In this document: positions 1-41,694 of the stretch, one piece after another
Layout: every line of letters starts with the position of its first letter
Numbering within the stretch: the first letter of the stretch is position 1
Assembly: GCA_024228575.1 (NCBI GenBank)
Contig: JAAETH010000750.1
Span: 1-41,694, forward strand
Direction: 5' to 3'
Length of the DNA stretch: 41,694 bases
DNA from: Actinomycetes bacterium
GTDB taxonomy: Bacteria; Actinomycetota; Acidimicrobiia; Acidimicrobiales; Poriferisodalaceae
Made by a program: the position numbers and the translations under genes
The notes under the pieces: generated by a model
Told to the model about the DNA's origin: nothing
Seen by the model: only the letters and a program-made list of their open reading frames with translations
Databases searched by the model: none

Positions 1-119
1 CCGGGCTGGTGGAACATCGCGTCGAGTTCGATGTGTTCGACGCCCAACCGTTCGGCCACTTGCCGGGCAAGGGTCGTCTTCCCCGCTCCGCTACAACCGA
101 CGAATGCCACCTTCTGCAT
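1..119 (-). CDS. P-loop kinase/topology-modulation-like protein (partial)
   Basis: Only the first 39 codons lie in the window; the gene runs off the left edge. The N-terminus carries a Walker A motif, GCSGAGKTT, at residues 8-16, directly after a hydrophobic beta strand (KVAFV), followed by an LGVEHIELDAMF segment. That layout is typical of small nucleotide/shikimate-kinase-like or 'topology modulation' (FlaR-like) P-loop proteins, which bind ATP through this loop. The substrate cannot be told from the fragment. It is divergent from the nucleoside hydrolase, with 41 bases between the two starts. Confidence 0.75.
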   Translation of the reverse strand, partial: MQKVAFVGCSGAGKTTLARQVAERLGVEHIELDAMFHQP

Positions 120-160
120 CCTCTCGACGGTAGCGTCGTCGAACGAGCCAAGGGGGAGAA

Positions 161-1087
161 TTGACCGCCAGACCCAAGATCATCCTCGACTGCGACCCAG
201 GTCACGACGACGCCATGGCGATCCTGATCGCCGCACATCACACCGATCTGCTCGGCATCACCACCGTCTCGGGCAATGCACCGCTCGAGATGACGACACG
301 CAACGCACTGCTGGTCAGCCAGATCGCCGATATCGATGTCGAGGTGCACTCGGGTGCCGATCGCCCTCTACACGTGGAACCCAAACACGCCAGCCATGTG
401 CACGGCCGCACCGGTCTCGATGGTCCGGTCCTGCCCGAACTCGAACGACGCGTGGTCAGCACCGATGCGGTGACCTTCATCATCGACACCGTCCGCCAGA
501 ACGACGATGTGTGGCTGGTCCCGGTCGGGCCTCTCACCAACATCGCCCTGGCCTTCATGGCAGCGCCGGACATCGTCGAGCGGATTGCAGGAATCTCGTT
601 GATGGGTGGTTCTGCGGGCCCCGGCAACGTGACCCCGGTGGCCGAGTTCAACATCTGGGCCGATCCCCACGCCGCCCATCTCGTGCTGGCCTCGAGCGCT
701 CCGCGCATCATCATGGCCGGCCTCAACCTGACATCGCAATACATGGTCGATCAGGTGACCGCCGACCGGCTGAACGCGATGGGATCGGTGACCGGAACCT
801 TCGCGGCCCAGGTCGTCGAGGCGTATGTCGAAGCCGGCCTACGCATCCGAGGTGTGCCATCGGCGAACATGCACGATCCGTGCGCTGTCATGGCCGTGAC
901 ACACCCCAACCTGTTCACGTGGACCGATAGCCACGTCGATGTCTCGACCGAGGGCATCACCATCGGCATGACGGTGGTCGACGATCGTGGCTTCGGAAGC
1001 GCCGAGCCCAACGTCGAAGTGCTTCGAAACATCGAGCGCGACGCAGCCATCGAGGTCTTCGTTGGCTCGGTGGCGACGTACCGGTGA
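161..1087 (+). CDS. Inosine/uridine-preferring nucleoside hydrolase
   Basis: Cleaves the N-glycosidic bond of ribonucleosides, giving ribose and a free base in the cytoplasm. The N-terminal metal-binding motif DCDPGHDDA spans residues 10-18 (D10, D12, D16 and D17 visible). The substrate-binding EFNIWADP lies at 162-169 and the C-terminal HDPCA motif at 238-242, where the Asp completes the Ca2+ site in this family. Length (308 aa) is normal. The start is TTG at 161 with AGGGGGAG just upstream. Its stop overlaps the start of the next gene by 4 bases (GTGA), so the two are translationally coupled. The base specificity (purine, pyrimidine or both) cannot be read from sequence. Confidence 0.93.
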   Translation: MTARPKIILDCDPGHDDAMAILIAAHHTDLLGITTVSGNAPLEMTTRNALLVSQIADIDVEVHSGADRPLHVEPKHASHVHGRTGLDGPVLPELERRVVSTDAVTFIIDTVRQNDDVWLVPVGPLTNIALAFMAAPDIVERIAGISLMGGSAGPGNVTPVAEFNIWADPHAAHLVLASSAPRIIMAGLNLTSQYMVDQVTADRLNAMGSVTGTFAAQVVEAYVEAGLRIRGVPSANMHDPCAVMAVTHPNLFTWTDSHVDVSTEGITIGMTVVDDRGFGSAEPNVEVLRNIERDAAIEVFVGSVATYR

Positions 1088-2055
1088 GAAGCCCCATCGA
1101 TGTCATCCAGGTCGCAGCACCAACATGGCACCGGTTCGGCCCGCGTCTGACAGAGGACCTACCGGACACAGACTGGCTGGTCGTCGACACCGATGTGATG
1201 ACCCTGATCACCGCCGACGGAGACGTGTCCGAGGTCGACCGGGACGAAGCCAGCCCGACCGTCGCCTGGATGTGTTTCGACGTGTTCGCCAGCCCGACGA
1301 TGCGCCCCCACTTCGGGCTGGCCTCACACGCCGACTCGATCGAACTCGTACACACCTCCTACGCGGGTTTGGATGGTGAATATTGGGCCCGCTTGAAGAA
1401 CAAGGGTGTCGAAGTCACCTCGGCACATCTCGCCGGTGTTGCCATCTCCGAATTCGTCATGTTGCGTGTTCTCGAGTGGTTCCACCGCGACACTCTCAGG
1501 CGAGAGAAACAGGCCGGACACGAGTGGCACAGAGCCGACTTCCGTGAGGTTCACGGCTCCCACTGGATGATCGTCGGCATGGGCGACATCGGTTCGGAGA
1601 TTGCAGTCAAGGCGCGAGCCTTCGGAGCGACCGTCACAGGCGTACGTCGCACCCCAAGGGGCGACGAACCGGTCGAGCAAATGGTCACGCCGGACCATAT
1701 CCACGCTGCAGCGGCCGACGCCGATGTCGTCGTGTTGGCCGTACCGTCCACACCCGATACCGACAACATGGTCGATGCCGATCTTCTCGCCGCGTTCGCC
1801 CAGGGCAGCCTGCTCGTGAACATCGGCCGTGGTTCGCTGGTCGACGAAGACGCCCTACGAGACAGCCTCGACTCGGGCCACATCGAGGGTGCAATCCTCG
1901 ACGTGATGCGAACCGAACCGCTGCCGGCCGACCACTGGATGTGGGACCACCCTTCGGTGTGGGTCAGCCCCCACAACTCGGCCGCCGGCCATGGGCGCTT
2001 CGAACGCAGCTACGCCCACTTCATCGACACCATGGTCTCCCGCCGCGCCCACTGA
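1084..2055 (+). CDS. D-2-hydroxyacid dehydrogenase (NAD-binding)
   Basis: A member of the D-isomer-specific 2-hydroxyacid dehydrogenase family, which interconverts 2-keto acids and D-2-hydroxy acids with NAD(P)H. The Rossmann motif GMGDIG is at residues 165-170. The catalytic set is intact: R249 in NIGRGSLVDE, E278 in DVMRTEPL and H297 in SPHNSA. The N-terminal half (about 1-120) is poorly conserved and acidic, so the substrate is unknown. It starts with GTG inside the stop of the nucleoside hydrolase; the coupling suggests a shared pathway, perhaps handling a product of nucleoside or sugar breakdown, but this is inference. A second, different member of the family lies at 3900-4841. Confidence 0.9.
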   Translation: MRSPIDVIQVAAPTWHRFGPRLTEDLPDTDWLVVDTDVMTLITADGDVSEVDRDEASPTVAWMCFDVFASPTMRPHFGLASHADSIELVHTSYAGLDGEYWARLKNKGVEVTSAHLAGVAISEFVMLRVLEWFHRDTLRREKQAGHEWHRADFREVHGSHWMIVGMGDIGSEIAVKARAFGATVTGVRRTPRGDEPVEQMVTPDHIHAAAADADVVVLAVPSTPDTDNMVDADLLAAFAQGSLLVNIGRGSLVDEDALRDSLDSGHIEGAILDVMRTEPLPADHWMWDHPSVWVSPHNSAAGHGRFERSYAHFIDTMVSRRAH

Positions 2056-2062
2056 GGTGGCG

Positions 2063-2075
2063 TACCCTGGCCCAT
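2063..2075 (+). promoter_or_regulatory. Candidate -10 (TACCCT) for a leaderless J-domain mRNA
   Basis: TACCCT at 2063-2068 is followed by 7 bases and then GTG at 2076, with no Shine-Dalgarno. The same arrangement recurs at other genes here, so transcription probably starts at or next to the start codon. Confidence 0.5.
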
Positions 2076-2774
2076 GTGCCCTCCGCAGCCACCCTCTACG
2101 ACAGACTCGGCTGCAAACCAGATGACGACAACAAGACGCTTCGAACCGCCTACCGCGAACTTGCGAGGCGATACCACCCCGACTCGAACTCGGGCATCAA
2201 TCCCGCCCACATGCAGCAGGTCAACGAGGCCTGGAAGGTGCTCTCCGATCCTGGGGCGAGGGCAGAGTACGACCGGACACTCATCGACCTCACCGATCGC
2301 CTGACCCTGACAACAGTTGCGAATCCACCCGGCTGGCCTGCGTCAACGTCGCGACGCGACGCCTGGTACGCAGGCATTCGGGTTCAGATCGTGCGCCTGA
2401 CGCGCGCGTCCGCGCGTTCTGCCGCCCTCGCGTTGTCCATCAGAAGCGGTGGCCACCCCAGGCCGGTCTACGACGCAAAGATCGACACACTCGTGGCCTA
2501 CAACCTGAACGACACAGCAGATCGGGTCGAAGGGGCGAGATCCGCTGGTGTGGCCCCTCTCGACCTCGGACCGGCTGCGGCCGTCGTCGGGCTGACCCGG
2601 CTGGCCGAACGCACATACGCAGACGCCAGAATCGTCGGCGTTGGCACCAGCCACGAGGTTCTGGCCGAGTTGATAGATCGGACGTGGGACAACCTCGCCC
2701 GTGGGCTGAGCCCCGAGGTCATCACCGCCCTCGGCTCGAACCCTCAACTCTCGCGTCGGCTGAGTACCCTCTGA
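2076..2774 (+). CDS. J-domain (DnaJ-like) protein with an unassigned C-terminal region
   Basis: Residues about 5-65 form a J domain: YDRLG, a helix-II segment TAYRELARRYHPD containing the diagnostic HPD tripeptide, and helix III/IV with EAWKVLSDPGARAEYD. J domains stimulate the ATPase of DnaK/Hsp70. There is no Gly/Phe-rich linker, zinc-finger or DnaJ C-terminal domain, so this is a class C J protein. The remaining roughly 160 residues are Ala/Arg-rich, mixed alpha/beta in character, and match no family I recognise. I chose GTG 2076, which starts just before the J domain; an upstream extension of the frame reads through the previous gene. It lies only 20 bases after the dehydrogenase. Confidence 0.85.
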   Translation: MPSAATLYDRLGCKPDDDNKTLRTAYRELARRYHPDSNSGINPAHMQQVNEAWKVLSDPGARAEYDRTLIDLTDRLTLTTVANPPGWPASTSRRDAWYAGIRVQIVRLTRASARSAALALSIRSGGHPRPVYDAKIDTLVAYNLNDTADRVEGARSAGVAPLDLGPAAAVVGLTRLAERTYADARIVGVGTSHEVLAELIDRTWDNLARGLSPEVITALGSNPQLSRRLSTL

Positions 2775-2786
2775 CCCCCGAAGGGT

Positions 2787-3794
2787 TCACGGGGCGGGCA
2801 CCAGGTCGCCGTAGAGCGCCAGGACATCGGCCGCAGCGAGGGGGCCGGTGGCGAGCACCACGATCCGTCTCCCGATCCAGACCAGGAAGATGAGCTCCTG
2901 GTCTGGTTCCTCCCACCCGACGACCTCGATGCCGCCGGGCAATGTGATCGGGTGGATTTCGGCACCCGCGGCCGAGGCCACGATGTTGGCCGCGTAGAGA
3001 TCTGGAGTAATTCCACCGGACTCGACCTGGTCGATGGCCACGACCACAAGTATCGCCGCCAGATCACCGCCGTCCGTGTTCACCTCGAGGGCTTCGAGAT
3101 CGATGCCGGGACCACCCTGCATCACCGATACGAGCTCGTCGGCTGCAAGATCGCCAGCAGCGACGAGGCTGGCCTCGTAGCCGGGAAGACCGACGGTCAG
3201 CCACGGCCACATCCCCGGTGCGACCCCGACCATGTCGGCGCGTTCTGCACCGGCGCTGCACCCATCCACAAGTCGCAGAACATCGGCAGTTGCACCTCCG
3301 GGTTCGGCGTCGCCTGTCAGCGCTTCGGCCAGAAACGCTTCGGCCAGGCCGGCGGACAGCCCGGCTTCGAGGCACTGGACAACAAGCGGGTCGAGGTCCT
3401 CGGGTCCGCTCGACAGAAGCGCTCGCTCGACCAGTTCAGGGACATCGGCACAGTTCGACCAGACCGACACCACCCACCCGATCTGATCATCGTCGAGGCC
3501 TGAGTAGAAGTTGTTGAGAGGGCCGTCGGGATCGGCCACGGTCACACCGGCATCGGATAGCTCTGCAACCCCGAGAGCCTCGACGGTGCCCGCGGCGACA
3601 CACCTCGCAGTGTCGACATCGATCGGCATCAACCCGTCGGTCTGGAACACCGAGATCAGCGAGTCGACGAGAGCGGCGGCCTCTGCTGGATCGGTCGTCG
3701 TCGAGGGAACCTGGGGTTCCACTGTGCCGCCGCTGCAAGCAGCGATGATCAGAATTGCCGAGGTGGCAACGATGTTGGCTGTGTTCAAACGCAC
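2787..3794 (-). CDS. Predicted lipoprotein of unknown function
   Basis: The N-terminus has a short basic n-region, a hydrophobic stretch and the lipobox IAAC with Cys20, followed by a Ser/Thr/Pro spacer. The mature protein should therefore be lipid-anchored outside the membrane. The body (about 315 aa) is Asp/Glu- and Ala-rich with two repeated helical stretches of the type LVVQCLEAGLSAGLAEAFLAEAL (residues about 145-175) and a more hydrophobic C-terminus. I recognise no enzyme motif. I chose GTG 3794 because it places the signal peptide at the N-terminus; the longer frame to 3863 has no signal-like start. It is convergent with the J-domain gene, 12 bases apart. Confidence 0.72.
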   Translation of the reverse strand: MRLNTANIVATSAILIIAACSGGTVEPQVPSTTTDPAEAAALVDSLISVFQTDGLMPIDVDTARCVAAGTVEALGVAELSDAGVTVADPDGPLNNFYSGLDDDQIGWVVSVWSNCADVPELVERALLSSGPEDLDPLVVQCLEAGLSAGLAEAFLAEALTGDAEPGGATADVLRLVDGCSAGAERADMVGVAPGMWPWLTVGLPGYEASLVAAGDLAADELVSVMQGGPGIDLEALEVNTDGGDLAAILVVVAIDQVESGGITPDLYAANIVASAAGAEIHPITLPGGIEVVGWEEPDQELIFLVWIGRRIVVLATGPLAAADVLALYGDLVPAP

Positions 3795-3899
3795 TGTCGG
3801 ATCCAAACCTGCTGCCGCGTGACAACGACAGCCTTCGAGTGTGCAAGCATGCACGACAGCCAAGAAACAGTCTCGTCACCCAAGGATGCCGCCGAGCAT

Positions 3900-4841
3900 A
3901 TGCCCGCCCGACCGATAACGATCGCGCCCGAGTCGATGCCGCTCATGCACGAGGCTCTCACGGCAGCCGTCGTGCGAGGCGGAGGCCGCGTCACAGAACC
4001 CGCCGAAGCCGAGGCGCTGATTCTCGCCGACCCTCGAGCGGCCGGCGATTTCCCCTCCCTCATCGGCAGCGCACCGAACGTTCGCTGGGTCCAGCTCCCC
4101 TACGCCGGTGTCGAGACCTTCACACAGCACCTCGATACCAGCCACGTTTGGACCTGCGGGAAGGGTGTCTACGCAAGACCGGTGGCCGAACACGTCGTGG
4201 CTTGCGCCTTGGCAGGGTTCCGAAACCTCCACGCCTACGCACGCGCGACGTCGTGGACTGCACAAAAGGGCCGCAACCTGCTCGGCGCCTCGGTCACCAT
4301 TCTTGGTGCGGGAGGCATCACCGACGAGCTCGTCGCCCTGCTCGAACCGTTCGGCTGCAACATCACCGTCGTGCGCCGAAAGCCCGAACCCCACCCCGGC
4401 GCTCACAGAACCGTCGCAACAGCCGACCTCGACGAGATCCTTCCCGACACCGACCTACTCGTTGTTGCATGGGCTCTCACCGACAGAACCAGTGGTCGAA
4501 TCAACCGTTCCACGTTCGAGGCGCTACCCGAACACGCCTGGATCGTGAACGTGGGGCGCGGTGCCCACATCGTCACCGACGATCTCGTCGATGCCCTCGA
4601 ACGAGGAAACATCGCGGGGGCGGCGATCGACGTCACCGATCCCGAACCACTCCCCGACGGTCACCCACTGTGGCATCTCGACAACTGCCTGATCACTCCC
4701 CACGTCGGAAACACACTCGACATGGGACGCCCACTGCTCGCAGCCCGCGTCGAACAGAACGTGAGGTTGTTCTGCGAGCCACACGCCCCAGACGATCTCA
4801 GCCACCTGATCGGCCTCGTCGATGTTGCAGCCGGCTACTGA
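3900..4841 (+). CDS. D-2-hydroxyacid dehydrogenase (second, divergent copy)
   Basis: Same family as the gene at 1084 but clearly not a recent duplicate. The Rossmann loop LGAGGI is at residues 135-140. The catalytic residues are intact: R220 in NVGRGAHIV, E249 in TDPEPL and H268 in TPHVGNT. The family is NAD(P)H-dependent and reduces 2-keto acids; the substrate is unknown. The start is uncertain. ATG 3900 sits at the beginning of the conserved region, with AAGGA 13 bases upstream. ATG 3849 and GTG 3819 are in frame further upstream but add only poorly structured residues. The nucleotidyltransferase start follows one base after the stop, so the two genes form an operon. Confidence 0.88.
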   Translation: MPARPITIAPESMPLMHEALTAAVVRGGGRVTEPAEAEALILADPRAAGDFPSLIGSAPNVRWVQLPYAGVETFTQHLDTSHVWTCGKGVYARPVAEHVVACALAGFRNLHAYARATSWTAQKGRNLLGASVTILGAGGITDELVALLEPFGCNITVVRRKPEPHPGAHRTVATADLDEILPDTDLLVVAWALTDRTSGRINRSTFEALPEHAWIVNVGRGAHIVTDDLVDALERGNIAGAAIDVTDPEPLPDGHPLWHLDNCLITPHVGNTLDMGRPLLAARVEQNVRLFCEPHAPDDLSHLIGLVDVAAGY

Positions 4842-4842
4842 C

Positions 4843-5445
4843 ATGTCGGATCGCGTCAGCACACCGAGGGTCGGCGTCTATCCGGGGTCGTTCAACCCGT
4901 TCACCGTCGCTCATCTCGCAATCGCCGAGGCGGCTGTCGAGCAACATCACCTCGATCGGCTACACCTCACCATTTCGCGAACAGCGCTGGTCAAGGGCGC
5001 CATCGAGGTGCCGACGTTCGCTCACCGTGTCGAGGTGCTGGCGGCGGTCGCACATCAACACGATTGGCTCGATGTCATCATCACCAGCGAACAGCTCCTG
5101 GCCGACATCGCAGACGGCTACGATGTCCTCGTGATGGGCGCCGACAAGTGGCACCAGATCCACGACACCGGGTTCTATGGCGACGATCCCGCAACCCGAG
5201 ACGAAGCCATCGCTTCACTTCCGGCCGTGGCCATCGCACCTCGACCACCACTCGAGACACCCCCAGAACTCGCCCTCGATGTCGAGAAACACCTCGGCAG
5301 GGTCTCATCCTCGGCCGTTCGCAACGGTCACACTCACTGGATGCATCCTGTCGCCAAGGGCTTCGACGACCGCACTGGAGCGTGGAGCGACCACGAGCGC
5401 TATGTCGCCCTCCTCGCAGGTCTCTCCGAAGGAGAACGTCGGTGA
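4843..5445 (+). CDS. Nucleotidyltransferase of the CoaD/NadD (HIGH-type) superfamily
   Basis: Residues 15-24 read GSFNPFTVAH, the nucleotide-binding loop of the cytidylyltransferase superfamily. The TxxH form, with Thr replacing the first His of HxGH, resembles CoaD (TxGH) more than NadD (HxGH). Near the C-terminus, RVSSSAVRNG matches the SSSxVR motif that binds the triphosphate. At 200 aa it is longer than CoaD (about 160). These enzymes transfer AMP or CMP to a phosphorylated acceptor; whether this one makes dephospho-CoA, NAD precursor or something else is unknown. The start is ATG 4843, one base after the previous stop; ATG 4822 inside the upstream gene is an alternative. The stop overlaps the next start. 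Confidence 0.8.
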   Translation: MSDRVSTPRVGVYPGSFNPFTVAHLAIAEAAVEQHHLDRLHLTISRTALVKGAIEVPTFAHRVEVLAAVAHQHDWLDVIITSEQLLADIADGYDVLVMGADKWHQIHDTGFYGDDPATRDEAIASLPAVAIAPRPPLETPPELALDVEKHLGRVSSSAVRNGHTHWMHPVAKGFDDRTGAWSDHERYVALLAGLSEGERR

Positions 5446-6149
5446 CCTCGCGGCCGGCAAATCAGCTCAACCTCGACGGCGACAAGTCGCGCGTCGACGC
5501 ATTCGATTGGCGCTCCACGGATGTCGGAAGGGACGCGCGCTACCGGTTCATCTCGGCCCTGGAGCCGACCATGAAGTCGATGGACACCCGCTGGGCATAT
5601 GCGGTCCTGCGTCACGGCGAACCGATCTATCAATCGACTGCCCTTCAGCGGCGCCTGCTCACGGCACCTGACGACTTCGGCTGGCTCCCGGAATCGTTCG
5701 GTTCGATGACACACTGCGAGATCGAGGAGCCGCTGGCCATCAGTGCCAACGCCCGCCTTTATCGGATCGGGCAGGTGACCACCATCTGGCTTGGCGACCT
5801 CGACGTGCCCATACCACCTCTCGATGTTCCAGCCTTCCCGCCGATCCGATCGGGAGACATCGACGAGTTCACGATAGCGATAGCGCTGGCGACACTTCGC
5901 AGCAGCTGGTTTGCGATCTCTTTCGACCTCGACGGCGAGATGGATGTTCCCGACCTGCCGTCGGCCCGACGGATCGGTCTGTCGGCCGGAACGGACTGGT
6001 CGTGGGTTCCCGAGAACTGGAGAACAGGAGCATCTCAGATACTCGACCTGATCACCTGGGAAGACGGCCGCCAGTTCACCGCTCAGGGTGAACAGATCGA
6101 ACACGACGCCGGAACTCTCGCCATCTTCAAGCTGATGCCGATCGAGTAG
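5442..6149 (+). CDS. Conserved-looking hypothetical protein
   Basis: A soluble protein of 235 aa that I do not recognise. It has no signal peptide, membrane segment or clear catalytic motif. It is rich in Trp/Asp, with segments such as DDFGWLPESFGSMTH and DWSWVPENWRTGA, and reads as a compact alpha/beta domain. The start is GTG 5442 with a strong AAGGAG 7 bases upstream; the GTGA overlap with the nucleotidyltransferase stop shows translational coupling. The 3900-6149 trio (dehydrogenase, nucleotidyltransferase, this protein) is therefore one transcription unit, and its role should be sought together with those enzymes. Confidence 0.75.
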   Translation: MTSRPANQLNLDGDKSRVDAFDWRSTDVGRDARYRFISALEPTMKSMDTRWAYAVLRHGEPIYQSTALQRRLLTAPDDFGWLPESFGSMTHCEIEEPLAISANARLYRIGQVTTIWLGDLDVPIPPLDVPAFPPIRSGDIDEFTIAIALATLRSSWFAISFDLDGEMDVPDLPSARRIGLSAGTDWSWVPENWRTGASQILDLITWEDGRQFTAQGEQIEHDAGTLAIFKLMPIE

Positions 6150-6159
6150 TCCGCGTGCC

Positions 6160-7038
6160 CTAGCTCGGGCTTTCTCGCCATGGCCTGATCAGCGCCTCTT
6201 GAACCGTTGTGGCGACCAGGGTCCCGTCGATTCGATGAATCGTTCCGTGCGCTAGACCTCGCGCCGCTGCGGTGGTCGACGGACGAAGGTCGTAGAAGTG
6301 CCAATCGCCCAGGTCGGTGGGGCGATGAATCCACACCAGGTGATCAAGGCTGGCCGACATCGATCGATTCAGCTGAGGATTTCCCTCATGAGGTCGTCGG
6401 GCCGCACCCACGGGCCCATGATCGGAGGCATAGATGATCCCTGCCGACGTCATGCCCTCGCTGGCGCCGGCCAACTGCGGCGCCCGAAACCACAACCAGC
6501 GCGCAGGGGCATACGCCGATGGAATCGACTCGATGGGGATCGCCCTGCTGTCGACGACACCAGAGAACCCGTCAGCGTCGACTTCGTCGGGGTGCATCCC
6601 GGTCAATTCGATGACAGGAGTCATCTCCACCTGGTGTTCGTAGCCGGGCTCGGCGATGTGAAAAGACGCTTCGAGGTTGAAGACCGCCTCACCGTATTGG
6701 ATGGCAACCACCCGTCTGGTGGCGAAACTGCGGCCATCACGAATGCGATCGACGCGATAGAGGATGGGGTGCCGCCAATCGCCGCCTCGCAGGAAGTAGG
6801 CGTGGAGGCTGTGGGTGGCCAGTGCCGTATCGCCGGCAATGGTGCGTTGGGCGGCCCGTAGTGCCTGGGCTGCTACCTGACCGCCGAAGACCCTTGTCCG
6901 CTTCTGATCTGGGCTCCAGCCACGGAAGATATCGTGTTCGAGCTGTTCGAGATCGAGGAGGTCGAGCAGTGTCGGATCCGTCAACGCATCGATCGGAGAG
7001 TCCGGGTTCGGCACGGAACGGGCAGACGGAATCGTCAC
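6160..7038 (-). CDS. tesB: Acyl-CoA thioesterase II
   Basis: Hydrolyses acyl-CoA to free fatty acid and CoA. The protein (292 aa) has the double hot-dog layout: the N-terminal half contains VFGGQVAAQAL and a HAYFLRGGD segment, and the C-terminal half ends in TTVQEALIR. The three residues used by TesB can be placed: Asp in SASLDH, Ser/Thr in LRPSTTAAARG and Gln in TVQE. I chose GTG 7038 because a TAGGGT hexamer sits 7 bases upstream, as at other leaderless genes here; GTG 7047 is an in-frame alternative. It is divergent from the alpha/beta hydrolase and convergent, 10 bases apart, with the hypothetical gene. Confidence 0.93.
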   Translation of the reverse strand: MTIPSARSVPNPDSPIDALTDPTLLDLLDLEQLEHDIFRGWSPDQKRTRVFGGQVAAQALRAAQRTIAGDTALATHSLHAYFLRGGDWRHPILYRVDRIRDGRSFATRRVVAIQYGEAVFNLEASFHIAEPGYEHQVEMTPVIELTGMHPDEVDADGFSGVVDSRAIPIESIPSAYAPARWLWFRAPQLAGASEGMTSAGIIYASDHGPVGAARRPHEGNPQLNRSMSASLDHLVWIHRPTDLGDWHFYDLRPSTTAAARGLAHGTIHRIDGTLVATTVQEALIRPWRESPS

Positions 7039-7051
7039 GTCCGACACCCTA
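7039..7051 (-). promoter_or_regulatory. Candidate -10 (TAGGGT) of leaderless tesB
   Basis: On the minus strand TAGGGT (7051-7046) precedes GTG 7038 by 7 bases, and there is no ribosome-binding site. The spacing equals that at the J-domain and lacZ genes. Confidence 0.5.
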
Positions 7052-7235
7052 CGGTTCCTGGTCGGTTTCCGGCAATCGCGACCGCAGGCCCACTCGAGCT
7101 GGGATTGTGGGAAACCCATCCGCCGGGAGCCCACCCTCGGTTCTGTGGAGCAGTGTCCGCTCCCACGCGCCCACGGGTCGACCACAATCAACTGGAGTCG
7201 GCTATCTTCGACGCCGTAGCCATGAGGAGCACGAC

Positions 7236-8018
7236 ATGCCTGTCGCAAACGTCAACGGTCAAGCGATCCGCTACGACGACACCGGAGGGAGTGGTCCGGT
7301 CGTCCTGTTCAGCCACGGCTTCTTGATGGACCGAACCATGTTCGAGGCCCAGGTCGAGAGTCTCGGTGGTGCATATCGCTGTGTCACCTGGGATGAACGA
7401 GGCTTCGGCGAGACAGCAGCCACCGAACCGTTCGATTACTGGGATTCGGCCCGCGATGCTCTTGGCCTGCTCGACCACCTGGAGGTCGACTCCGCGGTGT
7501 TCGTCGGGATGAGCCAGGGAGGATTTCTTTCACTGCGAGCTGCGCTACTCGAGCCCCAAAGAGTGATGGGGCTGGTGCTCATCGATTCACAGGCCGGGGT
7601 CGACGACGCAGAGACCCTCGCTGGCTACGAAGGGATGATCGCCCACTGGACCAGCGGCGAACCACTCGGCGAAGTGGGCCAGTTCGTAGCCGGTCTGATA
7701 ATCGGCGAGCCGACGCTGGCGACGACGTGGATCGAGAAGTGGGAAGCCCGCGACCGAGCGACCGTCGTCCACCCGGCCCGAGCCCTCCTCGAAAGAGATG
7801 ACATCACCGACCGATTGGGCGAGATCGATTGCCCAGTCTTGTCCATCCATGGGGAGGAGGATCAGGCCATATCGATGGACCGCGCCGAACTGGTGCAGGA
7901 CAGCGTCAAACACCCACGCGGTCTGGTGAGAGTGCCCGGTGCCGCCCATGCCCCGAACATGACCCATCCCGAGATCGTCAACCCCGCGCTCGGCTCCTTC
8001 CTGGCGAGCCTCTGCTGA
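7236..8018 (+). CDS. Alpha/beta-hydrolase (esterase/haloperoxidase-like)
   Basis: A 260-aa cytoplasmic alpha/beta-hydrolase. The oxyanion-side motif FSHGF is at residues 25-29. The nucleophile elbow GMSQGG is at 91-96 (Ser93), with a likely acid D209 in HGEEDQ and catalytic His238 in GAAHAPN. The substrate is not predictable; the family includes esterases, epoxide hydrolases, enol-lactonases and perhydrolases. The start is ATG 7236 with GAGGAG at 7224-7229. A plausible -10 (TATCTT) lies at 7203-7208. Two small membrane-protein genes follow with 3- and minus-4-base spacing, so this is the first gene of a short operon. Confidence 0.9.
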   Translation: MPVANVNGQAIRYDDTGGSGPVVLFSHGFLMDRTMFEAQVESLGGAYRCVTWDERGFGETAATEPFDYWDSARDALGLLDHLEVDSAVFVGMSQGGFLSLRAALLEPQRVMGLVLIDSQAGVDDAETLAGYEGMIAHWTSGEPLGEVGQFVAGLIIGEPTLATTWIEKWEARDRATVVHPARALLERDDITDRLGEIDCPVLSIHGEEDQAISMDRAELVQDSVKHPRGLVRVPGAAHAPNMTHPEIVNPALGSFLASLC

Positions 8019-8021
8019 CGC

Positions 8022-8540
8022 ATGACCGGTTCATTCGATCCGTTCTCGGGTTCTGACTCGAGCAACCCCGACAATCCCGACAATCCGAGACCGCCCCATC
8101 CACCCCAGGATCTCGCGCCGGCGGATCCACCTCAGGATCTCGCGCCGGCGCCTCCGGGCAACCACTTCACGCCTCCACCTCCCCCACCTCGCGGGTACAC
8201 GAACGAACTGCCACCCGGTTTCGCGGAACGGCCACAGGTACCGGGCGAACCCGTGTGGCAGGGCCAGCTGACCGGTGCCGCAGGGCCCTATTACATCAAG
8301 CCTGGAGGCAACGCGGGGGCGGCTCTGGCTGTCGCCATCATCGGCCTGGTGTTGTGCCAATTCCTGGCCCCGGTCGCCATCGTCATGGGCAAGAGGGCCC
8401 GAGACCAGATCGACCGCGGTCGCGGCAACCCCTCGCAGAGGGGCACGGCAACTGCCGCCTTCGTCATCGGCATCATCGGCACGGTCATCCTCTGCCTGGC
8501 GATCCTGTTCCTCATCACCGCTGGCAGCAGTCGGTCATGA
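8022..8540 (+). CDS. Proline-rich DUF4190-like membrane protein
   Basis: The first 85 residues are Pro/Asp/Asn-rich and disordered, containing the duplicated block PPQDLAPA. Two hydrophobic segments follow (about 100-122 and 145-168), separated by a short basic loop with GKRARDQIDRGRGNPSQRG. This is the usual form of actinobacterial DUF4190-type proteins, with a cytoplasmic Pro-rich tail and a two-TM hairpin. The function is unknown. ATG 8022 starts 3 bases after the hydrolase stop, and its own stop overlaps the next gene (ATGA). Confidence 0.78.
   Translation: MTGSFDPFSGSDSSNPDNPDNPRPPHPPQDLAPADPPQDLAPAPPGNHFTPPPPPPRGYTNELPPGFAERPQVPGEPVWQGQLTGAAGPYYIKPGGNAGAALAVAIIGLVLCQFLAPVAIVMGKRARDQIDRGRGNPSQRGTATAAFVIGIIGTVILCLAILFLITAGSSRS
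8107..8150 (+). repeat. Short direct repeat inside the Pro-rich coding region
   Basis: The 17-base unit AGGATCTCGCGCCGGCG occurs exactly twice (8107-8123 and 8134-8150) with a 27-base period. It encodes the repeated PPQDLAPA peptide, evidently a small in-frame tandem duplication. Confidence 0.85.
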
Positions 8541-8950
8541 CGATCCAAGCCACATACGAACACCCACGTCTTGTGGCACCCCCACGGCTCTTGGCCATCG
8601 GTGGGGTGGTGGCCGCGTTCGGCGCATCGTTCGTCGTTGGAGGCGAGGACGGGCCGACCCTGTGTCCGTACCGCAGGTGCACCGGCGGCTACTGCCCCGG
8701 TTGCGGCGCAACCCGCGCCGCATCGCGCTTCGTGCGAGGAGACTTCGGCGCCGCGTTCGCCGCGAATCCGGTGGCCGCGTTCATCGGCCTGCAGGTCGCC
8801 TTGGCGATGGTGTGGATCATCCTGCGACCCGACGCTGCGATCGGCTGGTTCGGCCCCCGGCTCCAATCGATCGCCACAACAAACGCCCTGTTGTTGCTGG
8901 TCGTGTGGCCCATCCGGTTGGCGGCTGGACACATCCCACTTGGGTTCTAG
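8537..8950 (+). CDS. DUF2752 membrane protein
   Basis: A 137-aa membrane protein with the DUF2752 signature: CPYRRCTG followed by CPGCGATRA (Cys43, 48, 53 and 56), then three hydrophobic helices (about 20-36, 75-97 and 113-130). The clustered Cys residues suggest a metal site or disulfides near the membrane surface; the biochemical role of DUF2752 is not known. ATG 8537 overlaps the preceding stop (ATGA), so it is coupled to the Pro-rich membrane protein; a joint membrane function is possible. Its TAG stop shares a CTAG tetranucleotide with the stop of the opposing mtr gene. Confidence 0.85.
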   Translation: MTIQATYEHPRLVAPPRLLAIGGVVAAFGASFVVGGEDGPTLCPYRRCTGGYCPGCGATRAASRFVRGDFGAAFAANPVAAFIGLQVALAMVWIILRPDAAIGWFGPRLQSIATTNALLLLVVWPIRLAAGHIPLGF

Positions 8951-10368
8951 CCAGAGTTCTCGTCGGAAAAGTCGAGAAGGGCGTTTTCGATGACCTCGGA
9001 GAGTGCCGGGTGGACGTACATCATCCCCGAGGCCATCTGGTCGACGGTCTGGCCGAACGCCATACCCTGAATGAGCTGTTGAATCAGGCTTGCCGCATGA
9101 GGCCCCATGATGTGGGCCCCGACGAGCCTGCGGGTCGCTCGGTCGGCGATCAGCTTGGCGAAGCTGGTGGTGTCCTCCATCGCCCAACCAGCGGCCGTGG
9201 AGCCATAGTCCTTGGTGGCGATCATGACGTCGATGCCCGCATCGCGTGCAGCGGGCTCGGTCATGCCGACCGCTGCCACCTGCGGATGGCTGAAGACAGC
9301 GTGCGGCGTGAGGCTGCGGTCGGTGAACCGCAGGTCGTCTGGATTGAGGATGTTGTGGCGCACGTCTCGCATCTCGAGGTTTGCCAGGTGTTTCAGCTGG
9401 AGCTCGTTGGACAGATCGCCGAACGCCCAAACGCCTGGGGCTGACGTGCGGCCCGCGTCGTCGACCAACACGCGCCAGCCACGATGTTCGATGCCGGCTT
9501 CGTCGAGATTCAGGGTGTCGCCGTTGGGTTTGCGACCGGTGGCCAGGAGGAGACACTCGGCGCTCACCGACTCGAGTTCGCCACTGATACTGCACCGATA
9601 GGTCATCTCGACCCCGTCACCGTTGTGATGCACCTCGTGTTCATAGGTCCCCGTGCGCACATCGACCTGTTGTGAGTAGACCTCGGTGAACCGCCTTGCC
9701 ACGTCTGGATCCTCGTGCCCCAGCAGGACGGGGCCGCGGTTGACCAGCTTGACGTCGACGCCGAACGACGAGAACACATGACCCATCTCGGTCGCGACGT
9801 AGCCGCCACCGAGGACCAGCATCGACTCGGGCAACTCGTCGAGACGCATGACGCTGTCGGACGTCTCGTAGCGCACCACCGGCAGGTCGAGCCGAGGATC
9901 GATTCCGGGGATCGGCGGAACGTTGGGTCGAGCACCTGCACCGAGAACGATGGTCGGAGCCGTCAGGTGCTGACCGTTGACCTCGATGACCCGCTGTTCA
10001 CCGTCGATGCGTTCGTCGGTGAACTTGCCCTCGCCGTGGAACACGGTGATGTTCGGGCACTCCTCGCCCACCCGGTATTGCTCGCCGGCGTGAGCGATTG
10101 GATCTATGCGACCAAAGACGCGGTCTCGAACATCGGTCCAGCGAATGCCGTCGAGTGTGGCATCGACGCCGTACATCTCGCTGTGTTTCACCATGTGGGC
10201 GATATCTGCGGCGTAGATGAACATCTTGGTCGGGATACACCCGACGTTCAGACATGTGCCACCGAACGCTCCCTTTTCTACGACGGCTATCTTCCAATCG
10301 TCGAACTCGGGTCCCGGGATCGAGTTCCCAGACCCGGTCCCAACGATGATCATGTCGAAGTGATTCAC
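8947..10368 (-). CDS. mtr: Mycothione reductase
   Basis: An NADPH-dependent flavoprotein disulfide reductase that returns oxidised mycothiol to the thiol form. The FAD-binding N-terminus has GTGSGNS at residues 10-16, a variant characteristic of Mtr rather than of lipoamide dehydrogenase. The redox-active pair is in GGTCLNVGCIPTK (Cys39, Cys44). The NAD(P)H loop is VLGGGYVATEMG and the C-terminal active-site His/Glu are in MYVHPALSEV. Length is 473 aa, close to mycobacterial Mtr. The start is GTG 10368 with AGGAGC 6 bases upstream; a longer open frame exists but adds unrelated sequence. With mscR at 19106, this shows the host uses mycothiol. Confidence 0.93.
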   Translation of the reverse strand: MNHFDMIIVGTGSGNSIPGPEFDDWKIAVVEKGAFGGTCLNVGCIPTKMFIYAADIAHMVKHSEMYGVDATLDGIRWTDVRDRVFGRIDPIAHAGEQYRVGEECPNITVFHGEGKFTDERIDGEQRVIEVNGQHLTAPTIVLGAGARPNVPPIPGIDPRLDLPVVRYETSDSVMRLDELPESMLVLGGGYVATEMGHVFSSFGVDVKLVNRGPVLLGHEDPDVARRFTEVYSQQVDVRTGTYEHEVHHNGDGVEMTYRCSISGELESVSAECLLLATGRKPNGDTLNLDEAGIEHRGWRVLVDDAGRTSAPGVWAFGDLSNELQLKHLANLEMRDVRHNILNPDDLRFTDRSLTPHAVFSHPQVAAVGMTEPAARDAGIDVMIATKDYGSTAAGWAMEDTTSFAKLIADRATRRLVGAHIMGPHAASLIQQLIQGMAFGQTVDQMASGMMYVHPALSEVIENALLDFSDENSG

Positions 10369-10510
10369 TTGGCGCTCCTGCCTGCACGGTACCGGTCGGT
10401 CGTCGACCCCAATGATGAACCGCTGCGCCGGATCAGACATTCCACAGGACGGGCAGCCGGGAACCGAGACGCGACCCGGCGATATGTGGCCAGATGGACC
10501 GGGCGATGCC

Positions 10511-11932
10511 CTAGGCCGAGACTGGGGGCCTGCGATGGTTCCACGGCATCTCGGCCTCGAAGCGCGATGCCACCCGTAGCAGGGCGGCTTCGTCGCCCAT
10601 GCGACCGACGATCTGACTTCCGACAGGGAGCCCATCGGTCGTCCAATGAAGGGGCAACGAGATGGCCGGATGGCCCGTCACGTTGAACGGCATAGTGAAA
10701 CGTCCGACCAGGCCATACAGGCGTCCGACACGCCACGGCTTGTCGGCGTCTGGTTCGGCCTCCGACGTCAACAGCGGTGGACAGCCAGACGTCGGTGTCA
10801 CCAGCAGATCGAACGGATGCATCCACTCGAACATCTGACGCACCCACACTTGTTGGGTCTCGGCCGCTGCAGCGGCATCCGCAGCTGAAATCGAGCGGCC
10901 TCGGTCCGCTGCCACCCAGTTGTAGGGGTCGACGTGTTCCTTCGCCAGTGGCCAGCCGAGCACCTCGCCCAACGCATCGACACGGCGGGTGATGCCTGCC
11001 ATCCATGCCCGCCCGTTGACCCTGCTGAGGGGCCCAAAGATCACCGACGCGTCGACCTCGACCACTTCACAACCCCACGACTCGAGTTGACGAGCCGCAA
11101 CCCATGCCGCCTCGACACACTCGGGATCGGCGTCGTATTCGGCTCCGGCGTCGGTCAGAACAGCAACTCTGGGGCGACCGATGTCTTGGCCCAGCTCGTC
11201 GCCGAACGGGCGACCCGGCGGAGGGAGCTGAAAAACACACGCTGGCGTGTGTCCGTGTGTCGCGTCCAACACGGCCGCTGTGTCTCGGACCGTGCGACTG
11301 ACGACGAGCTCGGACGTCAGACGGCTGACTCCTTCGGGCAACGGTTGACGCCCCCGGGTCGTCTTCAATCCGACCAGACCGTTCCAGCTCGCGGGCAACC
11401 GGGTAGATCCCCCACCGTCGTTGGCGTGAGCGACAGGGACCATCCCCGAAGCCACCGCTGCCGCCGAACCGCCGCTCGATCCTGATGGCGAACGGCCCAG
11501 GTCCCACGGGTTGTTGGTCGGACCGAACGCCTTGGGTTGGGTCACTGGCACGGTGCCGAGCTCTGGCAGGTTCGTCTTGCCCAGGGTCACGAGCCCCGCG
11601 GCCCGGAACCTGGCGCCGAGCACGCTGTCGGCAGGGGCACGGTTGTCGGCGGCCTTCATGGCACGGTTGCCCAGGTAGGTGGGTGTGCCCTTCTGCGTCG
11701 CTCCGATGTCTTTCAACAGGAACGGAACACCGCGCAGCGGACCATCGGGAGCGTCGTCGGCGCCGGCGATCGCCGCGTCGAACCACTCGAGCACAACTGC
11801 GTTCAGCTGAGGGTTCACCGCTTCGATTCGTTCCACCGCGGCCTCGGCGAGTTCGCGAGGTGTCGCCTGCCCTGACGAGACGAGTTCGGCATGGCCGACG
11901 GCATCGATGTCGGAGAGTGAGGAATCCTTCAC
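10511..11932 (-). CDS. Amidase (amidase-signature family)
   Basis: A Ser-cisSer-Lys amidohydrolase that cleaves carboxamides. The signature is complete: Lys74 in LLKDIG, the Gly/Ser-rich [13 protein letters not shown] around 151-163 (cis-Ser 152/153), and the nucleophile Ser176 in [12 protein letters not shown]. Length (473 aa) fits. The substrate is unknown. The start is GTG 11932 with AAAGGA about 9 bases upstream. It lies 90 bases downstream of the beta-lactamase-like hydrolase on the same strand; the two may share a transcript. A second, shorter amidase at 23080 is only distantly related. Confidence 0.92.
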
Positions 11933-12022
11933 AACGATGGTCCTTTCGATTGGTAGTGACGAGTCCACTGGGGGGAGGCGGGATCTGCCGATGAGCGCCC
12001 GTGAGGCGCTGGCCGACGGCAA

Positions 12023-13252
12023 CTAGCAGAGGGCTCCGTAGATGAGTTGCTTCAGTTCCGGGCGGATCGGGTGATGGCTGGAGGGAAGCAGCTGGGTGAG
12101 GAAGATGACGTGCAGCTCCTCGGCGGGATCACACCAGAACGCGGTCGAGGCCGCGCCGCCCCAGGCGTATTCGCCGGGGCTCGAAACCACCTGTGTCATC
12201 GCCGGGTCGATCTGCACGGAGAAGCCGAGACCGAAGCCGACGCCGGTGTACGGCGTCTCGGACCAAAGTGGCGTGCCGGATGATTCGAGGTCCTTGCCGT
12301 CCGGCAGGTGATTGGATGTCATGAACTCGAGGGTCTTTCGACCGATGACCCGCAGGCCGTCGAGCTCGCCCTTGTTCATCAGCATCAGACAGAACCTGTG
12401 ATAGTCCGACATCGTCGAGACGAGGCCTCCGCCACCGCCCTCCCATGCAGGCTCGTTCTGGAACGGGCTCGTCTCGGCAGCGTCGAGCAGCGTCGCCTTG
12501 TTCGTCCGGGGATGCGGGAAGTAGTTGGAGGCCAGGCGATGAGACTCGCCCTCTCTGACCCTGAACGCTGTGTCGATCATTCCCAATGGACCGAGGACAT
12601 GATCCTGGAGGTACTCACCAAAGGGCTGACCCGAGATGACCTCGACCACCCGCCCCAACACGTCGGTCGAGTGCGAGTAGTTCCATTCGGCACCGGGGTC
12701 ACACATGAGTGGCAACGACGCAAGCGAGTCGATCGTCGCCCCGAGACCCTCGTGGCGCACTCCGAAATCGAAGCCGTTGGCCCGGTAGATCGCATCGACT
12801 GAGTGGGCGTTCATGAACCCGTAGGTGAGACCCGACATGTGGGTCAACAGATGATGGATGTTCATCTTGGTCTTGGCCGGGCGCAGACGAGGAGCCGTCG
12901 TGCTGCCACCCTCGAATACCTGCATATCGGCAAAACTCGGGATGTACTTCTCGACGGGATCGGTCAGCTTCACCCTTCCCTGTTCACACAGCTGCATGAC
13001 CGCAATCGAGGTGATCGGCTTGCTCATCGAGAAGAACCGGTAGATCGTGTCGGTCTCGACGGGGAGGTCGTTCTCGATGTCGCGACGACCGTAGGTGTCG
13101 AGATAGACGATCTTGTTGCGCCGGGCGATGAGGCAATACGTTCCCGGCAGTCGCCCATCGTCCACGTAGGCATGCATGTGCCTGGTGAGGTGCTCGAGGT
13201 GAGCGGAGGACATTCCCATGTCCTCAGGACTTGTTTCGAGTTCGATCGCCAT
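12023..13252 (-). CDS. Serine hydrolase of the beta-lactamase/class C PBP family
   Basis: A 409-aa protein with the class C fold motifs: SxxK as SMSK at residues 75-78 (nucleophile Ser75), YSH at 192-194 in place of YxN, and a C-terminal Gly-rich strand near WGGAAST that replaces the KTG box. In this broad family (EstB esterases, D-amino-acid amidases, LACTB-like proteases) most members are esterases or peptidases rather than true beta-lactamases. No signal peptide is visible, so it is cytoplasmic. The start is ATG 13252 with AAGGGG upstream and a TAGCTT -10-like hexamer at 13280-13285. It is divergent from the MFS exporter. Confidence 0.9.
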   Translation of the reverse strand: MAIELETSPEDMGMSSAHLEHLTRHMHAYVDDGRLPGTYCLIARRNKIVYLDTYGRRDIENDLPVETDTIYRFFSMSKPITSIAVMQLCEQGRVKLTDPVEKYIPSFADMQVFEGGSTTAPRLRPAKTKMNIHHLLTHMSGLTYGFMNAHSVDAIYRANGFDFGVRHEGLGATIDSLASLPLMCDPGAEWNYSHSTDVLGRVVEVISGQPFGEYLQDHVLGPLGMIDTAFRVREGESHRLASNYFPHPRTNKATLLDAAETSPFQNEPAWEGGGGGLVSTMSDYHRFCLMLMNKGELDGLRVIGRKTLEFMTSNHLPDGKDLESSGTPLWSETPYTGVGFGLGFSVQIDPAMTQVVSSPGEYAWGGAASTAFWCDPAEELHVIFLTQLLPSSHHPIRPELKQLIYGALC

Positions 13253-13279
13253 GTCGCCCCTTGGGTCGCTTCGTTCTGA

Positions 13280-13314
13280 AAGCTACCGCTCCGACCGCCG
13301 AAGGGAGATATCGT
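13280..13314. promoter_or_regulatory. Divergent promoter region, hydrolase / MFS exporter
   Basis: In the 91-base gap, TAGCTT (minus strand, 13285-13280) and TATCGT (plus strand, 13309-13314) are placed as -10 elements for the two divergent genes, each followed by a Shine-Dalgarno (AAGGGG in both). No convincing -35 was seen. Confidence 0.35.
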
Positions 13315-13343
13315 GCGCCGACATCGACGCAAGGGGATCGAGA

Positions 13344-14579
13344 GTGAGCGACGGGTCAACGCTGCGAGCGCTGCTGGCCGACCGCGATGTCCGTCTGGTG
13401 ATGATCAGCCGATTCTGCAACGCCGCGGCAGCGTCGGCACTGGCGCTCGGCGCGGGGAAGCTCGTCTTCGACATGACCGGCCGCGAAATCGATCTTGGCT
13501 TCATCGGGCTGGCCGAGTTCCTGCCGACGGCGTTGCTGGTGCTGATCGCCGGATCGATGGCCGACCGCTACGACAGGCGGCGCATCGCTTCGATCGCTCT
13601 CTTGTCGGAGGCCGCAGTTGCTGCGGCTACCGCCTGGTACACATCGACCTCCCCTACCTCGCCCGGCCTCCTCTTCGTGTTCGTACTACTTTTTGGCACC
13701 GCCAGAGGATTCGCCAACCCGGCGTCGCGATCGATACCTCCCCTCGTCGCGCCCGACGGCGAATTGCCGCGTGTCATGTCGACGATCGCTGCTACCTGGC
13801 AGCTGGCGGCCGTCGCCGGGCCGGTCATCGCGGGCTTCTTGTACACCGTCGATCCGGTCTGGCCGTTCGTTGCGATCGCAGCCATGCTGGTGATCTCGGC
13901 CGCGTCTCTTCATGTCGTCGAGTACAGGCGACCACAGGACGCATCTGACGAACGCCCGTCGCTGCGGTCGGCCATGGAGGGCCTTCGGTTCGTTCGGTCC
14001 GAACCGATCCTGCTGGCTGCGATCGGGCTCGACCTGTTCGCCGTTCTGTTCGGCGGAGCGGTGGCCCTGGCGCCTGCCCTGGCCGAGGAGCGCCTGGGTG
14101 TCGGAGCGCTCGGACTCGGCTGGCTTCGCGCCGCGGGCGGCATCGGTGCTGGCGTCACCGCGCTCTATCTGGCGGCAAATCCCTTCAATCGCCGCGTGGG
14201 CAGGACCCTTCTTGTCGCCGTGGGCATTTTCGGCATTGGAACGATCGGCCTGGGCCTGACCCGAAGCTTCTGGGTCGCGCTGCTCTTGTTGGGGCTCATA
14301 GCCGCGGCCGACATGGTGTCGGTATACATCCGCCTGACCATTGTTCCCCTCGTCACACCGGATCGCATGCGAGGTCGAGTTCTCGCCGTCGAGGCCGTAT
14401 TCATCGGAGCGTCGAACGAGCTCGGCGCGTTCGAGAGTGGTGTTACCGCCGAGTGGTTCGGCCTCGTCGGCTCGATCGTGCTCGGCGGTGCCATGACACT
14501 GCTCGTGGTCCTCATATGGTGGTTCTCGTTCAGGGGCCTGCGCGAGATCGATCGCTTCGAGGACCTCGAGTCCGCGTAG
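13344..14579 (+). CDS. MFS transporter (EntS/MFS_3-like exporter)
   Basis: A 411-aa polytopic membrane protein with about 11-12 hydrophobic segments. The cytoplasmic loop after the second helix reads GSMADRYDRRRI, the MFS motif A (G-x3-D-R-x-x-R-R). A further short motif, FGTARGFANPASRS, is typical of the MFS_3/enterobactin-exporter group (one third of the way in). Such proteins usually export small molecules with proton antiport. The start is GTG 13344 with AAGGGG 7 bases upstream. The adjacent PadR regulator could control efflux, but a separate operator-bearing promoter lies between them. Confidence 0.9.
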   Translation: MSDGSTLRALLADRDVRLVMISRFCNAAAASALALGAGKLVFDMTGREIDLGFIGLAEFLPTALLVLIAGSMADRYDRRRIASIALLSEAAVAAATAWYTSTSPTSPGLLFVFVLLFGTARGFANPASRSIPPLVAPDGELPRVMSTIAATWQLAAVAGPVIAGFLYTVDPVWPFVAIAAMLVISAASLHVVEYRRPQDASDERPSLRSAMEGLRFVRSEPILLAAIGLDLFAVLFGGAVALAPALAEERLGVGALGLGWLRAAGGIGAGVTALYLAANPFNRRVGRTLLVAVGIFGIGTIGLGLTRSFWVALLLLGLIAAADMVSVYIRLTIVPLVTPDRMRGRVLAVEAVFIGASNELGAFESGVTAEWFGLVGSIVLGGAMTLLVVLIWWFSFRGLREIDRFEDLESA

Positions 14580-14631
14580 CCAGGGGGAACTCGGTGGCCA
14601 GGACCTTCGGCCCTGCTCTGCAACTTCCTCG

Positions 14632-14659
14632 GTGACTACTCTGGAGGCAGAATAGTCAC
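14632..14659. promoter_or_regulatory. Palindromic operator, probable PadR binding site
   Basis: A perfect inverted repeat GTGACTA (14632-14638) / TAGTCAC (14653-14659), with inner TCT/AGA arms as well, lies 18 bases before the padR start. A -10-like TACTCT (14637-14642) is embedded in the left arm, so binding would block the promoter. PadR proteins commonly repress their own operons through such dyads. Confidence 0.65.
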
Positions 14660-14677
14660 TGGAGAGGAAGCTCATCC

Positions 14678-15217
14678 ATGCCCGCCAAGCTCGCCGTTCT
14701 CGGTCTGCTGGTCGAACAACCGCTGCACGGTTATGGCGTCGAACGCCTCATCGAACAGCGCGGCATGCGAAAGTGGACCTCGGTCGGTTTCTCGTCGATC
14801 TACCAGATACTCGATCAGCTCGTCGACGAGGGCTTGGCCAGCGTCGAGATCGTGCCCGCACCCGGACGAGGCAAACAACGACGTCTGCACAGCCCAACGG
14901 CTGCCGGTCGACGTTTGTGGGTTCTCGAGACAACCGCCGCGTTGGCGACGGTCGCCGACACCGACGAGGGTTTCCTCACCGCCTTTTCGTGCCTTCCGCT
15001 CCTCGATCCCGGTGTTGCCCTTGAGGCCCTCGAGCGCCGCCTCGCGAACCTGGACGCCGGCATCGCAGCGCTCGAACACGACCGCAGCCAGGTCGGCCCG
15101 GTCCCCGATTTCATCGATGCGATGTTCGGCTACACCCGAACCCGACTGCTCGCCGCCCGCGCCTGGCTGGTCGAGTTCCTGTCGACTCTCTCCACACCCA
15201 AGGAAACACAACCATGA
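14678..15217 (+). CDS. PadR-family transcriptional regulator
   Basis: A 179-aa PadR protein. Residues 1-75 form the winged helix: LAVLGLL, PLHGYGVERLI and SIYQILDQLVDEGLA are the usual PadR helices, followed by the wing with GKQRRLHSPTAAGRR. The rest (about 100-175) is the helical dimerisation domain. Members repress genes for detoxification or efflux and are released by a ligand. The start is ATG 14678 with GAGAGGAAG upstream. Its stop overlaps the start of the GyrI-like gene (ATGA), and a strong palindrome in its promoter suggests autoregulation. The MFS exporter just upstream is a plausible further target. Confidence 0.92.
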   Translation: MPAKLAVLGLLVEQPLHGYGVERLIEQRGMRKWTSVGFSSIYQILDQLVDEGLASVEIVPAPGRGKQRRLHSPTAAGRRLWVLETTAALATVADTDEGFLTAFSCLPLLDPGVALEALERRLANLDAGIAALEHDRSQVGPVPDFIDAMFGYTRTRLLAARAWLVEFLSTLSTPKETQP

Positions 15218-15825
15218 CCAATATCGATCTGAAGAAGGTCCACCGGGATCACTACAGCGCAAAAACGTCGCCGGCCATCGTCGACGTGCCCGACCACAAC
15301 TACCTGATGATCGACGGGGCCGGTGATCCGAACACTGCGACCGAGTACACCGACGCCATCACGTCGCTCTATCCAATCGCCTACGGCCTGCGCGCAGCGA
15401 TCAAGGACGCCACCGGCGACGCCTACACGGTGATGCCCCTCGAGGGTCTGTGGTGGACCCCCGACATGGCCGATTTCGACCCGAACGACAAGGCGAACTG
15501 GCTCTGGACCGCCATGATCTGCCTTCCCGACGCTGTCACCGACGAGATGGCGGCTGAGGTGTTTGCGGCGGTGACCTCCAAGAAGAAGCTCGCCGCCGGC
15601 CACAAGGCCAGAGTCGAGACCTATTCCGAGGGCCAGGCCGCCCAGGTCATGTACGTCGGCTCGTATTCCGAGGAGGGCCCTAGCATCATGGCGCTACACG
15701 ACTTCATCGCCGAGTCGGGTGGAACCCTGTCCGGCAAACACCACGAGATCTACCTCTCGGATCCGCGCAAAACCGAACCGGACCGCTTGAAGACGATCAT
15801 CCGCCAGCCCTTCGACAGGGCCTGA
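15214..15825 (+). CDS. GyrI-like small-molecule-binding protein
   Basis: A 203-aa protein of the GyrI-like (SRPBCC-independent, SOUL/GyrI fold) group: the N-terminus has VPDHNYLMIDGAGDPN, then YPIAYGLRAAIK and a later MYVGSYSEEGPSI segment, all typical of stand-alone GyrI-like domains. Such domains bind amphipathic small molecules and some hydrolyse cyclopropane-containing toxins. The gene is translationally coupled to padR (ATGA overlap), a frequent pairing, so it probably senses or sequesters the ligand of that regulator. No catalytic residue can be assigned with confidence. Confidence 0.85.
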   Translation: MTNIDLKKVHRDHYSAKTSPAIVDVPDHNYLMIDGAGDPNTATEYTDAITSLYPIAYGLRAAIKDATGDAYTVMPLEGLWWTPDMADFDPNDKANWLWTAMICLPDAVTDEMAAEVFAAVTSKKKLAAGHKARVETYSEGQAAQVMYVGSYSEEGPSIMALHDFIAESGGTLSGKHHEIYLSDPRKTEPDRLKTIIRQPFDRA

Positions 15826-18984
<3,159 letters not shown>

Positions 18985-19028
18985 CCCTTCCGAGAACTCG
19001 ACACGAAGGCCGGTCCCGGTGGCTCGAC

Positions 19029-19045
19029 TATCGCTGCTTGCGATA
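19029..19045 (+). promoter_or_regulatory. Stem-loop and -10 element upstream of mscR
   Basis: TATCGC (19029-19034) and GCGATA (19040-19045) form a perfect 6-bp stem with a 5-base loop. A -10-like TACAGT follows at 19066-19071 and GGGGGA precedes ATG 19106. The hairpin could end lacZ transcription or serve as an operator; it lacks a T-tract. Confidence 0.4.
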
Positions 19046-19105
19046 ACACCACCTGTGCTCTGGCGTACAGTGATGTCTCAAATCACTCGCCTTTGGGGGA
19101 TACCA

Positions 19106-20191
19106 ATGCCGCAGACAGTCAAGGGCGTGATCGCCCGTTCAGTCGGAGAACCGGTCGAGCTGACCGACATAGTCATCCCCGACCCGGGCCCGGGCGAGGC
19201 GGTCGTCGCCATCCAGGCATGCGGTGTGTGTCACACCGACCTCCACTACCGCGAGGGCGGCATCAACGACGAGTTCCCGTTCCTGCTGGGCCACGAGGCC
19301 GCAGGTGTCGTCGAATCGGTTGGCCACGGTGTCACCGGTGTGGCCGTCGGCGACTTCGTCATCCTCAACTGGCGTGCCGTCTGCGGGAGTTGCCGCTCGT
19401 GCCTGAAGGGCAAGCCGCACCTCTGTTTCAGCACCTTCAACGCAAGCCAGAAGATGACCCTCGAAGACGGCACCGAGCTGTCGCCTGCGCTGGGCATCGG
19501 CGCCTTCGCCGAGAAGACCCTCGTACACGCTGGTCAGTGCACAAAGGTCGATTCATCTGCCGATCCCGCCGCTGCAGGGTTGCTGGGGTGTGGTGTCATG
19601 GCCGGCATCGGCGCCGCCATGAACACGGGCAACGTCACGAGGGGCGACAGCGTCGCCGTGTTCGGCTGCGGCGGGGTGGGCGATGCTGCCATCGCAGGTG
19701 CTCACCTGGCCGGTGCCAGCAAGATCATCGCCGTCGACATCGACGACACCAAGCTCGAATGGGCCAAGGGGTTCGGAGCCACCCACACGGTCAACTCGAG
19801 CCAGGTCGACGCCGTCGAAGCGATTCAGGAGCTGACCGATGGCAATGGTGTTGATGTGGCGATCGAGGCCATCGGTTTACCAGAGGTCTACAAGCAGGCC
19901 TTCGAGGCTCGCGACCTCGCCGGTACCGTGGTCCTGGTCGGCGTCCCGAACCCGACCATGTCGCTCGAGCTGCCGTTCATCGAGGTCTTCGGACGGGGCG
20001 GATCGCTCAAATCGAGCTGGTACGGCGATTGCCTGCCATCTCGCGACTTCCCGATGCTGATCGATCTGTACAAACAGGGACGCCTCGACCTCGACGCCTT
20101 CGTCAGCGAGCGCATCGGCCTGGGCGACGTCGAAGATGCGTTCCACAAGATGGAGCGCGGCGAAGTCCTCCGATCAGTGGTGGTGCTGTGA
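19106..20191 (+). CDS. mscR: S-(hydroxymethyl)mycothiol dehydrogenase (formaldehyde detoxification)
   Basis: A zinc- and NAD-dependent class III-like alcohol dehydrogenase that oxidises the adduct of formaldehyde and mycothiol; the family member MscR also acts on S-nitrosomycothiol. At 361 aa it has the same length as mycobacterial MscR/AdhE2 and shares its distinctive stretches [34 protein letters not shown] and [10 protein letters not shown]. Catalytic zinc ligands are Cys42 and His63; the structural zinc cysteines are C93, C96, C99 and C107. The NAD loop is [11 protein letters not shown]. The start is ATG 19106 after GGGGGA. It is coupled by a 4-base overlap to the metallo-hydrolase, the pairing also found in mycobacteria. 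Confidence 0.95.
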
Positions 20192-20820
20192 TCGAGTTGG
20201 TGACGACCGACGGAGTGTTCGCCCTCGATGGAGGCGAATGGGAGGTAACGAACAACATCTGGCTGGTCGGCGACGACCGCGAGGTGATGGTGTTCGACGC
20301 CGCCCACGACCACGCCCCCATCGTCGAGGCGGTGAATGGACGCCGGGTCACGGCCATCGTGTTGACCCACGGTCACAACGATCACATCAACGCGGCGGTC
20401 GCCTTGCGCGAGGCTGTCGACGCACCGATCCTGCTACACGAGGCCGACACCATGTTGTGGCGAGCGGTCTACAGCGACCACACAACCGATGGGGCAATCG
20501 AACCGGGAGTTGCCCTGAAGGCTGGTGGCCACGAGGTCGGCGTATTGCACACACCAGGGCACTCGCCGGGTTGCTGCTGTTTCCACGACATCGCAGCCGG
20601 CGTGGTCTTCAGTGGCGACACCCTGTTCTGTGGTGGTCCCGGAGCCACCGGACGTAGCTTCAGCGACGAGCCGACCATCCTGGCCTCGATTCGGCAGAAG
20701 CTCCTCGCCCTGCCCGACGAGACGATCGTCCACACCGGTCACGGCGACAGCACGACGGTCGGGGCCGAACGCGATGCCGTCATGAACCGCATTGCCGAGT
20801 TGGGCCTCGGAGACAGCTGA
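20188..20820 (+). CDS. MBL-fold metallo-hydrolase paired with mscR
   Basis: A 210-aa metallo-beta-lactamase-fold protein. The metal motif THGHNDH holds H61, H63, D65 and H66; H125 is in HTPGHSPG, D144 in FSGDTLF and H185 in HTGHGD, so both metal sites are complete. Its homologue lies directly downstream of mscR in mycobacteria (Rv2260 after Rv2259). A natural role would be to hydrolyse the S-formylmycothiol made by MscR, in the way glyoxalase II or S-formylglutathione hydrolase acts in other bacteria; this is inference. GTG 20188 overlaps the mscR stop, and the following gene overlaps by one base. Confidence 0.92.
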
Positions 20821-21689
20821 TGGCTACCACCGCTTTCATCGGCCTCGGGGTGATGGGTTTTCCAATGGCGGGGCACCTGCTCGCCGCAGGACACGACACG
20901 GTCGTCTGGAACCGCACAACGGTCAAGGCCGAAGTGTGGGTTGACGAACACGACACTGGCAGCTCCGGCTCAACTCCCTCCGAAACGGCCGCCGGCCGCG
21001 ACATCGTGTTTCTCTGTGTCGGAAACGACGACGATGTTCGTTCGGTCGCCTATGGAGACGATGGTGTCCTCGCCGGAATGTCGGCTGGATCGATTCTTGT
21101 CGATCACACGACCACATCGGCGGCGCTGGCACGAGAGTTGGGCGGGGCCTGCGCCGACGCCGGCGTCGGGTTCATCGACGCCCCCATCAGTGGCGGTCAG
21201 GCGGGTGCCGAAAACGGCGTGCTCACCGTCATGTGTGGCGGTTCGCAGGAACACTTCGACATCGTGGCTCCGGTCATCGACGCCTACTCGAAGCGCTGCA
21301 ACCTGATCGGACCCACCGGTTCTGGCCAGCTCACCAAGATGGTCAACCAGATCTGCATCGCCGGGCTGGTTCAGGCCCTGTCAGAAGGTGTCGAGTTCGC
21401 CAAGCGAGCCGGCCTGGACACCGACAAGGTGTTCGACACCATCTCGGCCGGTGCAGCGGGATCTTGGCAGATGGACAACCGCCACGAGACGATGGCCGCC
21501 GACCACTTCGAGCACGGTTTCGCCGTCGACTGGATGCGCAAGGACCTCGGTTATTGCATCGAGGAAGGTGGGCACCTCGGTCTCGATCTGGAGATCACCA
21601 GGCTCGTCGACGGGTTCTACTCCGAGATCCAGGACATGGGCGGGGGGCGGTGGGACACCAGCTCACTTCTCCGCCGCATCACCGATTGA
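20820..21689 (+). CDS. NAD-binding beta-hydroxyacid dehydrogenase (HIBDH-like)
   Basis: A 289-aa member of the 3-hydroxyisobutyrate/tartronate-semialdehyde reductase family. The Rossmann motif GLGVMG is at residues 8-13, the substrate motif DAPISGGQAGA at 121-131, and the catalytic lysine is K174 in GQLTKMVNQ. All family hallmarks are intact. The substrate is unknown; small aldehydes such as succinic or tartronic semialdehyde are usual. The ATG overlaps the stop of the metallo-hydrolase by one base (TGATG), so it is the third gene of the mscR operon and may handle another C1-C4 aldehyde. Confidence 0.92.
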   Translation: MATTAFIGLGVMGFPMAGHLLAAGHDTVVWNRTTVKAEVWVDEHDTGSSGSTPSETAAGRDIVFLCVGNDDDVRSVAYGDDGVLAGMSAGSILVDHTTTSAALARELGGACADAGVGFIDAPISGGQAGAENGVLTVMCGGSQEHFDIVAPVIDAYSKRCNLIGPTGSGQLTKMVNQICIAGLVQALSEGVEFAKRAGLDTDKVFDTISAGAAGSWQMDNRHETMAADHFEHGFAVDWMRKDLGYCIEEGGHLGLDLEITRLVDGFYSEIQDMGGGRWDTSSLLRRITD

Positions 21690-21714
21690 GCTGTCGCCCA
21701 AGGAGGCGGCCACA

Positions 21715-22002
21715 TCACAGGTCGACCTCAACGACCGGGTAGAAGGCAACACGGTCGGCGACGGCCTTGGTTGCGCCCTTCTTGGGCTTCGGGTAGTACC
21801 AGGCTGCGTCGGTGGCGGTCTCGCCGTCGACGGTGATGTCCCAGTACGCAGCCTTGCCCTTCCAGGGACAGAAAGTCGAGTGGGACGAATCGGAGCGCAC
21901 CTCCGGCGCCAGGGAATCGATCGGGAAATAGGCATTCCCCTCGACGATTTCGATGTCATCGCTGCTAGCGATGATCCTGCCGTTGAACGTTGCTGTCGCC
22001 AT
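21715..22002 (-). CDS. DUF427 protein
   Basis: A small (95 aa) soluble DUF427 domain protein: NGRIIASSDDIEIVEGNAYFP at the start, the conserved TFCPWKGKAAYW in the middle and TDAAWYYPKP near the end. DUF427 proteins form a compact beta-tent fold, and their function is unknown. The start is ATG 22002, with AAGGAAC close upstream. It is convergent with the dehydrogenase (25 bases) and divergent from the VOC gene (78 bases). Confidence 0.9.
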   Translation of the reverse strand: MATATFNGRIIASSDDIEIVEGNAYFPIDSLAPEVRSDSSHSTFCPWKGKAAYWDITVDGETATDAAWYYPKPKKGATKAVADRVAFYPVVEVDL

Positions 22003-22080
22003 GTTCCTTGAAACCGCCCGATTCGGCAGCACATTCCGCCCGAGGGTCGCACGAGGCGAACATTGGGGCAAACTTCTCGT

Positions 22081-22518
22081 ATGGAGATTCTATTTGTCGC
22101 CGGATTTGCACCGATCACGCCCGACCCGGCCGCTGCGGCTCAGTTCTATCGAGGCGACCTGGGTCTGCCGTTCGAGAAGGTGATGGGCGACTACCTGGCT
22201 GTCGACGGCTTCCCTGGTGCAAAACACCTGGGGCTCTGGCCGCTTCGCGATGCCGCTATGTCGTGTTTCGGAACTGAGTATTGGCCAGAGGACGTACCCG
22301 TTCCGCAGGCGACCATCGACTTCGAGGTAGCCGACGTTGGCGCCTCGGCCGACGAGCTCGTCGCCAAGGGCTACAGGCTGATCCACGACACAAAGACCGA
22401 ACCATGGGGCCAGGTGATAGCGAGGTTGCTGGGCCCTGAGGGACTTCTCATCGGTCTCTGCTACACGCCTTGGTTGCACGAGACCACCGACGAAAATCCC
22501 GACGTTCGAGGCGGCTGA
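22081..22518 (+). CDS. VOC (glyoxalase/bleomycin-resistance) family protein
   Basis: A 145-aa single-unit vicinal-oxygen-chelate protein. It shows two beta-alpha-beta-beta-beta modules: AAAAQFYRGDLGLPFEKVMGD (first) and ASADELVAKGYRLIHDTKTEPWGQ followed by LLGPEGLLIGLC (second). The metal ligands cannot be fixed: an expected His/Glu at the end of the first strand is replaced by small residues, while the Glu in GPEGLL is present. Members range from dioxygenases to antibiotic-binding proteins. The start is ATG 22081, with TTG 22063 as an alternative. Confidence 0.85.
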   Translation: MEILFVAGFAPITPDPAAAAQFYRGDLGLPFEKVMGDYLAVDGFPGAKHLGLWPLRDAAMSCFGTEYWPEDVPVPQATIDFEVADVGASADELVAKGYRLIHDTKTEPWGQVIARLLGPEGLLIGLCYTPWLHETTDENPDVRGG

Positions 22519-22578
22519 TCGCGCCCGGTGTCACGAACTCGGTCAGCACACCCAACCAGCTGACTGCGGCACCGACGC

Positions 22579-23079
22579 TCAGGTGCAGGTGACCGTCTCG
22601 GACTTCCAGTCTCCGGGTTCGTGGAAGACGATCCACCGGCCCTTCTGCCGATCCTGAATCCGAACGACCGGTTCGACCTCGAACCGGTCGCCGGCCTCGC
22701 AGAGGATGGTCGCATGGATGGTGTACACCACCGTCTCGCCAGGCCCTATGTCGTCGGCGTTGTTGATGCCCTCTCCCCTGACAGCACCTATTGCCGACGA
22801 TCCCGCAATCACGCCGAGGCTCAGCACGGTGGCTGTACCGCTGCCGGTATTGGTCGTGGCAATCTCGACGGTTGCAACGTTGTTCTCGAAGCGAAACGCC
22901 GTGACCTCGGAGTCGAGCCGATCGGTGGCCCTCGCTCCCATGAACGCGACAACCACAACAACCGGCAAGGCAAGAAGCACCAGCAGGAACCACCGAGCCC
23001 TCTTGTGGATGCCGGACCGTGTATGACCGAGCCCGGTGTCGGGTTCATCAGGCGACGCGTGCGACGGATCGTGTTCCAT
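22579..23079 (-). CDS. Single-pass membrane protein with extracytoplasmic domain
   Basis: A 166-aa protein with a polar, His/Asp-rich cytoplasmic N-terminus (1-28), one transmembrane helix (about 29-49, WFLLVLLALPVVVVVAFMG) and a 115-residue extracytoplasmic domain. That domain looks like a beta-sandwich: EVTAFRFENNVATVEIATTN, a VVYTIHATILC strand, and a final Cys-containing strand, so a disulfide is possible. The function is unknown. ATG 23079 abuts the amidase stop (TAGATG), so the two are translationally linked. Confidence 0.75.
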   Translation of the reverse strand: MEHDPSHASPDEPDTGLGHTRSGIHKRARWFLLVLLALPVVVVVAFMGARATDRLDSEVTAFRFENNVATVEIATTNTGSGTATVLSLGVIAGSSAIGAVRGEGINNADDIGPGETVVYTIHATILCEAGDRFEVEPVVRIQDRQKGRWIVFHEPGDWKSETVTCT

Positions 23080-24285
23080 CTAGAGGCTCAGCAGTTCGAT
23101 GAGGCGCCCGGCGAAATCGATGAGCATCTCGTCGCAGCCATGCCCGCCGACGAGCGACAGACCGGCCTGTGTACCCGTCCTGGTACGCACCGGAACCGTC
23201 ACCGACGGAGCTCCGGTCAAGGTCGACAACGCTGTCAGCTGGATGAGTGGCAGCCGTTGCTTCGCCGCCTCGCCCAATGCGTCGTAGCGGCGTGGAGCAC
23301 GCATCGGCGCGGCAGGCATCAAGACGATGGCCCTGCCACCCTCTGTCAGCTCGTCCAGACGGCTCTTCGCCTGCGCGATGACTTCATCGGCTTGTGTGAC
23401 CTGATCATCGGTGATGGTCGGAGCCACGTCGAATCTGGGACGGATCTCCTCACCGACGCCGTCGGACCCGAACCGTTCGAAATAGCCCCGGTTCGAGTTC
23501 CACCCTTCCCGCAGGCCTCGCGAGCTGAAGGCTCCTCCCCACCGCTCGAGGGTTCCCTCCGGCCCGGCCGTGGCCTCGATCACCGCTCCACTCACACGAT
23601 CGACGGCGGCTGCGACCAGAGGTTCGATCCCGGCGATCACCTCGGGATGACTGACGGCGAAGGCGTCGCTCAATATCGTGACCCCATCGGGCGCGGCGGG
23701 CTCGGACCAGTCGTCGAGCAGCACACGACCGGCCTTGGCGAACACCGATGGGTCACGGGCGAACCAGCCGACCGTGTCGAACGACGGCGCCAGAGGGGCA
23801 CAGCCGGTGTCGTCGACCCTGCCGTGGGTGGGGCGGATGCCCAGCAATCCACAATAGGCGGCTGGCACCCGAACCGATCCTGCCGTGTCGGTTCCCAGGG
23901 CCAGGTCGCAGATGCCTGCTGCCACAGCCGCAGCCGAACCTGCCGACGACCCTCCTGGCATCCCGTAGGGGTCGGCTGGGTTGTCCGGTGTTCCGTCGTG
24001 CGGATTGATGCCGCTGAGCGACCAGGCGAACTCGACGGTGATGGTCGTGCCCAAGAGGTCGGCGCCCGCGTCGAGGAGGTGTTGAACGGCCGTTGCGTTC
24101 GACCGAGCGGGGTCGCTCGCCGCCCTCAGTGTCGGGTTGCCACAACCCGTCGGCAAACCCTCGACATCGAACAGTTCCTTGGCGGCGAACGTCAGACCGG
24201 ACAACGATCCTCCGTCGGAGCCGCTCTGCAACAGTCGAGGGCCCGTGACGAAGGCCCCAGCATCGGGTCGAACCAGTGAACTCAT
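23080..24285 (-). CDS. Amidase (short amidase-signature enzyme)
   Basis: A 401-aa amidase-signature enzyme. The triad is in place: Lys36 in FAAKELFD, cis-Ser 113/114 in GMPGGSSAGSAAA and nucleophile Ser137 in GTDTAGSVRVPA. The short length and these motifs resemble the AMI1/indole-acetamide-hydrolase type, although the true substrate is unknown. The start is ATG 24285, close after GGGAG; ATG 24306 is also in frame. It is followed without a gap by the small membrane protein on the same strand. Confidence 0.9.
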   Translation of the reverse strand: MSSLVRPDAGAFVTGPRLLQSGSDGGSLSGLTFAAKELFDVEGLPTGCGNPTLRAASDPARSNATAVQHLLDAGADLLGTTITVEFAWSLSGINPHDGTPDNPADPYGMPGGSSAGSAAAVAAGICDLALGTDTAGSVRVPAAYCGLLGIRPTHGRVDDTGCAPLAPSFDTVGWFARDPSVFAKAGRVLLDDWSEPAAPDGVTILSDAFAVSHPEVIAGIEPLVAAAVDRVSGAVIEATAGPEGTLERWGGAFSSRGLREGWNSNRGYFERFGSDGVGEEIRPRFDVAPTITDDQVTQADEVIAQAKSRLDELTEGGRAIVLMPAAPMRAPRRYDALGEAAKQRLPLIQLTALSTLTGAPSVTVPVRTRTGTQAGLSLVGGHGCDEMLIDFAGRLIELLSL

Positions 24286-24392
24286 GCTCCCAGCCTGCCA
24301 GAACAACCGCCATCACCGGCCAGAAGCCGATCTGGGCGTCGCGATGGCTGCCGGAGCGACCGTTTTTGGAGACAGAAGATTCGGTTGGGGTG

Positions 24393-25274
24393 TCAGCTGG
24401 TGGCGGCGTCGGGGAGGCCGAGCAGCGGTGAGACGTAGTCGTCGGGTTCATCTTCGAGATCGTCGAGGTCGTCCCAGACACTGGCTGCGGCTTCATCGGC
24501 GTCGGCGAACATGCGCATGATCGGCAACTGCAGGTTCGGCTGGCGTCGGTACGGGGCCCATTCGCCGTCGGACTGGCCTAGACGGTCGGCCACGACGTGC
24601 AACACAAACGGATTGACCGGCAGACCGATATGGGTACCGGGTACTTCGATGTTCTCAGTTCGTGGGCCGGGCCTGGTCGCGGCGGCCTTCCAATCGACCA
24701 CCCCGTCGGTGCGAGTCCAGATGGACGTCACCGGAACCTTCAGTCGCATGGTCGGATCGAAATCGCCCAGATCGGCGTCGACATGGGCGACGCGATCGAA
24801 GATCTTCGAGACGGCGCCACGCCTCTCGCCCACCGGGTGGATCGGGCTGCCCATCGTGATGACCGACGACACCAGATCGGGCCTGTTGTATGCCAGATAG
24901 CGGGCGTAGACACCACCGAGGCTCCAGCCGACCAGATCGACCTTTGCCTGACGTTCGTCGGCCAAGGCGACCAGGCGCTCGAGAACCGAGTCGACCACAC
25001 GCTGCGACGGACCCAGGTTGAAGCCCTCGCCCCACCCAGAGACCCAGTGGCCGAGCTTTCGAAGCTCGCGCCTCAACGTCCAGACATTGGCATCGGTGGC
25101 AAGAAACCCGGGCAGGACCAGAACCGTACGATCACCACGGGGAAGCCGGGGAAGCAGGCGTCGACCAGCAAAAGCCGTGGCGTATTCGAAAGGGGCCATG
25201 ACTTCGGCAAGCGCGATGAGGCGACCCGGCCCGATCTTGCGGGCACCTCCCCCATCGCCCAGCAGATTCACCAC
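24393..25274 (-). CDS. Alpha/beta-hydrolase (PGAP1/lipase-like)
   Basis: A 293-aa lipase-like hydrolase. The oxyanion region is VLVLPGFLATD (51-61), the nucleophile elbow GWSLGG holds Ser118, the acid is probably the Asp in TRTDGVVDW and the His is in PGTHIGLP. Two longer segments (about 80-100 and 215-250) fit a lid. The C-terminus is very acidic, with DDLDDLEDEPDDY. No signal peptide is seen. The start is GTG 25274 with AAAGGA 6 bases upstream (GTG 25271 is also possible). A TAAGAT -10 lies at 25333-25338, with a CCCGGG hairpin in the leader. Confidence 0.87.
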   Translation of the reverse strand: MVNLLGDGGGARKIGPGRLIALAEVMAPFEYATAFAGRRLLPRLPRGDRTVLVLPGFLATDANVWTLRRELRKLGHWVSGWGEGFNLGPSQRVVDSVLERLVALADERQAKVDLVGWSLGGVYARYLAYNRPDLVSSVITMGSPIHPVGERRGAVSKIFDRVAHVDADLGDFDPTMRLKVPVTSIWTRTDGVVDWKAAATRPGPRTENIEVPGTHIGLPVNPFVLHVVADRLGQSDGEWAPYRRQPNLQLPIMRMFADADEAAASVWDDLDDLEDEPDDYVSPLLGLPDAATS

Positions 25275-25418
25275 TGGATGTCCTTTCACCCCGGGGCTCA
25301 TCCCGGGTCGAGAGACCACTCCCGTACCCGAGATCTTATGCGACCATCGACACCGACGCCGACAGCTTGATCACTTTGGCCAGCCGCCTCGAGTGGACGA
25401 AGCCCAGGATCGGTCCTC

Positions 25419-25431
25419 TACAGTCGAGCTC
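25419..25431 (+). promoter_or_regulatory. Candidate -10 (TACAGT), leaderless
   Basis: TACAGT at 25419-25424, 7 bases, then GTG 25432; no ribosome-binding site. Confidence 0.45.
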
Positions 25432-26208
25432 GTGGGCATCTTCTCGCGGTTCATCTCGACATTCGGGCCAGGCGACACCGGTCGCGAAACCGGGCTGCCC
25501 ACCTCCAGCAACCGAGCATCGTCAATGCACGTGCGCTGGATCGGTTCGTTCCGACGAGCCGAAGCGGTCGAAGTCGATCTGACGATCATCACACCACCGA
25601 GTTCACGACACCTGCACTTCTGGGCCCTTCAGGCCACGTTCGCCCAGGGAACACACAACCTCGGCGCCGGCCACCTGGGATTGCAGTGGATCGATGGTCA
25701 TCCTGGGCAAACCGCGGTGAATTGGGGTGGCTACGAAACGGGCGGGCACATCCTCGACGGGACCGATTCACTCCTGCCAAGTGCCCTGGGAAACCCACAC
25801 ACGCGCGACTATTCGTGGAGCGCAGGGACCACATATCGACTGAGGATCGATCGGGGCACATCTGGCTGGCGCGGCAGCGTGACCGACCTGGCGACCGGCG
25901 CCGTCACGGTTGTTCGGGAACTGCTGGCTGGAGGCGATCAACTGTCGGGTTTTGTGATGTGGTCCGAGGTCTTCGCCCCGTGCGAAGGCCCCTCGACGAC
26001 AGTCGCCTGGTCTCGCCCTGTCGTCTTCTCGTCCGATGAAGCCACGCCTGCGACACAGTTCGAGCTGTCGTATCAGTCGTTCGAGGACGGGGGCTGCACC
26101 AACACGAATACTTCGATCGAGACGATCGGGCAGGGGTCCGCCATCGTTCAGCGAACCGCTATCCCCCGGGTGAACCCGCCCGGATCTGCGCTGACCATTC
26201 ATCCCTGA
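25432..26208 (+). CDS. Hypothetical beta-rich protein
   Basis: A 258-aa protein that I do not recognise. It has no signal peptide or membrane helix. The sequence is rich in Gly, Trp and His, with beta-strand patterns, e.g. HLGLQWIDGHPGQTAVNWGG and TTYRLRIDRGTSGWRGSVTD. This is reminiscent of a concanavalin-like or DUF3472-type jelly roll, and may bind carbohydrate; that is weak inference. The C-terminus is Thr/Asn-rich. The start is GTG 25432, chosen from the leaderless signal; an upstream extension of the frame runs through the opposite gene and has no support. Confidence 0.6.
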   Translation: MGIFSRFISTFGPGDTGRETGLPTSSNRASSMHVRWIGSFRRAEAVEVDLTIITPPSSRHLHFWALQATFAQGTHNLGAGHLGLQWIDGHPGQTAVNWGGYETGGHILDGTDSLLPSALGNPHTRDYSWSAGTTYRLRIDRGTSGWRGSVTDLATGAVTVVRELLAGGDQLSGFVMWSEVFAPCEGPSTTVAWSRPVVFSSDEATPATQFELSYQSFEDGGCTNTNTSIETIGQGSAIVQRTAIPRVNPPGSALTIHP

Positions 26209-26273
26209 ACAGATTCTCAGCCTCTCGGCGATGAATTCCTTTGTGATCCGCGAAACCTGCCGATGTGGAGAAC

Positions 26274-26582
26274 ATGGGCCTGATGATCGCCGGAATGATC
26301 CTCGCAACCGTCGGCCTCGGCCTGACCGCCATCGCAACGTTGAGGCTGACCGGTGACCTGCCCGCACCTCTTGCCGCCGTTGTGCGCTCCGATGGCACTA
26401 CCGAATACCGTCGCCGGCCAATGCGCGTCAGCGGGTCGGTAGCGATGGTCTGTGGCATCGCGGTTCAGATACTCGGAGCAGCCGTGGCGACCCTAGCGTT
26501 GTCCGAGGCGGGTGTGATGATGACCGTCGCTCTGTCGTGGGTTGTCGTCGGTGCGGGAGTGTTGTCACTTCGAGTGTTGTGA
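26274..26582 (+). CDS. Small membrane protein
   Basis: A 102-aa protein with three hydrophobic stretches (about 3-25, 52-74 and 79-100) and a short polar loop DGTTEYRRRPMRVSG after the first. The function is unknown. The start is ATG 26274 with GGAGA directly upstream; GTG 26265 is an in-frame alternative. Confidence 0.6.
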   Translation: MGLMIAGMILATVGLGLTAIATLRLTGDLPAPLAAVVRSDGTTEYRRRPMRVSGSVAMVCGIAVQILGAAVATLALSEAGVMMTVALSWVVVGAGVLSLRVL

Positions 26583-26688
26583 TCCGGGCGCAGCAATCCG
26601 CCTGTCCTCCATCCCTCTTGGACGATTCAAGCCGCCAAGAGAGCAACAGGGCCAGATGTGGTGGGTTCCCGAACGGCTCGCCAGCGCC

Positions 26689-26702
26689 TAACCTCACGGC
26701 TC
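26689..26702 (+). promoter_or_regulatory. Candidate -10 (TAACCT), leaderless
   Basis: TAACCT at 26689-26694, 8 bases, then GTG 26703; no ribosome-binding site. Confidence 0.45.
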
Positions 26703-27611
26703 GTGACACCAAATCGCCTGTTCCTGTACGGAACGCTGATGCCTGGCGAGGAGCGGTGGCCGCTCCTCGAGCCCTACGTGACCGGCACCGAGCCAGACAC
26801 GACGCGGGGGTTCCTGTTCGAGACCGAGTTCGTGTATCCCGGCGCCCGCTTCGATGGCACGGACTCGATCGGCGAGAAGATCCACGGGTTGGTGGCAATC
26901 CTCGATCCCGACTTCGTCGACGACTGCCTGGCCTTCCTGGACGAAATCGAGTCCTCGGTGGAGGGGTTCTTCCACCGCGTGTTGATCGAAACCGCGAGCA
27001 ATGGTCCGGCCTGGTCCTACCAGTACGGCACCGGTCTGACCCAACTGACCCGAATTCGCTCCGGTTCATGGCTTCAACACACCAGCGGCGACATTCCCCC
27101 CACCGCTCCTCCAGGCGCAATGCTCGACGAGGTCGAGGCCCGCGTCATCGCATCGATGATCGAGAAGGGCATGGCAACCCCGCAGAACTACCCGCTCTCG
27201 ATGAACGCAATCCTGGCGGCGTGCAACCAGAAGTCGAGTCGCGATCCCGTCACCAGTTTTGATGAAGCGACCGTCATGAACATGCTGACGGTGGGCAAGG
27301 AGCGCAAGCTCATTCGTTTCGTTCACCCCACCAGCGGGCACGGTGTCACCAAGTACCGACATGTGTTCGACGAATTCCTGGGCATCGACGAAGCCGCCAC
27401 GGCCATCCTCGGCGTCCTGATGCTTCGTGGAGCCCAGACGGCCCGAGAGCTTCGCGACCGCACCGAACGAATGCACCTGTTCGAAGGCACGGAGGAAGTC
27501 GTCGAGGTGCTCGAGAAGCTCGCGGACGATGGTTTTGTGATGATGCTCGATCGCCAACCGGGCCAGAGGGACGAACGCTGGCTGGAACTGCTGACAGGTT
27601 CACCCGAGTGA
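26703..27611 (+). CDS. GGCT-like (AIG2/YtfP) and DUF480 (YceH) fusion protein
   Basis: Two domains are joined in one 302-aa chain. Residues 1-125 are a gamma-glutamylcyclotransferase-like domain: RLFLYGTLMPGEE at 5-17 forms the substrate loop, and E83 in LDEIES matches the catalytic Glu. Residues about 139-300 are a DUF480/YceH winged-helix domain: LDEVEARVIASMIEKGMAT, NYPLSMNAILAACNQKSSRDPV and later LRGAQTARELRDRTERMHLF. The families normally occur as separate proteins. The GGCT domain may act on a glutamyl amine while YceH-type domains are DNA-binding-like, so a sensor-regulator is conceivable. The start is GTG 26703 (leaderless signal). The stop overlaps the HAD gene (GTGA). Confidence 0.85.
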   Translation: MTPNRLFLYGTLMPGEERWPLLEPYVTGTEPDTTRGFLFETEFVYPGARFDGTDSIGEKIHGLVAILDPDFVDDCLAFLDEIESSVEGFFHRVLIETASNGPAWSYQYGTGLTQLTRIRSGSWLQHTSGDIPPTAPPGAMLDEVEARVIASMIEKGMATPQNYPLSMNAILAACNQKSSRDPVTSFDEATVMNMLTVGKERKLIRFVHPTSGHGVTKYRHVFDEFLGIDEAATAILGVLMLRGAQTARELRDRTERMHLFEGTEEVVEVLEKLADDGFVMMLDRQPGQRDERWLELLTGSPE

Positions 27612-28267
27612 GGTTCGACCATCGCGTCGTACTGTTCGATCTGGACGGAACGATCAGCGACAACTCGGTTGGAATCGCGACAGGCATCGTGAAGGCGATG
27701 GCCGCCTTCGGCATCGAGATCTCACACGAGGAGGCGGCCAAGACGATAGGCCCACCCCTACGGGTCACGTTCCCGGAGATGGGAATCGACCCGCACCATG
27801 TCGAGGCAGCCGTCGACGCCTACCGCGACTACTACCACGAGGTCGGCTGGGCAGAGAACGTGTTGTATCCGGGCGTGTCTGAGGTGATTCACGAGCTCGC
27901 CTCAACCCGAAGGGTGCTCGCGACAGCCACATCGAAGCCCGAGCCGTCGGCGCGCCGCATACTCGAACACTTCGGGCTGGCCGATGTGTTCGACTACATC
28001 GGCGCTGCAACCCTCGATGGGAGCAGGGACCACAAGGAAGACGTGGTGCGCCACACCCTCGAGGTGGTCGGGGCCGATCCGGCCGACGCCGTGATGATCG
28101 GCGATCGACTCCACGACGTCGAGGGCGCAAGGAAGGCTGGTGTACATGCCAGCATCGGTGTCACATGGGGATTCGCCGAGGCCGGCGAGCTCGAGGCCGC
28201 CGGCGCGACATTGGTCGTGAACGACACAATTCAGCTGGCCAAGGCACTTTCATTGGGCGGCTCGTAG
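27608..28267 (+). CDS. HAD-family phosphatase (phosphoglycolate phosphatase-like)
   Basis: A 219-aa HAD hydrolase: motif I FDLDGT with nucleophile Asp11 and Asp13, the helical cap (about 20-80), motif II as ATSKPEPSA, the motif III lysine in HKEDVV and motif IV MIGDRLHDVEGA. This matches Gph/PGPase-type phosphatases, which remove phosphate from 2-phosphoglycolate or pyrophosphate. The GTG start overlaps the fusion-protein stop. Its 3' end runs 37 bases into the 3' end of the opposite-strand gene at 28231. Confidence 0.92.
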   Translation: MRFDHRVVLFDLDGTISDNSVGIATGIVKAMAAFGIEISHEEAAKTIGPPLRVTFPEMGIDPHHVEAAVDAYRDYYHEVGWAENVLYPGVSEVIHELASTRRVLATATSKPEPSARRILEHFGLADVFDYIGAATLDGSRDHKEDVVRHTLEVVGADPADAVMIGDRLHDVEGARKAGVHASIGVTWGFAEAGELEAAGATLVVNDTIQLAKALSLGGS

Positions 28268-28620
28268 GCGATCGTCAGGTGGGCTCCCGTGACAACTGAA
28301 GGCATCGGAGCCGCCGTCCTCCTCGACCCGAAACGGCGCACAACCGCGATGTCGGCGGTGCGCACGCTAAGTGTCCGCACCGCCCACGAGTCGATGACGT
28401 CACGACCTCCCGTGTCAAAGAAGGTCGTCAGCGGTCCCTCTTGGGAGTACGCATCAGCCCCTGCGACCATCTCGACACTCCGATCGACGAGGGTGACCTC
28501 GTAGCCGCCGTCTTCGGCGAATTCGGCAAACTCATCGAACGAGATCGGATGAGATGACTGACCTTCGTTGGCAACTGGGGTACTCATGACTGCTTCGCTC
28601 ACGGAGCTTGTTCCTTCCAT
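28231..28620 (-). CDS. Hypothetical protein, divergent from msrB
   Basis: A 129-aa soluble protein without a recognised domain. The first half is acidic (SFDEFAEFAEDGGYEVTLVD) and the second half has beta-type strands, VRTLSVRTADIAVVRRFG and VVTGAHLTIAYEP. The ATG at 28620 is preceded by TACGGT at 6 bases, the leaderless arrangement, which selects this start over GTG 28602 and ATG 28587. The gene is divergent from msrB across an 89-base gap and overlaps the HAD gene by 37 bases at its 3' end. Confidence 0.65.
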   Translation of the reverse strand: MEGTSSVSEAVMSTPVANEGQSSHPISFDEFAEFAEDGGYEVTLVDRSVEMVAGADAYSQEGPLTTFFDTGGRDVIDSWAVRTLSVRTADIAVVRRFGSRRTAAPMPSVVTGAHLTIAYEPPNESALAS

Positions 28621-28709
28621 GGATCGACCGTACGGGAAAGTGCCTGTGGGTAACGAGTACCTGAACCCTGTGACATTCTTGTGGGTATGCCGGTGGATAC
28701 GGTGTGAAT
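28621..28709. promoter_or_regulatory. Face-to-face leaderless promoters with identical TACGGT -10s
   Basis: TACGGT on the minus strand (28632-28627) is 6 bases from ATG 28620. TACGGT on the plus strand (28698-28703) is 6 bases from ATG 28710. The two -10 hexamers are identical and symmetric about an 89-base gap; neither gene has a ribosome-binding site. Confidence 0.55.
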
Positions 28710-29132
28710 ATGGATCACGAACCGAGCAAGACGTTCACAGAAGCAGGGCTGCGCGACCGCCTGACCCCCGAGCAGTTTCGTGTCACCCAGGAGGCTGGAA
28801 CCGAGCGGGCTTTCACCGGCTGCTACTGGGACACCACAACACCTGGCACCTATTGTTGTGTCGTCTGCGAGGTCGAACTGTTCGGCTCCGACGCCAAGTT
28901 CGAGTCGGGGTCGGGGTGGCCCAGTTTCTATGAGGCCATCGGCTCGGGGGTGGTGAACATCAACGTCGACACCGACCACGGCATGGTCCGCACGGAGGTC
29001 ACCTGTGCATCGTGTGGTGCCCATCTGGGCCACGTCTTTGCCGATGGCCCCCCACCGAGCGGCCGGCGCTACTGCATGAACAGCGCGAGCCTCAAACTCG
29101 ACCCCGATATCAACGCACCAAAGGCCAGCTAA
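28710..29132 (+). CDS. msrB: Peptide-methionine (R)-S-oxide reductase
   Basis: Repairs methionine-R-sulfoxide in proteins. The protein (140 aa) shows the complete MsrB layout: two CxxC zinc pairs (CVVC and CASC), SGSGWPSFY, HGMVRTEV, GAHLGHVFADGP, and the catalytic Cys in RRYCMNSASL. No signal peptide is present, so it is cytoplasmic. ATG 28710 is preferred because TACGGT lies exactly 6 bases upstream; GTG 28704 is in frame. It fits with the mycothiol enzymes as part of the oxidative-stress response. Confidence 0.94.
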   Translation: MDHEPSKTFTEAGLRDRLTPEQFRVTQEAGTERAFTGCYWDTTTPGTYCCVVCEVELFGSDAKFESGSGWPSFYEAIGSGVVNINVDTDHGMVRTEVTCASCGAHLGHVFADGPPPSGRRYCMNSASLKLDPDINAPKAS

Positions 29133-29164
29133 AGCTCCTCGGGCAAGTTGTCGTAGTCATCACG

Positions 29165-29977
29165 GTGCAGACCACATCACAATGGGCTGCGGCGGCGGGC
29201 CAGTCCTTCGCCCGGGTGCCTCCCACGGTTGTTCGTTTGAGGCGGGTCGGCGACAGCGGTCCGCCGATGCACCTCTTCGTGACCGAGGTGAGTCGGGACG
29301 CGTTTCTGATTCGGATGGATGCCGCTCCCGATTGGCTGACCGCAGGGCAGCGGCTCTCGGTCGAGGTCAGCCCACGTGGGGGCGGTCAGGCCGGTTCACG
29401 AGTCCTGGGTGCGCAGCTCTTCGAGACCGAGGTACTCGGTTGTGAGAAGGAGGGTGGCGTGTTTCGAGTAGCGTTCGCGATGCCCAGCGAACGAACCAGA
29501 GCCATCGACAAGCGACGAGCTGCTCGCGCCACCGTCGACAAGGAGGCCACGACCTCGACGCTCGACGACGGGTTGCACCCCCAAGGTACTCCCGTCCACA
29601 CCCACGTCTCGAATCTGTCGGCGACCGGCATGTTGCTCGAGTCCTCGGTTCCGTTGAACCGCGGCGCACATGTCATCACCACGCTGGACGTTGCCGATCA
29701 CACGGTGAACGTGATCGGAACGGTCGTCGGATCGAACGAGGCGGCGCCGATACCCACGGCAAGTGTCAGGATCGATTTCGATTCGTTGAGCGACGAGGCC
29801 CTGGTGGCGATAGCCGTCGAGGTCGCGAACCTGACCGGATCCGAGTCCCCCTACGACTCGTCTCCCCAACTCAAGGGTCTCAACATCCCGAGACAGGTCA
29901 GGGACGCCTACGCTCGCGGCCAGCGGTGCAGTCGCTCTCCCCACCCCTCCCGAAAAGGCAACACCTGGGTCGGCTGA
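29165..29977 (+). CDS. PilZ-domain protein (probable c-di-GMP effector)
   Basis: A 270-aa protein. The N-terminal part (about 15-110) is a beta-barrel-like region resembling the YcgR-N/flagellar-brake fold: VVRLRRVGDSGPPMHLFVTEV and GGVFRVAFAMPSER. It is followed by a PilZ domain with RxxxR (R117, R121) and NLSATG (150-155), the two c-di-GMP-binding motifs. The chain ends in a basic tail, RSPHPSRKG. It probably binds c-di-GMP; a GGDEF cyclase is coded at 35253, so both ends of the signal are in the window. The start is uncertain; GTG 29165 is used. Confidence 0.78.
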   Translation: MQTTSQWAAAAGQSFARVPPTVVRLRRVGDSGPPMHLFVTEVSRDAFLIRMDAAPDWLTAGQRLSVEVSPRGGGQAGSRVLGAQLFETEVLGCEKEGGVFRVAFAMPSERTRAIDKRRAARATVDKEATTSTLDDGLHPQGTPVHTHVSNLSATGMLLESSVPLNRGAHVITTLDVADHTVNVIGTVVGSNEAAPIPTASVRIDFDSLSDEALVAIAVEVANLTGSESPYDSSPQLKGLNIPRQVRDAYARGQRCSRSPHPSRKGNTWVG

Positions 29978-30044
29978 GCCGGCCCCGCCGTCGCGGTTTC
30001 GTTGGCTGGTGGAGGGATGGTGGGGTGCGAATGCCGTCTGGAAG

Positions 30045-30509
30045 TCAGCCGCCGACGGCGGCGTCTGCTCCGGGTTCGACGGTTGGGAACAGTTCGACGA
30101 TGGCAGCGTCGAGACCCTGCTTGACGCCAGCCAGGGGCAGGACGTTCAAGACGCCTTGACCGCCCTGGATGAGGTCGATGATCTCCTCGCCGCTGCGAAC
30201 CAGAACAGAGGTGGTTCCGCTGATGACGAGGTTCGCGGATGCAACGTCCTCATCGAGTTCATTGCGCAGATAGCCGAAGATGTCGCGAACTGTCTCGAGG
30301 CGGATGCCTGCATCGAGAAGGGTCTTGATGACCTTGAGTTCGAGCAGGTCCTGGTAGCTGTAGGAGCGACGGCTACCGCTGCCGGCGGCGTCGACCAGTG
30401 ACGGACGCACCAGATCGGTGCGTGCCCAGTAGTCGAGCTGGCGGTAGCTGATTCCGACGATCTCGGCCGTCTTCTTGCCGGAGAATCCGCCCTGCACCTG
30501 CTGTGTCAT
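30045..30509 (-). CDS. MerR-family regulator (Rv1830-like)
   Basis: A 154-aa winged-helix regulator, closely following mycobacterial Rv1830 (a MerR protein linked to antibiotic resilience). Shared stretches are ISYRQLDYWARTDLV, AAGSGSRRSYSYQDLLELK, VIKTLLDAGI and DLIQGGQGV. The DNA-binding part is about 12-85; the C-terminal part is short and has no ligand-binding domain. In Actinobacteria this regulator sits beside DUF151, FtsR, FHA and gcvH, exactly as here. ATG 30509 is used; GTG 30515 is in frame and better spaced from GGGAG. Confidence 0.9.
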   Translation of the reverse strand: MTQQVQGGFSGKKTAEIVGISYRQLDYWARTDLVRPSLVDAAGSGSRRSYSYQDLLELKVIKTLLDAGIRLETVRDIFGYLRNELDEDVASANLVISGTTSVLVRSGEEIIDLIQGGQGVLNVLPLAGVKQGLDAAIVELFPTVEPGADAAVGG

Positions 30510-30545
30510 AACCACTACTCTGCTCCCGTCGCCCGTCCAGTGCAT

Positions 30546-30571
30546 CACATCGGCGGAACTACGTCGATGTG
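30546..30571. repeat. Inverted repeat in the MerR leader
   Basis: CACATCG (30546-30552) and CGATGTG (30565-30571) form a perfect 7-base dyad with a 12-base spacer. It lies between the predicted transcription start (near 30583) and the start codon of the minus-strand MerR gene; a candidate autoregulatory operator. Confidence 0.5.
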
Positions 30572-30589
30572 GTTGCATGCCGAGAACCG

Positions 30590-30618
30590 AAGGTACGCGC
30601 GCGCTCCGCTGTAGTCAA
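30590..30618 (-). promoter_or_regulatory. Sigma-70-type promoter of the Rv1830-like MerR gene
   Basis: Read on the minus strand: TTGACT (30618-30613), 17 bases, TACCTT (30595-30590). This is the best -35/-10 pair in the window and drives the MerR gene separately from the upstream operon. Confidence 0.65.
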
Positions 30619-30625
30619 TCACCTT

Positions 30626-30717
30626 CAGCGCGAAATATCGCGCGAACCGCGCGATTTGACCTACAGTGTGTACTGGGGGTCGCGCGCTTCGCGCGAAAGT
30701 CGAATGAATCGCGCGCC
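30626..30717. repeat. Cluster of CGCGCGA motifs
   Basis: GCGCGA, TCGCGCGA (30638-30645), CGCGCGA (30648-30654), a hairpin TCGCGCGCTTCGCGCGA (30680-30696) and ATCGCGCG (30708-30715) occur within about 90 bases. A near-inverted repeat CTGTAGTCAA (30609-30618) / TTGACCTACAG (30656-30666) frames part of the cluster, and CAGTGTGTACTG lies at 30664-30675. No gene is here; the role is unknown, most likely regulatory. Confidence 0.6.
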
Positions 30718-30762
30718 TCAGAAAATGTGATTCTGTGCCTCATCCTCGAGAGGGCCGCCAAC

Positions 30763-31818
30763 CTAGTCGGCCAGTTCGTGGAGGCGTTCGAGTTCTCCTG
30801 GCCGCCCCATGGCGATGATGACCGAGCCGGGGTCGAGGACGTGGTCGTCGGGCGGGTTCGTCACGAATTGACCGTCGGTGCGCACCGCCAGCAACAGACA
30901 ACCCGTGGTTGGGCGCACTCTGACGTCGCCGACGACCGCCCCGGCCCAGGCGCTGTCGACGGTGACGGTGACCTCCTCGAGACGCCACTCGTCTTGTTGA
31001 CCATGCACGCTGACATCGAGGAATTCGGCGACATTTGGCTGAAGTGTGTAGGTGGCCATCCGGCGACCGCCGATGAACTGAGGGTTGACAACCCGATCGG
31101 CGCCGGCCCGGAGCAGCTTCTCCTCGGCTGCCGAAGCGTGGGCCCTGGCGACGATGAACAGATTCGGATTCATCGCTCTGGCCGAGAGGGTCACATAGAC
31201 GTTGTCGGCGTCGTTCGACAGAGCCGAAACCACGACGCTGGCGCGTTCGACACCCACCGACCGCAAGATCTCATCGTCGGTAGCGTCACCCTCGATGAGG
31301 GGGTACTCGGCGGGATAGTTCAGCTGGGTGGCGACCGCATCGACGAGCACGAACTCGCGACCGTCCTCGGCGATCTCAGCGATGATCTCGCGTCCGACAC
31401 GCCCGGCTCCACAAACGACGATATGACCATTCATCCGTGCAATCTCCTTCGTCATACGACGCCGACCATAAACATGCTCCAGTCTCCCCTCGATCAGGCT
31501 CTCGACGAGAACACCGAGGGTGTAGAACGTCGAGCCAACGCCCAACACGATGATGACCGAGGTGACCGCACGATACGAATCTGTGCCGGCGTTGTCGCCG
31601 ACCTCGTGATATCCAACGGTGGTTATGGTGATGAGCGTCTGATAGAGCGCTTCGGAGAACGTGAGACCCAAACCGAGGTAGGCGAGGGTCGCCCCACAGA
31701 TGACCAAGGCCAGCAGGCCAACGGCGCGACGGATGCGGCCGAGAGCGCGAAACGGCGTCAGCGGGCGAAAGGACGTCTGCTTTTCAAGGCCTCGCCGGCT
31801 CGCCCTGACGCGCATCAT
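30763..31818 (-). CDS. Two-TM potassium channel with RCK (TrkA-N/TrkA-C) domains
   Basis: A 351-aa channel. TM1 is about 31-50, then the pore helix and filter ITITTVGYHE at 64-72 (TVGYH at 67-71), TM2 about 84-108, a linker, and the RCK domain with GHIVVCGAGRVGRE at 131-144 (GxGxxG 137-142) up to about 245; a TrkA-C domain ends the chain. RCK-gated channels open on binding nucleotide or cations. The filter keeps TVGY but has His-Glu in place of Gly-Asp. The gene lies 18 bases after DUF151, inside a block where mycobacteria have no channel. Confidence 0.9.
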   Translation of the reverse strand: MMRVRASRRGLEKQTSFRPLTPFRALGRIRRAVGLLALVICGATLAYLGLGLTFSEALYQTLITITTVGYHEVGDNAGTDSYRAVTSVIIVLGVGSTFYTLGVLVESLIEGRLEHVYGRRRMTKEIARMNGHIVVCGAGRVGREIIAEIAEDGREFVLVDAVATQLNYPAEYPLIEGDATDDEILRSVGVERASVVVSALSNDADNVYVTLSARAMNPNLFIVARAHASAAEEKLLRAGADRVVNPQFIGGRRMATYTLQPNVAEFLDVSVHGQQDEWRLEEVTVTVDSAWAGAVVGDVRVRPTTGCLLLAVRTDGQFVTNPPDDHVLDPGSVIIAMGRPGELERLHELAD

Positions 31819-31836
31819 GTGTTGCTCACCTGGCCA

Positions 31837-32370
31837 TCAACTCTGGAAGTCCTCGGGATTGATGTCGTCGAGAAAGAGCTTGAACTCGTCGAGAAGCTCG
31901 GACGGATCGGACTCCTCGTCACCAACGTTCGAGAAGTCTTCGTCGTCGTACTCGTTGAGATCGCCGACCTCGAGCCTGGTTGCCGCCATCGCGAGGACCT
32001 CGTCGGCCACGAAGATGGGTGTGCCGGCACGAACGGCGAGCGCAACCGAGTCGCTGGGCCTGGCCGAGATCGTTCGCCTCAAACCATTTCCTTCGACCAC
32101 CAACTCGGCGAAGAAAGTGCGGTCGCGCAGCTCGGTGACGGTGACACTGATCAGCTCGACGTCGAGCTGATCGAGTATGTCGGTCATGAGATCGTGGGTC
32201 ATGGGACGCGGCATACGCACACCTTCGAGAATGCGCCCGATGGCCTGGGCCTCTGGCACATCGACAACGATGGGCAACACCCGGGCCTCATCACCGATTT
32301 CGCGAAGCAAGATGACAGGCGTGTTGAAAGGAAGCTCCACCTGAACGCCGAGGACCTCCATTTCGACCAT
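31837..32370 (-). CDS. DUF151 bifunctional nuclease-family protein (Rv1829-like)
   Basis: A 177-aa DUF151 protein: NTPVILLREIGDEARVLPI, the core VVDVPEAQAI, then FFAELVVEG and SARPSDSVALAVRAGTPIFV, all diagnostic. Family members have been reported as bifunctional RNase/DNase; the function in this setting is unknown. The C-terminal 40 residues are very acidic (DLNEYDDEDFSN, LLDEFKLFLDD), as in other actinobacterial copies. ATG 32370 is preceded by TAGGGT at 6 bases, so it should be made from its own leaderless transcript despite lying in the operon. Confidence 0.92.
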   Translation of the reverse strand: MVEMEVLGVQVELPFNTPVILLREIGDEARVLPIVVDVPEAQAIGRILEGVRMPRPMTHDLMTDILDQLDVELISVTVTELRDRTFFAELVVEGNGLRRTISARPSDSVALAVRAGTPIFVADEVLAMAATRLEVGDLNEYDDEDFSNVGDEESDPSELLDEFKLFLDDINPEDFQS

Positions 32371-32382
32371 GGCTTGACCCTA
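32371..32382 (-). promoter_or_regulatory. Candidate -10 (TAGGGT) of leaderless DUF151 gene
   Basis: On the minus strand TAGGGT (32382-32377) precedes ATG 32370 by 6 bases. It lies in the 126-base gap between ftsR and DUF151, which otherwise holds no recognised element. Confidence 0.5.
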
Positions 32383-32496
32383 CCGCGGCCGACCAGGGTC
32401 GGTATCCAGTCTCGGTGAGCGAGTCGCCGTGGTTTCACACTTTCGAGGCCGGAGTTGCGATCGATCAAAGGCCAGAGGTGTCCCAGCCCGAAGAGC

Positions 32497-33273
32497 TCAC
32501 GACGAGGAGTTGTGGCCAAGGAGAGCCTGGCGCATCATGGCCGCTCGCAACCGGGCGCCGAGACCGGCTAGTTCTTCCAACTGCTCGGTCGCATCGCGTC
32601 GCCCCGACGGCGTGCGCTGACGCAACAGGGGCATGACGACCTGCTCGAAGACGTCGGCCTCACGCTCTGCAGCGGTCTTGTACATCCGCAGGTGGCGGGG
32701 CTCGACACCGAAGTTCATGAATCCGGCCGCCACGCGCGCGACCGCCAACGACTCGGCGTCGTAGTAGCGACTTGGGCCCAGGGGTCGACTCTGGACGAGA
32801 CCGTAGGTCTCGAGCGAAGCGATCTGGTCGACGGACAGCTCTGCGGCAGAGGCGAGCTCCTCGATCGTGAGCGCCAGAGTGCTGGGGCCGGTATCGAGCG
32901 ATGCGGCCTGCCCGTCGAGTTCACCGCCGGTGAAGGTGTCGTCGAACGCTGCGCTCTCGCCGACCGCACCGCTGGGACCGGAAGGAACCGGTTCGTCGTC
33001 GGGTTCGGGTTCGGGCTCGGGGTGAAGGTGGTCGCCGGCTGCAATGCGGTCGCGAATGACCCTCAACGGCAGGAAGCTGTCGCGCTGCTGCACGAGAACC
33101 CACCGAAGCAGCTCGACGTCGTCCTCGTAGAACTTGCGATAGCCCGAAGCGGTTCGCTCGGGGTCGATGAGCCCCTGGGTTTCGAGGAAACGGATCTTCG
33201 AGATCGTCACATCGGGGAACTCGTCGTGCAACCGTGAAAGAACCTCGCCGATAGAAAGGTGCGACCTCGCCAT
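32497..33273 (-). CDS. ftsR: MerR-family regulator FtsR (Rv1828-like)
   Basis: A 258-aa MerR protein matching the Rv1828/FtsR group: SIGEVLSRLHDEFPDVTISK and IRFLETQGLI form the winged helix, then YRKFYEDDVELLRWVL. Residues 84-95 are an acidic linker of Glu/Pro/Asp. A C-terminal second helix-turn-helix-like part contains LETYGLVQSR and YYDAESLAVARVAAGF. In corynebacteria the orthologue activates ftsZ. It starts 2 bases after the FHA gene, so both are translated from one mRNA. Confidence 0.9.
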   Translation of the reverse strand: MARSHLSIGEVLSRLHDEFPDVTISKIRFLETQGLIDPERTASGYRKFYEDDVELLRWVLVQQRDSFLPLRVIRDRIAAGDHLHPEPEPEPDDEPVPSGPSGAVGESAAFDDTFTGGELDGQAASLDTGPSTLALTIEELASAAELSVDQIASLETYGLVQSRPLGPSRYYDAESLAVARVAAGFMNFGVEPRHLRMYKTAAEREADVFEQVVMPLLRQRTPSGRRDATEQLEELAGLGARLRAAMMRQALLGHNSSS

Positions 33274-33275
33274 GA

Positions 33276-33731
33276 TCAGCCGCTCGCAACTTCGTAGACG
33301 AGCTTGAACTTGCCGATCTGGACCTCGTCGCCGTCGCCGAGTACGCCCTCGTCGATGCGTTCACCGTTGAGGTAGGTACCGTTTAGCGAGCCGACGTCGG
33401 CGATCGTTCGCGAGCCCGCTACGCGACGGATCTCGACGTGTCGCCGTGAGACGGTGATGTCATCGAGGAAGATGTCGCTGTCGGGGTGGCGTCCGGCCGT
33501 CACCAGTTCGCCGCTGAGCGGGAAGCGGGTGCCGCTGCGATGACCACCTGACACGACGAGCCATGCATCGGTCGGGGCAGCCACCGCCGGTTGTGTCGGC
33601 TCGGGCTCGAGGGGGTCCATCCCCTGGGTGTGTAGGTCGGCATTGCTCTTGAGCTGATAGCCACAACTCGCACAAAAGCGCGCGCCGACCGGGTTCTGGT
33701 GCCCACACAGGTTGCAGAACGGTCCGGTCAC
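33276..33731 (-). CDS. Zinc-ribbon FHA-domain protein (GarA/OdhI-like)
   Basis: Residues 1-25 form a zinc ribbon (Cys6, Cys9, Cys20, Cys23). Residues about 55-148 form an FHA domain that follows GarA/OdhI almost word for word: AGRHPDSDIFLDD, SRRH (95-98), DVGSLNGTY, and DGDEVQIGKFKL. GarA/OdhI bind and restrain 2-oxoglutarate dehydrogenase and glutamate enzymes, and are switched off when protein kinase B phosphorylates an N-terminal ETTS motif. That motif is absent here; the N-terminus is replaced by the zinc ribbon. The position beside gcvH and ftsR is the same as for garA (Rv1827). Confidence 0.92.
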   Translation of the reverse strand: MTGPFCNLCGHQNPVGARFCASCGYQLKSNADLHTQGMDPLEPEPTQPAVAAPTDAWLVVSGGHRSGTRFPLSGELVTAGRHPDSDIFLDDITVSRRHVEIRRVAGSRTIADVGSLNGTYLNGERIDEGVLGDGDEVQIGKFKLVYEVASG

Positions 33732-33738
33732 TTCGATG

Positions 33739-34125
33739 TCACCCCTCGGTGAACTCGGCGTATTCGGCTGCGCTCATGAGTTCGCTCTGGTCGACGTCGG
33801 CCGCCACCTCGAGGACACATATCCAACCCTCGCCGTAGGGATCCTCGTTGAGTGTCTCGGGTGCATCGTCGAGTGTCGAGTTGACCTCGACGATGACACC
33901 GGAGAGTGGTGCGTAGATGTCTGAAACCGACTTGGTGGATTCAACTTCGGCAAACGATTCGTTCACCTCGACCTCGCGGCCTGTCTCTGGCAGATCGACG
34001 AACACGACATCACCGAGAGCGTCCTGGGCATAGTCCGTGATGCCGATTCGTGCGTGTGTACCGCCCGCGTCGAAGCGGATCCACTCGTGATCGCGTGAAT
34101 AACGAACGTCGTCCGGTGTGTTCAT
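33739..34125 (-). CDS. gcvH: Glycine cleavage system H protein
   Basis: The 128-aa lipoyl carrier of the glycine cleavage system, which shuttles the aminomethyl group between the P, T and L proteins. Motifs: DHEWIR at 12-17, ARIGITDYAQDALGDVVFVDLP, and the lipoylated Lys65 in VESTKSVSDIYAP; the C-terminus has GEGWICVLEV. The P, T and L genes are not in the window. The start is ATG 34125, with AAGGGC immediately upstream. It lies 10 bases after pgsA and 7 before the FHA gene. Confidence 0.96.
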   Translation of the reverse strand: MNTPDDVRYSRDHEWIRFDAGGTHARIGITDYAQDALGDVVFVDLPETGREVEVNESFAEVESTKSVSDIYAPLSGVIVEVNSTLDDAPETLNEDPYGEGWICVLEVAADVDQSELMSAAEYAEFTEG

Positions 34126-34135
34126 GCCCTTGACG

Positions 34136-34747
34136 TTACCGCGAGCTGGCACGAGCAGCGCGGCCATCTGCCAGAGCCAGACGCGCGATGGGAACATATC
34201 CGGCGGCCGAGTAGATGTGGATGGCCAGCCCTGGCACGACACACATCCACGCGAGAACACGTCCGGCGTCTGCCCAACCGACGTCGCTGTTGCCGGCAAG
34301 GAACAGCGGAAAGGCGAACATCAACAAGAAGGTGCCGGTCTTGCCCCACCAAGTGACATCGATTCGCCTTGACCCGAGGGCTCCCAGGACGAGGGCAACC
34401 ACGCTCACAAGGGTCTCACGGGCGAGGGTCGCGATTGCGATCCATGCCGGAACCGAACCATCGACCCAGATGGCGGTGACTCCGACGAGGAACAACAGCC
34501 TGTCGGCGATGGGGTCGAGCAACTTGCCAAGCTCGGAGACCTGGTTGAAGCGTCTGGCCACCCACCCGTCGACCCAGTCGGTCGCTCCGAGACCGCCCAA
34601 CAACCACGCAGCGGCGTGCCGATCTTCCTGGCTGAACAACAACCAGAGGAACGCAGGAAGGCACGCCAGCCGCGCGAGCGTGATGATGTTGGGCAGGGTC
34701 AGAACCCTGCTGTCGGCCACTCGGGCGTGTCCCATGCTGTCGGGCAT
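34136..34747 (-). CDS. pgsA: CDP-alcohol phosphatidyltransferase (PgsA-like)
   Basis: A 203-aa integral membrane enzyme with about five or six helices. It transfers a phosphatidyl group from CDP-diacylglycerol to an alcohol. The full CAP motif is present: D57, D60-G61, A64-R65, G74, D78 and D82. The N-terminus LTLPNIITLARL is typical of the phosphatidylglycerophosphate synthase group, but inositol- or other alcohol-specific members look similar, and mycobacteria have two such genes beside this cluster. ATG 34747 is 8 bases after TACAGT, again a leaderless start. Confidence 0.9.
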   Translation of the reverse strand: MPDSMGHARVADSRVLTLPNIITLARLACLPAFLWLLFSQEDRHAAAWLLGGLGATDWVDGWVARRFNQVSELGKLLDPIADRLLFLVGVTAIWVDGSVPAWIAIATLARETLVSVVALVLGALGSRRIDVTWWGKTGTFLLMFAFPLFLAGNSDVGWADAGRVLAWMCVVPGLAIHIYSAAGYVPIARLALADGRAARASSR

Positions 34748-34797
34748 CAGCGCCGACTGTATCGACCGCCGGAGGCGCCGCCAGCTACATTCGTTCC
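34748..34797. promoter_or_regulatory. Divergent leaderless promoters of pgsA and HIT gene
   Basis: Two -10 hexamers lie in a 50-base gap: minus-strand TACAGT (34761-34756), 8 bases before ATG 34747; and plus-strand TACATT (34786-34791), 6 bases before GTG 34798. The gap is too short for both full -35 regions without overlap, so the two promoters may compete. Confidence 0.55.
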
Positions 34798-35193
34798 GTG
34801 GCCACCATCTTCACCAGGATCATCGACGGCGAAATACCCGGGACCTTCGTGTGGAAGGACCCGATCTGTGTGGGTTTCATGTCGATCAACCCACTTCAGC
34901 GGGGCCATGTGCTTGTTGTGCCCCGTGTGGAGGTGGATCATTGGATCGATCTCGACGCCGAGGTTGCGTCCCACGTCTTTGCCGTGTCGAAGAAGATCGG
35001 AGATGGCCTGAAGAAGGCATTCGATCCACCACGAATCGGCTTGATGATCGCTGGATTCGAGGTACCTCACACCCATGTCCACGTGCTGCCGATGTACGAC
35101 ATCCGAGATCTCGACTTCGCCAACGCTGCGGCTTCGGTCGACCACGACGACCTGGGCAACGCCGCAAACGCGATCCGCGCGGCCCTGATCTAG
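34798..35193 (+). CDS. HIT-family hydrolase/transferase
   Basis: A 131-aa HIT-domain protein: FTRIIDGEIPG at the start, GHVLVVPRVEVDHWIDL, and the histidine triad HTHVHVLP. Members hydrolyse or transfer nucleoside phosphates, often AMP-linked substrates such as adenosine phosphoramidate. Compared with HINT proteins the region between motifs is regular, so it should be active. GTG 34798 is the only reasonable start, with a leaderless -10 and no ribosome-binding site. It is convergent with the GGDEF gene, 59 bases away. Confidence 0.92.
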   Translation: MATIFTRIIDGEIPGTFVWKDPICVGFMSINPLQRGHVLVVPRVEVDHWIDLDAEVASHVFAVSKKIGDGLKKAFDPPRIGLMIAGFEVPHTHVHVLPMYDIRDLDFANAAASVDHDDLGNAANAIRAALI

Positions 35194-35252
35194 ACGTCGA
35201 GGCGGTTCAGGGTGTTGTGGTGGTCCGGCCGACACACATTGGGATCAATCGC

Positions 35253-36857
35253 CTAGGTCCTGCCGGGAGTGCGGGAAACACCCGAACTCTTGGTGGGGAC
35301 CTCGGGCCGGGCACTCGAGACATGATGGGCCGATCCGCCCGTGGCCTTGGCGGTGTACATGGCCTCATCGGCACGGCGCAACAGGCCATCAGCTGTTTCG
35401 CCGGGCTCGCCGACAGCGATGCCGATACTGGTGCCCACGCTGGCCAGGGTGACGCCGACATCGATGGGTTCGGTCAGCGCGGCGATGATGTCGAGGGCGA
35501 GGATTCGCAGCCGTGCGATGTTCGACGGGCGGGCCACGACGACAAATTCATCACCACCGAGACGCACGGCTACGTCATATTCACCAACGGTGTCAGAGAG
35601 TCGTGAAGCTACCTCGACCAGCACAGCATCACCGGCGTTGTGTCCGATCGAGTCGTTGACCGCCTTGAACCCGTCGAGGTCGAGAAACAGGATCGCCGTC
35701 TCGCCGATGTCGAGTTCGGCGAGTTGGCTGAACAGCTCGGCTCGGTTCGGCAGGCCGGTGAGAACATCGTGCCTCGCATCGTGGGCCAGCTGCTGGGACC
35801 AGCGCGCGAGGGCCTCGAAGGTGTGGGCTGCCTGCCACGCCGCCTGCACCTGCTTGACCAGGACACCGACCGACTCGACAGATGCCGACTCCGCGGCGAG
35901 GGTCTCAGTCGCCCACACACGAAAGGCGATCGAACGTCCGTCGTCCGTGGCAAATCCCGCGACAATCCGGCTGTGGTACCCAAGTGAGCTGAGCGCGTAC
36001 ATGGTATTCGAGTCTGTCGGTCCAATCCCTTCGGTCAGGATCGAGGCCATGCCCACTTCGTCCAGCAGCGGATCCCCTTCAGGGTCCATCGCGTCGGAGG
36101 AACCGCGAGCGGCCACCGTGTTCCAGCGTTTCGACGCCGGTGTGTACTCACACGAGTCGACCCGTGCGAAGCCGATCTCGCCAAGAGCATCCAAGGCCAT
36201 GGCCACGACGGCCTCGGGGCTCTCCGCACCCGCCATCTTCTCAGCAGCGGCGCCGAGCGACCTGAGCTGTCTCGAGCGTTCGTCAGCCAGATTCCTGGCA
36301 TCGCTCGTACGTTCGAGGTCGTCACGCAATCTGCTGGCGATGATCGAGGCCGGGATGACGATCGCACCCACGGCCGCGAGTTGCTGTACGGCGATCCGCA
36401 GAAGGCTGGCGGACGTATCGTCGGGCGCTGCGGTCTGCAGCTGGACCGCGATGTGGGTCACGCTGACGGCCAACCACGCGGTCATCGCTCCCTTGGAACC
36501 CCAGGCACTCGACGCATCCAGAACTGGTACGACGAGCGCGATCCAAACGAGTGGCGTGGCGTCCATGTCCACTGCCAGCATCACCGTGAGGGCGAGCAAG
36601 GCATCGAACACCACCTGAACGGCAGGTCTTGTCTCGAGAGCCGACCCAGCCGACAGATTGGCCAGCAGATTCGCCGCCGCCAGCACCATCGCGCCGACGA
36701 TGAAGGTCACATTGAGTTCGAGGGTGCTCTGACTGTCGGGCTGCAACAGCACAAGCACCCCGGCCGCGATGCTCAGAAGGACCCGAAGGGCGCGCAACGC
36801 ATCCTTCAGCGCGTCGTTGCGGAACTGGCCGGTGTCCTCTTCATCTGTTGAAGTCAT
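35253..36857 (-). CDS. Membrane-bound diguanylate cyclase (GGDEF)
   Basis: A 534-aa protein. Residues about 20-175 contain five or six hydrophobic helices; about 200-345 is a GAF-like sensor region after a short coiled-coil linker (residues 180-205); 360-515 is a GGDEF domain with DVLTGLPNRA, FLDLDGFKAVND, GHNAGD and an intact GGDEF at 434-438. It should make c-di-GMP. The inhibitory RxxD site is degenerate (GEYD at 425-428), so product feedback at this site is probably lost. The start is ATG 36857. It is divergent from the pseudo-kinase genes. Confidence 0.92.
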   Translation of the reverse strand: MTSTDEEDTGQFRNDALKDALRALRVLLSIAAGVLVLLQPDSQSTLELNVTFIVGAMVLAAANLLANLSAGSALETRPAVQVVFDALLALTVMLAVDMDATPLVWIALVVPVLDASSAWGSKGAMTAWLAVSVTHIAVQLQTAAPDDTSASLLRIAVQQLAAVGAIVIPASIIASRLRDDLERTSDARNLADERSRQLRSLGAAAEKMAGAESPEAVVAMALDALGEIGFARVDSCEYTPASKRWNTVAARGSSDAMDPEGDPLLDEVGMASILTEGIGPTDSNTMYALSSLGYHSRIVAGFATDDGRSIAFRVWATETLAAESASVESVGVLVKQVQAAWQAAHTFEALARWSQQLAHDARHDVLTGLPNRAELFSQLAELDIGETAILFLDLDGFKAVNDSIGHNAGDAVLVEVASRLSDTVGEYDVAVRLGGDEFVVVARPSNIARLRILALDIIAALTEPIDVGVTLASVGTSIGIAVGEPGETADGLLRRADEAMYTAKATGGSAHHVSSARPEVPTKSSGVSRTPGRT

Positions 36858-36931
36858 CGGATCAATCGTCGACCGCTGGCGTTCATACCTGAGCGGCGAA
36901 ATCAACAGAACATCGAGGAGGGGCGGCAACG

Positions 36932-38311
36932 GTGAATTTGGCCCAGCGGCGGTCGACGTTGTTGTCCATGGATGCAGAGGCCTTCCGCGACGGACAAATA
37001 GGGAGAGTACGAGCGCGCCGGCGGCGTTCACAAGCCGTTGCGGCCATCGCCGTCACAACTCTGCTGCTCATCACGTCCGGCGTCTTCTCGATTGCACAGG
37101 CGTCGAAGCGAATCACGGACCGGGCCTCGGTTGTGCACTTGTACGACGAGCTAGTCCAGAGTGTCACCGTTGCGCGCACCCAGCTCGGCTTCTCAATCGT
37201 GTTGGCCGAGCTTGCATCCGAGGCAGAGGTGAACGTTGGTTCGGCTCTGAGCGCAAATCAAGAGGACATCGACTCTGCCCTCGCGCGCCTCGACCAGACC
37301 GCCGTCGACTTCGACAGCCGGTTCGACGGACTCAGCACCGACACCGCGGATTCGATCGATGAGTTCACCTCGGCGACCACCACCCTGATACAGGAGTTCG
37401 CCGCGGGCTTTGCAACGCCGCAGGCGGTCGCCGACTTCACCACAACCCACAACCAGGTTCGTTCGTTGCTGGACCGCGATCGCAGTGCAGCGATCGGGCG
37501 AGTCGCGAACGCGGATGCGACGGTCGGTCGGCTGGGAACGTTGCTCAGCTTCGTGGTGGCCTTCGTCATTCCGACTGTGGCCTTGTTCGTGTACACGGAG
37601 TTGACTCGGCCACGTCGTGACCTCGAGACGCTCGAAGCGACGGCACGCGAGAGTAGAGGTCGCAATACCGTGGTGAGAGCGCTCAGCACCGACCTGATGA
37701 GCAACGCCGTCGCCGAGGGGGCGGCCACCGATATCGATGTGGATCTGAGGCGCGACATCGCATCGCTGAGCGCAACTCTCGATGTGTTGCACCGTCAGCA
37801 CGATCTGCGGTTCGAACCCACCACAATCGACGACTTCCTCACCGAAATCGCCCAGACCATCTCGGATCACACTCGCGGTGTCGGGCTGTTGATGTGCACA
37901 GGGGAGGCGTCGACAAAGGTGAACGTCGATCGCTCGGCCGTTGGAATCGCACTCGATTGGCTGACGATCGACGCTATCGAGTGTGGGGCCACGAACATCG
38001 AGTGCCACGTGCGCGATGTCGTCGGCGGCATCGAGGTGACGTTGACCCAGGACGGTGTTCCCCGTCGAGCGAGCGAAGTCCAGCTTGCAATCGACAGGGT
38101 TTCGGTGCCGGATCGGCTAACGGTTGGTGCAGGTGGCGCCAGCACCGCCATAGCGGTCGCCTGCGAGCTGATACGAGCCTCCGGTGGTTCTCTGGGCGTG
38201 AAACAGGATGTGTCGGGTGGGGCGAAGTTGATCATCTTCTTGCCTGCCGCGAAGGCAGAGGCGAATGCCGTGGCGCTCGATCCGTCGGCCGTGTCCGCCA
38301 CTTCGGCCTGA
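36932..38311 (+). CDS. Histidine-kinase-like membrane protein lacking catalytic motifs (copy 1)
   Basis: A 459-aa protein: basic N-terminus, TM1 (about 34-56), a helical extracytoplasmic domain of about 145 residues, TM2 (201-221) and a cytoplasmic part (230-459). That part has a HATPase-like fold pattern: helix ALDWLTIDAIECGATNIE at the N-box position, TQDGVPR at the G1 position and GGASTAIAVACELIRASGG at the G2 position. The N-box Asn and DxGxG are missing, and there is no H-box with a phospho-accepting His. It is probably not an active kinase. The start is GTG 36932 with GAGGAGGGG upstream. The next gene is its paralogue. Confidence 0.8.
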   Translation: MNLAQRRSTLLSMDAEAFRDGQIGRVRARRRRSQAVAAIAVTTLLLITSGVFSIAQASKRITDRASVVHLYDELVQSVTVARTQLGFSIVLAELASEAEVNVGSALSANQEDIDSALARLDQTAVDFDSRFDGLSTDTADSIDEFTSATTTLIQEFAAGFATPQAVADFTTTHNQVRSLLDRDRSAAIGRVANADATVGRLGTLLSFVVAFVIPTVALFVYTELTRPRRDLETLEATARESRGRNTVVRALSTDLMSNAVAEGAATDIDVDLRRDIASLSATLDVLHRQHDLRFEPTTIDDFLTEIAQTISDHTRGVGLLMCTGEASTKVNVDRSAVGIALDWLTIDAIECGATNIECHVRDVVGGIEVTLTQDGVPRRASEVQLAIDRVSVPDRLTVGAGGASTAIAVACELIRASGGSLGVKQDVSGGAKLIIFLPAAKAEANAVALDPSAVSATSA

Positions 38312-38343
38312 AGTGCCCGAGTCAACGGCCGACTGAGGTCTCC

Positions 38344-39645
38344 GTGGACAACACCGGCGGCATCGTCAAACGGCGAGAAGGCGAGAAGACCAAGCGACGT
38401 CGGGCCGCGGTGTTGGGCGTCGTTGTTGGCGTCGCCTTGCTGGGCCTTGCGCTGGGCATATTCAGTGTCGGCCGCTCCGCTCGGCGTGTCACCGAACGAG
38501 CAGGAGCTGCCCACGCATATGACGAGCTGCTGATGACGGCAACGGTCGTGAGGGCCCAGGTCGGCTTCACGGTTCTGGTTGCAGATCTTGGCGAGACCGC
38601 TGGTATCGACGTTTCAGGACCGGTTTCATCGAACCAGGACGACATCTCCGCATCGCTGACCAGCATGACCAGGATCGTCGAGGAGACAACGCGCGACTTC
38701 GGCGGTCTGGGCCCAGCAACAATCGACGCTGTCGAGCGCTTCCGCGAGGAGGTCAAGTCGATCACACTTGCGCTTGGCGACAACAAGTCGGCCATAGCCG
38801 ACACCTTGGAACTCGAGTACTCCTTCCTGACCGACGTCGTCGCCGAGGATCGCGATGCAGCCTTGCAACTGCTGATTGAAGCCGACGACGAACTGAGCAA
38901 TCTCGGAACTGCGGTCGGCGCTGCCGTTGCCTTCCTGTTGCCGGCCATCGCCGTCATCCTGTATCGCCAACTGACCGCACCGAGCCGCGAGGTCATCGCG
39001 CTCGAGTCATCGCTGGCCAAGGAGCACACCCAGAGCATGGTCCGCCGGCTGCTGGTGTCTCGATTCGTGGAACGGGTCCGAAGGAGACCCTCGAGCCACC
39101 TGACCGATCAGATCGAACGTTATGTCACCAGCACCGAAATCGTCGACGGCACCACCGAACCCAACCTCTGTGAGATCAGTTCGGGTGACCTGTCGAGATT
39201 CCTGTGGCGCAGCGCCCGCTTGGCTGACATCGAGGTCGAGGTTGACGGACCCGCCTCGATCGCCATCCTCGCCGACACGAGTCTCTCCTTCGACGCGATG
39301 CGTCTCGTCATGCGCGACATGAAGTCGGGTGGAGCAAGCGTGGCCCGGTGCGAGATAGTTGCCTTCCACGATTCGGTCGAGCTGAGGATCGATCACGACG
39401 GCGTCGGGCGCAGCGCACGCGAGGCCGAACTGGCGCTATCGCCCCTCGAAACCGACGTCGTCGGCAGGCGAGGACCGACGCGCACCGCCGATCTGTGGGT
39501 CGCCCGCACACTGTTGCGCGCGGGCGGTGCCGATATCAAGGGCCCATCAGGGAGTCCGACCCACACCTTTGCCCTGACATTCCCCCGCATCGCAGTCGAC
39601 AAGTCTGGACAGCCCGACCAGGCCTTGTCCGCCGCCCACACCTGA
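38344..39645 (+). CDS. Histidine-kinase-like membrane protein lacking catalytic motifs (copy 2)
   Basis: A 433-aa paralogue of the preceding protein with the same layout: TM1 (about 21-43), helical outer domain (44-187), TM2 (188-207), cytoplasmic HATPase-like domain. The outer domains align clearly: YDEL is shared, VVRAQVGFTVLVADL matches VARTQLGFSIVLAEL, and SSNQDDI matches SANQEDI. The C-terminal domain is even more degenerate: DAMRLVMRDMKSGGAS, HDGVGRS and TADLWVARTLLRAGG stand for N, G1 and G2. GTG 38344 has GAGG 6 bases upstream and lies 32 bases after copy 1. No response regulator is adjacent. Confidence 0.8.
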   Translation: MDNTGGIVKRREGEKTKRRRAAVLGVVVGVALLGLALGIFSVGRSARRVTERAGAAHAYDELLMTATVVRAQVGFTVLVADLGETAGIDVSGPVSSNQDDISASLTSMTRIVEETTRDFGGLGPATIDAVERFREEVKSITLALGDNKSAIADTLELEYSFLTDVVAEDRDAALQLLIEADDELSNLGTAVGAAVAFLLPAIAVILYRQLTAPSREVIALESSLAKEHTQSMVRRLLVSRFVERVRRRPSSHLTDQIERYVTSTEIVDGTTEPNLCEISSGDLSRFLWRSARLADIEVEVDGPASIAILADTSLSFDAMRLVMRDMKSGGASVARCEIVAFHDSVELRIDHDGVGRSAREAELALSPLETDVVGRRGPTRTADLWVARTLLRAGGADIKGPSGSPTHTFALTFPRIAVDKSGQPDQALSAAHT

Positions 39646-39755
39646 GCGGCAACTCCGGCTCGAAGCCGACTTGGCTGCACCGGTAGCTGGCACGTGCGAG
39701 TTGCCATCGTTCCCCGACACATTGCGTCGTGTGGTTGCACGACCTGATCAGTTCC

Positions 39756-39868
39756 GCTTCGCTGAAGCTGTGGTCGGGTTGGTCGACTGGTCGTTTGTGA
39801 CAGTCACGGACACGTTTACGTGTCCCTTCCCACATGTGCAGGCGTTGTTGTGTCGCCGGGATCCGGCG
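39756..39868. repeat. Cluster of palindromes upstream of the surface-protein gene
   Basis: Five dyads lie in 113 bases: GCTTC-GCT-GAAGC (39756-39768), GTGACAGTCAC (39797-39807), GGACACGTTTACGTGTCC (39808-39825, perfect 8-base arms), CACATGTG (39831-39838) and CGCCGGGATCCGGCG (39854-39868). This is in the 237-base gap 39646-39882, which otherwise has no convincing gene. No T-tract follows, so operator sites are more likely than a terminator. Confidence 0.6.
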
Positions 39869-39882
39869 GTGGCATCGACTCG

Positions 39883-41694
39883 ATGACCCGCGCCCTGTTT
39901 TCCGATCCCGTCAAGGGTTCCTCGCGTCGCGTTCGACGCCGTGCCCACCGAGGCGCGCTCACTACCGCGCTGCTACTCGCGAGCACACTCGCCATCCCCG
40001 CCACACCAGCCGCCGCGACCCACAGCGCCCTGGCAGTCAACTCCACCGCGGACAACAGCGACACCAACCCCGGTGACGGCACCTGCGACACAGGCCAACT
40101 CAACACCCAAGGCCAACCCGAATGCACCCTCCGAGCCGCCATCGAAGAAGCCAACAGCCACCCCAACAACGACATCGTGCTGTTCACAATCCCAACCACC
40201 GACCCCCAATACAACCCCTCACCCCTCTCATTTCAAATCACACCAGCCACTCCCCTACCCACAATCACCGAACCAGCCCAACTCATCGCCTCCTCCCAAA
40301 ACCAATACACAACCCTCACACGCCCCGTCATCGAACTCGACACAAACAACACAACCCAACCAGCACTCCACGCAACAGCCCAAGTAACCATCAACGGCTT
40401 CAACATCCACAGCTCAACAACAAACGCCATCCAACTCGACACCGAAGCCACCAACAGCACCATCACCAACAACTACATCGGCACCGACCCCACAGGCCAC
40501 ACCCCCAAACCCAACCACGGCAACGGAATCGAAACCAACGCCGCCAACACCACAATCACCAACAACACCATCAGCGCCAGCCACAACAACGGAATCGTCC
40601 TCGGCCCCAACGCCAGCAACACCACCATCACCAACAACAACCACATCGACACAACCACCAACACAAACCAAACACCCGACCAAACCACCGCCGAAGAAAC
40701 CACCATCGAGATTGCCGCCGAGACCACCGCCGAAGAAACCACCGTCGAGATTGCCGCCGAGGCCACCGCGACCGGTGACGTCTCACCCGCCGCGTGCACC
40801 GACACAGACACCGACGGCCTATGCGACCTCGAAGAAGACGCCAACACCGACCTCGACAACGACCCAGCCACCACCCCAGGCCCAGACACCGACGGCGACA
40901 CAACCCCCAACTACCTCGACCCAGACGACGACGGCGACGGCACCCCCACCTCAGCCGAGAACGCCGACCCCAACGCCGATGGCGATCCCCGCGACGCGCT
41001 CGACTCGGATTGGGATGGCCAGCCCGACTATTTGGACCTCCCGATCACGGTTGCCACTGACGGCACGGTCGGTGGTGAGCAGAAGATTTCCGACACTGTT
41101 GGCGGGTTGAGTGCGGTGCTTGACGACACCGACCGCTTCGGGTCCTCGACGACTTCGATTGGTGATGTGGATGGTGACGGGATTGTCGATGTGGCGGTCG
41201 GCGCCGACCTCGACGACGACGGCGGCACAAACCGGGGTGCTGTGTATGTGTTGTTCTTGAACGCCGATGGCACCGTCAAAGCCGAACAGAAGATCTCCTC
41301 GACCACAGGCGGACTCACAGGCCCCCTCGACGACAACGACTGGTTCGGGCAGTCGGTGGCTGGGGTCGGTGACCTCGACGGTGACGGCATCGCCGACATC
41401 GCGGTCGGCGCCCGGAACGACGATGACGGCGGCGCCAACCGGGGGGCCGTCTATGTGCTGTTCCTCAACGCCGATGGCACCGTCAAGGCCGAACAGAAGA
41501 TCTCATCCACCACAGGCGGGCTCACAGGACCCCTCGACGACACGGACGGCATCGGTATCTCGGTGGCTGGGGTTGGTGATGTCGATGGTGACGGGATCGC
41601 CGATATCACGGTCGGCGCCAACGCTGACGATGATGGCGGCGCTGATCGGGGAGCCGTATATGTCCTGTTCCTCAACGCCGACGGCACAGTCAAA
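39883..41694 (+). CDS. Large secreted mosaic protein: CSLREAI/beta-helix, acidic repeats, FG-GAP repeats (partial)
   Basis: The open frame runs off the right edge after 604 codons. Residues 1-45 are a signal peptide: RRVRRR n-region, ALTTALLLASTLAIPA core, and AAA before THS. Residues about 50-110 resemble the CSLREAI domain (STADNSD, CTLRAAIEEAN), followed by a beta-helix region with Asn-rich turns such as NTTITNNTIS. Then comes a duplicated 13-residue block (268-293), an acidic DTDGDGxPD-type calcium-binding region (about 300-390), and three integrin-like FG-GAP repeats from 398 (IGDVDGDGIVDVAVGA). It is probably an adhesin or surface protein. The first part uses unusual codons (see findings). 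Confidence 0.88.
   Translation, partial: MTRALFSDPVKGSSRRVRRRAHRGALTTALLLASTLAIPATPAAATHSALAVNSTADNSDTNPGDGTCDTGQLNTQGQPECTLRAAIEEANSHPNNDIVLFTIPTTDPQYNPSPLSFQITPATPLPTITEPAQLIASSQNQYTTLTRPVIELDTNNTTQPALHATAQVTINGFNIHSSTTNAIQLDTEATNSTITNNYIGTDPTGHTPKPNHGNGIETNAANTTITNNTISASHNNGIVLGPNASNTTITNNNHIDTTTNTNQTPDQTTAEETTIEIAAETTAEETTVEIAAEATATGDVSPAACTDTDTDGLCDLEEDANTDLDNDPATTPGPDTDGDTTPNYLDPDDDGDGTPTSAENADPNADGDPRDALDSDWDGQPDYLDLPITVATDGTVGGEQKISDTVGGLSAVLDDTDRFGSSTTSIGDVDGDGIVDVAVGADLDDDGGTNRGAVYVLFLNADGTVKAEQKISSTTGGLTGPLDDNDWFGQSVAGVGDLDGDGIADIAVGARNDDDGGANRGAVYVLFLNADGTVKAEQKISSTTGGLTGPLDDTDGIGISVAGVGDVDGDGIADITVGANADDDGGADRGAVYVLFLNADGTVK
40684..40761 (+). repeat. Tandem 39-base repeat, two copies
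   Basis: Units at 40684-40722 and 40723-40761 differ by one base (ATC/GTC codon) and encode TTAEETT(I/V)EIAAE twice, at the junction between the beta-helix and acidic parts of the surface protein. Confidence 0.9.
41074..41694 (+). repeat. Three 207-base FG-GAP coding repeats
   Basis: Units of exactly 207 bases (69 codons) at 41074-41280, 41281-41487 and 41488-41694. The second and third are nearly identical in DNA; the first has diverged. The window ends exactly at a unit boundary, so further copies probably follow. Confidence 0.88.

Follow-up and report, generated by a model that had tools for sequence, protein, structure and literature searches.

A membrane diguanylate cyclase, a pair of membrane pseudo-histidine kinases (P1 and P2) and a giant secreted surface protein are encoded side by side in the window (the whole 41,694-nucleotide stretch analysed here, contig C750 of a 6.15-Mb genome assembly from the order Acidimicrobiales), and we give about an even chance to the reading that such a cyclase, its pseudokinase or pseudokinases and the surface protein make up one transmembrane signalling cassette, in which the pseudokinase relays by direct contact. 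The reading builds on a protein fold, a loss of motifs, a conserved gene set, a kinship with intact kinases and a conserved protein tail, each of them found by computation.

The original prediction placed two adjacent paralogues at 36932 and 38344, and both positions proved right: P1 and P2 share 28% identity (E 6e-35), with P1 starting at GTG 36932 or, alternatively, at ATG 36968. Their frames are unbroken in a second species of the same genus (G004), the dN/dS values against that species are about 0.29 for P1 and 0.38 for P2 (approximate, as dS exceeds 1), and their codon-position GC is of the coding type; both are real genes and under purifying selection. Searched with Pfam, HATPase_c scored 20.8 bits against P1 (E 5e-4), below its 26.4 cut-off, and did not match P2, and HisKA matched neither protein. 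When both were aligned with 15 intact relatives from their sensor family, no H-box His was found in P1 or P2, the N-box Asn was replaced by Asp in both, and the G1 Asp was replaced by Gln in P1 and by His in P2 (HDGVG). The phospho-acceptor His and the N and G1 ATP-binding motifs of HisKA kinases, which had been described as lacking before any database was searched, are indeed missing by both profile and alignment, and P1 and P2 are predicted to have no autokinase activity.

An AlphaFold2 model of P1 (P1 only, single chain, 34-row alignment; mean pLDDT 82.8) runs from a transmembrane (TM) helix through a four-helix outer bundle and a second TM helix, which leads into a DHp-like helix pair, to an alpha/beta CA-like domain, and Foldseek matched the cytoplasmic half to HK853, CpxA, RetS and DivL at E 1e-10 to 1e-8. 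P1 is predicted from this model to have a histidine-kinase fold, that is, DHp and CA on a TM sensor; the sensor-kinase shape proposed earlier for both proteins was recovered in P1 by model and structure search and in P2 by alignment. The sensor region of P1 is common to intact kinases of the class (profile matches in other families, to model positions 1-235). A cognate response regulator, as is found near HisKA kinases, is absent from the P1/P2 locus, in line with the original prediction: Response_reg has 43 matches in the genome, all of them on other contigs.

The cyclase gene diverges from P1 across 74 bases and its inhibitory site is degenerate, both as had been noted at the outset, with GEYD in place of RxxD. 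The GGDEF signature and substrate-binding residues of a diguanylate cyclase are kept, and the protein is 73% identical to the neighbouring cyclase of G004. Among the module cyclases surveyed below, all 22 keep the catalytic signature (GGDEM in L092 and L095, GGDEF in the others) along with most of the substrate-motif residues, and the motif table shows that none of the 22 has an RxxD I-site. This product-inhibition site is common in diguanylate cyclases and is no requirement; its being missing suggests that there is no product inhibition at that site. The kinase-like partners of the two GGDEM cyclases (L092:10521-12305 and L095:10431-11981) are also a distinct pair.

The window's giant protein combines a signal-peptide-like start, a CSLREA-like motif, a right-handed beta-helix and FG-GAP repeats; its gene is cut by the contig end, and its TM helix and tail are therefore assumed from relatives. 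The surface proteins of the cassettes span 533 to nearly 5,000 residues, most of them being large, and the outer domains of the giant proteins comprise FG-GAP, LamG, Ig, cadherin-like and LRR repeats. At the C-terminal end of most complete ones, a Thr/Pro-rich stretch or Ig-like domains precede a TM helix, to which a basic stretch and a tail of ~75 residues are joined; the tail is homologous between the pseudokinase cassettes and loci with intact kinases and, by the positive-inside rule, is probably cytoplasmic. The AlphaFold2 model of the tail is a small, mostly beta domain (pLDDT 82.7), the best Foldseek match of which was a protein with a bacterial SH3-type domain (probability 1.00, but a weak E of 0.098), and Pfam SH3_3 matched 3 of 16 tails, weakly in sequence (best E 0.014); the tail is predicted to be SH3b-like. 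At the intact-kinase loci the tail runs on past this part into a conserved cytoplasmic region of ~150 residues, which had no significant Pfam match and is absent from the pseudokinase cassettes.

Table. Positions of the features discussed, numbered from the first letter of the window or, where a locus is named, within that locus.
Feature	Positions	Strand	Evidence and remarks
Membrane diguanylate cyclase: N-terminal multi-TM region, middle region without Pfam match, C-terminal GGDEF domain	35253..36857	-	Pfam GGDEF E 1.6e-36
Divergent intergenic region, 74 bases, cyclase to P1	36858..36931	.	ATG at 36857, GTG at 36932
P1, first membrane pseudo-histidine kinase	36932..38311	+	ORF, Pfam, alignment, AlphaFold2, Foldseek
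P1 first TM helix (approximate)	37031..37096	+	Hydrophobic stretch inside long helix 3-98 of model
P1 extracytoplasmic four-helix sensor region (limits approximate)	37100..37531	+	AlphaFold2 helices, mostly pLDDT > 90
P1 DHp-like helix pair without H-box (ASHELRTP in intact relatives)	37604..37789	+	Alignment
P1 CA-like (HATPase_c-like) domain; N-box Asn to Asp, G1 DxGxG to QDGVP	37811..38251	+	Pfam, alignment, AlphaFold2, Foldseek
P2, second membrane pseudo-histidine kinase; layout as P1 by alignment, more degenerate	38344..39645	+	No Pfam match
Secreted giant surface protein, N-terminal 604 residues; runs past contig end	39883..41694	+	Pfam FG-GAP E 1.6e-19, Beta_helix E 8.8e-8
Tail extension of ~150 residues	L147:9894-10643, L050:880-1629, L143:5613-6356, L140:4060-4821		Intact-kinase loci
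CheY-like receiver	L041:8040-8432	-	Family f52
CheY-like receiver	L046:6702-7091	+	Family f52
BMP/ABC/permease-like genes	L038:242-4175, L089:1-4699, L099:12514-17511, L102:1602-6539		Genus g88

The occurrence of the gene set was surveyed by a profile search over 397 genomes of the order followed by a read-out of the neighbourhoods. Genes were called by a simple codon-position script with approximate starts, many assemblies are fragmented, and few candidates were scored per genome, so that the number of cassettes is a lower bound. The kinase-like gene was found at 23 loci, encoding 25 proteins (two each in the window and G004), in families f1, f20, f30 and f82. A cyclase of a single subfamily adjoins it at 22 of the 23 (the exception being L106), divergent in many and, in others, co-directional, just upstream and overlapping it by 4 bases, and a secreted surface protein lies directly downstream at 20 of 21 assessable loci (all but L098; that of L099 is short and without the tail). 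Since loci were found via the kinase-like gene or, as with L133, via the cyclase, only the partner gene counts as an independent observation; by our own rough estimate of ~40 GGDEF-like candidates among ~4,000 genes, chance would make such neighbours at about 2% of loci. A reverse search with the cyclase profile (E ≤ 1e-60) returned 25 hits, 21 of them adjoining a kinase-like gene of this family and the other four being frames of 913-1127 aa, taken by their length only as GGDEF-EAL fusions. Overlaps of 4 bases between pseudokinase and giant-protein genes (L038, L091, L097) and between cyclase and pseudokinase genes (L089, L098, L102) imply co-expression, and G004 holds the same four genes as the window in the same order.

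The cassette is patchy and is missing from most families of the order in the sampled genomes. A single-sequence search of the genomes of the window's family matched, beyond the window's own genome, only G004, and one of the genome contigs with P1 gave no match where an alignment query did; a class-wide search with a broad profile (A4) was swamped by ordinary kinase domains and was excluded from the counts. A literature search, which largely did not reach subscription journals, found no account of this gene set. Several genomes of genus g88 have BMP-type-lipoprotein-like, ABC-ATPase-like and permease-like genes near the cassette though the cassette types differ, and at L098, where the giant protein is missing, the kinase-like gene is followed by a lipoprotein-like gene which by eye resembles an L,D-transpeptidase (L098:11097-11930). 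A riboswitch was also considered and dropped, as Rfam matched only tRNAs in seven sources.

The loss of kinase motifs differs in extent between members. HisKA matched none of the 25 module proteins, as against all 15 intact relatives, and HATPase_c (E 0.01) matched 11 of the 25 as against all 15. All motifs are lost in the window's lineage, L038 and L088, whereas seven members keep the N-box Asn and the G1 motif (L089, L098, L099, L101, L102, L105 and L106) and may bind ATP, and in L092 the H-box position still carries a His; the set is therefore not made up of dead kinases alone, and degeneration is graded. The distances among cyclases and among pseudokinases are correlated (Mantel rho 0.49; best of 2000 permutations 0.35), and matching cyclase and pseudokinase partners are mostly kept in the parallel cassettes of one genome, both as expected if the two genes were inherited jointly. 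Two or three divergent cassettes occur in each of four genomes: G553 (L094, L095, L104), G602 (L091, L092), G680 (L088, L089) and G588 (L100, L101). This multiplicity suggests distinct giant proteins with dedicated pseudokinase and cyclase partners.

The sensor half is common to kinases of other families of the class with an intact ASHELRTP and N-box, and a large secreted protein is encoded downstream of these at 14 of 15 loci, with an adjacent cyclase at none of the 15. The pairs of intact kinase and giant protein in other orders of Acidimicrobiia (L039-L054) resemble the cassette in their sensor region, in the similar giant protein downstream and in its homologous SH3b-like tail, but differ in having HisKA and HATPase_c intact, no adjacent cyclase and the additional cytoplasmic region described above. 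At two loci of one family a CheY-like single receiver (Response_reg E about 1e-26) lies directly upstream of the pair and is a candidate phosphotransfer output of the ancestral unit; these receivers accompany intact kinases of another order and leave the case for P1 and P2 as it was. In a maximum-likelihood tree, which has no resolved root and carries several module rows on long branches, one branch with 100/100 support parts the module proteins from the intact kinases. The direction of change, from intact to dead, is assumed on the ground that the intact state is the working one and is spread over other families, and the best reading of these sequences is that in Acidimicrobiales a kinase/giant-protein unit gave up phosphotransfer and acquired a cyclase.

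Within the window's genus, the only one with two tandem copies, P1 and P2 branch as sisters (support 95/80), which places a tandem duplication in that lineage. As every other locus has one kinase-like gene, a homodimer is likely to be the ancestral state and a heterodimer at most a local feature: P1 and P2 may form one in the window's genus, and a heterodimer in general was rejected. The original prediction had proposed that the pair may be a heterodimeric sensor that acts on the cyclase or the surface-protein gene without phosphotransfer. The tie of sensors lacking phosphotransfer residues to both genes stands, in four families, and the kinase-like gene and the cyclase stay together in relatives; its heterodimer did not hold as a general feature, nor did the second copy outside the genus.

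The ancestral unit, of a kind still found in other orders, would likely have paired the gene of a membrane sensor kinase with a downstream gene for a giant surface protein that crosses the membrane once and has an SH3b-like tail in the cytoplasm. In Acidimicrobiales the phospho-acceptor His of this kinase would have disappeared, along with the ATP-binding residues in the window's lineage, and the kinase would have become tied to a membrane diguanylate cyclase. The pseudokinase would now be a relay that works by conformational change: the outer four-helix bundle, the CA-like domain or both would read what state the giant protein, or the surface that it touches, is in, and the DHp/CA-like body would by direct contact change how the neighbouring cyclase dimerises or how active it is. 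Local c-di-GMP would in this way be set by surface contact or by export of the giant protein; the physical contact, the direction of signalling and the effect on cyclase activity are what we infer here. This suggests that the cell surface could control c-di-GMP without phosphate transfer. We propose more tentatively, and at clearly less than even chances, that the cassette is a receptor of a new layout, in which a giant multi-domain surface protein (FG-GAP, LamG, Ig, cadherin-like, LRR) with an SH3b-like cytoplasmic tail would act on a phosphotransfer-dead histidine kinase, and this on the membrane diguanylate cyclase, the whole being derived from the kinase-based version of the sister orders.

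The signal could instead run from the inside out: the cyclase would come first, and the pseudokinase would be an anchor that responds to c-di-GMP or to the cyclase and retains, exports or releases the giant protein, as a functional analogue of LapD-LapA built from a different protein. The giant protein is directly downstream with frames that sometimes overlap, the I-site is missing, and degenerate enzymes serve as such switches elsewhere, LapD being one that links c-di-GMP to a surface adhesin (PMC3032553); common to both systems are a degenerate signalling enzyme and a large surface adhesin that share a pathway with c-di-GMP. However, LapD combines HAMP with degenerate GGDEF/EAL domains and works via the protease LapG, whereas the cassette has a histidine kinase as its degenerate partner, keeps the cyclase motif intact (in the window without an EAL domain) and encodes a giant protein predicted to be anchored in the membrane with its tail in the cytoplasm. 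Pfam recognised no c-di-GMP-binding domain in the pseudokinase or the giant protein, no protease, LapG-like or other, was identified among the adjacent genes, and the intact-kinase units have no adjacent cyclase, which argues that the kinase/giant pairing is independent of c-di-GMP; we consider this direction rather unlikely, though it is the most probable of the alternatives.

Less probable again is a modulating action of the pseudokinases on an intact histidine kinase whose gene lies elsewhere, with the cyclase as a co-regulated neighbour or parallel output. Dead or repurposed kinases do act in this way, RetS and DivL are among the Foldseek matches of P1, and the 43 Response_reg matches tell of ordinary systems in the genome. 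The Caulobacter pseudo-histidine kinase DivL, like P1, has a histidine-kinase fold with DHp and CA and no phospho-acceptor His; it was reported to show neither kinase nor phosphatase activity and weak ATP binding, with its kinase region reused for protein sensing (PMC4211667). But DivL, whose sensor domains are of the PAS type, reads DivK~P and has the kinase CckA under its control, while the cassette has a four-helix outer bundle, a cyclase and a giant surface protein as constant partners and no response regulator. RetS, too, is a histidine-kinase-fold protein that acts on another signalling protein by contact, but its target in the RetS/GacS multikinase system is an intact kinase (PMC5992135), and none is linked to the cassette; across the surveyed loci no kinase or receiver gene is a constant neighbour, whereas the cyclase is. 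That P1 and P2 are decaying pseudogenes of a former kinase would agree with the lost catalytic motifs, but the open frames of 25 members across families, the conserved architecture and gene order and a dN/dS of about 0.3-0.4 make this highly improbable, and it was rejected.

The kinases of Acidimicrobiia offer a natural series on one kind of surface protein, from intact kinases through proteins which lack the H-box and keep ATP-binding motifs to fully degenerate ones, making it testable how a two-component sensor is rewired to a second-messenger output without phosphotransfer. If the reading of the pseudokinase as a relay is true, the giant surface proteins of uncultured Acidimicrobiia would have a signalling role and not a purely adhesive one.
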